This document shows positions 1 to 51,692 of a stretch of DNA of 51,692 nt, in pieces. The stretch is from an uncultured Eggerthellaceae bacterium (GTDB lineage: Bacteria > Actinomycetota > Coriobacteriia > Coriobacteriales > Eggerthellaceae). How positions within the stretch are numbered: the stretch's first letter is position 1; each line of letters begins with the position of its first letter. Made by a program: the position numbers and the translations under genes. The notes below the pieces were generated by a model. The model was not told the DNA's origin. It saw only the letters and a list, made by a program, of their open reading frames with translations, and did no database searches. The stretch spans positions 1-51,692 of the forward strand of contig CANODU010000007.1 in assembly GCA_947565185.1 (NCBI GenBank). The letters are read 5' to 3'.

Positions 1-268
1 GCATCAGCTGCATGATGATGGATGCGGTGATGTAGGGCATGATGCCCAGCGAGAATACGGAGAAGTTCGAGAGCGCACCACCGGTGAACAGATCGAGCAT
101 GCTCATGGCAACGCCTGAGGACTGATAGGCAGTGGCGAACTCATGGAACGGGATGCCCGGCACAGGGATGTATGCACCGAACCGATAGAGCGCAAGGATA
201 GCCAGCGTGAAGAGGATCTTCTTCCTCAGCTCTGGAACCTTGAACGCGTCGATGATGGAACTTAGCAA
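1..268 (-). CDS. secY: SecY, preprotein translocase channel subunit (partial, N-terminus only)
   Basis: The pore subunit of the Sec translocon in the cytoplasmic membrane. Only the first 89 codons are inside the window; the gene continues beyond base 1. The reading frame begins with TTG at 266-268 and gives an N-terminus with the SecY features [40 protein letters not shown]. The start lies within the last codons of rplO in another frame, which suggests translational coupling. A GGAGG-AAAGG stretch lies about 10-20 bases upstream of the TTG. It is the expected gene after rplO in a spc operon. No in-frame ATG lies near the N-terminus. Confidence 0.93.
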
Positions 269-711
269 GGCTCTTCGACCTTTCCTCCCGCAGCCTCGAT
301 CTTAGCCTTGGCGCTGGCAGAGATCTTGTCCACCTTGACCGTGAGCGCCTTGGTGATCTCACCGTCGCCCAGGATCTTCACCGGATCATCGGTATGCTTG
401 ATGATCCCCTTCGCCTTCAGCGTATCGCCATCCACGACCTCGCCGGCATCGTACTTCGCATCCAAGCGGCTGACGTTCACAGCCTTGTATTCGATGCGAT
501 TGGGGTTGCGGAAGCCGGGCAGCTTCGGCAGACGACGAGCCAGAGGAGTCTGGCCGCCTTCGAAGCCCGCGCGCTTGCCGCCACCAGAACGGGACTTCTG
601 ACCGTTCATGCCGCGCCCAGCCGTCTTGCCGGTGCCCGATGCAGGGCCACGACCAACGCGCTTGCGGGCCTTCGTAGAGCCCTCTGCGGGCTTCAGATCC
701 TTGATCTCCAT
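262..711 (-). CDS. rplO: 50S ribosomal protein L15
   Basis: A 149-residue large-subunit protein with the L15 hallmark N-terminus: basic and glycine-rich, [18 protein letters not shown] and [21 protein letters not shown], followed by the compact C-terminal domain. It sits between rpmD (84-base gap upstream) and secY (overlap downstream). Length is normal for the family. The ATG at 711 starts [12 protein letters not shown], the usual L15 opening. Confidence 0.97.
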
Positions 712-795
712 TATCCAACCTTCCTTTCGCCCTGGATCGCCAGGACTCGCTTGTGCTTATGTGATGCGGTCTGAACCAGCCTGAGGTAGGTGAGC

Positions 796-981
796 TTAGA
801 GCTCCTCCACCTCGACCAGATGCTTGACCTTGAAGATCATCCCGCGAACGCTCTCGTTGTCAGTCAGTTCGCGAGATTTGCCGATGCGGCCAAGCCCCAT
901 CGCGCGAAGCGTCTGATCCTGGTCCTTGGGCTTGCGGATCTGGCTCTTGACCTGGGTGACGCGAAGCTTCTTCTCAGCCAT
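796..981 (-). CDS. rpmD: 50S ribosomal protein L30
   Basis: A 61-residue L30 of the short bacterial type. It shows the family core VTQVKSQIRKPKDQDQTLRAMGLGR and the C-terminal GMIFKVKHLVEVEE. The ATG is only three bases past the rpsE stop codon, with the AAGGAG ribosome-binding site lying inside the end of rpsE, so the two are coupled. Confidence 0.96.
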   Translation of the reverse strand: MAEKKLRVTQVKSQIRKPKDQDQTLRAMGLGRIGKSRELTDNESVRGMIFKVKHLVEVEEL

Positions 982-984
982 CTT

Positions 985-1506
985 CTACTTCTCCTTCCGG
1001 CCGAACATCTCATCAACCGTCACGCCACGACGCTCTGCCACCTGCTCCGGGCTCTCCATGGCCTTGAGGCCCTCTGCAGCAGCCTTCACGATGTTCATGG
1101 CGTTGCTGGTGCCGAGAGACTTGGTGATGACGTTCTGCACGCCGGCCAGCTCCATGATGGCGCGGACCGGGCCACCGGCCATGACCCCGGTGCCGGGCAC
1201 AGCTGGCTTGATGAGAACGCGACCAGCGCCGAATTCGCCGATGATCTCATGAGGAACGGATTTCTCGTCGGTGATGGGCACCGTGAACATGTTCTTCTTA
1301 GCGTCTTCGGTGCCCTTCTTGATGGCGTTCGGGACCTCTTGGGACTTGCCCAGGCCAACGCCCACCTTGCCCTTGCCGTCTCCCACCACGACGAGCGCCG
1401 TCAGCTGCATGCGACGGCCGCCCTTGACGGTCTTGGAGACGCGATTGATGGCGACGACGCGCTCTTCGAGCTCGGGTACTGCTTTGTCCTGTTGTTTACG
1501 AGCCAT
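985..1506 (-). CDS. rpsE: 30S ribosomal protein S5
   Basis: A 173-residue small-subunit protein that lines the mRNA entry side and contributes to decoding accuracy. The N-terminal double-stranded RNA-binding S5 domain is visible ([37 protein letters not shown]), followed by the C-terminal domain ([30 protein letters not shown]). The position between rplR and rpmD is standard for the spc operon. Confidence 0.97.
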
Positions 1507-1522
1507 GTGCTTCTGATCCCTT

Positions 1523-1894
1523 CTAGAACTTCAGTCCCGCTTCGCGGGCCCCGTCTGCTACGGCCTTGACGCGGCCATGATAGAGATTGCCACCGCGGTC
1601 GAACACGACCTCGGTGATGCCAGCCTCCACGGCCATGGCTCCGATGATGTTGCCCAGCTTCGCAGCACCCTCCACGTTGCCCGGCTTGAGGCCAGACTCC
1701 TTGAACTTCTCTCCCATGGTGGATGCGCCGACGATGGTCTTGTGTGACACGTCGTCGATGACCTGAGCGTAGATGTTGTTGTTCGAGCGCGTCACGCACA
1801 GGCGCGGACGAGCCGCCGTGCCGTTGACCTTGCCGCGAACGCGACGATGACGGCGGGCAAGTCCTTTCTGGCGCTTGAGAACTGATTTCTGCAT
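1523..1894 (-). CDS. rplR: 50S ribosomal protein L18
   Basis: A 123-residue 5S rRNA-binding protein. The open frame extends further upstream, but the ATG at 1894 ([20 protein letters not shown]) is preceded by AAAGGGAG and matches where L18 proteins begin; the extra 28 residues upstream overlap the intergenic stretch after rplF. Family signatures are [20 protein letters not shown] and the C-terminal [24 protein letters not shown]. Confidence 0.96.
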
Positions 1895-1928
1895 GTTGAT
1901 AGCTCCCTTTCGAATGCCTTTTGCCGGC

Positions 1929-2468
1929 TTATTCCTTGCCAGCCTTGCCAGCCTTGCGGCGTACGTATTCACCTTCATAGCGAATGCCCTTGCCCTTATA
2001 CGGCTCAGGCTTGCGCCATTTGCGGATATCCGCTGCGATCTGTCCGACCTGCTCCTTCGAAGCGCCGGAGACGACGATCTCGTTCTGAGAGGGCACCTCG
2101 AAGGTGATGCCCTCCGGTGCCTTCACGAGGACCGGATGGGAGAAGCCAAGCTGCATCTCCAGGTCGCGGCCCTTGAGGGTTGCGCGGTATCCCACGCCCA
2201 CCAGCTCCAGCTTCTTGGAGAAGCCCTCGGACACGCCCTCCACCATGTTGTGGAGCAGCGAGCGCGTGAGACCCCAATAGGCATTCGTCTGACGCTCTTC
2301 GTTAGCGGGAGTGACGATGATCTCCTCGCCTTCTTGCTTGATGATCATCGTGGGTTGGAAGGTGCGCGAAAGCTCGCCCTTCTTGCCCTTGACGGTGACC
2401 GTGGTGCCGTCGATCTTCACTTCAACGCCGGAAGGAACGGCCACGGGCATCTTACCGATACGTGACAT
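1929..2468 (-). CDS. rplF: 50S ribosomal protein L6
   Basis: A 179-residue protein with the duplicated L6 fold. It opens with [17 protein letters not shown] and carries the C-terminal signature [22 protein letters not shown] that contacts 23S rRNA near the sarcin-ricin loop. Spacing to rpsH and rplR is short, as in a single transcript. Confidence 0.97.
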
Positions 2469-2486
2469 CTCTCTTCGCTCCTTCCC

Positions 2487-2885
2487 TTACCAGATGTAGG
2501 CGATGACTTCGCCGCCCACGCCAGCCTTGCGTGCGTCGCGGTCGGTCATGACCCCGCTCGAAGTGGATATGATGGCAGTGCCCAAGCCGCCCAGAACGCG
2601 GGGCAGGTCCTCCTTGCCCGCGTAGATGCGAAGACCGGGCTTGGAGATCCTCTTGATGCCCTTGATGGTCTTCTCCTTCTTGGGACCGTACTTGAGCGTG
2701 AGCTCCAGCGTGCCGCGCGGCTCGCCGTCGATCACCTCATAGCCTTGGATGTAGCCTTCCTTGTCCATGATGCGCGCTATCTCCACCAGCTTCTTGCTCG
2801 TGGGCATAGACACCGTATCATGACCTGCAGTCTGTGCGTTACGCAGGCGCGTAAGCATATCTGCAATGGGGTCGGTCATTGTCAT
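2487..2885 (-). CDS. rpsH: 30S ribosomal protein S8
   Basis: A 132-residue primary 16S rRNA-binding protein; in Escherichia coli S8 also represses the spc operon, but no comparable regulatory site was identified here. The chosen ATG at 2885 ([18 protein letters not shown]) has AAGGAG nine bases upstream; an ATG two codons later (2879) is the other candidate. The C-terminal signature [20 protein letters not shown] is complete. Confidence 0.96.
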
Positions 2886-2993
2886 GGTGAGCTTCTCCTT
2901 AAACTCGCTTGCTTGTTCGACATGCCGGTTCGAATCGGACACCCATAGCGCCCGCGCCTGGCATGCAAGAACCTCTTCGTGGCCCTGGACGCC

Positions 2994-3179
2994 TTACCAA
3001 GATGACTTGGTCACGCCGGGCAGCTCGCCTTTGTTCGCCAGCTCGCGCAGGCAGATGCGGCACAGCCCGAACTTGCGATAGTAGGCACGCGGACGACCGC
3101 AGCGATTGCAGCGGTTGTGTTGGCGCGTGGAGTACTTCGGCTCGCGCTTGGCCTTGGCGACCATTGATTTCTTTGCCAT
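2994..3179 (-). CDS. rpsN: 30S ribosomal protein S14, zinc-binding type
   Basis: A 61-residue S14 of the short type Z form (often named rpsZ/rpsN). Four cysteines in two CxxC pairs, [20 protein letters not shown], form the zinc site lost in the longer zinc-free paralogues. It keeps its normal place between rplE and rpsH. The 108 bases between it and the rpsH start hold no gene that I can support. Confidence 0.97.
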
Positions 3180-3226
3180 TCGTTTCCCTCTTTCGTATCT
3201 GCTCTGAAAGATGATGTGCTATTGGG

Positions 3227-3778
3227 CTATTCGCTCTTGAACGGGAACCCGAGCGCCTTGAGCAGCGCGAAGGCGTTCTCGTCGGTCTTGGCTGAGGTGA
3301 CGACCGTGATATCCATGCCGCGCGTGCGGTCGATCTTGTCATAGTCGATCTCAGGGAAGATCAGCTGCTCGGTCACGCCCATGGAATAGTTGCCACGCCC
3401 ATCGAAGCTCTTCGTGGACAGGCCGCGGAAGTCGCGAACGCGAGGGATGGCGGTGGCGAGCAGCCGGTCCAAGAACTCCCACATGCGGTCGCCACGCAGC
3501 GTCACCTTGCATCCGATGGCCTGGCCCTCGCGGATGTGGAAGCCTGCGATGGACTTCTTCGCACGCGTGACCATGGGCTGCTGGCCAGTGATGACGCGCA
3601 TGTCGTTCATAGCAGCATCCAAGAGCTTCGCATCTCCCGCAGCCGCACCCACGCCCATGTTCACGACGATCTTGGAGAGACGAGGCACCTCCATGATGTT
3701 CTGGATCCCCAGCTCGGATTCGAGCTGAGAGACGATCTCTTTGTTGTACTTCTCTTTGAGTCGAGGCATATCTGCCAT
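3227..3778 (-). CDS. rplE: 50S ribosomal protein L5
   Basis: A 183-residue 5S rRNA-binding protein of the central protuberance. Signatures include [16 protein letters not shown] near the N-terminus, [20 protein letters not shown] in the middle, and the C-terminal [19 protein letters not shown]. The ATG at 3778 follows an AAAGG element. It is separated from rplX by 85 bases without a gene. Confidence 0.97.
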
Positions 3779-3863
3779 CTCATCAACCTTTCTGTTGGTT
3801 TGAACCCAGGATTTCCGACCCTGAGTCCCTCAGTCCCCTGAGGGCCAAATGACCAGCGCTCTG

Positions 3864-4199
3864 CTAGTCGATATCCTTCTGACACTTCTTGCATACGCGA
3901 TGCTTCTTGCCATCCTCGATGCGATGGCCCACGCGCGTGGGCTGCTTGCACTGAGGGCACACGAGCATGACATTGGATGCATGCAGCGGCGCCTCGATCG
4001 AGGAGATCCCGCCCTGAGGGTTTGCCTGGGTGGGACGCATGGCCTTCTTCGCGATGTTGATCTTCTCCACCACCACGCGCTCGGATTCCGGGATGGTGCG
4101 CAAGACCTTGCCCTCTTTGCCGTTGTCCTTGCCCTTGATGACCTTGACGGTGTCACCCTTGCGGACGTTCAAGACATTGCGCTTCGTCTTCGTTGCCAT
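3864..4199 (-). CDS. rplX: 50S ribosomal protein L24
   Basis: A 111-residue assembly-initiating large-subunit protein with a KOW motif (VRKGDTVKVIKGKDNGKEGK). The C-terminus carries two cysteine pairs (CPQC and CKKC around PTRVGHRIEDGKKHRV), suggesting a zinc-ribbon form. I take the ATG at 4199; a GTG four codons upstream falls inside the GGGGAGGTG ribosome-binding site and is unlikely to be used. Confidence 0.96.
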   Translation of the reverse strand: MATKTKRNVLNVRKGDTVKVIKGKDNGKEGKVLRTIPESERVVVEKINIAKKAMRPTQANPQGGISSIEAPLHASNVMLVCPQCKQPTRVGHRIEDGKKHRVCKKCQKDID

Positions 4200-4216
4200 T
4201 ATCTTCGACACCTCCC

Positions 4217-4585
4217 CTACAGCGTCTCAGGTGCCAAAGACACGATCTTCATGTAGCGCTTGTCGCGCAGCTCGCGGGCAACGGGCCCGAAGATGCGCGT
4301 GCCGCGCGGCGTGCCGTCGTTGTTGATCAGCACGCACGCGTTCTGATCGAACTTGATGTAGCTTCCATCGTCGCGGCGCACTTCCTTCTTCACGCGCACG
4401 ATGACGCAGCGCACGACTTCGCCCTTCTTGACTGCGCCGTTGGGCATGGCCTCTTTCACGCTGCAGATGATGACATCCCCAAGCCCTGCATAGCGGCGCT
4501 TCGAACCGCCCAGGACCTTGATGCATTGCACCTTGCGAGCGCCGGAGTTGTCCGCAACGGCGAGCATGGATTGCATTTGGATCAT
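4217..4585 (-). CDS. rplN: 50S ribosomal protein L14
   Basis: A 122-residue protein at the subunit interface. It starts [20 protein letters not shown], the almost invariant L14 opening, and includes [20 protein letters not shown] and [14 protein letters not shown]. The length is exactly that of the family. It lies in the usual order rpsQ-rplN-rplX. Confidence 0.98.
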
Positions 4586-4626
4586 TGCTATTCGTCCTTA
4601 CCTTCCAAGGCAAAAGCGCAAGCGCG

Positions 4627-4887
4627 CTATTTCGCCTTCTCCACTATCTTGTAGAGGCGCCAGCGCTTCATCTTGGAAAGCGGACGCGTCTCCATGATCT
4701 GCACGGTGTCACCCACCCCAGCGGTGTTCTCCTCATCGTGGGCGTGGTACTTCTTGGTGGACGTGATCATCTTGCCGTAGATGGGATGGGGCTTGCGCTC
4801 CTCCACCGACACCACGATGGTCTTGTCATTGGCGTCACTGACCACAACGCCCTGACGCACCTTGCGAAGGTTCCTTGTCTGTTCCAT
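4627..4887 (-). CDS. rpsQ: 30S ribosomal protein S17
   Basis: An 86-residue OB-fold protein that binds 16S rRNA early in assembly. The family motif [21 protein letters not shown] is present, as is [20 protein letters not shown] near the C-terminus. It starts 13 bases after rpmC ends. Confidence 0.97.
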
Positions 4888-4900
4888 CTGCTATCCCCTC

Positions 4901-5095
4901 CTACGCGCTCAGCTCTCGAGCCCGCATCTCAGTGAGGATGCGTGCGATGTCCTTCTTGACCTGCTTGACGCGCGCAGTGTTATCAAGCTGGCTGGTTGCC
5001 ATCTGAAAGCGCAGATTGAACAGCTCCGCTCGCGCGTCTTTGAGCTTGCCCGCAAGATCCTCTTGGGAAAGCTCGTGGATCTCTGATGCTTTCAT
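4901..5095 (-). CDS. rpmC: 50S ribosomal protein L29
   Basis: A 64-residue helical hairpin protein near the exit tunnel. It has the typical pattern [20 protein letters not shown] and [20 protein letters not shown]. Its start codon directly abuts the rplP stop codon (no bases between), indicating coupled translation. Confidence 0.96.
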
Positions 5096-5518
5096 CTATT
5101 CCTGCCCTTCCGTCTCACGCGTGACGATCTTGCATTTGATGGGCAGCTTGTTGGTGGCAAGCCTCAGCGCCTCGCGCGCTGTCTCGTCGTCAACGCCGTC
5201 GATCTCGAACATGATGCGGCCAGGCTTCACTACAGCCACCCAGCCCTCCGGATTGCCCTTGCCCGAGCCCATGCGCGTCTCAGCGGGCTTGGAGGTGATG
5301 GGCTTGTCCGGGAAGATGGTGATCCAGACCTTGCCACCACGCTTCATATGCCTGGTCATGGCGATACGGGCAGCTTCGATCTGACGGTTGGTGATCCAGT
5401 GGGCTTCCTGAGCCTGCAGGCCGTAGGAGCCATGGTTGAGGCGCGTGCCTCCCTTGGCCTTCCCCTTCATGGAGCCGCGCTGGACCTTGCGGTGCTTAAC
5501 GCGTTTGGGCATCAGCAT
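5096..5518 (-). CDS. rplP: 50S ribosomal protein L16
   Basis: A 140-residue protein at the peptidyl transferase and A-site tRNA elbow region. Signatures: [48 protein letters not shown] split across the centre, and [12 protein letters not shown]. The ATG at 5518 overlaps the rpsC stop as TAATG; a second ATG two codons later is also possible. Confidence 0.97.
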
Positions 5519-6219
5519 TAGTTACGCCCCCTGTCATTGCGGCGGCGCGGCGGCCGAGAGGGCCCTTCGAGCGCCGGGTTGTTCATCTTCTGGTTCGGCA
5601 TGACCTCGCCGTGGTAGACCCAGACCTGCACGCCGATGGCGCCCATCTGGGTGTTGGCGGTGGCGAAGCCGTAATCTATCTTGGCGCGCAGCGTCTGCAG
5701 TGGCACGCGACCTTCGCGGTACCACTCGCGGCGGCTCATCTCAGCGCCGCCCAGACGACCGGAGCACTGGATGCGGATGCCCTTGGCGCCGGACTTCATG
5801 GCGGACTGGACTGCCTTGCGCATGGCGCGACGGAAGGCAACGCGGCCCTCCAGCTGCTCAGCCACGGATTGAGCGACGAGGGTTGCGTCCAGTTCAGGGC
5901 GCTTGACCTCTACCACTTCCACGGACACGGTGCCGTTGGCGATCTTCTCCAGATCCTTGCGAAGGGCATCGATCTCAGAGCCCTTCTTGCCGATGACCAC
6001 GCCAGGGCGAGCCGTGGTGATGATCACCTTGATCTTATCCCCGGCGCGCTCTATCTCGATCTGGGAGACAGCGGCGCGCTTCAGGCGCTTGTCCAGGAAC
6101 TTGCGGATGGCAAGGTCATTCTCCAACGTTTCCGCGTAGTTCTTGTCAGCGTACCAGCGGCTGCGCCAATCCTCTGTGATCCCCAGGCGGAAGCCTGTGG
6201 GGCTTACCTTCTGACCCAT
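5518..6219 (-). CDS. rpsC: 30S ribosomal protein S3
   Basis: A 233-residue protein forming part of the mRNA entry channel and helicase. The KH domain is clear ([20 protein letters not shown]) and the C-terminal domain has [20 protein letters not shown]. The ATG at 6219 ([14 protein letters not shown]) follows GAGGAGG by six bases; the upstream extension of the frame overlaps rplV and is not used. Confidence 0.97.
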
Positions 6220-6220
6220 G

Positions 6221-6562
6221 CTAGGCCTCCTCTCTTGGAGCAACGATGATGGTGATATGGCTCGTGCGCTTGTTGATGCGGCTGGCAGAGCCCTTGGCGC
6301 GCGGACGGATGCGCTTCAGGGTGGGACCTTCGTCCACATAGGCCTTCTTCACGACCAGCGTGGACGCGTTGAGCTGGTTGTTGTGCTCAGCGTTGGCCAC
6401 TGCGGAATTGAGGACCTTCTCAACTGTCTCTGCGATGCCACGATTGGTGAATGCGAGGATCTCCCGAGCCTGCTCCACGGACTTGCCGCGGACCAGGTCT
6501 ACCACCACGCGGGCCTTGCGGGGAGAGACACGCACATACTTCGCCTGTGACTTGACTTCCAT
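6221..6562 (-). CDS. rplV: 50S ribosomal protein L22
   Basis: A 113-residue protein lining the nascent-peptide tunnel. It opens [20 protein letters not shown] and ends with the tunnel-loop part [20 protein letters not shown]. Only one base separates its stop from the rpsC start. Confidence 0.97.
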
Positions 6563-6574
6563 CTTCTCCCCTCC

Positions 6575-6847
6575 TTATTTCTTGCCCTTGTCAGCCGAAT
6601 GGCCGCGGAAGGTGCGCGTAGGCGAGAACTCCCCCAGCTTGTGGCCGACCATGGATTCGGTGATGTAGACCGGGACATGCTTGCGACCGTCATAGACGGC
6701 GATGGTGTGACCGACCATCTCAGGGAAGATGGTAGAGGCCCTGGACCAGGTCTTGATGACTTCCTTTTCGCCTGCCTCGTTCATCTTCTGGATCCGACCG
6801 AGAAGGCGCGGCTCAATGAATGGGCCTTTCTTCAGACTTCTGCTCAT
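6575..6847 (-). CDS. rpsS: 30S ribosomal protein S19
   Basis: A 90-residue head protein of the small subunit. [19 protein letters not shown] is the standard beginning, which fixes the ATG at 6847; the 34 residues upstream in the frame are translated rplB antiphase sequence. The C-terminal [20 protein letters not shown] is the S19 signature. Confidence 0.97.
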
Positions 6848-6864
6848 TTCTCTCCTAAACTCGG

Positions 6865-7695
6865 TTACTTCCGGCGACGACGGATGATCAGGCGGCTGGA
6901 AGCCTTCTTCTTGTTGCGGGTGCGGTGACCCTTGGTGGGAACGCCCCAAGGAGTGACCGGGTGACGACCAGAGGTCTTGTTCTTGCCCTCACCACCGCCG
7001 TGGGGATGGTCAACCGGGTTCATGACCGTGCCGCGAACAGTAGGACGGATGCCCTTCCAGCGGTTACGGCCGGCCTTGCCGATCTTGATGTTGGCGTGTT
7101 CCGCATTGCCCACTTCACCTACCGTGGCACGACACGTGAGCAGGACGCGGCGCATCTCAGAGGAGGGCATGCGGAGGATGGCGTACTTGCCCTCCTTGCC
7201 CATGAGCTGGATGGAGGTGCCAGCAGAACGAGCCATGGAAGCACCCTTGCCCGGCTGGAGCTCAACGCAGTGCACCAAGGTGCCCACGGGGATGTTCTCC
7301 AGCGGCAGCGCATTGCCCGGCTTGATATCAGCCTCAGGGCCGCTCATCACCGTATCCCCCACCTTGAGGCCCTTGGGATGGATGATGTAGCGCTTCTCAC
7401 CATCAACATAGTGGAGCAGCGCGATGCGCGCAGAGCGATTCGGGTCATATTCGATGGTGGCCACCTTAGCGGGCACGCCATCCTTGTTGCGCTTGAAATC
7501 GATGATGCGGTAACGACGCTTGACGCCGCCACCCTTGTGGCGCGTGGTGATGCGCCCGTTGTTGTTGCGACCAGCCTTGTTCGGCTTCTTGGCCAGAAGC
7601 GATTTCTCAGGCGTCGAGGTGGTGATCTCCTCGAAGTCAGAAACCGTCTGGAAGCGCCGGCCTGGGCTTGTCGGCTTGTATTGCTTGACTCCCAT
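6865..7695 (-). CDS. rplB: 50S ribosomal protein L2
   Basis: A 276-residue protein needed for subunit joining and peptidyl transfer. It shows [19 protein letters not shown], the S-A-R-A loop and the essential [10 protein letters not shown] near the C-terminus. The ATG at 7695 ([14 protein letters not shown]) has AAAGG nine bases upstream. It is the first gene of the transcript running to secY, since the usual upstream neighbour rplW lies 11 kb away. Confidence 0.97.
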
Positions 7696-7761
7696 CCAAA
7701 CGTACCTTTCTAGCTTCTTCGGCCCTTGATGGCGCGCCTCTCCGCACTCCAAAGGCCTTCC

Positions 7762-7789
7762 TTCATACCGTGGCAAGACGATGGCTCAA
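7762..7789 (-). promoter_or_regulatory. Candidate promoter for the rplB-secY transcript
   Basis: On the minus strand TTGAGC and TATGAA are 16 bases apart in the 191-base gap between the ygiQ-like gene and rplB. The match to the housekeeping consensus is four of six in each box. It is the best pair I found in a place where a promoter is expected, because rplB has lost its usual upstream genes. Confidence 0.35.
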
Positions 7790-7815
7790 CAGGCGAGGAT
7801 GGAGGCTCCTGCCTG
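7790..7815. other. Hairpin upstream of rplB
   Basis: The arms CAGGC-G-AGGA and TCCTGCCTG can pair with one bulged base. It lies at the -35 side of the candidate rplB promoter. It could belong to the 3' end of the upstream gene's transcript; no T-run follows, so I do not call it a terminator. Confidence 0.3.
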
Positions 7816-7886
7816 CGACTCCGCCTTACCACGCGTCCGGGTGTGTCCATAGACGCACAGACGCAAGCGAAAAGTTTACCACAGGC

Positions 7887-9692
7887 TCATCGATCTTTGA
7901 CCAAGCATTTCGCACTTCTTCCGATGAGATCCGTGCGTCCTGCTCGCTTGAGCGCCTCGCGCACGAGGCGTGCGTTCTTGGGATTGCGGTATTGGATGAG
8001 CGCGCGCTGCATGGCCTTCTCATGGGGCGAGCGCGCCACGTAGACCTCTTCCCCGCTCAGAGGGTCGATCCCTGTGTAATACATAGCCGTGGAAAGCGTG
8101 CCGGGCGTGGGATAGAAGTCTTGCACCTGCTCAGGGTTATAGCCCATATCGCGTACGAACTCTGCCAGCTCTATGGCATCTGAGAGGGTGGACCCAGGAT
8201 GCGACGACATGAGGTACGGCACCAGGTACTGCTTCTTGCCTGCGCGCTTGGAAAGCTCCCGGAACCGCTTGGCGAAGCGCTCATACGCGCTGATCGGTGG
8301 CTTGCCCATGCGCGTGAGCACGCCTTCGGAGACGTGTTCCGGCGCTACCTTGAGCTGACCCGACACATGGTGTAGCACGAGCTCTTCCAAAAACGACGGA
8401 TCATCATCCAGCATGGCGTAGTCATAGCGCACGCCTGAGCGCACGAACACCTTCTTGATGCCCGGCAAGGACCGGAGCTTGCGCAGGAGCTCTGTGTATC
8501 CCTTCTGATCCACGTGCAAGTTCTTGCAAGGCTCATATCCCAGGCAACGACGATCGGTGCAGGCCCCCGCCTTGGATGCCTTCGGGCACGCCTCCACGCA
8601 GAAGTTCGCTGTGGGACCTCCCACATCATGGATGTATCCTTTGAAGCCTGGCTGTTGGATCAGCATCTTCGCCTCATCCAGAACAGAATCATGGCTGCGG
8701 GCAGAGACATGCCTGCCCTGATGGAACGTGAGCGCACAGAACGAGCATTCTCCAAAGCATCCGCGACTGTTGGTGAGCGAGAACTCGACTTCGGCAAGCG
8801 CAGGCACGCCTCCCGCTCCGTCATAGGAGGGGTGCGCGCGCCGCATGTAGGGCAGCCGATAGACCGCATCCATCTCTGAAGTGGAAAGCGGCTGCGCCGG
8901 CGGATTCTGCACGACGAATGTCCCTTGTGGGTACGGCTCCACCAGCCGCTTGCCGCTTAAGGGATCCGAGTTTCGGTACTGGATGGCGAAGCTCTTCGCA
9001 AAGACCTCCTTGCCAGCGTCTCCCTGAAGGTCATCCCAGGAGGGAAGCATCTCCGCATCATAGACATGCTCCAAGGAATCCGCCACGAAAGCGGTCCCAT
9101 CCACGAAGGTGATGTCCTTGATGGCAAGACCTGCTGCCAGCGCATCGGCCACCTCTATGATGGAATGCTCGCCCATGCCGAAGGACAGAAGATCAGCACC
9201 GGAATCCAAGAGCACAGAGCGCATCAGAGAATCAGACCAATAGTCATAGTGTGCGAATCGGCGCAGCGAAGCCTCGATGCCCCCGATGATGATGGGCGCA
9301 TCGGGATAAGCGCGACGGATGAGCTGGCTATAGACGATGATAGCCCTGTCTGGCCGATGTCCCATGACACCCCCGGGCGCATAAGCGTCGCGACGGCGTC
9401 GCTTCTTGGCGACGGTGTAGTGATTCACCATGGAATCCATGTTGCCCGCAGAGACCAGAAAGCCCAAGCGCGGAGGCCCGAACTCCGTCACGGATGCAGG
9501 ATCTTCCCAATCAGGCTGCGCAAGGATGGCCACCTTGTAGCCTTCTCGCTCCAGTAAGCGGCTTATGATAGCCGTGCCGAACGAGGGATGGTCCACATAG
9601 GCATCCCCCGTCACATATACAAGATCAGGCTGCTCCCAACCCGCCTGACGCATCTCGTGCGCAGTGATGGGAAGGAAGCCATGCGGCTCCAT
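7887..9692 (-). CDS. YgiQ family (UPF0313) radical SAM protein
   Basis: A 601-residue protein of the YgiQ family. The radical SAM cluster motif CFGECSFC sits near residue 310, preceded by a B12-binding-like N-terminal domain (DAYVDHPSFGTAIISRLLE, GGIEASLRRFAHYDYWSD) typical of this family. Further family sequence follows (DVGGPTANF, KVAPEHVSEGVL). The substrate is not known. I start at the ATG at 9692; a TTG directly before it is possible. It begins nine bases after the trigger-factor stop, so the two are likely cotranscribed. It sits inside the block that splits the ribosomal cluster. Confidence 0.9.
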   Translation of the reverse strand: MEPHGFLPITAHEMRQAGWEQPDLVYVTGDAYVDHPSFGTAIISRLLEREGYKVAILAQPDWEDPASVTEFGPPRLGFLVSAGNMDSMVNHYTVAKKRRRRDAYAPGGVMGHRPDRAIIVYSQLIRRAYPDAPIIIGGIEASLRRFAHYDYWSDSLMRSVLLDSGADLLSFGMGEHSIIEVADALAAGLAIKDITFVDGTAFVADSLEHVYDAEMLPSWDDLQGDAGKEVFAKSFAIQYRNSDPLSGKRLVEPYPQGTFVVQNPPAQPLSTSEMDAVYRLPYMRRAHPSYDGAGGVPALAEVEFSLTNSRGCFGECSFCALTFHQGRHVSARSHDSVLDEAKMLIQQPGFKGYIHDVGGPTANFCVEACPKASKAGACTDRRCLGYEPCKNLHVDQKGYTELLRKLRSLPGIKKVFVRSGVRYDYAMLDDDPSFLEELVLHHVSGQLKVAPEHVSEGVLTRMGKPPISAYERFAKRFRELSKRAGKKQYLVPYLMSSHPGSTLSDAIELAEFVRDMGYNPEQVQDFYPTPGTLSTAMYYTGIDPLSGEEVYVARSPHEKAMQRALIQYRNPKNARLVREALKRAGRTDLIGRSAKCLVKDR

Positions 9693-9700
9693 CAAGGCTC

Positions 9701-11044
9701 TTACGCATCAGCTTTCGGTTCAGACGGCGTTGCCGCAGGATTTGTAACCTCTATCTCAGCCTTGGCGACCAGGTCGTTGTTGGCCTTCAGGCGCTCGGCT
9801 GATTCGCGCAGCGCGAACATATGCCCTGCCGTCTCTGCCTGCTTGATCATCTGCTGCGGATTCATCTGCGGATTCATGGCACGGCACGCCTCGATCAGAT
9901 CCTCTTCGGTGATGGACATGCCCTCATGGCGGAAATAGGCATCCAGCGCGAATCCCTGAGTGAGCATCTGGCGCACCTGGAGCATCAGCATCATGCCGAA
10001 CTGCTGCTCTCCGCCGTTCTGCTCCACGAACTGATCCCACGTCATGCCCTGCTGCTTGAGATCCATGCGAATGTTGGCCACCATCTGGTCGCGCATATGC
10101 TCATAGACCTCATCGGCTATCTTACCCTCGAAGCGAGTGGCCAGCTCCGCTGCTGCCATCTGGCGCACATAGGAGTCGTACTCTGCGCGCGCTTGGCGCT
10201 CAAGGCCGCTTCCCATATCGCGACGCAGCTCATCTATCCCCTTGTACATGGGCATGTTCGCCTTCACCCATGCATCATCTATCTCAGGCGCCTCTTCTTT
10301 CATGAAGCTCAAGATGGTCACCTTCGCATCCACGACCTGGGTGCGCTCATTCATATCCTCGTCGAAATCAGGTCCTTCGAAGGAGAACTCCTTGGTCTCC
10401 CCCACCTTCATGCCCAAGACGGCATTCTCGAAGCCCTCAGGCATGAAGCCTTCGCCGGCAGTATAGGTACGCCCCGTCGTAGAAAGGCCCTTGAGCTCCT
10501 TGTCACCCTCTTTCGCCTCCATGGCCAGCTTGATGTGGTCCCCTTTTTGCACCACGCGATCCGCGGGCGCATCGGTATCATCCACATAGGACTTATAGCG
10601 TTCGGACATCTCCGCAAGCTGTCTGTCAACCACGGATTCATCCATCTGGAAGGGCGGGACCTTGATGTGCACAGGCTCATAGGAAGTGAGCTCATACTCA
10701 GGCTTCAGCTCCACTTCCACCTCGAAGCGGAACTCCGCATTCGGCTTGAATGGCGTCTTGGCTTGAGCGGAAGGCGGATACGACGGGGTGAGGCCCTTCT
10801 TATCCACGGCCACAGGCGCCAGCGCATCCATGGCAGATGCTTCTACGATGGAATCCAGATTCTTGATGCCCATCTGCTCTTCGGCTGCCTGATCGATGGT
10901 CTGCCCCTTCGCCGGTGGCTTCATGCCCATGGACTGAGCGAATGCCATCTTGGCTGCATACAGCGCGTTCGAAGTCTCTTGAGGGGTGGCCACCGCCTCC
11001 AACGTGATCTTATTGCCATCTTTCTTGATCTGCTTGACCTTCAT
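9701..11044 (-). CDS. tig: Trigger factor-type chaperone / peptidyl-prolyl isomerase
   Basis: A 447-residue protein with trigger factor organisation: N-terminal domain to about residue 105, FKBP-like PPIase region (about 150-245; VVQKGDHIKLAMEA, GFMPEGFENAVLGMKVGET) and a long helical C-terminal chaperone domain. The ATG at 11044 follows GCAGGAG. The N-terminal domain lacks the GFRxGxxP ribosome-docking signature seen in most trigger factors; the matching region reads SMGMKPPAKGQTI. Only one full-length copy is in the window; a shortened paralogue lies at 39410-40249. A TAGAAT -10-like box (11103-11108, minus strand) is present upstream. Identity as tig is good; ribosome binding is unproven. 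Confidence 0.85.
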   Translation of the reverse strand: MKVKQIKKDGNKITLEAVATPQETSNALYAAKMAFAQSMGMKPPAKGQTIDQAAEEQMGIKNLDSIVEASAMDALAPVAVDKKGLTPSYPPSAQAKTPFKPNAEFRFEVEVELKPEYELTSYEPVHIKVPPFQMDESVVDRQLAEMSERYKSYVDDTDAPADRVVQKGDHIKLAMEAKEGDKELKGLSTTGRTYTAGEGFMPEGFENAVLGMKVGETKEFSFEGPDFDEDMNERTQVVDAKVTILSFMKEEAPEIDDAWVKANMPMYKGIDELRRDMGSGLERQARAEYDSYVRQMAAAELATRFEGKIADEVYEHMRDQMVANIRMDLKQQGMTWDQFVEQNGGEQQFGMMLMLQVRQMLTQGFALDAYFRHEGMSITEEDLIEACRAMNPQMNPQQMIKQAETAGHMFALRESAERLKANNDLVAKAEIEVTNPAATPSEPKADA

Positions 11045-11102
11045 AGATATATCTCCTGCTTTCCTTTGCGGTGCGCAGAGCGCCTCATCTTTTTCGCGTT
11101 GC

Positions 11103-11108
11103 ATTCTA
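11103..11108 (-). promoter_or_regulatory. -10-like box upstream of tig
   Basis: TAGAAT on the minus strand, 59 bases before the tig ATG. The same hexamer stands upstream of thrH (34522) and of the small gene at 39106, each flanked by C residues. No good -35 box is visible 16-18 bases further upstream. Confidence 0.3.
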
Positions 11109-11195
11109 GCATGCTGCGAAAGCCTTCACGCCCCTTGAGACCGTATCGGGCAGATCTGAAGATCTGCGCTCCGAATATCGCGCACCATGTAATTC

Positions 11196-11218
11196 GTAGT
11201 GCAGCAATTCATTGCTGC
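11196..11218 (+). repeat. REP-like element 1
   Basis: GTAG followed by a perfect 8-base stem, GCAGCAAT and ATTGCTGC, with a two-base loop. It is one of at least seven GTAG/GTGG-headed palindromes in the gaps of this window. It lies in tandem, same orientation, with the next element. Confidence 0.7.
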
Positions 11219-11235
11219 CTCATGTCAGGTTGTTC

Positions 11236-11260
11236 GTGGCGGCAGCGATTCATTGCTGCC
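11236..11260 (+). repeat. REP-like element 2, overlapping the end of the MFS gene
   Basis: GTGG followed by GGCAGCGAT and ATTGCTGCC (nine pairs, one G-T). The palindrome overlaps the last codons and TGA of the MFS gene ending at 11250, so it supplies the C-terminal residues RQQ. Its right arm is nearly identical to that of element 1. Confidence 0.7.
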
Positions 11261-12683
11261 TTGCGCGGCGGCGCCATGTGTAGAGCGTAGCCAAGATCAG
11301 CATGATGACCTCGATGACCAGCATGATGACGACCGTATGCTGAAAGCCCGCTCTATAAGCCGCTGTGCGTGCCACACCGCCTGCAACAAGCGCCTCCATC
11401 GTATTCGAGAACGAGCCCACCAAAAGAGATGATGAGAGCGAGCTTGCCAGTTGGATGGACACCGAAGCGATGGATGCACCAGCAGCCACTTGCTCTGCAG
11501 GAAGCGCTTCAAGGGCTGTGGCTCTGTTGGGCGAGTTCTCGAATCCCACGCCGCCCAAGATGAAGAGACACGCGATCAGCAGCGGGATGACCAGCGCAAA
11601 CCCTGCAAGCCAAAGAATGGCCGCAAAGCCTGCGGAGATGACGAGAAAGCCAAGGGGCACGATGGGCCAGATGCCGCGCTTGTCTGTGACCTTGCCCGCC
11701 ACCAAGGCGATGCCCGCGTAAGCAAGCTGGGGAAGCAGCATGAATAGGCCCGCCTGGGAGGCATCGAAGCCCACTGCGCCCTCCAGATAGAGCGGCACGG
11801 TCAGACGCACGGCATGCTCTGCCAACGACCCGAACATGAGGAGCATGATGCCCGCAAGGAAAGCCTTGTTCGCAAGCGGTGCCAGGCTGAGGAGCGGCAC
11901 CGAAAGATGTCGCTGCCGCCATGCGAAGAGTCCGAGCACCACGCTCCCTGCTGCTATCATGCCCGCAGCCACCACAAGATGGCGCTCCAACTGAGAGATG
12001 CCGAACATGAGACTGGCAAGCCCGAAGAAGATGAGCATGACGCTCAAAGCATCGATATGCGCAGGTGCGGGGTCCTTCTCTCCGATGGGCTTCATGATGA
12101 AGAAGCTAGCCACGCAACAGGCGATGCCCGCGAAAGCCGTGGGCGCGAAGACCGCATTCACCCCAAAGCGCGTGAGCAGAAGCCCTGATGCGAAGGGGCT
12201 CACGGCGAATCCGATGCCACCGAAGGCTGTGAAGAGGGAAAGCCAGAACGCGCGCTTATCTGAGGGCGCGATCTTCAGAAGCGCTGTGCTGGCTGAAGGG
12301 AAGAGCAGCCCTGACGCTCCTGCCTGCAGTACGCGAGCTGCCATGATCATCCAGAAGTCCTGAGCGATGAGCCCCACGATGCCACCCGCAGCCATGAGCG
12401 CCGTTGCGGTGCAGAAGATGGCCTTCACGCCGAAGCGGTGGAGCAAGCGCGCACCGAGCGCGATCATGGTGGCTCCGATGATGGTGAAGGCCAGGATGAC
12501 CCAATTCGCCATGGAGACAGGCACATGGAAGGTCCGCGATACATCCGGGAGCGTCACGGACATGAGCGTGATCATGAAGCCGTTGCAGAACATGGTAGCG
12601 ATGATGACGATGGTCATGGCATGCGCATCGTGTGCGGAGAGGATGGTCGTACCTGGCTTGCTGCTGTCTGCCACCTCTGCCAT
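11250..12683 (-). CDS. MFS transporter, DHA2/EmrB-like drug exporter type
   Basis: A 477-residue membrane protein with about 14 predicted hydrophobic segments, the size and pattern of the DHA2 (14-helix) drug:proton antiporters. Visible features: a short cytosolic N-terminus, ARLLHRFGVKAIFC as the loop between helices 2 and 3, ARVLQAGASGLLFPSAS (helix 4), and GGIGFAVSPFASGLLL in the place of the antiporter motif C. The ATG at 12683 follows AAGGGGG. It is on the same strand as tig but separated by 205 bases containing two REP-like elements. The substrate is unknown. Confidence 0.85.
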   Translation of the reverse strand: MAEVADSSKPGTTILSAHDAHAMTIVIIATMFCNGFMITLMSVTLPDVSRTFHVPVSMANWVILAFTIIGATMIALGARLLHRFGVKAIFCTATALMAAGGIVGLIAQDFWMIMAARVLQAGASGLLFPSASTALLKIAPSDKRAFWLSLFTAFGGIGFAVSPFASGLLLTRFGVNAVFAPTAFAGIACCVASFFIMKPIGEKDPAPAHIDALSVMLIFFGLASLMFGISQLERHLVVAAGMIAAGSVVLGLFAWRQRHLSVPLLSLAPLANKAFLAGIMLLMFGSLAEHAVRLTVPLYLEGAVGFDASQAGLFMLLPQLAYAGIALVAGKVTDKRGIWPIVPLGFLVISAGFAAILWLAGFALVIPLLIACLFILGGVGFENSPNRATALEALPAEQVAAGASIASVSIQLASSLSSSLLVGSFSNTMEALVAGGVARTAAYRAGFQHTVVIMLVIEVIMLILATLYTWRRRARQQ

Positions 12684-12819
12684 CGCGCCCCCTTACGGTC
12701 ATCCTCAGGCTTAAGCGTATGCCACCCGATGCCGCATCTGCACCGTGCTGCACAACGGATGCCGAACGGTCACCCACCATGGACGGGCACAAGAGCGCTG
12801 GAGCGTGAAGCGCCGTGCG

Positions 12820-15800
12820 TCACTCGTTGGATTTCAGGCTCTCGATCATGTTGATGTTCGCGAGCTTCTTGCGCATGAAGAGCATCACCACCAAGGCGAA
12901 CAAGATGGTGACCACGAAGGCGATCACGTAGCTCAACACATGGATCTCGCGTCCGAACATGACATAGTCCACCTCAGCGGTGACGATCACGAACCCTTCG
13001 AGCACGATACCGAAGACAAGGCCGATCAAGGCGCCCAAGATGGTCAGCAAGATGGTCTCTCGATAGATGTACATGTCCACCTCATGCGGCGTGAAGCCGA
13101 GCACCTTGAGCGTGGCTATCTCGCGCTGACGTTCGGTGATGTTGATGTTCGTCAAGTTGTAGAGCACGATGAAGGCAAGCGCCGCTGCGGCCACCACGAG
13201 CACCACCACGATCATATTCACGCTGGAGAGCATCTTGCGATAGGCATCGATGGTCTCGTTGTTGAACGCGATGGTCTTCACGCCCTCGATGCCTTCCGCG
13301 GCCTCCCTGAATGCGTCGTGATCCCCCTCATCATCACCCACTTGAGCGAACATCGTCTTTGCATCCGGCGCTTCTCCGAACGTGTCCTCATAGACATCGC
13401 GTCCCAAAAAGACGTAGTTGGCCACATAATTCTCCATGATCCCCGTGACGCGCAAGCCATAGGTGGTGTTAGTGGCATTGCCCATGGAGTCCTGCTCGGC
13501 CAACGTGAGCTCGTCCCCTACGCCAAGCCCAAGGAGGTTCGCGGTCTTTTCTGTGAGGATCACGCCATCCCTTCCAAGCTCAAGGGGCTCGTGCCCTACG
13601 CGCGTGCGCATGACCCAGAGCTTCTGGAAGGCAGCCGGATCCTCAGGAACGATGACGGAAACGGAAAGGTCGGATCTATCCGGGCCACTTGCCATCATGG
13701 ACTCCGCTTGGGCGAAGGCGCTCTGCTCGGTCAATCCCTCTAGCTCATGACGCGCATCGCGAGTGAGGTCATCATCACCCGTCACTTGGACGTTGTAGAG
13801 CACGGTACGCCCGAACTGCTTGTCGATGATGTCGTTGATGGCGTCTGAGAGTCCAAGCCCCGTGAGCAAGAGCCCCGTGCAGCCAGCTATGCCGATCACG
13901 GTCATGACCAGACGCTTCTTGTACCGGAAGATGTTGCGGCAGGTCACCTTCCACGAGAAGGAAAGGTGGCGCCAAAGCGGCCGGATGCGTTCGAGCAGGA
14001 TGCGCTTTCCCTGCTTGGGCGCGCGCGGGAGCATGAGCTGGGCAGGCGTTTCGCGCAGGGTGCTGGCAACGGCCGCCCAGGTGGCGATGAGCGTGACGCC
14101 CACGCCCAATCCCGCAGAGGAGAGCGCGATCAGCGGGTCGATGGGCATGATGATGCCATGGGGAACGCTATAGATGATGGCGTAGGCCTCCATGATGATG
14201 GGCGGCAAGATCAAGGAGAGCGCCACGATGCCGATGACGCTGCCAGTGACGGAAGCCACGGCCGCATAGATCAGATACTTCGATGTAATGCGCGCGCGTG
14301 AATAGCCGAGCGCCTTGAACGTGCCGATCAGCACGCGCTCTTCTTCCACCATGCGCGTCATGGTGGTGAGCGCTACCAATGCCGCCACCAAGAAGAAGAT
14401 GAACGGGAAGAACGATGCGATGGAGTCCACACGGTCCGCATCGGATTCGAAGCTGACCACGCCTGGATTCTTCGTGCGATCCATGATGAGCCATTCAGGC
14501 ATCTCTATGGCATCGATATCAGCTTGCCCGTCCGCTAGCTTGGCCTCCGCATCGGCGAATTCCTCCTGAGCCTTCGCGTGCTCCTCCTCATACTCTGCCA
14601 GACCGCTTTCGTACTCCTCCTCCCCTTGGGCCAGCTGCGCGCGTCCATCGGCCAGCTTCGCCTTTGCGCTTGCCAGCTGAGATTCCGCAGATGATAGCTG
14701 CTCCGCGGCCGCGGCGCGCTCTGATGCAAGCCGTTCGCGCGCAGAGGCAAGCTGCGAAGCTCCGTCCTCTGCCTGTGCATGCCCTGCGTCCCAATCATCC
14801 TGGGATCGGATGAGCGTCTCAAGCTGCGCGATCTGGGCGGTAAGCGCAGATGCCTGCTCCTCATATCCTGGCATGGTGGGATCGAGCGCTGCCAGCTGGG
14901 CTTTGAGCCCCTCCACGACACCCGCTGCATTCTCGGGCGTGACACCCAACGCGGCCACAGCAGCCCAGCCGGCCTTGAGCTCTGGCAATGCCTGGTCCAG
15001 CTGCGCCTTGGAAGCGTCCAACTGCGCCTGTTGCTCTTCGATCTGCGCTTCGGCATCCGCCATCTGCTCATCTGCTGATGCGCGCTCCTGTGCTAGCTTC
15101 GCCACGCCTGAGTCGTATTCAGCCTGGCCGCTCGATATCTGCTCTCTGCTTGAGTCAAGCTGAGCCGCCGCGTCATCGAGCGCTTTGCGCGCATCCGCCA
15201 GCTGCGACTCCGCGTCCGCCCGCTCCGATTCATATTCGCGACGCTTCTCATCAAGCGTCTTCTGGGCATCAGAGCGCACTTCATCAAGACGCGTCTGCTC
15301 CCGGGAAGGCGCTATGCCCTGGATCTCCTTCACCACCTCATCCACGCGGCTCTGGTAATCAAAGGAGCCAGACATCTCTGCGTCTGCCCCTTCTACCGTG
15401 ATGAACGCCTCGGTATAGGGAAGATCAGCGACGAAGTCGTTTACTGGCACATACATGAACTGGTCTATGGTGCCCGATCCCAAGGTGGTGGAGCCCATGG
15501 CTGTGGTGGAGACGTAATACGGCGAATGCGCGAAGCCCACCACCTTGAAGGTGCGCTCGCGCAACGTATCATCTATATCCTGCACGCCTTCATCGAGACG
15601 GATCTCATCCCCAAGGGAAACGGGCGAATTCATCACGTTGTCGGCAGATATCACGCACTCATCCGGCGCCTTCGGCCACGTCCCCTCTACCAAGGTGAGC
15701 TTGTTCTGCACCGCATCTGCATCTTCAGGCACGATGGTCATGGCCTCATCCATGACCTGAGAGACCTTCACCTCATAGGGAAGCGAATGGATGCGCACGG

Positions 15801-16107
15801 CATATTGCTCTTCGTTCAAGGTGACCATGGCATCGGTCTCGAACGCGCCTTCGACGCTCCGAACGCCATCTATCTGGCGCAGCGCATCCAGATCCGCATC
15901 AGTGAGGCCCAGCGTGGACACGACGCGGATATCCATCAGATCGGTCTGGTCATAATAGGCATCCGCTGCCATATCCATATCCGGTGCCGTCATGCGAAGC
16001 CCTGCATAGAAGCCGCAACCGAGGGCCGCGATGCCCACGATGGCCAGGAAACGGCCCCATGATCCGGTGATGGAACGGGCTATCTCTGTATCGAATGCGC
16101 TTCGCAT
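12820..16107 (-). CDS. Large FtsX-like ABC transporter permease with coiled-coil extracellular domain
   Basis: A 1095-residue permease. An N-terminal transmembrane segment (about 18-38, FLAIVGIAALGCGFYAGLR) is followed by a MacB-like periplasmic/extracellular domain, then about 290 residues (roughly 255-545) of heptad-rich coiled coil full of A, E, Q, L, S and K. Three membrane helices follow (from about 565), a second extracellular domain, and three final helices (from about 965), so two FtsX domains are present. The next gene upstream is its ATPase, 30 bases away. Such permeases export peptides or lipids or act on the envelope; no substrate can be named. A further 136 bases downstream hold no recognisable gene. 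Confidence 0.88.
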   Translation of the reverse strand: MRSAFDTEIARSITGSWGRFLAIVGIAALGCGFYAGLRMTAPDMDMAADAYYDQTDLMDIRVVSTLGLTDADLDALRQIDGVRSVEGAFETDAMVTLNEEQYAVRIHSLPYEVKVSQVMDEAMTIVPEDADAVQNKLTLVEGTWPKAPDECVISADNVMNSPVSLGDEIRLDEGVQDIDDTLRERTFKVVGFAHSPYYVSTTAMGSTTLGSGTIDQFMYVPVNDFVADLPYTEAFITVEGADAEMSGSFDYQSRVDEVVKEIQGIAPSREQTRLDEVRSDAQKTLDEKRREYESERADAESQLADARKALDDAAAQLDSSREQISSGQAEYDSGVAKLAQERASADEQMADAEAQIEEQQAQLDASKAQLDQALPELKAGWAAVAALGVTPENAAGVVEGLKAQLAALDPTMPGYEEQASALTAQIAQLETLIRSQDDWDAGHAQAEDGASQLASARERLASERAAAAEQLSSAESQLASAKAKLADGRAQLAQGEEEYESGLAEYEEEHAKAQEEFADAEAKLADGQADIDAIEMPEWLIMDRTKNPGVVSFESDADRVDSIASFFPFIFFLVAALVALTTMTRMVEEERVLIGTFKALGYSRARITSKYLIYAAVASVTGSVIGIVALSLILPPIIMEAYAIIYSVPHGIIMPIDPLIALSSAGLGVGVTLIATWAAVASTLRETPAQLMLPRAPKQGKRILLERIRPLWRHLSFSWKVTCRNIFRYKKRLVMTVIGIAGCTGLLLTGLGLSDAINDIIDKQFGRTVLYNVQVTGDDDLTRDARHELEGLTEQSAFAQAESMMASGPDRSDLSVSVIVPEDPAAFQKLWVMRTRVGHEPLELGRDGVILTEKTANLLGLGVGDELTLAEQDSMGNATNTTYGLRVTGIMENYVANYVFLGRDVYEDTFGEAPDAKTMFAQVGDDEGDHDAFREAAEGIEGVKTIAFNNETIDAYRKMLSSVNMIVVVLVVAAAALAFIVLYNLTNINITERQREIATLKVLGFTPHEVDMYIYRETILLTILGALIGLVFGIVLEGFVIVTAEVDYVMFGREIHVLSYVIAFVVTILFALVVMLFMRKKLANINMIESLKSNE

Positions 16108-16137
16108 GGCTTGTTCTTCTTCGAAAGACCCTTGAAG

Positions 16138-16839
16138 CTACCACTTCAGCGTATCGGCTGAGGCGGGGCTGCCATTCAGCTCGACCGCGGCGACGCTGCC
16201 CTCGCGCACATGGATCACCCGGTTCGCGATCGCACAGAACTCCGTGTTATGCGTGACCATGATGACGGTCTTGCCCGTTTGGCGGCAGGTGTCCTGCAAA
16301 AGGGCGATGATGGCCTTGCCCGTGTGGTAGTCAAGCGCTCCTGTGGGCTCATCGCAAAGCAGAAGCTTCGGGTTCTTCGCCAGAGCACGCGCTATGGCCA
16401 CGCGCTGTTGCTCTCCGCCTGACAGCTGTCCCGGGAAGTTGTCCTTGCGCGCCCCAAGGCCTACATCGTCCAAGGTCTGATCCACATCGAGAGGATCATT
16501 GCATATCTGACTAGCAAGCTCAACATTCTCGCGCGCTGTGAGGTTCTGGACCAGATTGTAGAACTGGAAGACGAAGCCGATATCATGGCGGCGATACATC
16601 GTGAGCTCTTTGGCATCGAAGGAGCTCACGAGCCTATCCTCCAGCTTGATGGTGCCGCTGGTGCAGCTGTCCATTCCTCCCAGCATGTTGAGCAATGTGG
16701 TCTTGCCAGCGCCTGAAGGGCCCACGATGACCACGAATTCGCCGCGCTCTATCTCAAACGTCATGTCGTGGACGGCCTTGACCTCCACTTCGCCCATCTT
16801 GTATATCTTCGAAACATCTTCGAACTCTACGAAGGCCAC
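16138..16839 (-). CDS. ABC transporter ATP-binding protein (MacB/LolD type)
   Basis: A 233-residue ATPase partner of the adjoining FtsX-like permease. Walker A is GPSGAGKTT, the signature is LSGGEQQR, Walker B is [11 protein letters not shown], and the H-loop histidine is in VTHN. I start at the GTG at 16839 (protein [20 protein letters not shown]), preceded by AGGGG and matching the usual start of this family; an in-frame ATG at 16905 would add 22 atypical residues and has no ribosome-binding site. The [19 protein letters not shown] opening is typical of MacB/LolD-type ATPases paired with FtsX permeases. Confidence 0.92.
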
Positions 16840-16942
16840 GTCACGTACCCCTATCAACGATACAGCATCGTCAAAGCCTGTGCCCTGTGCTCTCTTTCCT
16901 CTCATGATAATCTAGTTTCAGGGTAAAGAGAGAGGAGATGCG

Positions 16943-17866
16943 GTGCCGTGCCATCTTGAGAACGTGCTCCTGGTTGCGAACCCCACCTCCCAGAGTGGAC
17001 GCGGCGCTCACCTTGCCGAAGAGGCTGTAGAAGCGCTCTTCAAGCGCATGCGCGATTCCTCTATCGAGGTCATCCTGACCAAGCATCCCCACCATGCCAC
17101 GCAGATCGCCGCCGAAGCGGGCAGCTTCGATGCGCTCATCGTGCTAGGCGGAGATGGCGTGGTCCATGAAGCTGTGAACGGGCTCATGCAGCTTCCGCAT
17201 GACATACGGCCCATCTTCGGTGTGATCCCCACGGGCTCGGGCAATGACTTCGCGAGGGCCATCGGCATGCCGAAGGGGGTGGAGCGCGCGTGCAATGCGC
17301 TCTGCTCGGCCGTGGCCACGCCCACTGACATAGGATGTGTGAACGGGCGCTATTTCGCCGAGACGCTCTCGTTCGGCCTTGATGCAGCCATCGCGTTGGA
17401 CACGGTTGAGCGGCGCAAGGAGACGGGGCGCAAGGGCACGCTCCTCTATGGAACGAGCGCCGCACACCAGCTCAAGCATAGCTTCAGAGCCTATGGCTAT
17501 ACGCTGTCACTGGACGGTCTGAGCCCGACACGCGGACGTTCCATCACCTTCGCTGTGCAGAACGGGCCCTACTACGGAGGCGGATTCAAGATCTGCCCTG
17601 AAGCGAAGATGGGCGATGGCTTGCTGGATCTTTGCATATCGCACCCGCCCATCTCGCGCGCCAAGGCATCCCTTGCATTCTTGAAGGCGAAGGCGGGAAA
17701 GCACACGCACATGCGCGAGCTGTCCTTCTTGAAGGCCTCGAAGCTCACCGTCACCTTCGATGAGGAGCCACCATCACAGACCGATGGCGAAGCACTGGGT
17801 GGCACCTGCTTCGATGTGCATGTCGAACACGATGCCCTCCGCGTCCTTGAGCCCATCTGGCAGTGA
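16943..17866 (+). CDS. Diacylglycerol kinase family lipid kinase (YegS/BmrU-like)
   Basis: A 307-residue cytosolic lipid kinase and the only plus-strand gene in the block that splits the ribosomal cluster. The catalytic GGDG motif (VLGGDGVVHEAVNGL) and PTGSGNDFAR loop are intact. The GTG at 16943 has GAGGAG five bases upstream; an ATG at 16938 is in another frame. It is divergent from the ABC genes and convergent with the lipoprotein gene. The family phosphorylates diacylglycerol or related lipids; which one is used here cannot be said. Confidence 0.9.
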   Translation: MPCHLENVLLVANPTSQSGRGAHLAEEAVEALFKRMRDSSIEVILTKHPHHATQIAAEAGSFDALIVLGGDGVVHEAVNGLMQLPHDIRPIFGVIPTGSGNDFARAIGMPKGVERACNALCSAVATPTDIGCVNGRYFAETLSFGLDAAIALDTVERRKETGRKGTLLYGTSAAHQLKHSFRAYGYTLSLDGLSPTRGRSITFAVQNGPYYGGGFKICPEAKMGDGLLDLCISHPPISRAKASLAFLKAKAGKHTHMRELSFLKASKLTVTFDEEPPSQTDGEALGGTCFDVHVEHDALRVLEPIWQ

Positions 17867-17892
17867 TGCCCAAAACCAGCCTCCGAACATGA

Positions 17893-17920
17893 GAAGGGGC
17901 CCGCTTAAGCGGACCCCTTC
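17893..17920. terminator. Bidirectional hairpin between convergent genes
   Basis: GAAGGGG-C-CCGC and GCGG-A-CCCCTTC pair around TTAA with a single mismatch. It lies between the lipid kinase and the lipoprotein gene, which converge here. There is no strong T-run, so it is a likely but not certain terminator for both. Confidence 0.6.
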
Positions 17921-17943
17921 GATCGCATCATGCGAGTCGTGCC

Positions 17944-18774
17944 TTACTGCTCAGATGAGGTTCCTTCGGCCTGATCCGTGCTGGTACCCTCAGCGGTGCC
18001 ATCGGTCGGCTCAGGAAGAGCCGGCACCTCAGTGGTGCCATAATCGAAATACACGCACTTGATCTCCACGGTGGTGGGGATGTCGGTCCCGTCAACGCCG
18101 ATGGTGTTGCCCTTGATGGTGCTCAAAAACGTATTCAGCTTCCCATCTGCGTTGAACGTGTATTCGGCCACGCATTCGCTGATGCTGGAATAGGTATCAG
18201 CGAAGATGCCGCTTGCCATCAGCTTGGCAGGATCCACGGTCAGCTTCACCGCCTGCTTGCCATCCTGCTCGTAATAGGAGATCTGCTCAGCGCAATCCAT
18301 GTACGTGCGAGCATTCGCGTTGTCTTGGTCAGGGTTCGTGAGGCTGTCGATATAGCTCTGCTCGAATTCGACCGCAGCTCTATCCTCGCCCATCTCCTTG
18401 ATCCCCTGCGTGCCATCGATGTAATAGGTGGCATCAGCCTCAGAGGCGGGATTGGTCTCCGTACGGATGTAGAATCGAGAGGCACCATCGGTGATATCCC
18501 TCATGATGGTGGTCATCTGCACGTTGTCGTACGTCTCACCATCCACATCCGTCGCGGTATTCACGACCTGCACCTCAGAGCTGTTCTGCTCTGTAGGCGC
18601 ACTGAACAGGCCTTCCAGCAACGCGCGCGCCTTCGCGACGCTCTCCTCATCAGTGAGGCCTTCCACCTGTTGGTACTCCTCTTCGGGCTGCTCTTCCTGA
18701 GCGGGCTGGGAACCGCAACCCGCAAGCCCAAGGACGAGAGCGGCCGAACATGCTGCAACGAATATCTTCTTCAT
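17944..18774 (-). CDS. Predicted lipoprotein of unknown function
   Basis: A 276-residue exported protein. The signal peptide MKKIFVAACSAALVLGLAGC ends in the lipobox LAGC, so it should be lipid-anchored on the outer face of the membrane. A Gln/Glu-rich linker follows the cysteine, then a beta-rich domain (about 50-250) and a Ser/Thr/Glu-rich tail. The body resembles LolA/LppX-like or DUF4878-type carriers only in general size and pattern; I make no functional call. The ATG at 18774 has GAGGAAAGG upstream. The gene stands alone between the S10-type terminator and the lipid kinase. Confidence 0.8.
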   Translation of the reverse strand: MKKIFVAACSAALVLGLAGCGSQPAQEEQPEEEYQQVEGLTDEESVAKARALLEGLFSAPTEQNSSEVQVVNTATDVDGETYDNVQMTTIMRDITDGASRFYIRTETNPASEADATYYIDGTQGIKEMGEDRAAVEFEQSYIDSLTNPDQDNANARTYMDCAEQISYYEQDGKQAVKLTVDPAKLMASGIFADTYSSISECVAEYTFNADGKLNTFLSTIKGNTIGVDGTDIPTTVEIKCVYFDYGTTEVPALPEPTDGTAEGTSTDQAEGTSSEQ

Positions 18775-18813
18775 CTGCTGCCTTTCCTCATATCTCTGCT
18801 TCAAGCAGAGGGC

Positions 18814-18842
18814 ATTATACGAAGTGAACATCTGTTTGCCCC
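18814..18842 (-). promoter_or_regulatory. Candidate promoter of the lipoprotein gene
   Basis: A perfect TATAAT on the minus strand at 18819-18814, 40 bases before the lipoprotein start codon. The region 17 bases upstream (GGGGCA) is a poor -35 box, so it may need an activator. Confidence 0.4.
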
Positions 18843-18870
18843 TGCCAGAGGGGAAATCCATGGAGAATGC

Positions 18871-18900
18871 AAAAAGGACCGGTCCTCAAGGACCGGTCCT
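18871..18900 (-). terminator. Strong intrinsic terminator after rplW
   Basis: On the minus strand AGGACCGGTCC, loop TTGA, GGACCGGTCCT and then a run of T. The arms are themselves palindromic. It begins 17 bases past the rplW stop, so the rpsL-to-rplW transcript ends here and does not read into rplB, which lies 11 kb away. Confidence 0.9.
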
Positions 18901-18916
18901 CATGCGAGCATCTTCC

Positions 18917-19207
18917 CTAAGCGGAGAAGATCTCTATGGTGTCACCCTCAGCAAGGGTCACCATGGCCTTCTTCCACGTGCGCGTGTAGCCCTTCTTCTG
19001 ATAGCGCACGCGCTTGGGCTTCGGCTTCACGTTCAGCGTGTTCACCTTCGTGACGGTCACGCCGAAGATGGCCTCCACAGCCTGGCGGATCTCTATCTTG
19101 TTGGCATCCTTGGCCACTTCGAACGTATAGACGTTGTTGTCCATGACGTCATAGGAGTGTTCTGTGATCACGGGACGGATGATCACATCGCGCGGGTCTC
19201 GCTGCAT
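18917..19207 (-). CDS. rplW: 50S ribosomal protein L23
   Basis: A 96-residue tunnel-exit protein, the docking site for trigger factor and SRP. RPVITEHSYDVMD contains the glutamate that in Escherichia coli (E18) binds trigger factor, and VNTLNVKPKPKRVRYQKKG is the rRNA-binding part. The ATG at 19207 overlaps the rplD stop as TAATG. Unlike in standard S10 operons, rplB does not follow: a terminator does. Confidence 0.96.
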   Translation of the reverse strand: MQRDPRDVIIRPVITEHSYDVMDNNVYTFEVAKDANKIEIRQAVEAIFGVTVTKVNTLNVKPKPKRVRYQKKGYTRTWKKAMVTLAEGDTIEIFSA

Positions 19208-19833
19208 TATGCCAGCACCTCCTCGATGTAGGGCAGGCACGCGTCCACGATCACGAGCCTCTTGTTGTCGATGATGTCATAGGTGTTGATCGCGTTCACC
19301 GGGATGATCTCCACCGTGGGGATGTTGCGGAACGAGAGGAATGTGTTCACGTCATCATCGGCGATGACGAGAGTGGTGCGCATCCCGTCCAGCCCGAGCG
19401 CCTTCACGGCCTTGACCGCATCCTTGGTGCAGGGCTTGCTGAACTCGAAGGGCTTCACCACCATGAGCTCGCCATCGGCCAGCTTCGCTGACAGCGCGCT
19501 GCGCATGGCCAGCTTGACTTCCTTCGCGTTCACCTTCTGAGCATATGAGCGGGAGTGCGGCCCGAACACGGTGCCACCGCCACGCCACTGAGGGCTGCGA
19601 ATGGAGCCCTGGCGCGCACGACCCGTGCCCTTCTGCCTCCACGGCTTCTTGCCGCCGCCGCTGACCATCCCACGGCTCCTCGTGTTGGCCGTGCCCTGAC
19701 GCCAGCCCGCGCGCTGAGCCTTGACCGTGCGATGCATCACATGCATGTTGGGCTCGATGGCGTAGACGGCATCGGCAAGCTCAGCGGTGCCTGCTGCCTT
19801 GCCAGCAGCATCCTTTATCTCAAGTGTTGCCAT
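19207..19833 (-). CDS. rplD: 50S ribosomal protein L4
   Basis: A 208-residue protein with a globular domain and a tunnel-lining loop (GMVSGGGKKPWRQKGTGRAR, GSIRSPQWRGGGTVFGP). In Escherichia coli L4 also represses its own operon; I could not identify the corresponding leader here. Start ATG at 19833. Confidence 0.97.
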   Translation of the reverse strand: MATLEIKDAAGKAAGTAELADAVYAIEPNMHVMHRTVKAQRAGWRQGTANTRSRGMVSGGGKKPWRQKGTGRARQGSIRSPQWRGGGTVFGPHSRSYAQKVNAKEVKLAMRSALSAKLADGELMVVKPFEFSKPCTKDAVKAVKALGLDGMRTTLVIADDDVNTFLSFRNIPTVEIIPVNAINTYDIIDNKRLVIVDACLPYIEEVLA

Positions 19834-19851
19834 TTCTTCGACTCCTTAAAG

Positions 19852-20481
19852 CTAATCGAGCGTCTTTGCCATGCGAACGCGCACGACCCCGTCTTTGGAG
19901 CCAGGCACTGCACCCTTGAGAAGGATGAGGTTCTGCTCCTCGTCGATGCGGACGACCTCCAGGTTGCGGACCGTGACCGTGTCGCAGCCCATGTGTCCCG
20001 GCAGGCGAACGCCCTTGAACACGCGGGACGGGGTTGCGCACTGACCGACTGAACCGGGAGCACGATGGAAGTGCGCACCGTGACCGCCCGGGCCACCACG
20101 GAAGCCGTAGCGCTTCATGACGCCCGCGAAGCCCTTGCCCTTGCTGGTGCCGGTGACGTCCACCTTCTTGACATCAGCGAAGGCGGCAACGGTCTGCTCG
20201 TCTCCCACGTTGTGCTCAGCGGCGTCATCCACGCGCACCTCGCGCAGATACTTCTTGGGCTCGATCCCCGCCTTGTCGAAATGGCCCTGCATGGGCTTGT
20301 TGACGCGGCGCGGCTTCACATACCCGAAAGCCACCTGGACGGCATCGTAGCCATCTGTGGCCTTGGACTTGACCTGGCAGATGACGTTCGGCTCAGCCTG
20401 GATGACGGTCACAGGCACCACCTGGTCCCCGTTCCAGACCTGCGTCATGCCGATCTTCTTTCCGTAAATCGCATTGATCAT
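19852..20481 (-). CDS. rplC: 50S ribosomal protein L3
   Basis: A 209-residue protein whose central extension reaches the peptidyl transferase centre ([36 protein letters not shown]). It begins [20 protein letters not shown], the standard start. Position rpsJ-rplC-rplD is canonical. Confidence 0.97.
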
Positions 20482-20494
20482 CTTCTCTGACCTC

Positions 20495-20809
20495 CTACAG
20501 CTTGATCTCGATGTCGACGCCCGCAGGGAGGTCGAGGCGCATGAGCGAATCCACGGTGTTGGGCGTAGGCTCGATGATGTCGATCAGGCGCTTGTGCGTG
20601 CGCATCTCGAACTGCTCGCGCGAATCCTTATCCACGTGCGGGGAGCGGATGACGCAATACATGTTGCGCTCCGTGGGCAGCGGGATGGGGCCTGAGATCT
20701 TTGCGCCGGTCTTCTGGGCCGTATCAACGATGAGCTTGGTGGACTGGTCCACGATCTCATGGTCATAACCCTTGAGACGGATACGTATCTTCTGATTTGC
20801 CACTTGCAT
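20495..20809 (-). CDS. rpsJ: 30S ribosomal protein S10
   Basis: A 104-residue protein of the 30S head; in many bacteria also the NusE antitermination factor. [19 protein letters not shown] and the C-terminal [15 protein letters not shown] are typical. The ATG at 20809 (MQVANQK) has GGAGGTAAT upstream, better than the in-frame codon three residues earlier. It follows fusA after only 26 bases, with no tuf gene between. Confidence 0.96.
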
Positions 20810-20835
20810 TACCTCCATTTGATGGCTGTTCAGGT

Positions 20836-22953
20836 CTAGGCGTTCCCGCCGGCCTTGCTGATGATTTCCGTTGCAACGTTCTTGGGAACCGGCTCGTAGG
20901 AATCGAACTGCATGGTGTAGACAGCGCGTCCCTGCGTGCCGCTGCGCAAGTCAGTGGCGTAGCCGAACATCTGGGACAGCGGCACCTTCGCCGAGATGGC
21001 AACCGCATTGCCCCGCTGCTCCTGACCCTGGATGAGGCCACGGCGAGACGGGATGTCCCCCATGACGAAGCCCGTGTACTCTTCAGGCGTCTCCACCTCA
21101 ACGGCCATGACCGGCTCCAAGATGACAGGATCCGACTTCTTGAGAGCATCCTTGATGGCCATGGAGCCTGCCACCTTGAATGCAGCTTCGGAGGAGTCCA
21201 CCTCATGGAAGCTGCCATCGATGAGCTCCACCTTGACGTCTTCCACGGGATATCCTGCCAAGACGCCGCTGTTCAGGGCTTCCTTGATGCCCTTATCCAC
21301 CGCCGGGATGAACTCCTTCGGGATGACGCCGCCGACGATCTTGTTCTCGAATTCGTATCCGCTGCCAGGCTCTTGCGGGTACATGTTGATGATGGCATGA
21401 CCGTACTGGCCGTGACCACCGGACTGCCGCACGAACTTGCCTTCGGCATTTAAGACCTCATGGCCCGGGCGCTCGCGATAGGCAACCTGCGGCTTGCCCA
21501 CATTCGCCTCTACCTTGAATTCGCGCAAGAGGCGGTCGATGATGATCTCCAGATGGAGCTCGCCCATGCCGGCGATGATGGTCTGGCCGGTCTCATGGTT
21601 GGTTGACACGCGGAACGTGGGGTCCTCTTCAGCTAGCTTCTGGAGAGCGATGGCCATCTTGTCCTGCTCGGCCTTCGTCTTCGGCTCAACAGCGATGTCG
21701 ATGACAGGGTCAGCGAACTCCATGGATTCAAGGATGATGGGATGGTTCTCGTCACAGAGCGTGTCACCCGTGGAGGTGTCCTTGAGTCCCACCACAGCGA
21801 CGATGTCACCCGCCGAGCAGCTCTCCACATCTATCTGCTGGTTCGCATGCATCTGCAGCATGCGCCCGATGCGCTCCTTCTTGTCCTTGACGGCATTCAG
21901 CACGTAGCTTCCCTTGTCAAGGCTGCCCGAGTAGCAGCGGAGGTAGGTGAGCTTGCCCACGTACGGGTCGGTCATGATCTTGAAGGCCAGCGAAGAGAAC
22001 GGCGCCTTCGGATCAGCCGGGCGCTCCTCTTCAGCATCGGTCTTGGGGTTCACGCCTGTGATGGGCGGGATGTCCACCGGAGACGGCAGGTAATCCACCA
22101 CCGCGTCCAGCATCTCCTGCACGCCCTTGTTCTTGTAGGCGCTGCCCACGAACACCGGATTCAGCTTGCAGGCGATGACGCCCTTGCGGATGGCCTCCTT
22201 GAATTCCTCGACGGAGACCTCTTCTTCCATGAGGACCTTCTCCATGAGGTCATCGTCGCAATCAGCAGCGGCCTCCAAGAGCTCCTGGCGATACATCTCA
22301 GCATCATCTTTGAATTCCGCTGGGATCTCATCCATGGGCTCAGGATAGGTCATGCCCTTATCATCAGCCTTGAAGTCCCACGCGGTCATGGTGACCAGGT
22401 CCACGACGCCCCAGAACTGATCCTCTGCGCCCATGGGAAGCTGCGCGGCATAGGCCGGCGCATCCAAGCGGTCGCGCATGGTCTGGATGGCGTGGAAGAA
22501 GTCAGCGCCCACGCGGTCGTACTTGTTGATGAAGGCGATGCGCGGAACGCCATAGCGCTCCGCTTGGCGCCAGACCGTCTCTGACTGCGGCTGCACGCCA
22601 GCCACGGCGTCGAAGACGGCGACGGTGCCGTCCAGCACGCGCAGGGAGCGCTCCACCTCAGCAGTGAAGTCAACGTGACCGGGCGTGTCGATGATCTGGA
22701 AGCGGTACTCCTTGCCATCCTCTTCGCCACGGGGGTACTTCCAGAAGCACGTGGTGGCGGCAGAGGTGATGGTCACGCCGCGCTCCTGCTCTTGGACCAT
22801 CCAGTCCATGGTGGCAGCGCCGTCGTGCACCTCGCCGATCTTGTGGGTCTTGCCCGTGTAATACAGGATGCGCTCGGTCGTGGTGGTCTTGCCCGCGTCG
22901 ATGTGGGCCATGATCCCGAAGTTGCGCGTATCCTTCAATGGTAGTTTCGCCAT
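20836..22953 (-). CDS. fusA: Elongation factor G
   Basis: A 705-residue translocation GTPase. G1 is AHIDAGKT (16-23), the switch I threonine lies in [12 protein letters not shown]3 is DTPGH, and G4 reads NKYD (more often NKMD). Domains II-V follow with [14 protein letters not shown] and the C-terminal [14 protein letters not shown]-like [19 protein letters not shown]. Length and domain order are those of housekeeping EF-G. The start ATG at 22953 follows AAGGGG. Confidence 0.97.
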
Positions 22954-22963
22954 GGGGTACCCC

Positions 22964-23434
22964 TTAGAAGCGATAGTGGCTGAACGCGCGGTTAGCCTCG
23001 GCCATCTTGTACATGTCCTCGCGCTTCTTCACCGCTGCACCCGTGTTCTGGGAAGCGTCCATGATCTCATTGGCAAGGCGCTCGGCCATGGTGTGCTCAC
23101 GGCGAGCACGCGAGTAATCCACGATCCAGCGGATGGCGAGCGTGGTGGCGCGACGGGTGTTGACCTCCATCGGCACCTGATACGTTGCGCCGCCCACGCG
23201 CTTGGGCTTGCACTCAAGGGTGGGGCGCACGTTGTCCATGGCCTTCTTGAACACCGACAGCGGATCCTCCCCGCTCTTCTCGCCCACCAGATCGAAGGCG
23301 TTGTAGACGATGCGCTCTGCCAAGGACTTCTTGCCATCCATCATGATCTTGTTGATCAGCTGGGTGACAAGGCGGTTGTTGTACTTCGCGTCAGGCTGGA
23401 TGGGCCTGCGCTGTGCTGCTGCACGTCTGGGCAT
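22964..23434 (-). CDS. rpsG: 30S ribosomal protein S7
   Basis: A 156-residue primary assembly protein of the 30S head. [20 protein letters not shown] fixes the start at 23434, with AAGAGGAA upstream; the upstream part of the frame is not used. MNDGKKS-like [17 protein letters not shown] and [19 protein letters not shown] are the family signatures. Confidence 0.97.
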
Positions 23435-23534
23435 TTCCTCTTGCTCCTTTTCTCTGCGCGCTTCTGGCCAGCGCCTTCGCACCCAAAGGCTCATCTGGTC
23501 ATTAGGCTCTCATGAGCCCGCGCGGCTTAACGGG

Positions 23535-23906
23535 TTATTTCGGGCGCTTTGCTCCATAGCGGCTGCGGGCCTGCATGCGGTTGTCCACCGATGCGCAGTC
23601 AAGCGTGCCGCGGATGACCTTGTAGCGAACACCGGGCAGGTCCTTCACACGGCCGCCACGGATGAGCACCATGGAATGCTCCTGCAGGTTGTGGCCGATG
23701 CCCGGGATGTAAGCAGTGACCTCCATGCCGTTCACCAGGCGCACGCGGCAGACCTTGCGAAGGGCGGAGTTCGGCTTCTTCGGGGTGGTGGTGTAGACAC
23801 GCGTGCAGACGCCGCGCTTCTGCGGGTTGCCCTTGAGAGCCGGGGTCTTCTTCTTGTCTTCCTGCTTCTTGCGGCCCTTGCGGACCAGCTGGTTTATGGT
23901 TGGCAA
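23535..23906 (-). CDS. rpsL: 30S ribosomal protein S12
   Basis: A 123-residue decoding-centre protein. The expected N-terminus [15 protein letters not shown] starts with TTG at 23906, with GGAGGAAGGA upstream; no ATG is near. [19 protein letters not shown] keeps the lysine at the classical streptomycin-resistance site, so the sequence looks wild type. It is the first gene of the transcript that runs to rplW. Confidence 0.96.
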
Positions 23907-24013
23907 ATCCTTGTCCTTCCTCCTTGGCGGCCTGCAAGCGTGCATCCCGCCTCAGGTCCCTCTACCTTGCGACTCTTATCATGTGCGCTTCGCGAATGCG
24001 CACGCGATGAGCT

Positions 24014-24031
24014 GCGCCTGCTTCCAGGCGC
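24014..24031 (-). other. Leader hairpin upstream of rpsL
   Basis: GCGCCTG, loop GAAG, CAGGCGC on the minus strand, just downstream of the promoter. Further pairing is possible at 23990-24005. The leader is about 130 bases long before rpsL; it might carry regulation of the str-S10 transcript, but no known motif is recognised. Confidence 0.4.
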
Positions 24032-24039
24032 GACGTTGC

Positions 24040-24068
24040 ATACTATCCATGTGTTCCCAGCGTGTCAA
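24040..24068 (-). promoter_or_regulatory. Promoter of the rpsL-rpsG-fusA-rpsJ-rplC-rplD-rplW operon
   Basis: TTGACA (24068-24063) and TAGTAT (24045-24040) on the minus strand with an ideal 17-base spacer. It is the best sigma-70-type promoter in the window and stands at the expected place, about 135 bases before rpsL. Confidence 0.8.
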
Positions 24069-24127
24069 ACGCCACGCACCCGGGCGTGTCTATCCCTTTC
24101 CGGTAAGCGGCGCACGCCCAGTGCTCA

Positions 24128-25258
24128 TCAGGCGTACGAGAGGATGAGCGCCTTCACGAGGCGCGCATCATCGACGAGGTCCTTGACGCGGATATATTCA
24201 TCAGTGGAATGGAAGTTCGTCATGCCGATGCCCAAGGTGACGGCATGAAGGCCCGCTGCTGCCAAGCAATTCGCATCCGCGCCACCCCCTGTCTGCACCG
24301 CCTTGAAGGGAAGGCCGCACGCTTCTATGGCGCACGCGACGCGCTGGATCAGAGGATCGTCAGGCACGTAGCGGATCTCAGGATAATCCTGCACCCAACG
24401 CACGCAAACGCTGCCTCCAAACGCCGCATACGCCTCTTCCACCGCGCGCGTCATCTGATCCTTGACCTCCTCAGCCCGCTGCGGGATGAGAGACCGGCAT
24501 TCTGCCATGAAGGAGCACGTCTCAGCCACGATGTTCGTAGCCACGCCCCCTTTTATGGTGCCCACGTTCGCTGTGGTGGCTGCGTCCAAACGCCCAAGCT
24601 CCATCCGGTCGATGGCGCGTGCTGCGATCTGGATGGCAGAGACGCCCGCCTCCGGCTCAACACCCGCATGCGCGCTGCGGCCGGTGATGCGCACGCTCAT
24701 CGTATGGTGGCTGGGTGCTTGGCAGATGACCGAACCAGGAGCGCCATCAGCGTCAAGCACGAAGCAGTCGATGCCCGAAGGCAGATCCTCTGCGCTCATG
24801 GATGACGCACCGAGCAGGCTCTGCTCTTCGCAGGTGGTGAGGAGCACGTAGATGTCCGGAAGAGCCACCCCTGCTTCCAGCGCAGACCGGATGCCTTCGA
24901 AGATGGCGGCGATGCCCGCCTTGTCATCGGCAGAGAGGATGGTGTCCCCGCCAGAGCAGAAGACCTCTCCCCGCTCGTCTTCGATGCGCATCACCGTGAT
25001 GCCTTCGCAAGGCTTCACGGTATCCATGTGCGCCGAGAGCATGAGCGCACCGTCAGCAGTGCCCGCACGATGCGCTATGAGGTTGCCCGTATCCGATCCG
25101 GTCTTCTTTGCCGAGGCGTCGAAGGTGACCTCAAAGCCAAGATCCTCAAGCTCATGCGCGCAGAAGCGTGCCGCAGATCCTTCGCGCCATGACGGGCTTT
25201 CGATGCTCACCAATCGCTCGAAGAGCGAGAAGAGCCTGTTCGTATCCACGCTCCTCAC
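24128..25258 (-). CDS. M20 family metallopeptidase, peptidase T-like
   Basis: A 376-residue metal-dependent exopeptidase of the M20 family. Metal and catalytic residues are seen in LSAHMDTV (His-x-Asp), ILSADDKAGI (bridging Asp) and TTCEEQ (Glu-Glu); the dimerisation domain has SAHAGVEPEAGVSAI; TGGGADAN and the final NFHST supply the last ligand. Most like PepT-type tripeptidases. I choose the GTG at 25258, which overlaps the stop of the pyrophosphatase gene as GTGA; another GTG three codons later lies too close to a GAGGAG. The two genes are therefore coupled. Confidence 0.88.
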   Translation of the reverse strand: MRSVDTNRLFSLFERLVSIESPSWREGSAARFCAHELEDLGFEVTFDASAKKTGSDTGNLIAHRAGTADGALMLSAHMDTVKPCEGITVMRIEDERGEVFCSGGDTILSADDKAGIAAIFEGIRSALEAGVALPDIYVLLTTCEEQSLLGASSMSAEDLPSGIDCFVLDADGAPGSVICQAPSHHTMSVRITGRSAHAGVEPEAGVSAIQIAARAIDRMELGRLDAATTANVGTIKGGVATNIVAETCSFMAECRSLIPQRAEEVKDQMTRAVEEAYAAFGGSVCVRWVQDYPEIRYVPDDPLIQRVACAIEACGLPFKAVQTGGGADANCLAAAGLHAVTLGIGMTNFHSTDEYIRVKDLVDDARLVKALILSYA

Positions 25259-26610
25259 CCCAGTATCTTCGCAGCGACCTGCTTCTTGCGCGACAGCACG
25301 CCCGGCATCCACGTGCCGTCCTTGCCCGTGCATTCGATGCCGAAGGCGCGATTCACGATCTTCCGGTTCCCCTCGGCCAGAAGCTGCGTGCCCTCCGCCA
25401 GGATATCTGTGACCATGAGGACCACGGTCTCATAGCCCTTGTCCTTCGCGAGCTTTCGCATGTATTCGCGGATCTCCTGTTCGCGCTCCATGACCACAGG
25501 CAGATCCACCGTCTCATGCTGGGCGATCAGGATGGTGTTGTCATCCAGCTGGAATTCCTTCGCGTCAGCCCCGACGAGCTCCTCTACGCCCATGTCTGCA
25601 TCCCCGCCACGCGCCCGGAAGACGGAGAGCCCGAACTCGGTGGGATCCACCCCGACGATCCGCGCCAAGTGATCTGCCTGCTCACGGTCCACATCGGTGG
25701 CCGTGGGCGACTTCAGGATGACGGTATCGGTCATAATGGCGGAGAGGAGCAGCGCCGCGATGCCCTTCGGGATGTCAATGCCCGCCTCGCGGTATTCGAG
25801 CGTGATGAGCGTAGCGGTGGACCCGATGGGGCGATTGATGAACTTGATGGGGTTAGCGGTGGACACATCGGCGATGCGGTGATGATCGATGATCTCCAGC
25901 ACCTCGGCTTCCTCGATGCCCGTGACCGCTTGCCGCACCTCGTTGTGGTCCACCAAGATGACGCAGCGCTTGGGAGGGGTTGCCACATCCGAGCGCGTGA
26001 CGATGCCCACAGCGCGTCCTGCCTCATCCACGACGACCGCCTCGCGCAGCTCGCTGGCGATCATGTCATCCACCACATCATGCAGCACATCTTCCGCATC
26101 CAGCTTCATGACGTTCTCGAACATGAGCTCTGAGACCTTCTGCGAAAGGGATTCGATGAGGGATGTGGCAACGGCCATGGAGGATTCCGGGCTGGCATCA
26201 TCCAGCTCATCGGTGGCGGTGATATAGCGCTCAGCAATGGCGCGCGTGGAGATGAGACCCTTGAAGCGCCCTTGCTCGTCTTCGACGACGAGCGAGCGGA
26301 TGTTGTGCTTGCGCAGCGCCCGACCCGCCTCCAGCATGCTGGCGTCCATGGAGATGGAGATGGGGTCGGCGGTCATGACATCGCCGACGCGCGTATGGAC
26401 GTGGCTGATGCGGCGCGGCGGCTCTATCCCATACGCATCCAGCACCCACGTGCTCTCCGGCGGCAGCGGCCCCAAACATGCCGGGATGAAGGTCAGGGGC
26501 GAGTCGAGCTTCTGGGCCAAGACGTTCTTCAGATGCGCATAGCCCACCGCAGCGCTGATGGAATCATTGTCTGGGTTCTTGTGCCCGACCACGATGACGT
26601 TCTTCGACAT
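25255..26610 (-). CDS. ppaC: CBS domain-containing manganese-dependent inorganic pyrophosphatase (family II)
   Basis: A 451-residue enzyme that hydrolyses pyrophosphate to phosphate. The DHH domain starts GHKNPDNDSISAAVGYAHL; the DHH motif itself is in EIIDHHRIAD, and SAIMTDTVILKSPT and the DHHA2 domain (RKIVNRAF, GVLSRKKQVAAKI) follow. A pair of CBS domains (about 70-235: VGDVMTADPISISMDASML, then AVVVDEAGRAVGIVTRSDV) is inserted in the DHH domain; in studied CBS-pyrophosphatases these bind adenine nucleotides and tune activity. No DRTGG domain is evident. The ATG at 26610 has AGAGGAG. Confidence 0.93.
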   Translation of the reverse strand: MSKNVIVVGHKNPDNDSISAAVGYAHLKNVLAQKLDSPLTFIPACLGPLPPESTWVLDAYGIEPPRRISHVHTRVGDVMTADPISISMDASMLEAGRALRKHNIRSLVVEDEQGRFKGLISTRAIAERYITATDELDDASPESSMAVATSLIESLSQKVSELMFENVMKLDAEDVLHDVVDDMIASELREAVVVDEAGRAVGIVTRSDVATPPKRCVILVDHNEVRQAVTGIEEAEVLEIIDHHRIADVSTANPIKFINRPIGSTATLITLEYREAGIDIPKGIAALLLSAIMTDTVILKSPTATDVDREQADHLARIVGVDPTEFGLSVFRARGGDADMGVEELVGADAKEFQLDDNTILIAQHETVDLPVVMEREQEIREYMRKLAKDKGYETVVLMVTDILAEGTQLLAEGNRKIVNRAFGIECTGKDGTWMPGVLSRKKQVAAKILG

Positions 26611-26682
26611 GAATGCTCCTCTGTGATGCATCGATCCATTCAAGAGGATATCCTATCGCAAAACCAGTAGACAGACGCTCAT

Positions 26683-26704
26683 GTGCTGGCAAGCCAGCAC
26701 CTAC
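26683..26704 (-). repeat. REP-like element 3
   Basis: On the minus strand GTAG then GTGCTGGC, a two-base loop, GCCAGCAC: a perfect eight-pair stem. It faces the next element, GTAG to GTAG, 18 bases apart. Confidence 0.7.
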
Positions 26705-26722
26705 GGATGTACGGTGTTCTTC

Positions 26723-26744
26723 GTAGGTGTCGCCTTGGCGGCAC
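26723..26744 (+). repeat. REP-like element 4
   Basis: GTAG then GTGTCGCC, TT, GGCGGCAC (eight pairs, one G-T). It forms an inverted pair with element 3 in the gap between the pyrophosphatase start and the PcrA stop. Confidence 0.7.
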
Positions 26745-26766
26745 CTTGGACGATCCGAGCAGAGGA

Positions 26767-29109
26767 TCAACCGATCTTCACGATGGGAGCATAATCCTTC
26801 AAGAGCTTCTTGGTGGAACCGGTGTTCTTGAACTTGACGTAGATCACATCGGAGGTGGCCTTCACCACGGTGCCGCGACCGAAGGTCTTGTGATCCACCG
26901 TATCCCCGGTCTTGAACGTCTCCTTCGCTCCTGCGCGCTTGCCATCGCTTGTGGTACCGCGTGCGGCGCTGGCATAGGAGCGTCCACGAGAGCCCGAAGC
27001 GCTGGAGCGGCCGAAGACGCGACCACCACCGGCTTCGGTCCCCGAACCCGCGATGCCGCGCCTGCTCCCGCGCTTCTCCCAACCGCTGCCTGAGAAGCCC
27101 GCAGAGCCAAGGCCCTTGGTCTCCCGCAGCTCCTGCGGGATATCGCGCAAGAAGCTGGATATCTGATTCGCGTTCGTCTGACCGAAGAGCTTGCGCGTCT
27201 GCGCGCAGCACAGATAGAGCTTCTTGCGAGCGCGCGTGATGGCAACGTAGGCCAGCCGGCGCTCCTCTTCGTAGCCCGATGCCTCTGCGATGGAGGTCAT
27301 GTGCGGGAACACGCCCTCTTCCATGCCTGCCACGAAGACGGTGTCGAACTCCAGGCCCTTTGCAGAATGCACGGTCATGAGCGTGACCGCATGACCCTCT
27401 TCGCTAACAGCATCCAGATCCGTTCGCAAGCGCACCCATTCCAAGAGGTCAGGAAGAGAATCTCCCCGAAGCTCGCGCACAGGCTCTGCATCAACCTGCT
27501 GCGCCTCCGCCTCCGCATCGGGTGGCGCATAGAGGGCATCATCTGCCTCGTGGGTCTCAGCGAATTCGGAGACCACGCCGAAGAACTCCTTGATGTTCTC
27601 GATGCGACCGAGCGCCTCATCCGTGCCCTCAGCCTCATAGGCCTCGATGAGCCCGGTGAGAGCGATGATGCGCTCCACCACCCGCCGGAGGTCTCCTGAA
27701 TAGGTGCGCGCTTCTCGGAATATCTCCAAAAGCTCTCCTAAGGCCTTCTTCACCTGAGGGCGCACGCTCTCATCCACGAGCAGCATCTCAGCGGCCGCAG
27801 ACATGGGCACGCCCAGCTGGCCGGCGTAGGTGCGGATCTTATCCACCGTGGAGGACCCGATGCCGCGTCGGGGCACGTTCACGATGCGCTCGAATGCCAC
27901 ATCATCAGAAGGGTTGTCCACCAGCGTGAGATAGGCCATCACATGCCTGATCTCAGCGCGGTCGAAGAACTTCGTGCCGCCCACGATCCGGTAGGGCACG
28001 CCGGCACGCAAGAGCATATCCTCCAGCACGCGCGACTGCGCATTGGTGCGATAGAACACCGCCATCTGATCATAGCCGCGACCACCCCCGTGGAGCTTCT
28101 CTATCTCAGAGGCGATCCACCGACCCTCATCGCGCTCGTCAGCTGCCATATAGACGGAGAGCTTGTCCCCATCTCCTGCATCCGTGAACAGCCGCTTGGG
28201 CTTGCGCGAGGTGTTATGAGCGATGACCTCGTTCGCCGCTTTCAAGATATTGCCCGTAGAGCGATAGTTCTGCTCCAGCTTCACCGTCTTCGCATCCGGG
28301 TAATCCTCTTCGAATTCCAAGATGTTGCGGATATCCGCCCCGCGCCAAGAGTAGATGGACTGGTCATCGTCACCCACCACCATGATGTTGCGCCTCTTGG
28401 AAGCAAGCATCTGCGTGATGGCATACTGGGCATGGTTGGTGTCCTGATACTCATCCACCAAGATATAGCGAAAGCGCTCTTGGTAGGCCTCCAAGACATC
28501 TGGATGATGCTTCAAGAGCAGATAGGCATACATGAGCAGATCGTCGAAGTCCATGGCATTCGCTGCCCTCAAGCGCTTCTGATAGCTCTCATAGACGCGC
28601 GCTGCCGCCTTGTCTTGGATATCCACCGCATCCTTCGAAAACTCCCCCGGCACGATGAGCTCATTCTTCGCCTTGGAGATGCGGCCTAAGATGCCATTCA
28701 CTTGGAAGATCTTCGGGTTCAGATCCAGCTCCGCCATGATGGTCTTCACGAGGCGCTTCTGATCATCGGTGTCATAGATGGTGAAGTTGCGCGTGTATCC
28801 GATCCGTTCCGCATCTTGGCGCAAGATGCGGACGCACATGCTGTGGAAGGTGGAGACCCACATGCCCCGGGCAGAGATTCCGATGAGAGCGGAGAGCCGC
28901 TCGCGCATCTCAGATGCCGCTTTGTTGGTGAACGTGATGGCCAAGATCTCCCATGGACGCGCGCACCCCGCATCGATCATGTGCGCGATGCGGTACGTCA
29001 AGACGCGCGTCTTGCCCGACCCTGCCCCGGCCAGAACGAGAAGCGGCCCCTCCGTTGCCAGGACCGCTTCGCGTTGTGGTTCGTTGAGTGAATCGATGTC
29101 GATGGACAA
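26767..29109 (-). CDS. pcrA: ATP-dependent DNA helicase PcrA/UvrD
   Basis: A 780-residue SF1A helicase. Walker A is AGAGSGKT (27-34); other motifs are TFTNKAASEMRER (Ia), FRYILVDEYQDTN (II), GDDDQSIYSWRGA (III), LEQNYRST (IV), MTVHSAKGLEFDTVF (V) and VAITRARKKLY (VI). The C-terminus has the Gly/Ser/Arg-rich linker and the Tudor-like end (VDHKTFGRGTVVKA) characteristic of PcrA. The frame opens with TTG at 29109 (SIDIDSLNEPQREAV) after AAAGG; no suitable ATG exists. It follows the DAHP synthase gene by 28 bases and is probably cotranscribed with the shikimate genes. Confidence 0.95.
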   Translation of the reverse strand: MSIDIDSLNEPQREAVLATEGPLLVLAGAGSGKTRVLTYRIAHMIDAGCARPWEILAITFTNKAASEMRERLSALIGISARGMWVSTFHSMCVRILRQDAERIGYTRNFTIYDTDDQKRLVKTIMAELDLNPKIFQVNGILGRISKAKNELIVPGEFSKDAVDIQDKAAARVYESYQKRLRAANAMDFDDLLMYAYLLLKHHPDVLEAYQERFRYILVDEYQDTNHAQYAITQMLASKRRNIMVVGDDDQSIYSWRGADIRNILEFEEDYPDAKTVKLEQNYRSTGNILKAANEVIAHNTSRKPKRLFTDAGDGDKLSVYMAADERDEGRWIASEIEKLHGGGRGYDQMAVFYRTNAQSRVLEDMLLRAGVPYRIVGGTKFFDRAEIRHVMAYLTLVDNPSDDVAFERIVNVPRRGIGSSTVDKIRTYAGQLGVPMSAAAEMLLVDESVRPQVKKALGELLEIFREARTYSGDLRRVVERIIALTGLIEAYEAEGTDEALGRIENIKEFFGVVSEFAETHEADDALYAPPDAEAEAQQVDAEPVRELRGDSLPDLLEWVRLRTDLDAVSEEGHAVTLMTVHSAKGLEFDTVFVAGMEEGVFPHMTSIAEASGYEEERRLAYVAITRARKKLYLCCAQTRKLFGQTNANQISSFLRDIPQELRETKGLGSAGFSGSGWEKRGSRRGIAGSGTEAGGGRVFGRSSASGSRGRSYASAARGTTSDGKRAGAKETFKTGDTVDHKTFGRGTVVKATSDVIYVKFKNTGSTKKLLKDYAPIVKIG

Positions 29110-29137
29110 GATGGATGACCTTTCCTTTAAGGTTGCG

Positions 29138-29938
29138 CTAGACGATCCGCTTGCCCAACACGTCTGCGATCTGGCGAAGCTCAGCCACCAACGCCTCGAA
29201 CTGCTCGGGCGTGAGCTGCTGCGGGCCATCAGAGAGAGCCGCAGGCGGATTCGGGTGCACTTCGATCATGAGGCTGTCAGCTCCCGCTGCCACGGCCGCC
29301 TTCGCCAGAGAGGGCACCAGGTCACGCTGCCCTGCCGGGTGGGAGACGTCGATGCAGACCGGATAGAGCGACTGCTTATGGATGACGGGCACAGCAGCGA
29401 TGTCCAGCGTGAAGCGCGTGGCCGTCTCGAAGGTGCGGATGCCGCGCTCGCAGAGCACGATGTTGTCATTGCCGCAGTCTGAGATGTAGTCGCATGCCGC
29501 AAGCCATTCGGCTACGGTGCCCGCGAACCCGCGCTTGTAGAGGACCATCTTGTGCGAATCGGCCGTAACCTGTCCGATCTTCTTCAAGAGCGAGAAGTTC
29601 TGGAAATTGCGCGCGCCCACCTGCAGGCCATCCACATAGGAATGCACCAGCTCGCAATGAGCTGAATCCATGACCTCGGTCAGGGTGAAGAGACCATGCT
29701 TCTCACCTGATGCCTTCATGATCTTCAAAGCCTCTTCGCCAAGGCCCTGGAACGAATGCGGATTGGTACGAGGCTTGAATGCACCGCCGCGCACCCAGTG
29801 CAGGCCCAAGCCCTTCACGCATGCTGCCACCTCGTCGAACTGCTCGGCGGATTCCACCGAGCAAGGACCGGCATATATGGTTATCTCATCCGTCCTCTGC
29901 CCGAGGTTCGGGATGGGGGGTATCTTCTCTTCTCTCAT
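29138..29938 (-). CDS. aroF: 3-deoxy-7-phosphoheptulonate synthase (DAHP synthase, KDO8P synthase-like type)
   Basis: A 266-residue first enzyme of the shikimate pathway, joining phosphoenolpyruvate and erythrose 4-phosphate. Its short length and sequence (IYAGPCSVESAEQF, VRGGAFKPRTNPHSFQGLG, MVLYKRGFAGTVAEWLAA, LPV-like VPVIHKQSLYPVCIDVSHPA, MIEVHPNP) place it in the AroA-beta/KDO8PS-like group. AGxCSVES and the metal ligands Cys, His, Glu, Asp are present. The ATG overlaps the chorismate mutase stop as ATGA, which makes a natural chorismate-pathway pair. Confidence 0.94.
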   Translation of the reverse strand: MREEKIPPIPNLGQRTDEITIYAGPCSVESAEQFDEVAACVKGLGLHWVRGGAFKPRTNPHSFQGLGEEALKIMKASGEKHGLFTLTEVMDSAHCELVHSYVDGLQVGARNFQNFSLLKKIGQVTADSHKMVLYKRGFAGTVAEWLAACDYISDCGNDNIVLCERGIRTFETATRFTLDIAAVPVIHKQSLYPVCIDVSHPAGQRDLVPSLAKAAVAAGADSLMIEVHPNPPAALSDGPQQLTPEQFEALVAELRQIADVLGKRIV

Positions 29939-30216
29939 ACTGACGGCGTCTCCTTCATGACCTTCAGGATGGTGGTGTAGATCTCACGCAGGTTCTCGTT
30001 GTAGAGAGGACCGTTGTTATAGCTGGCCACCTTCGTCAGTATCTCCTCTTCGCGGCGTGCGTCGAACAGCCCCATCTTGGCCTCCGGCTTGAGCCCGCGG
30101 ATCACGAGCGAATGCCCCGCCCGCTTGTTCAGGAGATCCACGAGCTGCTCGTCGATCTCGTCGATGTCACGCCGATGCTTCTCGATCTCCTGGAGTGCCT
30201 GGTTCGTATCTGGCAT
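29935..30216 (-). CDS. Chorismate mutase (AroQ class)
   Basis: A 93-residue all-helical enzyme converting chorismate to prephenate for phenylalanine and tyrosine synthesis. The AroQ pattern is visible: EIEKHRRDIDEIDEQLVDLLNKRAG, followed by ARREEEILTKV and the third helix LREIYTTILKVMK. Start ATG at 30216 (MPDTNQALQ) after GAAAGGACG. It overlaps the DAHP synthase gene; in some bacteria these two activities are fused or form a complex, which may explain the coupling. Confidence 0.9.
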   Translation of the reverse strand: MPDTNQALQEIEKHRRDIDEIDEQLVDLLNKRAGHSLVIRGLKPEAKMGLFDARREEEILTKVASYNNGPLYNENLREIYTTILKVMKETPSV

Positions 30217-30315
30217 CTCTTCGTCCTTTCGGATCATATCTCTAGCGCTCAAAGGGACTTCCCTGTCTGCGCGTGAGCGATATGATACACCGGAAAAGAC
30301 GCTGCGCTGCAACTT

Positions 30316-31086
30316 CTAGGCGCACGCTTGCGCAAGCACGCGCCGAGCGTTCGCAGCGCATGTCCGCGCCAGCGCATCTGGGCACAAGCCACGGAGCTTG
30401 GCAAGGCTGCGCACCGTGTTATCCAGCTCTTGCCTCCATGCGCCCTCATCCCATGCGCATCCCTCATGAGCGGGGCTATCCGTCTCCAAGAGGAGCTGAC
30501 CTGAAGGGATGGCGGCGGCATAGCGCTGGCCTGGGGCGGTGGCCATCATCTTCATGCCCACCGAGAAGAATGCGCCCGTGGCAACAGCGCGTCCGAATTC
30601 TTCGTGCGAACCCTGGAACCAGTGGAAGAGGGCGGTGTTCGCATCCAGGGTGTGCAAGTCATCCAACATGTCCAAAAGCTGCGTAGTCGCATGCACGGCA
30701 TGGAACGTGATCACGCGTCCATCATGTGCCTCATGGATATCAGAGAGGATGCGTCTGAGCACATGGCATTGGAGCTCCTTCGTAGCCTTGCGCGTCCCCG
30801 CAAGGTCAAGACCCACCTCGCCGATAAGGCGCGTCTCAGGCAACTGGGATTCGAAACGCGCGATATCCACCTCTGAAATGCGGTTATCAGCCACCCACCA
30901 GGGGTGGAGCCCGAGTGCCACATGGATGTTCTCAAGACCTGCGAAGCGTTCAGAGCTGGAGACGAAGCTGGACGGCACCACTGTGCACGTAAGCGCGCAG
31001 ATGCTGAGTCCACCTGATGCTTTCGCCACGCTTTCAGCATCTTCGGCGAAATCCAGGTGGCAGTGCATATCGAAGAGCTCTTCCAT
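30316..31086 (-). CDS. TatD family hydrolase
   Basis: A 256-residue metal-dependent hydrolase with a TIM-barrel. HxH is in FDMHCHLDF, a Glu in IGEVGLDLAG, His in VITFHAVHA and FHWFQGS, and the final Asp in LLLETDSP; these are the metal ligands of TatD enzymes. TatD proteins are DNases or related phosphodiesterases. The ATG at 31086 has AAGGAGG six bases upstream. A 99-base gap separates it from the chorismate mutase gene. Confidence 0.85.
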   Translation of the reverse strand: MEELFDMHCHLDFAEDAESVAKASGGLSICALTCTVVPSSFVSSSERFAGLENIHVALGLHPWWVADNRISEVDIARFESQLPETRLIGEVGLDLAGTRKATKELQCHVLRRILSDIHEAHDGRVITFHAVHATTQLLDMLDDLHTLDANTALFHWFQGSHEEFGRAVATGAFFSVGMKMMATAPGQRYAAAIPSGQLLLETDSPAHEGCAWDEGAWRQELDNTVRSLAKLRGLCPDALARTCAANARRVLAQACA

Positions 31087-31314
31087 CCCAAGCCTCCTTG
31101 CTGGTCGACGATGAAGCGCACACCTGCATGACACTATAGGCTGCACGCGCACGAGCAGCTGGGTCAGTGAGCGGATCGCGCAAGGTGCGTTGGCAAAGCG
31201 TTTTCCATCCGTGATGAGCGCTTGCGCAACAGACAGGTGCTCAGGGTTGCCGATATCTCAGGATTGCGTCATCATGGCTTGTCTCATCCGCTTGAAGAAG
31301 AGGCTGATTCGCTC
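31087..31314. other. Intergenic region between divergent tatD-like and uppP
   Basis: A 228-base gap holding promoters for two divergent genes. TATAGT (minus strand, near 31131-31136) may be a -10 box for the TatD gene. For uppP I see only weak boxes. No RNA gene or repeat of the REP-like family was found. Confidence 0.3.
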
Positions 31315-32244
31315 ATGGATATGGTCATAGAGGTATTGAAAGCGCTGCTGATCGGCGTGGTGGAGGGCATCACCGAATGGCTCCCCATCTCGTCTACTGG
31401 GCACATGATCTTGGTAGACGAATTCGTGAAGCTCCAGGTCTCCGACGCCTTCCGCGAGCTGTTCTTGGTGGTCATCCAGATCGGCGCCATCATGGCCGTC
31501 ATCATCCTCTACTTCCATAAGCTCAATCCCCTCTCTCCTAAGAAGAGTGCTCAAGAGAAGCGCGGCACCTGGCATCTGTGGGGCATGGTGGTGATCGGCT
31601 GCATCCCGGCGGCCATCGTGGGCTTCCTCTTCGACGACTTCTTCACCGAGCACTTCCACAATGCTTGGACCGTCGCTGCCGCGCTCATCGTCTACGGCAT
31701 CGTATTCATCGTGCTAGAGCGGCACAATCGAAAGCGCGAAGCGCGCTATCTGGCCGAGCAGGTGCATGGGAAGCATGCGCGCGTGGCTGCGGGGACCGAT
31801 GGGGACACCGCAGAGATGGCGCTGTTCCGCGTGAAGACGGTGGATGACATCGACGCGAAGACGGCGTTCAAGATAGGGCTCTTCCAGGTGCTGGCCATCG
31901 TGCCGGGCACATCGCGCTCAGGCTCCACCATCATCGGCGGCATGCTCTGCGGATGCTCGCGCACCGCCGCAGCCGAGTTCACGTTCTTCTTGGCCATTCC
32001 CATCATGTTCGGCTGGGGCCTCTTGAAGACGGTGAAGTACATCATGGAACTGGGCTTGGCCATGACCGGCACTGAGATGGCAGTGCTCATCGTGGGCGTG
32101 GTGACAGCCTTCGTCGTGTCAGTCATCTCCATCAAGTTCCTGATGGGATATATCAAGAAGAACGATTTCACAGCCTTCGGCGTCTACCGCATCATCTTAG
32201 GGGTGGCTGTGCTGGCTTACTTCGGGGCGCGTCTGATGTTCTAA
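31315..32244 (+). CDS. uppP: Undecaprenyl-diphosphatase (UppP/BacA)
   Basis: A 309-residue integral membrane enzyme that recycles undecaprenyl pyrophosphate for peptidoglycan synthesis. Both active-site motifs are intact: EGITEWLPISSTGHM near the N-terminus and PGTSRSGSTIIGGM in the second half. About eight hydrophobic segments. An additional polar insertion (about 130-170) makes it somewhat longer than the 265-290 residues usual for the family. Start ATG at 31315 after AGAAGAGG; ATG at 31321 is an alternative. Confidence 0.94.
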   Translation: MDMVIEVLKALLIGVVEGITEWLPISSTGHMILVDEFVKLQVSDAFRELFLVVIQIGAIMAVIILYFHKLNPLSPKKSAQEKRGTWHLWGMVVIGCIPAAIVGFLFDDFFTEHFHNAWTVAAALIVYGIVFIVLERHNRKREARYLAEQVHGKHARVAAGTDGDTAEMALFRVKTVDDIDAKTAFKIGLFQVLAIVPGTSRSGSTIIGGMLCGCSRTAAAEFTFFLAIPIMFGWGLLKTVKYIMELGLAMTGTEMAVLIVGVVTAFVVSVISIKFLMGYIKKNDFTAFGVYRIILGVAVLAYFGARLMF

Positions 32245-32253
32245 GGGTTTCCC

Positions 32254-33117
32254 TTAGAAGAAGACGATGACGATGAGCACGATGATGAGGATGACGAGCA
32301 CGGGGATGGCCACCTTGACGAAGGGCGGCAAGGACGAGAAGGGCTTGCCCCTGCCATAGTTCGCACTCCCGCTGATGGTATCTGAAAGCGATCCCAAATC
32401 CGTCCGACGGGAGAGCCGCGGCCGATCAGACGTGTTGCTCCCCGAATGCGAGCGCCATTTTGCCTTCGGGTTCGACGTGTCGATGATGGGGTCTGGCTTG
32501 TCGGATTCCTCCACCGAATAAGAGACCAGCTGATTCATCTCATTGAAGGCACGCGAGTCGATGCTGCCGCGGCCGTCGATCACCTCGCGATTGGTGGTGC
32601 GCGACGCCCTTTGCGCTGACAGCGCGTCGCGCACTTCGCGCTCACGCTCATAGCTGTCCCGGGAACGCTGCGTGCGCGTACGGCTCTCTTGAGACGTTAG
32701 AGGCGCCACCACGCGATGCGCCCGGAAATTGCCATGCGCCTCCTGCTCATGGATGCCTGATGAGGTGCGCGCGTTGGCTGCCTCCATGTCGCGCTTGGCT
32801 TGGCGGCGCTGCGCCTGCATCCGCTCTTCCTCAGCGCGCCGTGCCTCCAGGATCTGGCGTTGGGTCTCGCGCTCCTTCCACCGAAGCGAATTCTCGTTGT
32901 AGCTCTTGGCGTGCTCTTGCGAGCGCATCCGCGCACTGCGAGCGCGAGCCGCATCTTGTGCCGCATAGGATGACACGATGCTGTCACGAGAAGGGCGGCT
33001 GGTCACCTGGCCACGACTGCCGAAAGAGCGCTCACCCGAAGCGCTCCCTGGCGCCTCTTCATTCCTCTTGCGCCCGTCATAGAGTATCTGTGGCTGCTCA
33101 TCTTGATTGTGCGGCAT
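32254..33117 (-). CDS. Predicted tail-anchored protein with charged low-complexity body; unknown function
   Basis: A 287-residue protein without recognised domain. It has a very polar body rich in Arg, Glu, Gln and Ser (about 1-240; likely coiled coil at 75-115, RWKERETQRQILEARRAEEE) and a single hydrophobic C-terminal segment (about 266-287, VAIPVLVILIIVLIVIVFF) ending the protein. No signal peptide. It would sit in the cytoplasm, anchored at its C-terminus. It follows the Fe-S protein gene by 18 bases. Convergent with uppP, whose stop is 9 bases away. Function unknown. Confidence 0.75.
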   Translation of the reverse strand: MPHNQDEQPQILYDGRKRNEEAPGSASGERSFGSRGQVTSRPSRDSIVSSYAAQDAARARSARMRSQEHAKSYNENSLRWKERETQRQILEARRAEEERMQAQRRQAKRDMEAANARTSSGIHEQEAHGNFRAHRVVAPLTSQESRTRTQRSRDSYEREREVRDALSAQRASRTTNREVIDGRGSIDSRAFNEMNQLVSYSVEESDKPDPIIDTSNPKAKWRSHSGSNTSDRPRLSRRTDLGSLSDTISGSANYGRGKPFSSLPPFVKVAIPVLVILIIVLIVIVFF

Positions 33118-33135
33118 TGCTCATCCCCATCTGGC

Positions 33136-34443
33136 CTAGAAGAACGTTTGATCGAGCCACGGGCCGTATTCGCCCGTCCACATATCATTGAGCTGCTGAA
33201 AGACGAGCGTCCAGTCTATCCGCTCGCCCAAGAGAGCCTCTAGGTAGTGCACATTTGCCATGCCCGCCTCCGGCGCGGCAAGGTTCGCCTGAGCGATGGT
33301 ATAGGTGCACGTGGGGCACATGGTGATGAGCGTCTGCGCTCCTGTAGCCTTGGCTTCCCCGATGACGCGCCAGACGCGCTCATCGGTGATGGTCGGGTCA
33401 TAGGACGCAACAGCTCCCCCTGCCCCGCAGCACAACGTCCCACGCTTGGCGTGGTCCATCTCCACCTGCTTGATATCAGGGGCGAATTCAGCGAACAACT
33501 GCCGAAGCGCATTGGCATTGCGCATGTCCTCACGATCATGGCACGAGTCGAAGAACGTGATGGAATCCAGCGGCAAGGGAGCAAAGCCCGCGTCCTTGCC
33601 CGCCTCCACGCGCTGATGAGCGCAGTCCAAGAGCAGCTCAGGCAAGGGCACCAAGGTGATATCAGCGGGCATGTCTGGCCGAAACTCATCGGCACACCCG
33701 GGGCAGATGGTCACCATGCGCGTGATGCCCGCCTTCTGCATGCGCTCGATGAGGGAAAGCCTCAAGTCTCGCGCTCGCTGGAACATGCCCGCGCTCATGA
33801 GCGGGCTGCCACAGCATGCATCGGATAAGGCCCACGATATCCCCGCATCGGTCAACCACTGCCCTGCCGCGCGCACCACCTGTGGCGCGTAGGAGACCAA
33901 AGAGCACCCAGGGAAGAAGAGCGTATCCACCCAGCCGTGGCCGTATTCAGCTGCTGCATCCAATGTGATCATGTCCTCATAGCCGATGCCGTAGATGGCG
34001 CGATAGGCGCTGAAGATATGCCACTCGTTGTCCACCATCACGAGCTTCGAATCTTGAGGTGGCATGAGGTTCGCGCGCATGAACAACTCTCGCCAAGCGC
34101 GCATGTGCTCCGGCGCACCTATGTGGCGCGCGCACGCAGCCGTGCAATGCCCGCAGAAGCAGCACTGGCGAAGCGCATGGTAGAGCGTGGGATCCTCTTG
34201 CATGAGCGCTATGAGCGCTTGTGGCTGGTCGTCGAAGGGCAGCGCCTCTATGCGTTGGTATGCTTGGATGATCTGGCCCATGTCCAGGCCAGGACCTTCT
34301 AAGACATCGCAGCGTCGCGTGCACTTCCGGCAGTGCGAACAGGTGAGCTGATTGTTCGCCCATGCCGCAAGGATATCCAGCTTCGCGCTCCCTGCCTGTG
34401 CAAGGGAAGACGTCTCTTGCTGTGTCAGTCTCTCAGCTCTCAT
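33136..34443 (-). CDS. (Fe-S)-binding protein, HdrD/GlpC/LutA-like
   Basis: A 435-residue soluble electron-transfer protein. Two [4Fe-4S] motifs are at the N-terminus (CSHCRKCTRRC and CCFCGHCTAAC, both C-x2-C-x2-C-x3-C), followed by two cysteine-rich CCG domains (DACCGSPL with CPGC; LCCGAGG with CPTC). This layout is that of heterodisulfide reductase subunit D, GlpC and similar proteins. The partner is not encoded beside it; the neighbour downstream is a tail-anchored protein, which could be its membrane tether (inference). ATG at 34443. Confidence 0.85.
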   Translation of the reverse strand: MRAERLTQQETSSLAQAGSAKLDILAAWANNQLTCSHCRKCTRRCDVLEGPGLDMGQIIQAYQRIEALPFDDQPQALIALMQEDPTLYHALRQCCFCGHCTAACARHIGAPEHMRAWRELFMRANLMPPQDSKLVMVDNEWHIFSAYRAIYGIGYEDMITLDAAAEYGHGWVDTLFFPGCSLVSYAPQVVRAAGQWLTDAGISWALSDACCGSPLMSAGMFQRARDLRLSLIERMQKAGITRMVTICPGCADEFRPDMPADITLVPLPELLLDCAHQRVEAGKDAGFAPLPLDSITFFDSCHDREDMRNANALRQLFAEFAPDIKQVEMDHAKRGTLCCGAGGAVASYDPTITDERVWRVIGEAKATGAQTLITMCPTCTYTIAQANLAAPEAGMANVHYLEALLGERIDWTLVFQQLNDMWTGEYGPWLDQTFF

Positions 34444-34577
34444 CCTGATAGCCTCACGCTGCCTCTGCCGTCTGGCTCTGCCGAATCACCGAAATGCCGA
34501 AGCCGTGATGAGCACAAGCCCTAGAATCTTGCCACGAACAGGATAACCCACCCCAAGCCCAAAGAGGAGCTCCCACG

Positions 34578-35177
34578 ATGAATGTTGTCTGCCTTGACCT
34601 GGAAGGCGTGTTGGTCCCAGAGATCTGGATCGCCTTCGCCGAAGCCACGGGCATCGAAGGGCTCAAGCGTACCACGCGCGATGAGCCAGATTACGACAAG
34701 CTGATGGAATATCGCATCGAACTGCTGCATGAGCATGGGCTGAAGCTGGCAGACATCCAAGCAGTCATCGCTCAGATGGACCCCATGCCCGGTGCCAAGG
34801 AATTCTTGGATGACCTACGCCAATGCACGCAGGTCATCATCATCTCAGATACGTTCGCTCAGTTCGCACGTCCGCTGATGGAGAAGCTGGGATGGCCGAC
34901 CATCTTCTGCAATGAGCTGGTCATCTCCTCTGACGGCGAAGTGACCGGATATAAGATGCGCTGCAAGGATACGAAGCTCACCACGGTGCGCGCCCTGCAT
35001 GAGGCCGGGCTTGAGACCATCGCCTCAGGAGATTCCTACAACGATGTGCAGATGATCCTCTATTCGAAGGCGGGATTCTTCTTCCGCACCACTGATGCCC
35101 TGAAGGCCGAATACCCTGACGTGCCTGCCTTCACGGAATACGCTGACCTGCTTGCTGCCATCAAAGACGTCCTGTAA
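34578..35177 (+). CDS. thrH: Bifunctional phosphoserine phosphatase/homoserine phosphotransferase (ThrH)
   Basis: A 199-residue HAD enzyme. It begins CLDLEGVLVPEIWIAFAEAT, the near-invariant start of ThrH, where motif I is DLEGV rather than the DxDGT of other HAD phosphatases. The motif III/IV region has GDSYNDVQM. Pseudomonas ThrH dephosphorylates phosphoserine and can transfer the phosphate to homoserine. Start ATG at 34578 after AGAGGAG. A TAGAAT box lies at 34522-34527. A strong hairpin (35199-35228) follows. It stands alone, divergent from the Fe-S protein gene. Confidence 0.92.
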   Translation: MNVVCLDLEGVLVPEIWIAFAEATGIEGLKRTTRDEPDYDKLMEYRIELLHEHGLKLADIQAVIAQMDPMPGAKEFLDDLRQCTQVIIISDTFAQFARPLMEKLGWPTIFCNELVISSDGEVTGYKMRCKDTKLTTVRALHEAGLETIASGDSYNDVQMILYSKAGFFFRTTDALKAEYPDVPAFTEYADLLAAIKDVL

Positions 35178-35198
35178 GTCAGCAAACAGAGATGTGCT

Positions 35199-35228
35199 AT
35201 GCCCTTTGCATTTCCATGCAAAGGGCAT
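35199..35228 (+). repeat. Conserved 13-pair hairpin (H1), also likely terminator of thrH
   Basis: ATGCCCTTTGCAT and ATGCAAAGGGCAT form a perfect 13-pair stem with loop TTCC, followed by TTGTCTT. The same hairpin occurs at 38815-38842 with another loop. In both places it adjoins a REP-like element, in a conserved arrangement of about 70 bases. Confidence 0.75.
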
Positions 35229-35239
35229 TGTCTTCATGT

Positions 35240-35263
35240 GTGCTGGCAGTTGCCAGCACCCAC
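35240..35263 (-). repeat. REP-like element 5
   Basis: On the minus strand GTGG then GTGCTGGCA, loop AC, TGCCAGCAC: a perfect nine-pair stem. It is joined to H1 with an 11-base spacer that is largely conserved at the second locus, and it faces element 6. Confidence 0.75.
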
Positions 35264-35329
35264 GAGAACTGAAGCCCTGTGTCACTTGGATTAGTTCCTA
35301 GCATCCATGAATGGGATGCATCAAGATCC

Positions 35330-35353
35330 GTGGGTGCCGCCAACTGACGGCGC
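35330..35353 (+). repeat. REP-like element 6
   Basis: GTGG then GTGCCG and CGGCGC arms around an eight-base interior (six pairs, one G-T). It forms with element 5 a second inverted pair, here with 66 bases between the GTGG tetramers. Confidence 0.6.
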
Positions 35354-35382
35354 GAGTGAATGCACGTCGTGTGTACGCGCCA

Positions 35383-37209
35383 CTATCTTCCTTCTGAACC
35401 GAAGCGCAAGGGCCTTCGTTGATACAAGCCTGCATCCTCAAATCCCAAGCGGCGGTAATAGGCACGCGTGCCCACAGCGCTGATAACATTCACGGCATCA
35501 TAGCCCGCATCGTGGGCAAGCTGGCAGGCGCGCTCAACGAGACGCGTCCCCAACCCAAGGTGCTGGTTGCCCTCCTTGGCCTCATGGATCTTGGAAGTGC
35601 GGCCATAGATGTGCACCTCGCGGATCATAGCCTGACCCTCTCCCACCGGAATGCCTTCTGAGAGAGTATGCTGATCAGGCAGGGACAGGCGCAGAAAGCC
35701 TGCAAGGCGGTCTTCGCCATCCACCCACTGCAAGAAGATCTCACGGGTGTTCGTCGTGTCATAGGCGGATGTGCGAAGGGTGAGCGTTGCAGGGTCTATG
35801 GCGCTCGTAGCCACCTCCCGCATGCGCATCTCGCGCACGGCGCGCTCCCCCGCCTTCTGGCACACATCCGCCTCCACCATCTGACGGAGATTCGTCTTCT
35901 TGCACCCCGTGACGATATCCTGTGAAGGGATATCGCGGATCATGCGAGAGATGCGCGTGTGCTCCGGCGTTGCCAACACGCACGCGGATAAGAGGCCCAC
36001 GAGCTCCTCTTCCCCATAGGGCTGCCACCTCCCCGCTTGGAAGCCTTCCGTCAGGCGCGCGCTGGCAACGAGAGCGCAGGGATAGAGCTTCACCTCATCG
36101 GGCATGAAGCGCTCATCTTCCATGAGCATGCGGTAGAGGCGCACGTCATCCTCAGGCGTTGAGCCCATGAGATTCGCCATCATGTGCACATGGGACTTGA
36201 ATCCGAAGAGTCGGATGAGCGCAAGGGCGCGCGCCACCTCATCCACGCTTCCGCCTCGACCATTCTGTGCGAGAATGGCATCGTCCAAGCTCTGGATGCC
36301 CACTTGGACCTTCGTGACGCCCATGTGTCGAAGCTCCGTGAGCGTCTGGACGCTCACCGTATCCGGTCGCGTCTCTACCACTAGCCCTACGCAGCGCGCG
36401 TGCGCATGCTCATTCGCGTGCTGCAAGCGCGCAAGCTCCTCTTCGGAGACATCCTCATCCAGTTGCGGAAGCGCAGCTTGCCGCAAAGGATCCAGAGCCT
36501 GGAAAGCGCATCGGTAGTCCATCATGCCCGCATCAACCGAATGCTGCAATTCATCCTGCAAGGCTTGGATCTGCGCATCGAAGGGCTCTCGTGCATCCTC
36601 GTAGAGCCTGCGCCGACGGCGCACCTCAGCCAAAGAGCGCTCTGTGCCCGCATCATCCAACGCGCGGAAGAGCTCGCATGAGAACCACGTGCGATAGCTC
36701 GCCGGGTAATCGAACCACGTCCCGCCCAACACGATGAGCTCGACCTTATCAATGTTGTGTCCCATGTTCGCCAGCGTCGTCAAACGCGCCGACACCTGCA
36801 GATACGGATCGAAGAAGCATCGCTCGGCACGCTGGCACGCAGGCTCGTCTGCGATGTAGCTCTTCGGCATGGAGATGTCATTGGGACAATAGATGCAATC
36901 ATTGCGGCAGGGCCACGGCTTCGTGAGCACCGTCACCGTGGCAACGCCCGATGCCGTGCGGCGAGGCTTGGCGCGCAAGAGCCTCATGAGCGCATCATCG
37001 GTGGCATCGTCAAGGCGAAGAGACGCGATGAGCGGGCTTCTCTCTTGCTTCTGCGCCTGATAGAACGAGAGCATCTGCTTCTTCGAGATGCGGCGCGAAG
37101 GGTCATCCAGATCCTTGCTATGGCGACGCAGGATGGCATCCAGCTCCCGATGGGTGAGCGTCTGCCCACACCTCATCTTGCATGCTATCTCTCTGAGCGC
37201 TTCTTCCAT
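35383..37209 (-). CDS. elp3: Bacterial Elp3, tRNA U34 carboxymethyl-modification enzyme (radical SAM + acetyltransferase)
   Basis: A 608-residue homologue of the Elongator catalytic subunit. The radical SAM domain has TVLTKPWPCRNDCIYCPN (C101, C105, C108) followed by MPKSYIADEPACQRAE, as in the structurally studied Dehalococcoides Elp3. The C-terminal GNAT/lysine-acetyltransferase domain holds IREVHIYGRTSKIHE and the acetyl-CoA loop QHLGLGTRLVE; AYYRRLGFE follows. Elp3 uses acetyl-CoA and radical chemistry to form cm5U34 in tRNA anticodons. The gene is divergent from a Trm9-like methyltransferase, with 26 bases between the start codons. TATAAT lies 12 bases before the ATG, so the mRNA may be almost leaderless. 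Confidence 0.93.
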   Translation of the reverse strand: MEEALREIACKMRCGQTLTHRELDAILRRHSKDLDDPSRRISKKQMLSFYQAQKQERSPLIASLRLDDATDDALMRLLRAKPRRTASGVATVTVLTKPWPCRNDCIYCPNDISMPKSYIADEPACQRAERCFFDPYLQVSARLTTLANMGHNIDKVELIVLGGTWFDYPASYRTWFSCELFRALDDAGTERSLAEVRRRRRLYEDAREPFDAQIQALQDELQHSVDAGMMDYRCAFQALDPLRQAALPQLDEDVSEEELARLQHANEHAHARCVGLVVETRPDTVSVQTLTELRHMGVTKVQVGIQSLDDAILAQNGRGGSVDEVARALALIRLFGFKSHVHMMANLMGSTPEDDVRLYRMLMEDERFMPDEVKLYPCALVASARLTEGFQAGRWQPYGEEELVGLLSACVLATPEHTRISRMIRDIPSQDIVTGCKKTNLRQMVEADVCQKAGERAVREMRMREVATSAIDPATLTLRTSAYDTTNTREIFLQWVDGEDRLAGFLRLSLPDQHTLSEGIPVGEGQAMIREVHIYGRTSKIHEAKEGNQHLGLGTRLVERACQLAHDAGYDAVNVISAVGTRAYYRRLGFEDAGLYQRRPLRFGSEGR

Positions 37210-37220
37210 ATGCTTGAGGA

Positions 37221-37227
37221 TTATACT
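37221..37227. promoter_or_regulatory. Overlapping divergent -10 boxes between elp3 and the methyltransferase gene
   Basis: The same seven bases give TATAAT on the minus strand (37226-37221) and TATACT on the plus strand (37222-37227). Transcription from either should begin within about 5 bases of the respective start codon (ATG at 37209; GTG at 37236), so both messages may be leaderless. The -35 regions match the consensus poorly. Confidence 0.45.
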
Positions 37228-37235
37228 TTCATGCC

Positions 37236-37988
37236 GTGGATGGACAGGCCAGACAGATCTCCCGGATCACGCGCGGATTCTACGAGAAGCACGCTGCGTC
37301 GTTCTCGCAGACGCGCCAGCGCGCTTGGACCGGCTGGCAACGGCTTGCTGTGATCATGCGCGCGAGAGATGCACCGACGACCGTCTTGGATGTTGCCTGT
37401 GGCAACCAGCGCTTCGAGCGCTTCTTGGCCCAGGAAGGACTCATACCCGACACAGTCTTTGCCGTCGATGCCTGCGAAGCTCTCTTGGCCACCTCGGTGC
37501 CTGAGATGCCCCAAATAGAGCACGTGCAGGCAGATATCTTGGAGCTCTTGGATGCGGGATGCGGCTTCAAGGATCTGGGGGTTCCTGCGTGCAGCCTCAC
37601 TGTCTGCTTCGGATTCATGCATCATGTGCCCACCGCCCAGACCAGACACGTTCTCTTAGAACAGCTCTTGGCTGCCACTCAGCCAAAGGGCATCTGCGCG
37701 CTGAGCTTTTGGCAGTTCCAAAGAGATGAGAAGCTCTGGCGCAAGGCCGCTGTGGCAACGAAGGACGCATGCGCTCGCTTCGACATAGGGCTTGCCAATG
37801 CTGGCGATGCGTTCTTGGGCTGGCAAGATGCGGCGGATGCCTTTCGCTTCTGCCACGCTTTCTCTGACGATGAGGTGGACACCTTGCGTAAGGACGCCGA
37901 GTGCTTGGGCGCACGTACGTTGGATGATTTCCGCGCCGACGGCAAGCACGGCGACCTGGACCGCTATCTCATATTCGAGGTCTGCTGA
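37236..37988 (+). CDS. Class I SAM methyltransferase, Trm9/ALKBH8-like
   Basis: A 250-residue methyltransferase. Motif I is TTVLDVACGNQRFERFL. The N-terminus, FYEKHAASFSQTRQRAWTGW, resembles the characteristic opening of the eukaryotic Trm9/ALKBH8 methyltransferases (vY-e-ia-hFs-TR--pW), and SFWQFQRDEKLW recalls their distal region. Those enzymes methylate cm5U34 of tRNA to mcm5U34. Being divergent from elp3, which makes cm5U, it is a good candidate for the next step; this is inference. The GTG start at 37236 has no good ribosome-binding site. It ends in TGATG with the SpeE-like gene. Alternative: a generic methyltransferase with another substrate. Confidence 0.75.
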   Translation: MDGQARQISRITRGFYEKHAASFSQTRQRAWTGWQRLAVIMRARDAPTTVLDVACGNQRFERFLAQEGLIPDTVFAVDACEALLATSVPEMPQIEHVQADILELLDAGCGFKDLGVPACSLTVCFGFMHHVPTAQTRHVLLEQLLAATQPKGICALSFWQFQRDEKLWRKAAVATKDACARFDIGLANAGDAFLGWQDAADAFRFCHAFSDDEVDTLRKDAECLGARTLDDFRADGKHGDLDRYLIFEVC

Positions 37989-38758
37989 TGGGCTTTCTGG
38001 ACAAGCTGCTATCGCGCCGCAGCTACGACACGATGTTCGGACGCGCGCATGTCATCGTGATGCCCGCATCCGATGGACGGCGCGTGCGCATCTTAGAACT
38101 TGGCGGCACGTTCCAGAGCGCCAGTTTCGAAGGCAGCGCGTGGGCAGAACTGCCGTTCACCTACTTCAAGGGCTTCGATGCCATCTTCCAGGCGAAGCGA
38201 GCAGGCAAGCCCATGGGATCGGTGCTCCTCTTGGGTGGGGGCGGCTTCGCCTGGCCGAAGCACGCGCTCACCGAACATGACGACCTGCATCTTGATGTCG
38301 TGGAGATCGATCCTGTCGTCGTAGACATCGCGCGGAAGCATTTCTATCTTGATCGCCTTGAGCACCATCTTGTGCAGGCAGGCACGTCTGAGCGGCTTCG
38401 CATCTCCATTGATGACGCGTCCCGCTTCCTTCTGGAATGCTCGGATGTCTATGACGCCATCATCAATGACCTCTTCCAAGGGCGAACAACGCCTGAATCC
38501 ACTTCGACCGATGCCTTCTTCGCCCTGGTCAAGCACCATCTATCACCTGGTGGCATCTATGCGCAGAATATCGTCACCGATCTGACGCGCGAGGGAGGAC
38601 GCACCTTGTTCGCTCTGATGGCGAAGCTTGAGGAGACGTTCCTGCATGTATGGGCCGTGGATGCAACGGATCCCGAATTCGGCGGCGCCGATAATTACAT
38701 CATCATGGCATCAGATGCTGACTATCCGTTCGACGGATGCATGGACTGCAGCGGATGA
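37988..38758 (+). CDS. Spermidine synthase-like methyltransferase-fold protein
   Basis: A 256-residue protein with the polyamine-synthase fold. The nucleotide-binding loop reads SVLLLGGGGFAWPKH where true spermidine synthases have LGGGDG; VVEIDPVVVDIARKHF follows, and YDAIINDLFQGRTTPES corresponds to the active-site region. The change in the glycine loop makes genuine aminopropyl transfer doubtful. It starts within the stop of the Trm9-like gene (TGATG), so the two are made together. Downstream is a REP-like element plus H1 hairpin. A substrate cannot be named. Confidence 0.75.
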   Translation: MGFLDKLLSRRSYDTMFGRAHVIVMPASDGRRVRILELGGTFQSASFEGSAWAELPFTYFKGFDAIFQAKRAGKPMGSVLLLGGGGFAWPKHALTEHDDLHLDVVEIDPVVVDIARKHFYLDRLEHHLVQAGTSERLRISIDDASRFLLECSDVYDAIINDLFQGRTTPESTSTDAFFALVKHHLSPGGIYAQNIVTDLTREGGRTLFALMAKLEETFLHVWAVDATDPEFGGADNYIIMASDADYPFDGCMDCSG

Positions 38759-38778
38759 GCGATACGGCAGGTTGATCC

Positions 38779-38802
38779 GTAGGTGCGTGCAACTGCACGC
38801 AC
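38779..38802 (+). repeat. REP-like element 7
   Basis: GTAG then GTGCGTGCA, loop AC, TGCACGCAC: a perfect nine-pair stem. Compared with element 5, both arms differ in matching positions (TGGCA/TGCCA there, GTGCA/TGCAC here), i.e. the pairing is kept while the bases change. Confidence 0.75.
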
Positions 38803-38814
38803 ATATGAATACCG

Positions 38815-38842
38815 TGCCCTTTGCATATCCATGCAAAGGGCA
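38815..38842 (+). repeat. Second copy of hairpin H1, possible terminator of the SpeE-like gene
   Basis: TGCCCTTTGCAT and ATGCAAAGGGCA (12 pairs), loop ATCC. Together with element 7 it repeats, in reverse orientation, the H1-spacer-REP unit at 35199-35263. Confidence 0.75.
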
Positions 38843-38929
38843 TAGCAAACAAGGATCGATCTGGTGACGCGTCTGGCGGCACGCATGAGGATCGACGCGA
38901 TATCCGGATCATCGACAGCCACCGGATCA

Positions 38930-38957
38930 TTTTGAGACGAATGCGCTCGTCTCAAAA
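38930..38957. other. Perfect hairpin next to a Shine-Dalgarno sequence
   Basis: TTTTGAGACGA and TCGTCTCAAAA (11 pairs) around ATGCGC. The T-run is on the 5' arm on both strands, so this is not a normal intrinsic terminator. AAGGAGG begins at its 3' edge, so folding could affect initiation at the TTG at 38971 if that start is used. Confidence 0.5.
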
Positions 38958-39032
38958 GGAGGCTCCGAACTTGGAATGTAACAGCCTGTCAACCGAGGCT
39001 GCGCCCACATTTTACAAGCTGCGGAACGCGCC

Positions 39033-39059
39033 TTGCACATGCCGAAGAATCCCTAGAAT
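39033..39059 (+). promoter_or_regulatory. Candidate promoter of the small acidic protein gene
   Basis: TTGCAC and TAGAAT are 15 bases apart, 47 bases before the ATG at 39106. The spacer is short. The TAGAAT hexamer is shared with the regions before tig and thrH. Confidence 0.4.
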
Positions 39060-39105
39060 CCATCTTGCATCAAGAAAACGTCGAACAGCGAGGAGGGTGG
39101 TCCCC

Positions 39106-39264
39106 ATGGATGCACGCGGAATGGAAGAAGAGGCACGGATTGCTGAAAAGCAGGAAGATCAGAAGATGAAGGCCGGGATCGCAGCGGAAGAGGTCATTGC
39201 TGCCGAAGGCGGCGTCAAGGTCTCTGAATACGAGGATGCCGCTTCTGAGAACCACGGTCTCTAA
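39106..39264 (+). CDS. Small acidic protein of unknown function
   Basis: A 52-residue Glu/Ala/Lys-rich protein (EEEARIAEKQEDQKMKAG), probably helical and cytosolic. The ATG at 39106 has AGGAGGG eight bases upstream, an ideal ribosome-binding site, and a strong terminator follows, so this looks like a real monocistronic gene. The frame is open further upstream to a TTG at 38971, also with an ideal AAGGAGG; that would give 97 residues with a Cys- and Arg-rich N-terminus. I prefer the shorter form because promoter-like boxes lie between the two starts. No family recognised. Confidence 0.6.
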   Translation: MDARGMEEEARIAEKQEDQKMKAGIAAEEVIAAEGGVKVSEYEDAASENHGL

Positions 39265-39279
39265 GCGATGAGCCCATCG

Positions 39280-39320
39280 GACGGGCCGGATCCCTCATCA
39301 GGGTCCGGCCCGTCCCTTCT
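39280..39320. terminator. Terminator after the small acidic protein gene
   Basis: GACGGGCCGGA(T)CCCT pairs with AGGGTCCGGCCCGTC, with one bulged T and a CATC loop, followed by CCTTCT. It lies between two convergent genes and could serve both; the T-rich side favours the plus strand. Confidence 0.75.
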
Positions 39321-39409
39321 CAGCGCACGAAGCTCACATCCAGCCCGAAGCATTCCTTCAAGGCCGCATCCAGATCAACGCCATCAAGCCTTCGCTCTTC
39401 CCTTCCCTT

Positions 39410-40249
39410 CTATTCATAGGAGACGCTGGAATTGTTGACCAGCCAGGAAAGCGCCGCTTCCCTCCGGGCGAATACAGCCGCCTCATCAGCCTTGTCCTGG
39501 TCGATCAACTGCTGATAGATCTGCTGGCGTTGGGCGGCGTCATCCCCGGGCATCTGAGCGATGATCTGATCCTCATCAAGCTCGATGTCCAGATGATTCG
39601 CCAGGGCATCGATAGCGCACATCACGCGCAGCGCATCATCGGGCATGCCTTCCATCCGGTCAGCCGGATCAGGCTCCTCCACCAAGCGCTTGGCAAGCTC
39701 CGCCAGCACGATGTCCGGGAAGTGCGGGTCATCCTTGGCCATATCAGGCAAGCCGAATTGTGCAGCAACGCCCTGGCGAAACTCCTCCAGATTCGTTGCC
39801 GGCGCGAAGTGCTCGGTGATGAAGGCATCGGTCAGCTCAGGAGAGACGCTGCGAAGGATCTTCTCCACATCCACCTCCATGGTGAGCGAGGAATGGTCCC
39901 CCTCTTTCGCCAAAGGCATCTTGATCTTCGCATTCACAGATCTCGTCTGCCCCGCCTTCACCCCGATGAGCTCGTCATCGAATGTCTTTGGCATCTCTCC
40001 CGCGCCTACATGATAGACAGAGTGCTGCATGATGAAATTCGAGGCCGGATTGCCATCGAGCGCGGCATCGCGCGTGGTGACCACGATGTGATCCCCTGGC
40101 AGCACGCCCCGATCCTCTGCCACCTCATGGAACTCCGCGAACGGCTCCATGAGCTTTTCTATCTGGGCATCCACTAAGCTTGAAGGCACCTGCGGTTTGG
40201 GCAGCTTCACGTGGACGGGTTCATAGCTTGAAAGCGTGTATTTCGACAT
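39410..40249 (-). CDS. Trigger factor paralogue lacking the ribosome-binding domain
   Basis: A 279-residue protein whose start, KYTLSSYEPVHVKLPKPQ, aligns with residues about 115-135 of the full-length trigger factor in this window (YELTSYEPVHIKVPPFQ). It has the PPIase-like region (LPGDHIVVTTRD, TFDDELIGVKAGQT) and a shortened helical C-terminal domain, but nothing of the N-terminal ribosome-docking domain. The ATG at 40249 is preceded by AAGGAGAG, so the short form is not a fragment. It is the last gene of a tight operon with MoxR-type ATPase, VWA and LRR genes (11-base gap). A dedicated chaperone or isomerase for that system is my inference. Confidence 0.8.
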   Translation of the reverse strand: MSKYTLSSYEPVHVKLPKPQVPSSLVDAQIEKLMEPFAEFHEVAEDRGVLPGDHIVVTTRDAALDGNPASNFIMQHSVYHVGAGEMPKTFDDELIGVKAGQTRSVNAKIKMPLAKEGDHSSLTMEVDVEKILRSVSPELTDAFITEHFAPATNLEEFRQGVAAQFGLPDMAKDDPHFPDIVLAELAKRLVEEPDPADRMEGMPDDALRVMCAIDALANHLDIELDEDQIIAQMPGDDAAQRQQIYQQLIDQDKADEAAVFARREAALSWLVNNSSVSYE

Positions 40250-40260
40250 CTTCTCTCTCC

Positions 40261-41763
40261 TTACAGTTCCAATTCTTCCACCAAGCTACGCAAGCGCCGA
40301 TGAGAATCTGACAGGATCATCGGTTGGTTGTGCTGGAAATACGCATCGCTTCCGTACTGGGCGATATAGCGTGCTGAGGGCGTGCGCTGCGTGAGCTCGG
40401 TCACGAAGATGAGCATCTCCTGAGCATCCCCGAACGCTTGCTCCAAGAAGCCAAAGGCAGCTTGAAGGCGCGCCTCCTGCTCAGCTACCGCCTTATCCAT
40501 ATCCGCCCTGCGCGCGAACATCTCCTCAAGGGACGCCAGCTGTCCTTCTGGATCCTCAGCAGCCCCCGCCGCCTCTGAAGAGAACTGCTCCAATGTGGCG
40601 ATCTCCTCTCGCGCTCGGGCGCGCCTCTCCTTCTTCACCGCACCTGAGGACGTCAACGCTTCGAAGGCGCTCTGCCTCTGGCTGATGATGTCCTGCAAAA
40701 CATCAAGAGGCGCCTCCCCTCCTTGCGTGCGCTCTTTCACCAACCTCAGCGCGTCGCGTACTGCCAACAGCACATCCGTCTTGAACATGATGTCACGGAA
40801 GGCAGGCTCAAGGCTATCCAATAGAAGCCCGATGAGCGAGAGCCGTTCATCGAAGGACGCCTCTTGAGCGCGGATCCGAACCTCTTCGGGGGCTTGCCCT
40901 GCCAAGATGTCCTCGACGCGATAATCATCGCGATACTTGTTGAACAGGTCATAGTAAGCAGCGAATTCGCCAGCGATCTTCGGATCCTGCACATAATGTG
41001 AGATGAGCGCCTCATCCACATCCTTGCCAAGCGCCTCATAGGCGCGGATGATGTCAGAGAGGTCGTCCCAACCGCGTGCCGTCACGAACTCCTTGCCATC
41101 CAGCGTGGTGCGGATGGAATAGAACCGGTCTTTCTTCGTCTCCAGGAACGTGAGGACAGCAGGATGCGTGCCCTTCGCAAGCGCATAGGCCTTCCATGCG
41201 CCGAAATCCGGTTCTACCGCTATGCGCTTCACGCGGTCCAGCGTCACGATGTCGAATTCATGCACGCTGCGGTTGTATTCAGGGGGATTGCCTGCCGTCA
41301 CCACGATCCACCCTTCCGGCACCTCATGGCGCCCGAAGGTCTTGAACTGGAGGAATTGCAGCATGGACGGATAGAGCGTCTCAGATACGCAATTGATCTC
41401 ATCCAAGAACAGGATGCCGCGCTCATGACCTGTGTCGCGCATGCATTGGTATACCGAGTCTATGATCTCCGACATGGTGTATTCAGAAGCGTCGTATGCA
41501 TAGCCCTCGTATTCCTGATGTGTGATGAACGGAAGGCCCAAGGCCGATTGGCGCGTATGATGCGTCATCGAATAGGAGACGAGCCCCAGATCCAGCTCAT
41601 CGGCTATCTGGGCCATGATGGCCGTCTTGCCGATGCCTGGCGCTCCCACCAAGAAGATGGGGCGTTGTTGGGAACGCGCAAGCAGCGGCTCCCCGCTCCC
41701 ATCGTGCGCCAGATAGGCTTCGATGGTGTCCTTCACCTGTTGCTTAGCTTGCTGTATGTCCAT
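40261..41763 (-). CDS. MoxR-type AAA+ ATPase
   Basis: A 500-residue AAA+ protein. Walker A is GAPGIGKT (40-47), Walker B GILFLDE (about 116-122) and sensor 1 is in VVTAGNPPEYNRS. The lid is followed by a long helical C-terminal part (about 300-500) unlike the minimal MoxR core. MoxR ATPases usually act as chaperones with a VWA-domain partner; the partner is the next gene upstream, nine bases away. Start ATG at 41763. Confidence 0.88.
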   Translation of the reverse strand: MDIQQAKQQVKDTIEAYLAHDGSGEPLLARSQQRPIFLVGAPGIGKTAIMAQIADELDLGLVSYSMTHHTRQSALGLPFITHQEYEGYAYDASEYTMSEIIDSVYQCMRDTGHERGILFLDEINCVSETLYPSMLQFLQFKTFGRHEVPEGWIVVTAGNPPEYNRSVHEFDIVTLDRVKRIAVEPDFGAWKAYALAKGTHPAVLTFLETKKDRFYSIRTTLDGKEFVTARGWDDLSDIIRAYEALGKDVDEALISHYVQDPKIAGEFAAYYDLFNKYRDDYRVEDILAGQAPEEVRIRAQEASFDERLSLIGLLLDSLEPAFRDIMFKTDVLLAVRDALRLVKERTQGGEAPLDVLQDIISQRQSAFEALTSSGAVKKERRARAREEIATLEQFSSEAAGAAEDPEGQLASLEEMFARRADMDKAVAEQEARLQAAFGFLEQAFGDAQEMLIFVTELTQRTPSARYIAQYGSDAYFQHNQPMILSDSHRRLRSLVEELEL

Positions 41764-41772
41764 GCGCCCTCC

Positions 41773-43455
41773 TCACGCGTCTTTCAGCTCCCTCACATCT
41801 AACAGCATCTTCAGTGCCCATGAAGGCACCTCCGGATCGGAATAGCCATCGTCCAAGAAGACGAACGCGGTGTCGTAGTCAGGCGGTCTGCGCGGGAACA
41901 CGCCTTCGCCGTCAGTGAAGTAGATGAGCCCGCGCAGATCCGTGAATTCGCCCTTCTCCACAAGCGCATCCACATGGTCGAACACGGGACGGAAATCCGT
42001 TCCGCCAAACCCCTTGAGCTCCATGTTCTGAAGATAGAGGTCCAGCTGATCCAATGACGTGATCTTCGTGTCCTCTTGGACAGCAGCGTCGCACTGGATG
42101 ATGTGGATGTTCACGCGATCGTGGAAGCTCTCCGATGAATGCAGGATGTTGTAGGTCTTGTTCATGAATGCCTGCACTACCTCCCCCGAGCACGATTCAG
42201 AGGTATCGATGGCGATGGCGAAGTCATGCACGCGCTTGTCCTCTTTGTACTCCAGCGGCTCGATGAGCGGCATGTTGCCGTAGCGGTCCATCCCGAAAGT
42301 GTAGTAGATGTAGTCGAACTCATCGTCATTGACGCGCATGGTCTCATGCAGCGTGGCAAAGCGACGCAGGAACTCCTCATAGCTCCCTACTTCACGGTTG
42401 AGCGCACGCAGATGATCCACCAGATTGCCCGCGCCCTCGCCGCGCTTGGCCAGATGCGCCTCAAGCTCCATCTGGATCTTGAGACCAGCTTCCTCCCACT
42501 CATGAGCCACGTCCTCAGCAGAGCGATCATCAAAAGGTTCGCTCCCCTCATGGCGTGCATCTGCGGCATTCCCCGCGTTGCCGCTCGCATCCTCATCCTG
42601 CCTACCTTCGCCTTCCCCGTCACCTGATGAGCCATCCACGATATCGTTCAACGCCTCGGACTCAAGCGATTGGCGGGCGCTGCCCTTACGCGTGCCGGAT
42701 GCCTCTTGCGGACGCTCCGGATCAGCCGACTCTGCACCCGATGGATCTTCAGGCTCTCCATACCAGAGGCTGTGCGAATCGTGATAGAACATGGGTGCGA
42801 GCGACTTCAGATCCGTCTTGTTGCCCTCATTGCCGAAGAACCAGTAGAGGCGCTCTGCCGTGATGAGGCCGCCTACATGCGCGCTCAAGACCTTCAAGGA
42901 CTCCTTGGCGCGCCGGTCCATATTCGCTGGGAAGGCATCTCCCACCAGATCCAAGATCATGGCTTCGATGGCGATATCGCATGCCGCATCCCAAGGCTGG
43001 CGCAGCACGGAATAGAGCATGAAGGGATGCCGGAAGATGCAGTGGAACAAGCAATGGATCACATCGCGCACCACTTCATTGAAGGACAGCTTGAAGCGAT
43101 CCACCACATAGACCGGATCGAAGTAGAGCGCGCGCCCGTCGCTGGCGATGCCATACAGATCGAACCGAGGGACGAGCGGCATGCGCCACAGAGCGCTATC
43201 CAAGAAGCGGAAGCGAACGGCCAGAGCGCGGCGCGCCTCTTCCAATACCTCCAAAGCCACTGGTTCGCATGCCTCATAGCGTGCAAGCTTTCGCGCCATG
43301 CGCTCTTCGGTGATGAGGTCTATGCGCTCCTCTGAAGAAGCGCCCTTCCGCCCTGCGGTGCCAAGGACGTCCAGCCCGCGCCGCTTGCGCTCTTCGCGGC
43401 GCGCAAGGGCCACATCGCCGTCAAGGATGGGTGTCGTGTCTTGGATGCGCGCCAT
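41773..43455 (-). CDS. VWA domain protein with DUF2201-type metallopeptidase-like region
   Basis: A 560-residue protein. The N-terminal part (about 55-265) resembles the DUF2201 putative metallopeptidase domain, but the zinc motif expected as HExxH reads HCLFH (VIHCLFHCIFRHPF), the catalytic Glu being replaced by Cys. An acidic, low-complexity linker (about 240-310) follows. The C-terminal VWA-like domain (about 420-560) has the MIDAS sequence DTSES (DxSxS), and later GGTDFRP and YFTDGEG. The ATG overlaps the LRR gene stop as TGATG. It pairs with the MoxR-type ATPase encoded next. Confidence 0.85.
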   Translation of the reverse strand: MARIQDTTPILDGDVALARREERKRRGLDVLGTAGRKGASSEERIDLITEERMARKLARYEACEPVALEVLEEARRALAVRFRFLDSALWRMPLVPRFDLYGIASDGRALYFDPVYVVDRFKLSFNEVVRDVIHCLFHCIFRHPFMLYSVLRQPWDAACDIAIEAMILDLVGDAFPANMDRRAKESLKVLSAHVGGLITAERLYWFFGNEGNKTDLKSLAPMFYHDSHSLWYGEPEDPSGAESADPERPQEASGTRKGSARQSLESEALNDIVDGSSGDGEGEGRQDEDASGNAGNAADARHEGSEPFDDRSAEDVAHEWEEAGLKIQMELEAHLAKRGEGAGNLVDHLRALNREVGSYEEFLRRFATLHETMRVNDDEFDYIYYTFGMDRYGNMPLIEPLEYKEDKRVHDFAIAIDTSESCSGEVVQAFMNKTYNILHSSESFHDRVNIHIIQCDAAVQEDTKITSLDQLDLYLQNMELKGFGGTDFRPVFDHVDALVEKGEFTDLRGLIYFTDGEGVFPRRPPDYDTAFVFLDDGYSDPEVPSWALKMLLDVRELKDA

Positions 43456-45407
43456 CAGAGGGTGAGATCCAATCGCGATCCGAGCCCCAGCCGGCGCTTG
43501 AGCTCTAGAAGGCAGCCGATAGCCTGGGCATCCGCCTTCCTCGTTACCTGATCGAGGGCGCTCTCGATGGCATCATGGTCCAAAACGCCCCATGCGGCAA
43601 GATCGCCAAGCGCCTGCATATCCCCTGCCGAAGCGAAGCAGAGGCAAACTGCCTCCTGCTTGCGCCGCAGGATGCCCAAGTACAGATCGCGCATGTCCTC
43701 ATCCATCCAGATAGGCTCGCGCAGACGCGCTACGGCACCTCGCGCGAATTCGGACACATCGCGCGTGTTCGTGACCCACGCATCGTAATAGGGAAAGACG
43801 AAGACAGTGCATCCTTGCTCGGCAGTGAAGAGCTCTGTGAAGGCGCGAAAGCGAGTGGATAGGCTGGGAACGGGAAGCGTCACGCGCCGCTTCTGTCCAA
43901 GCGGCGCATCCTCATGGCCAGGAACCCACTTCAAAGGGACATCGACTATGACCTTGGGGATGGAGCGCGCAACGGAAAGAGCGCCTTGGCAGATGCTCTG
44001 CATATGCCCATGCATCCAGAGCTCTTCGATATCAACAGCCCCCATGAAGGCGTAGGGCGCTATCCGGTTCACGGCATCGGGGATATGCACGCGCGTGTCA
44101 GGGCCAACGTAGAGAAGCGCCTTGTCAGCGCCTGCATCCCCAGCTCCGCGCTCGCAAAGCACTCCCCCTTCCAGATAGAAGCGCTCATTGCGCGCATCCA
44201 GATCAAGATGATCCAGCGGCCTGCGCATCCGGGCCGTATTCTCGCCACCTACAAGCAACGCCCCTTCCCCGATATGCTCCACCTTGGCGGAGAGGCGCAA
44301 AGAGCTGATATCCGTCTCCGTGAACGCATGTGCACCGATGCGCTCCAAGCTCTCAGGGAGGGAGATGTGCACAAGCCTCCTGCATCCCTTGAATGCATCG
44401 TCACCGATCCTCTTGAGCCCTTCAGGCAACGTCACAGAGCGCAGGTGCCTATTCCGACAGCATGCTCCTGGCAGGATCTCCGTACAATCAGGCGCAACCG
44501 CATAATCCGCAACGCAGCTCAAGATGCCAGCCAGCTGTCCGTCGCTGTAAAGCCCCCCAGCACGATCCAGGACATAGCGCTCATTGCCCTCATCGATCCT
44601 GATCATCCCTTCCTCTTCGGCAGGGGTCTTGTCGAACGCATCCGCGAAAAGCTCCTGGACAGAGGCGGGAATGCGGATGCGCTCCAAGCCAGAGAGCGCG
44701 AAGGCGGATGCTTCGATGCCCTGCACACCCTGTCCAAGAGAACAGCTCTTGAGTCCCTTGCAGCCATAGAAGGCCTTCTCTTCGATCATGCGAACAGAAT
44801 CAGGGATATCGATATGCTCTAGCCCTGACTTCGCGAAAGCCAATCGCCCGATGCTTTGAAGGCCTGCTGGAAGCGTCACCCGGCGCAACCTCTCTGCCGA
44901 ATCGAATGCACGAGATCCGATGCGCTCGCATCCAGATGCAATCTCGTAGCTCTCAACAGGCACCACCATGCAGATGAGCTCCTTGCCATCTTTGGAATAG
45001 ACAGCGAAGCCATCGCTTGCGAAATGGGGATTATCCGGGTGCACGCTCACGCGCACATGGGCAAGCGGGCCATCTTGACCGCATTTGATGGAGCGGATCT
45101 CAGCCCCGATAGCCACTTCATCTCCAACGACGCGGGCCATGATGGAGGGATCATCTTCCATGCACACAGGGGAGGCCTCTGGAGACGGGCCAGCAGCCGC
45201 GCACCCAGAGACATCCCCTCTCTGCATCCCCTCAAGAGCTGGATCATTGATGAGCGCTAGGTTCCGGAGCTCGATCGGACTGAGGCGCACAGGCGGCAGG
45301 TCCGCCTCAGCGCTCTGCCGAGAGACGCTCTGCTCAATGCCCTGCCCCACCGAGACGCTCCTTTCCTTCATCTGTCGCATCACCACGCCGAAGGGCAGGA
45401 CTCGCAC
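43455..45407 (-). CDS. BspA-type leucine-rich repeat protein (cytosolic)
   Basis: About 650 residues. The centre (about 150-490) carries many LRR_5/BspA-type repeats (LRRVTLPAGLQSIGRLAF, LEHIDIPDSVRMIEEKAF, LRSVTLPEGLKRIGDDAF). The C-terminus (about 510-650) looks like a helical, ankyrin-like end (AAWGVLDHDAIESALDQVTR). There is no signal peptide or anchor, unlike most surface BspA proteins. The start is uncertain: GTG 45407, GTG 45386, ATG 45380 and ATG 45371 are all open; the longer upstream frame overlaps the MFS gene and is not real. It is the first gene of the LRR-VWA-MoxR-chaperone operon. Target unknown. Confidence 0.8.
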   Translation of the reverse strand: MRVLPFGVVMRQMKERSVSVGQGIEQSVSRQSAEADLPPVRLSPIELRNLALINDPALEGMQRGDVSGCAAAGPSPEASPVCMEDDPSIMARVVGDEVAIGAEIRSIKCGQDGPLAHVRVSVHPDNPHFASDGFAVYSKDGKELICMVVPVESYEIASGCERIGSRAFDSAERLRRVTLPAGLQSIGRLAFAKSGLEHIDIPDSVRMIEEKAFYGCKGLKSCSLGQGVQGIEASAFALSGLERIRIPASVQELFADAFDKTPAEEEGMIRIDEGNERYVLDRAGGLYSDGQLAGILSCVADYAVAPDCTEILPGACCRNRHLRSVTLPEGLKRIGDDAFKGCRRLVHISLPESLERIGAHAFTETDISSLRLSAKVEHIGEGALLVGGENTARMRRPLDHLDLDARNERFYLEGGVLCERGAGDAGADKALLYVGPDTRVHIPDAVNRIAPYAFMGAVDIEELWMHGHMQSICQGALSVARSIPKVIVDVPLKWVPGHEDAPLGQKRRVTLPVPSLSTRFRAFTELFTAEQGCTVFVFPYYDAWVTNTRDVSEFARGAVARLREPIWMDEDMRDLYLGILRRKQEAVCLCFASAGDMQALGDLAAWGVLDHDAIESALDQVTRKADAQAIGCLLELKRRLGLGSRLDLTL

Positions 45408-45451
45408 CTGCCCTGCCCCGACGTCCTCTTCGATCTTGCTCCTTTGCGCTC

Positions 45452-46678
45452 TCAAGCCACGTTCTCGATGACCTCGCAGGACTCTTCCACCACGGTCACC
45501 TGATTCTGCGAATAGAGCTTCAACGGCAGAAGCAGCACGGCCGCCAGCACGCAGAATCCGCACATCGTGATGGCCGCCGCCGTCCATCCGAACGTTTGCG
45601 CCACGAAGCCGATGAGCGGAGGGCCCAGCAAGATGCCCAGATTGAACCCAATGGACACCACACCCAAAGCGACACCCGCCAATTCGGGCTTCTTGACCGT
45701 GAGCGCTGTCATCGTCCAAAGCACGCAGGGGAATCCCGCATCGGCGAACGCGTAGACGATCACGAATGGCACGATGAGCATGGGATTGCCGAAGACCATG
45801 CCCCAGAGCACCACGACACCGTATAGGATGAGCATCAAGGATCCGAATACCTTCTGATTGCGGACCTTGTTCAGGATGGATCCCCATACGAGCGCTGCGA
45901 CCACCGCACCCAAGGAGAAGCAGGCTACCCAATTGTTGGACTCATCCACTGACCAGCCATAGATATCTGACCAACATGTAGCCACCCAGTTCACGAAGCC
46001 GAAGCATGCGATGCAGAAGCACATCGTGACCGCAGCCATGAGCCAAGGATAGGGCGATCTGATCCCCTCGGCAATGGAGACCTCCTCGCTTTCCACATCC
46101 GCAAAGCTGTCTTCCGGACGCGGGCTCTTCACGCAGATGATGTAGAACAGAAGAGCCACGACGCAGGCAGCAAGACCGAACCACCACATGCCCTGCCAGC
46201 CGAAGTTCACCGTGAGCACGCCGCCCAAGAAGAACATGACCGCCTGCGCGCACATCTGGTACACCGCCCAGATGCTCATGGGAAGGCCACGCTTGGTCTC
46301 GGGGAACCACATGGCGATGACCGCAGGACCGATGACCGACATGAGCCCCACGCCCATGCCTTCGATGACCCGGCTTATCATGAGCACAGCCGTGTTCTCG
46401 AAGACAAGGCCGATGAGAGAGCCACCGATGGCGCAGCCAAGCGCGATGATGCCGCCCCACTTGGGACCGATCTTGTTCAAGATGACAGCGGCCGGTATGG
46501 CGATCACGATGCCCACGAGCGAGAACACCGAGCTCAGCCATCCGGCCGTTGCCATATCTATGTTGAGCGCCTCTTGCAGGACCAGCATGCACGGAGCAAC
46601 TTTGTTCTGCACGAGCGCCAAAGCGATTCCGGCGAAGATCGTGACGAGCGCCACCACCCATGCCTTCTTCGTATTCAT
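45452..46678 (-). CDS. MFS transporter (NimT/CynX-like), copy B
   Basis: A 408-residue 12-helix carrier. Typical features: AGIALALVQNKVAPCMLVLQ in helix 1, SRVIEGMGVGLMSVIGPAVI in helix 4, and MWFPETKRGLPMSIW in the loop after it. It is clearly a paralogue of the MFS gene at 48626 (same VIEG-G--LIS-I, MWFP-KR--PM-IW blocks). Its gene follows the amidohydrolase by 128 bases, with a hairpin between. Such carriers often serve small organic acids or other anions in this bacterial group. ATG at 46678. Confidence 0.85.
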   Translation of the reverse strand: MNTKKAWVVALVTIFAGIALALVQNKVAPCMLVLQEALNIDMATAGWLSSVFSLVGIVIAIPAAVILNKIGPKWGGIIALGCAIGGSLIGLVFENTAVLMISRVIEGMGVGLMSVIGPAVIAMWFPETKRGLPMSIWAVYQMCAQAVMFFLGGVLTVNFGWQGMWWFGLAACVVALLFYIICVKSPRPEDSFADVESEEVSIAEGIRSPYPWLMAAVTMCFCIACFGFVNWVATCWSDIYGWSVDESNNWVACFSLGAVVAALVWGSILNKVRNQKVFGSLMLILYGVVVLWGMVFGNPMLIVPFVIVYAFADAGFPCVLWTMTALTVKKPELAGVALGVVSIGFNLGILLGPPLIGFVAQTFGWTAAAITMCGFCVLAAVLLLPLKLYSQNQVTVVEESCEVIENVA

Positions 46679-46706
46679 TGCAAAAACCTCACATCCGAGC
46701 CCTCTT

Positions 46707-46735
46707 CCCCTTGATGCGCGAAACGCATCAAGGGG
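46707..46735 (-). terminator. Strong hairpin between amidohydrolase and MFS copy B
   Basis: CCCCTTGATGCG and CGCATCAAGGGG (12 pairs) around a five-base loop. On the minus strand no clear T-run follows, and the MFS start is 29 bases downstream. It may attenuate or separate transcription of the two genes, or stabilise the 3' end of the amidohydrolase message. Confidence 0.5.
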
Positions 46736-46806
46736 ACGGGTTCGATGAACGATTGGATATAGGTCTCGCGCCTTGAAGACGCGAGGCGCCTTTCGAATGC
46801 CGTGTC

Positions 46807-48471
46807 TTACGCCTCGTAGACCACCTTGCCGCCGAGGATGGTCTTATGGACCTTCGTGGTGCGGTAGTCTTCAACATCCCCTGTGATGAAATCCTTCGGG
46901 AATAGGGTCATATCAGCCAGATTTCCCACTTCGATGGAACCAAGTCGATCCTCATCATGCAGGAACCAGGCTGCATTCTTCGTCCACATGAACAGAGTTT
47001 CGATGGGAGTGACCTTCGATTCGTCTCCGTTGGACAACGTCTCTCCCGTCGTCTCATCAAGGCGCGTGATGGCGTAATACATGCCCATCATGGGATCAGG
47101 CGGGACGACCGGGCTATCCGATCCTCCACCGCATACGATGCCATTCTTGAAGAGCAAGCCAGGTGACTGGATGCGCATAGCCTGTTCTTCGTAGAATTGC
47201 GGAGCCTCGCCCATGGTGCTCACCAGCGTTGGTTGCACGGTGGCGCCGATGTTCATCTCGCGCATGCGAGGGAACTGATCCTCATGGGGGAATTGATAGT
47301 GGATCAGGTAATGATGGCGAGGACGGACATCGCTGATCTTGCTGGCCGCCTCGAAAGCGTTCAGAGCCATATCCTCAGCAGCATCGCCGATGGTATGGAT
47401 GCCGAATTGCCAACCAAGCTCTTGCGCCTTGCAGACGAAGGCGGAGATCTCCTCTTGAGTCCAAACGCTTGACCCAAGATAGTCTGGCCGCGTCTTATAG
47501 CCCTCGCGCATGAGCGCCGTATATGTAGCCGGAATGCCGTCAAGCGTCACCTTCACGCCATTGAGCTTCAGCATCTCATCGCCAAAGCCAGTGACGCAGT
47601 CCATCTCCTCCAGGCGACGCAGATGCGTTTCCTTGTCACCATAGGCGGAATCAAGATAGAACATGAGGTTGGCACGATAGGACAGCTTGCCCTCGTTCTT
47701 CGCCTCCAGATACGTGCGCATCTGGTCGAACAGGAGATTCGCATCGATGGCGCTCGTGATGCCGAGGCTATTCAAGTACTTGCCAACTGCTTCGATGCTC
47801 TCGATCCGTTGCGATGCGCTGAGCTCCGGGATGACGCGCTGAACGAGATCCATGGCCGAGTTCTCGTACAGATACCCATCAAGTGCACCATCGTCTGCAT
47901 GTCCGATGGTGCCACCTTCAGGATCAGGCGTCTCAGCCGTGATCTCTGCCGCCTCGATAGCCTTGGAATTCACCATGGCCGTATGGAAGCATGTGCGCAT
48001 GCAGAACAGCGGATTGTTCGGGCAGAGCTCATCCAGCTCTTCCAGCGTGAGCGGTGTTGGATCGTCCCACACCAGTTCGTTCCAGCTGTTCCCTTGGATC
48101 CATTCCCCGTCGGGAGTCTTATCCGCATATTCTTTGATGATCGCTTTGACATCAGCGCGCTTCGTCAAGGGCCTGAAATCGATATTGCGAAGATTGTTGC
48201 CCGTCCACGTGCAATGCATGTGGCTTTCGACGAATCCAGGGATCACGATCTCGCCGGGAGCATCGATGACCTCGGTATGAGGTCCGATCAGGGCGTCCAT
48301 ATCAGCGGCAGTGCCTACTGCGATGAACTTCCCATCCTTAGCCGCAACGCCGCCATCCTCATAGATCGGGAAATCCCTCTTCCCCTGCTGGATCTCTTCG
48401 CACGTGATGGCAACCGTATAGACCTTCGCATGCCGTATGACCAGATCCGCCTCTGGATACCATTCTTTCAT
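46807..48471 (-). CDS. Amidohydrolase family protein (YtcJ-like, amidohydrolase 3)
   Basis: A 554-residue metal-dependent hydrolase. The metal-binding HxH lies in GFVESHMHCTW (H84, H86), a further His in GIHTIGDAAEDM, and an HxH-like HYLIHYQFP precedes the final Asp in GGGSDSPV. This is the layout of YtcJ/LAF3-type amidohydrolases, whose substrates are mostly unknown N- or ester-linked aromatic compounds. I start at ATG 48471 (MKEWYPEADLVIRH), preceded by GTGAGGCG; the upstream ATG at 48513 has a poorer context. It lies between two paralogous MFS genes, so probably acts on a compound taken up by one of them. Confidence 0.88.
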   Translation of the reverse strand: MKEWYPEADLVIRHAKVYTVAITCEEIQQGKRDFPIYEDGGVAAKDGKFIAVGTAADMDALIGPHTEVIDAPGEIVIPGFVESHMHCTWTGNNLRNIDFRPLTKRADVKAIIKEYADKTPDGEWIQGNSWNELVWDDPTPLTLEELDELCPNNPLFCMRTCFHTAMVNSKAIEAAEITAETPDPEGGTIGHADDGALDGYLYENSAMDLVQRVIPELSASQRIESIEAVGKYLNSLGITSAIDANLLFDQMRTYLEAKNEGKLSYRANLMFYLDSAYGDKETHLRRLEEMDCVTGFGDEMLKLNGVKVTLDGIPATYTALMREGYKTRPDYLGSSVWTQEEISAFVCKAQELGWQFGIHTIGDAAEDMALNAFEAASKISDVRPRHHYLIHYQFPHEDQFPRMREMNIGATVQPTLVSTMGEAPQFYEEQAMRIQSPGLLFKNGIVCGGGSDSPVVPPDPMMGMYYAITRLDETTGETLSNGDESKVTPIETLFMWTKNAAWFLHDEDRLGSIEVGNLADMTLFPKDFITGDVEDYRTTKVHKTILGGKVVYEA

Positions 48472-48559
48472 GCTGCGCCTCACATTTCCGTCTGCCACCG
48501 CGCTGCTTCCCATCCTAGGGCATCACGATGCACAGACTTGAGTTCGTATCCTCAATGTA

Positions 48560-48588
48560 AGCGGCATGCCGCCCACCAGCATGCCGCT
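48560..48588 (-). terminator. Hairpin after MFS copy A
   Basis: AGCGGCATGC and GCATGCCGCT (10 pairs) with a nine-base loop, 38 bases past the stop of the MFS gene. The loop and arm also contain GTGG followed by GCGGCATGCCGC on the minus strand, which could be an eighth REP-like element. No long T-run is present. Confidence 0.5.
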
Positions 48589-48625
48589 CCTAGAACCGAT
48601 CCTATGCAGAACAGCTCACAGGAAG

Positions 48626-49918
48626 CTATGCATCGAGCTTCTTCTGCTCTGCTGCCTCCTTGGCTTCATCCGCCAATATCTCAGCTTCTGTCTCCTCATC
48701 ACCATGAAGCTTGAGCGTTGCGAAGCAGATGCCGCCGATGAGCTGGGCAACCGTTGCCACGATGGCGACATAGCCCCAGCCCGTTCCTCCCGTTGCATCC
48801 AAGATCATGCCAGCGATCGGGCCGCCGAGCATCATGCCGAAGTTGAGGAACATGGAGAAGAGCGCCGTTGATGCGCCAGCGAGACGAGGATCCGGCACGA
48901 CCTGCGTCGCGAAGGTCCACATAGCAGCCGCGAACACGCCTTCAAGGCAGCAGTACAGGATGCAGACGATCACGATAGCCCACATATCAACCACATGGTA
49001 GGCCGCGAAGAATACGAACGCGTACAGGATGCCATCGATAGCAACGAAGCGCTTGCGGCTTGCCAATCCCTTGAAGCGCGTCAAGATCCAGCCACCGATC
49101 ATGGCAGTGAAGATCTCCGCGAGATACACATACCCAACGATGCTATTGGCAACTGCGGGATCAAGCCCTGCTGCGTTGGTCCAATATGTTGCGATCCAAG
49201 TTGCGAACGTCATGATAGCCACGCCAAAGCCCACGCCACCGAGACCGATGATGTAGACGGCCTTGTACTTGAAGACCTGGCTCACCTTGACGGAGGTATC
49301 CTCAACGTCAGCGAAATTCTGATCAGCTGGTGGCGTACGGACGAATGCCGAGAACAGGATCAAGCCAAGCACGAGCAGGATGATGCTCACGATCCACATG
49401 TGCTTCCAGACCGCATCGGGACCGATGATGGAACCGGTCAAGAGGAAGCCACCGGCGATGGCGACCATCTGCCACGAGCTCCAAATGCCCATGGGGAAGC
49501 TTCTCTTGTTCGACGGGAACCACATGGAGATCGTCGATGGCGCGATGATGGAGATCAAGCTGATGCCAAAGCCCTCGATCACGCGGCTGGCGAGCAGCAT
49601 GTACTCATCCCCTGCGAAGAATCCGATGATGGCGCCCACCAACGTCACCGCGATGGAGATCACGCCGCCCTTGAGGATGCCCCACTTGCGAACCATCCAT
49701 ACAGCAGGAAACGCCAAGACGATGCCGAGCACATTGAAGATGCCTGAGATCCAACCAGCAACGCCTGCGCTCACATTCAGATCAACCTGAACCAAGCCGA
49801 TGACAGGGAGAACCTTGTTCTGCGTCCATGCCATCGCGATGCCAGCGATGAAGATCGCCAAGACGATCAACCAAGCCTTTGCGCCCGGACCTTTCGTCGT
49901 GTTTGTTGGAGTAGCCAC
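48626..49918 (-). CDS. MFS transporter (NimT/CynX-like), copy A
   Basis: A 430-residue 12-helix carrier. AGIAMAWTQNKVLPVIGLVQ (helix 1), SRVIEGFGISLISIIAPSTI (helix 4) and MWFPSNKRSFPMGIW match the paralogue at 45452. A charged C-terminal tail (about 400-430, EETEAEILADEAKEAAEQ) is extra. The GTG at 49918 has GGAGGGG five bases upstream. It is first in line after a 222-base regulatory gap, and is followed by the amidohydrolase gene. Confidence 0.87.
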   Translation of the reverse strand: MATPTNTTKGPGAKAWLIVLAIFIAGIAMAWTQNKVLPVIGLVQVDLNVSAGVAGWISGIFNVLGIVLAFPAVWMVRKWGILKGGVISIAVTLVGAIIGFFAGDEYMLLASRVIEGFGISLISIIAPSTISMWFPSNKRSFPMGIWSSWQMVAIAGGFLLTGSIIGPDAVWKHMWIVSIILLVLGLILFSAFVRTPPADQNFADVEDTSVKVSQVFKYKAVYIIGLGGVGFGVAIMTFATWIATYWTNAAGLDPAVANSIVGYVYLAEIFTAMIGGWILTRFKGLASRKRFVAIDGILYAFVFFAAYHVVDMWAIVIVCILYCCLEGVFAAAMWTFATQVVPDPRLAGASTALFSMFLNFGMMLGGPIAGMILDATGGTGWGYVAIVATVAQLIGGICFATLKLHGDEETEAEILADEAKEAAEQKKLDA

Positions 49919-50140
49919 AGTACCCCTCCTTAATCCCGAACCTTCCTCAGATTCGGGGAATTATGGCTTGTCGCCATAACCCGCCTAAAACCCCGTTCCG
50001 GACCGTTGTCGGTCAGGTCGTGATAATTTCAAACAGGGTATTTTGAAAGCCTTTCCAATGATCTATGAAACCTTCTTTTGCTTGAAGATCGGTAACACCT
50101 TGCAAGCTTTCCATTACCATGAGCACATGTGTGCTTGCTC
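49919..50140 (-). promoter_or_regulatory. Upstream control region of the MFS/amidohydrolase group
   Basis: A relatively AT-rich gap with several symmetric elements: the inverted repeat at 50027-50048, GACCG-TTGT-CGGTC (50001-50014), TTATGGC-GACAA-GCCATAA (minus strand, near 49962-49980) and CCCGAA...TTCGGG just before the ribosome-binding site. I could not place a convincing -35/-10 pair. It looks like a leader with operator and RNA-level folding. Confidence 0.45.
50027..50048. promoter_or_regulatory. Operator-like inverted repeat TTTCAAA-N8-TTTGAAA
   Basis: Two perfect seven-base arms, 15 bases centre to centre, about 110-130 bases upstream of the MFS start. A dimeric regulator (for instance of the LuxR-type families common in Eggerthellaceae) could bind here; no regulator gene is in the window. 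Confidence 0.5.
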
Positions 50141-50515
50141 TCACCGAGCAGCGCGCTCTTGCAGAGGTGCGGGATCTTGATCTTCGAACTCATGCCCGCA
50201 CCTCTTGCATACCTTTCGAGAGCTGATGGCATAGCTGCCGCATTCTGGACAGATCTTCGTCCTGCCTTCTTTCAAGCAGTCATCGCACAATGGCTTCTCG
50301 AAGGGCGTACAGAAGAAGCACGCTTTCTTGACCTCCGCATTCAAATGCGTGACCGCCTTGGTGTCATCGTGTTCCAATGCGCGTCCACATTTAGCGCAGA
50401 CTTCACGTTCGAATGGGTTGTACCATCCACAATCAGGGCATTCGACCGGAAACTTGAACTCTGCCTTCTTATGGCAACGCTGGCACCAGGGGCTGCATGT
50501 CCTACAATTTGGCAT
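50141..50515 (-). CDS. Multi-zinc-ribbon protein, unknown function
   Basis: A 124-residue protein with many CxxC pairs: CRTCSPWCQRC, CPDCGWYNPFEREVCAKCG, CFFCTPFEKPLCDDC and CPECGSYAISSRKVCKRCG. At least three or four zinc ribbons or rubredoxin-like knuckles are expected. No membrane segment, no signal. It lies on the same strand after the second zinc-ribbon gene and the Fe-S and molybdopterin genes. The function is not known; an accessory role for those redox proteins is inference from position. Confidence 0.75.
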   Translation of the reverse strand: MPNCRTCSPWCQRCHKKAEFKFPVECPDCGWYNPFEREVCAKCGRALEHDDTKAVTHLNAEVKKACFFCTPFEKPLCDDCLKEGRTKICPECGSYAISSRKVCKRCGHEFEDQDPAPLQERAAR

Positions 50516-50587
50516 CTGCTTCTCCTTCGTTCAGGAGCTGAGAACAGCAAGACATGACAGTCACATGCGAATACGGCTGGTCAAGGC

Positions 50588-50851
50588 TCATTGGGGAGCG
50601 CCAGGAGCTTTCGGAGCACCGGGAGCTTGGGGAGCGCCAGGAGCCTTTGGAGCATCATCAAGCCCCTTCGGCTTGAGAGATATCTCTGCAGGTTGCGCGG
50701 GAGTGCTCGCCGCGATAGCGTCCTCGGCTGCCTTCTTCGATGCCGCAAGATCTGCTCCGCATTTCTTGCACGTGGCATCGGTGGGCTTGTTGAAGGTGTC
50801 GCACTCAAGGCACTTGACGATGGTTACTGAAGCTGCTGGTCTGAAGCACAT
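50588..50851 (-). CDS. Small zinc-ribbon protein with Pro/Ala/Gly repeat tail
   Basis: An 87-residue protein. One zinc ribbon (CLECDTFNKPTDATCKKCG, about 14-32), then an Ala/Lys-rich segment and a tail of tandem repeats based on GAP(Q/K)AP. The ATG at 50851 (MCFRPAAS) follows TTAGGAG; the in-frame upstream codon is less likely. The flexible tail suggests it is a tethering or interaction protein. It follows the ferredoxin-like gene by 77 bases. Confidence 0.72.
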   Translation of the reverse strand: MCFRPAASVTIVKCLECDTFNKPTDATCKKCGADLAASKKAAEDAIAASTPAQPAEISLKPKGLDDAPKAPGAPQAPGAPKAPGAPQ

Positions 50852-50928
50852 AGTATCTCCTAACACGAATCAGATCGATCCGGCGGATCGGCATGCGCAG
50901 GCGCGTCGATCCGCACAGATCGAAGCTA

Positions 50929-51273
50929 TTACTGCTCTGGCACGTACAGCCAAGAGCGTGGGGTCTCCTTGACGAGCTCTGCCAGCTCATCTACCGTGCC
51001 ATACTTCATGCACGCCGCTTGGCAGTGATGCACGCATGTCGGGAGCTTGCCCATGGCAGTGCGGTCAGCGCACAGATCGCACTGGGACGTGAAGACGGGC
51101 AGGTTGTTGTATTCATACTTGCCGTTCGCCATCATGGTGGGGCCATCTTCGAACAGCACGATGCCGTTCGCCTCGCCCGCTTTCCAACCGTGCTCCACCT
51201 TGCAGGCCATGACGCAGGAGCGGCAGGCCGTGCACCAGGTGTAATCGATGAAGAGTCCGTACTTCTCAGCCAT
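50929..51273 (-). CDS. Short ferredoxin-like [4Fe-4S] subunit of a molybdopterin oxidoreductase
   Basis: A 114-residue electron-transfer protein. The first cluster motif is CTACRSCVMAC (C14, C17, C20, C24) and the second group is CDLCADRTAMGKLPTCVHHC with CQAAC, so two [4Fe-4S] clusters. It is shorter than DmsB-type subunits, which have four. The ATG is one base after the stop of the molybdopterin subunit gene, with GGGAGG inside that gene's end, so the two are coupled and should form a complex. No signal is visible on it. Confidence 0.88.
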   Translation of the reverse strand: MAEKYGLFIDYTWCTACRSCVMACKVEHGWKAGEANGIVLFEDGPTMMANGKYEYNNLPVFTSQCDLCADRTAMGKLPTCVHHCQAACMKYGTVDELAELVKETPRSWLYVPEQ

Positions 51274-51274
51274 C

Positions 51275-51692
51275 TTAGAATCCTCCCTTAGCCGTCACGA
51301 TCTCAGAGGGCGAGCAGTCGTTCTCCTTCGTGACCGGATATATCTTGCAGATCTGATTCGCATAGGGCGCACCATAGAGCGTGGGGCCGGTCACACCCTG
51401 AACGGTGAGGTTGTTGATATTGGAATCGAACACACCGAAGAGGTTCGGCTCAGCGCCATCGGTCTCAGGGAACCACCAGCCATGCTCAGAGCGCACGGTA
51501 TTGGGCTTGAGCGACGGATTGATGCGGACGCGCTGCTTGCACTTGCCGCGCATGTTCTCAACCCAGATCCAGTCACCCGCGCACACGCCGATCTTGGCAG
51601 CGGTGTCGGGATGCAGGTCGGTCAGCGGATCAGGATGAGACTCGCGCAGACGCGGGACCATGCGCTCCTCAGAGTGGAAGTACTCCCAGGTG
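51275..51692 (-). CDS. Molybdopterin-dependent oxidoreductase, catalytic subunit (C-terminal end only)
   Basis: The last 138 codons of a DMSO reductase-superfamily enzyme; the rest lies beyond the window. The frame is open through the edge (TWEYFHSEERMVPRLRESHP), so the internal ATG at 51661 is not the start. This is the molydopterin dinucleotide-binding domain: PLTDLHPDTAAKIGV, GDWIWVENMRGKCKQRV, HGWWFPE and LFGVFDSNINNLT. Similar ends occur in catechol dehydroxylase- and acetylene hydratase-like enzymes of gut Eggerthellaceae, but the substrate cannot be read from this part. Confidence 0.85.
   Translation of the reverse strand, partial: TWEYFHSEERMVPRLRESHPDPLTDLHPDTAAKIGVCAGDWIWVENMRGKCKQRVRINPSLKPNTVRSEHGWWFPETDGAEPNLFGVFDSNINNLTVQGVTGPTLYGAPYANQICKIYPVTKENDCSPSEIVTAKGGF

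Follow-up and report, generated by a model that had tools for sequence, protein, structure and literature searches.

A divergent gene pair in an uncultured Eggerthellaceae bacterium likely encodes a two-enzyme route from U34 through cm5U to mcm5U, in which Elp3 and a Trm9-like methyltransferase fill the place of MnmE-MnmG without a recognizable Trm112. The pair lies within a stretch of 51,692 nucleotides, which is referred to here as the window (Table 1). Beyond this genome, it is likely that many Coriobacteriia, gut and oral genera included, as well as members of other Actinobacteriota classes make mcm5U34, and probably mcm5s2U34, through a self-sufficient Elp3/Trm9 system that has Elp3 as its sole Elongator subunit and no recognizable Trm112, and that replaces MnmEG; mcm5U would then not be a signature of eukaryotes and archaea. 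We infer the substrate, the product, the order of the steps and the role in decoding from what could be computed, namely homology, adjacency, co-occurrence, the absence of MnmG, MnmE and CmoB, and the presence of MnmA.

Table 1. Features of the elp3-methyltransferase locus, with positions in the window
Feature	Position	Strand	Remarks
elp3 (radical SAM + GNAT tRNA U34 carboxymethyl-forming enzyme, Coriobacteriia subtype)	35383..37209	-	608 aa, ATG start; TIGR01211, PDB 5l7j, alignment of 19 Elp3
Divergent intergenic spacer	37210..37235	.	26 bases between start codons; from the sequence
Trm9-like class I SAM methyltransferase gene, putative tRNA cm5U34 carboxyl methyltransferase	37236..37988	+	250 aa, GTG start
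Spermidine-synthase-like gene	37988..38758	+	PF01564 E 6.9e-12; start overlaps methyltransferase stop (ATGA)

The preliminary description had recognized a 608-aa Elp3, with radical SAM and acetyltransferase domains, and a divergent gene for a 250-aa methyltransferase 26 bases away. Its coordinates agree with ours, and the Elp3 assignment holds, as the protein passes the family threshold of TIGR01211 (416.6 bits, cut-off 350) and matches solved bacterial and archaeal Elp3 across both domains (PDB 5l7j, E 7.8e-88). Alignment with DmcElp3 and relatives places the radical SAM cluster cysteines at C101, C105 and C108 and shows the GNAT acetyl-CoA/YYR motifs to be present (QHLGLG; YYRRLGF). Residues 187-260 (window 36430-36651), a segment of about 65-75 residues, are unmatched in DmcElp3 and represent an insertion specific to the class, and the linker Zn cysteines are missing from the window Elp3 and from the other class proteins in the alignment of 19 Elp3. 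These cysteines have been reported for bacterial and archaeal Elp3; since eukaryotic Elp3 is also without them, they are not defining for Elp3 overall. The Elp3 proteins of Actinobacteriota outside the class are of the standard form, with the linker Zn cysteines kept (CxCIRC) and scores of about 600 bits. The methyltransferases divide into class and non-class types along the same line, which suggests that Elp3 and the methyltransferase diverged together as a pair.

The GTG start of the methyltransferase lines up with the ATG or GTG starts of its relatives. By eye, a -10-like hexamer, TATACT, can be seen at 37222-37227, ending 8 bases ahead of the GTG; this hexamer was absent from the listing of a two-hexamer promoter scan. 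Given its distance from the start codon, it is possible that the methyltransferase transcript is leaderless. Further along the window, a 279-aa trigger-factor-like protein is encoded on the minus strand at 39410-40249, which matches the tig profile at positions 106-264 only (80 bits against a cut-off of 180), all of the first 105 profile positions being unmatched.

The identity of the methyltransferase is less readily apparent from the single protein. When searched alone against Pfam and NCBIfam it returned generic models only (Methyltransf_23, E 1.5e-6), and as a single query it matched nothing in the PDB; because such searches are uninformative, a family profile was needed to test the resemblance to Trm9/ALKBH8 that had been noticed by eye. 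The class-family profile, compared with 177,635 PDB sequences, placed Yarrowia Trm9 (5cm2) first with an E-value of 2.1e-7 (next 9.2e-6). Adding the distant relatives strengthened the match to 4.9e-17 (next 2.4e-12), now aligned through the C-terminal RYxH, and the distant-group profile alone again had 5cm2 first (E 1.9e-20). The class and distant families are themselves related over their full length (profile comparison, E 9.8e-26), and hhalign of the methyltransferase family gave 4.9e-12 for yeast Trm9 against 2e-7 for CmoM.

The reverse search used the yeast Trm9 sequence that had also served for hhalign. Checked against published residue numbers, it has R29, H115, R241, Y243 and N271 at exactly those positions (PMC5372719). 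With this query, the Elp3-linked methyltransferase came out on top in each of the four non-class genomes tested, with E-values from 2e-15 to 2e-21, and also in one genome of the class (G044). In the window's genome the Elp3-linked protein was the sole listed match, at an E-value of 0.195 that counts against the Trm9 reading, and elsewhere in the class there were several genomes in which a different methyltransferase scored equally well or better, with weak E-values.

Mutation of these five residues in yeast Trm9 impairs both tRNA binding and catalysis (PMC5372719), and four of the positions are conserved in the bacterial family. The opening motif FYxxxAxSFSxTRQxxWxGW is almost invariant, with Y16, F23, R27, W31 and W34 identical in 110 of 110 relatives; R27, H129 and R204, which correspond to R29, H115 and R241 of the yeast enzyme, are likewise invariant in all 110 class proteins. 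In place of Y243 the window protein has C206, a position occupied by Cys in 108 and by Ala in 2 of the 110 class proteins, and by Tyr in a distant relative (L076). This is a change at one of the five studied positions and is not taken as defining. At the position of N271, 109 of the 110 proteins have Asn. The exception is the window protein itself, whose Asp242 (codon 37959-37961) could be a natural variant, a sign that this copy is impaired, or a mistake in the assembly. Both the Cys for Y243 and the Asp of the window protein count against the proposed route.

Structure and phylogeny are less decisive. The AlphaFold model of the methyltransferase (pLDDT 96.0, pTM 0.92) has a class I SAM methyltransferase fold, for which Foldseek ranked METTL6 highest and Trm9, represented by a shorter chain of 205 residues, 18th, a result counted against the Trm9 reading. 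In the structure comparison, NTMT and glycine methyltransferases scored as high or higher, and Trm9 was missing from the VIA list. The modeled fold is generic and does not single out Trm9, and was given no weight. The preliminary description had looked to a tree that could group the protein with non-tRNA methyltransferases, and the outcome is divided: on an L-INS-i alignment with the Trm9 loop trimmed, the family formed a clade with Trm9 (support 88/88), but on an automatic alignment this grouping was not recovered, although a constrained Trm9 grouping was not rejected there (p-AU 0.154). In that first tree the family instead fell with CmoA/CmoB, connected by long branches, a placement that we do not trust. 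Tree support for the Trm9 grouping is therefore moderate and alignment-dependent.

The association with Elp3 provides a further line of evidence. We surveyed 298 Coriobacteriia genomes from 125 genera, counting the methyltransferase at E<=1e-10, and found both genes in 171, the methyltransferase only in 0, Elp3 only in 4, and neither in 123, giving totals of 171/298 for the methyltransferase and 175/298 for Elp3. Each gene occurs in 70 of the 125 genera, and the 70 must be the same for both, because Elp3 is present wherever the methyltransferase is. Fisher tests on such data ignore relatedness, and only the raw counts serve as evidence here. None of the four Elp3-only genomes is a clear exception. 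The methyltransferase is cut by a contig end in one (G032), and in another (G199) Elp3 begins about 417-418 bases from the contig start, so that there is no room to see a neighboring gene. In the third (G039; L229 2533-4300) both genes are truncated, the methyltransferase C-terminus and Elp3 residues 255-601 being left in a still divergent arrangement, as if the two had decayed together; in the last (G096) a methyltransferase was not found on the 6.1-kb contig. Two genera are mixed, g12 with one member having both genes (G134) and one neither (G112), and g45 with four members having both and one neither (G056), indicating that the pair is gained or lost jointly even at short range.

Gene order is similarly conserved. 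Among the 112 class genomes with both coordinates listed, the genes are divergent within 8 kb in 104 (in 90 of these within 1 kb), and 4 have a tandem adjacent pair. A degenerate-pattern scan of all genomes gave at least 80 named loci, those listed all belonging to Coriobacteriia or near relatives; when these were fetched independently, Elp3 was seen in 78 and was divergent in 71, the two loci without it beginning at contig ends. In a sample of 296 genomes from across the phylum, the methyltransferase was found in 22 (profile threshold E<=1e-15) and Elp3 in 23, the two sets being identical but for the genome with the truncated pair. Six of the genomes with the pair lie outside Coriobacteriia, in other Actinobacteriota classes, and their methyltransferases share 20-22% identity with the window protein; where contigs were long enough (L074, L075, L076, L078), elp3 and the methyltransferase gene were again divergent neighbors. 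Recurrence of the arrangement across the class and in other classes argues that it is not due to chance. The preliminary description had held that such a route would be unusual in a bacterium and suggested a survey of elp3 neighborhoods in Coriobacteriia. The survey bears out the link to Elp3 (171/171), with divergence within 1 kb in 90/112 genomes and divergent pairing in 71/78 named loci, but it shows the pair to be typical of the whole class and not a local oddity.

These data also bear on whether the protein could be a generic methyltransferase for another substrate, such as a small molecule or a protein, with its adjacency to elp3 a matter of frozen gene order. The generic families returned by single-sequence searches and the generic fold would fit this, but it is made very unlikely by joint presence and absence within the two mixed genera, joint truncation in one genome, persistence of the pair in other classes although identity there is down to about 22%, and class-wide invariance of the Trm9 residues. 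The Trm9 resemblance first judged by eye is thus upheld by profiles, in that three of them put 5cm2 at the top of the PDB and hhalign scores Trm9 better than CmoM, and by the key residues and the co-occurrence and adjacency with Elp3. We have good confidence in calling the methyltransferase Trm9-like.

The content of other wobble-modification genes provides a setting for such a pathway. MnmG was found in only one of the 298 class genomes; this single case (L088; G071:C8:4785-6362) possibly reflects transfer or contamination. MnmE was above cut-off in none of 99 class genomes; its matches in 98 of the 99 all fell below cut-off, lay largely in the GTPase domain and often came in pairs within a single frame, the pattern expected of Der/EngA, and were rejected as MnmE. 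CmoB was likewise above cut-off in 0/99 and is absent from the window's genome. With these three missing, none of the alternative routes to C5 modification of U34 that were looked for is available, and the absence of MnmG and MnmE leaves a role for the elp3-methyltransferase pathway to fill. MnmA is present (300.9 bits), and among the U34 tRNAs found in the draft genome, which is 92% complete, are Lys-UUU, Gln-UUG, Arg-UCU, Thr-UGU, Ser-UGA, Leu-UAA and Leu-UAG.

The lack of CmoB also makes it extremely improbable that the protein is a CmoM-like enzyme acting on the carboxyl of cmo5U34 rather than cm5U34, its proximity to elp3 reflecting no more than a shared wobble theme. CmoM catalyzes the same type of reaction, its side chain being a similar one, and is found among the structural matches (Z 17.9). 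However, CmoB is required for cmo5U, the weaker hhalign match to CmoM leaves out the N-terminal motif, and a clade with CmoM is disfavored (p-AU 0.05 and 0.08).

Trm112 (PF03966) was not found in the window's genome. Within the class, PF03966 gave weak matches only, in 13 of 99 genomes and nearly all inside long frames; the same search had matches in 8 of 14 control genomes. Judging from these searches, the methyltransferase seems to work without Trm112. We therefore use the term Trm9-like and do not speak of a Trm9-Trm112 complex; given the missing Trm112 and the replaced Y243, the protein is a candidate member of the Trm9 family proper.

We suggest that the locus represents a minimal bacterial version of the eukaryotic and archaeal Elongator-Trm9 route. 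Elp3 alone would use radical SAM chemistry and acetyl-CoA to place a carboxymethyl group onto C5 of U34, yielding cm5U34, and the Trm9-like enzyme would then esterify the carboxyl with SAM to give mcm5U34. MnmA may supply the 2-thio group in Lys, Gln and Glu tRNAs, leading to mcm5s2U34. The pair would in this way stand in for the missing MnmE-MnmG, with a methyltransferase acting without a recognizable Trm112.

A variant of this scenario has the methyltransferase modify the wobble base after Elp3 has acted, but with an end product other than mcm5U, for example through conversion of the ester to an amide (ncm5U), or with another carboxymethyl derivative. A yeast trm9 mutant is described as accumulating ncm5U and ncm5s2U (PMC3110198), from which it appears that the steps past cm5U are not fully settled. 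The spermidine-synthase-like gene, co-directional with the methyltransferase gene in the window, could also be taken in this sense; it is probably an operon partner of the methyltransferase in the window's genus, its role in the pathway being only a candidate one. Nevertheless, we consider a product other than mcm5U unlikely, as this is the only extra gene that could add a step and most of the named loci have no homologue of it close to the pair, and as the active-site residues, being Trm9-like, favor methylation of a carboxyl. Other loci of this genus do have a homologue close by, and several Collinsella loci (L104, L105, L119, L129, L137 and others) have one on the downstream side of elp3.

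Formation of cm5U by Elp3 alone is established for one archaeal Elp3, and bacterial Elp3 has been called rare (PMC6367351; PMC13315578; PMC7694415). Archaeal elp3-trm9 clusters were predicted in 2008, in a paper that described mcm5U as typical of Eukarya (PMC2584109). A 2017 review stated that, for methyltransferases that depend on Trm112, Trm9 among them, no significant homologue had been detected in bacterial genomes (PMC5372719), and a 2020 review of modified nucleosides has none of cm5U, mcm5U and mcm5s2U assigned to Bacteria (PMC7694415). Within the open-access literature covered, we found no report of an elp3-Trm9-like pair in bacteria. Probably, bacteria without the standard bacterial pathway make this "eukaryotic" base as well. 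If so, the statements on mcm5U and Trm9 in PMC7694415, PMC5372719 and PMC2584109 need changing, and culturable species offer a direct test of how the wobble U is modified in bacteria lacking MnmEG. Structural and enzymatic studies would then also have at their disposal the simplest Elongator-Trm9 system known, one that has neither Elp1/2/4-6 nor Trm112.

Several known systems come close to the pair. Both MnmE-MnmG, the bacterial cmnm5U34 pathway, and CmoM, the cmo5U34 carboxyl methyltransferase of Escherichia coli, share aspects of the proposed function: the former modifies U34 at C5 in tRNAs for the same codon boxes, but by unrelated chemistry and with both proteins absent here, while the latter makes a methyl ester on a U34 carboxyl side chain, but its similarity is weaker, the FSxTR motif is not in the alignment and the CmoB pathway is missing. 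Eukaryotic Trm9 requires Trm112, and the failure to find it here counts against the proposed route. The Trm9-Trm112 and ALKBH8 enzymes (in eukaryotes, Trm9-Trm112 also in archaea) include the top PDB profile match and the functional partner of Elp3, and have in common with the bacterial family the FSxTRxxPW opening, the HH motif, the C-terminal D-x4-W and R-[YF]-x-H-x-[FY], and, for Trm9, four of the five tRNA-binding and catalytic residues. In contrast to yeast Trm9, the window methyltransferase is bacterial, has about 17% identity and carries Cys for Tyr243, and its family is without the long insertion before the RYYH motif and without a recognizable Trm112. Elp3 of Dehalococcoides mccartyi (PDB 5l7j; PMC6367351) is similarly a stand-alone radical SAM and GNAT protein with the cluster cysteines and the acetyl-CoA motif, whereas the Coriobacteriia form adds about 74 residues (187-260) and is without the three linker Zn cysteines; in the literature surveyed, no Trm9 partner is reported for Dehalococcoides. 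The archaeal Elp3 and Trm9 cluster of Sulfolobus solfataricus, also predicted in Haloferax (PMC2584109), resembles the present locus in having two clustered enzymes without Elp1/2/4-6, but those archaea have Trm112, whereas here the two genes form a divergent pair in Actinobacteriota that lack MnmE and MnmG.
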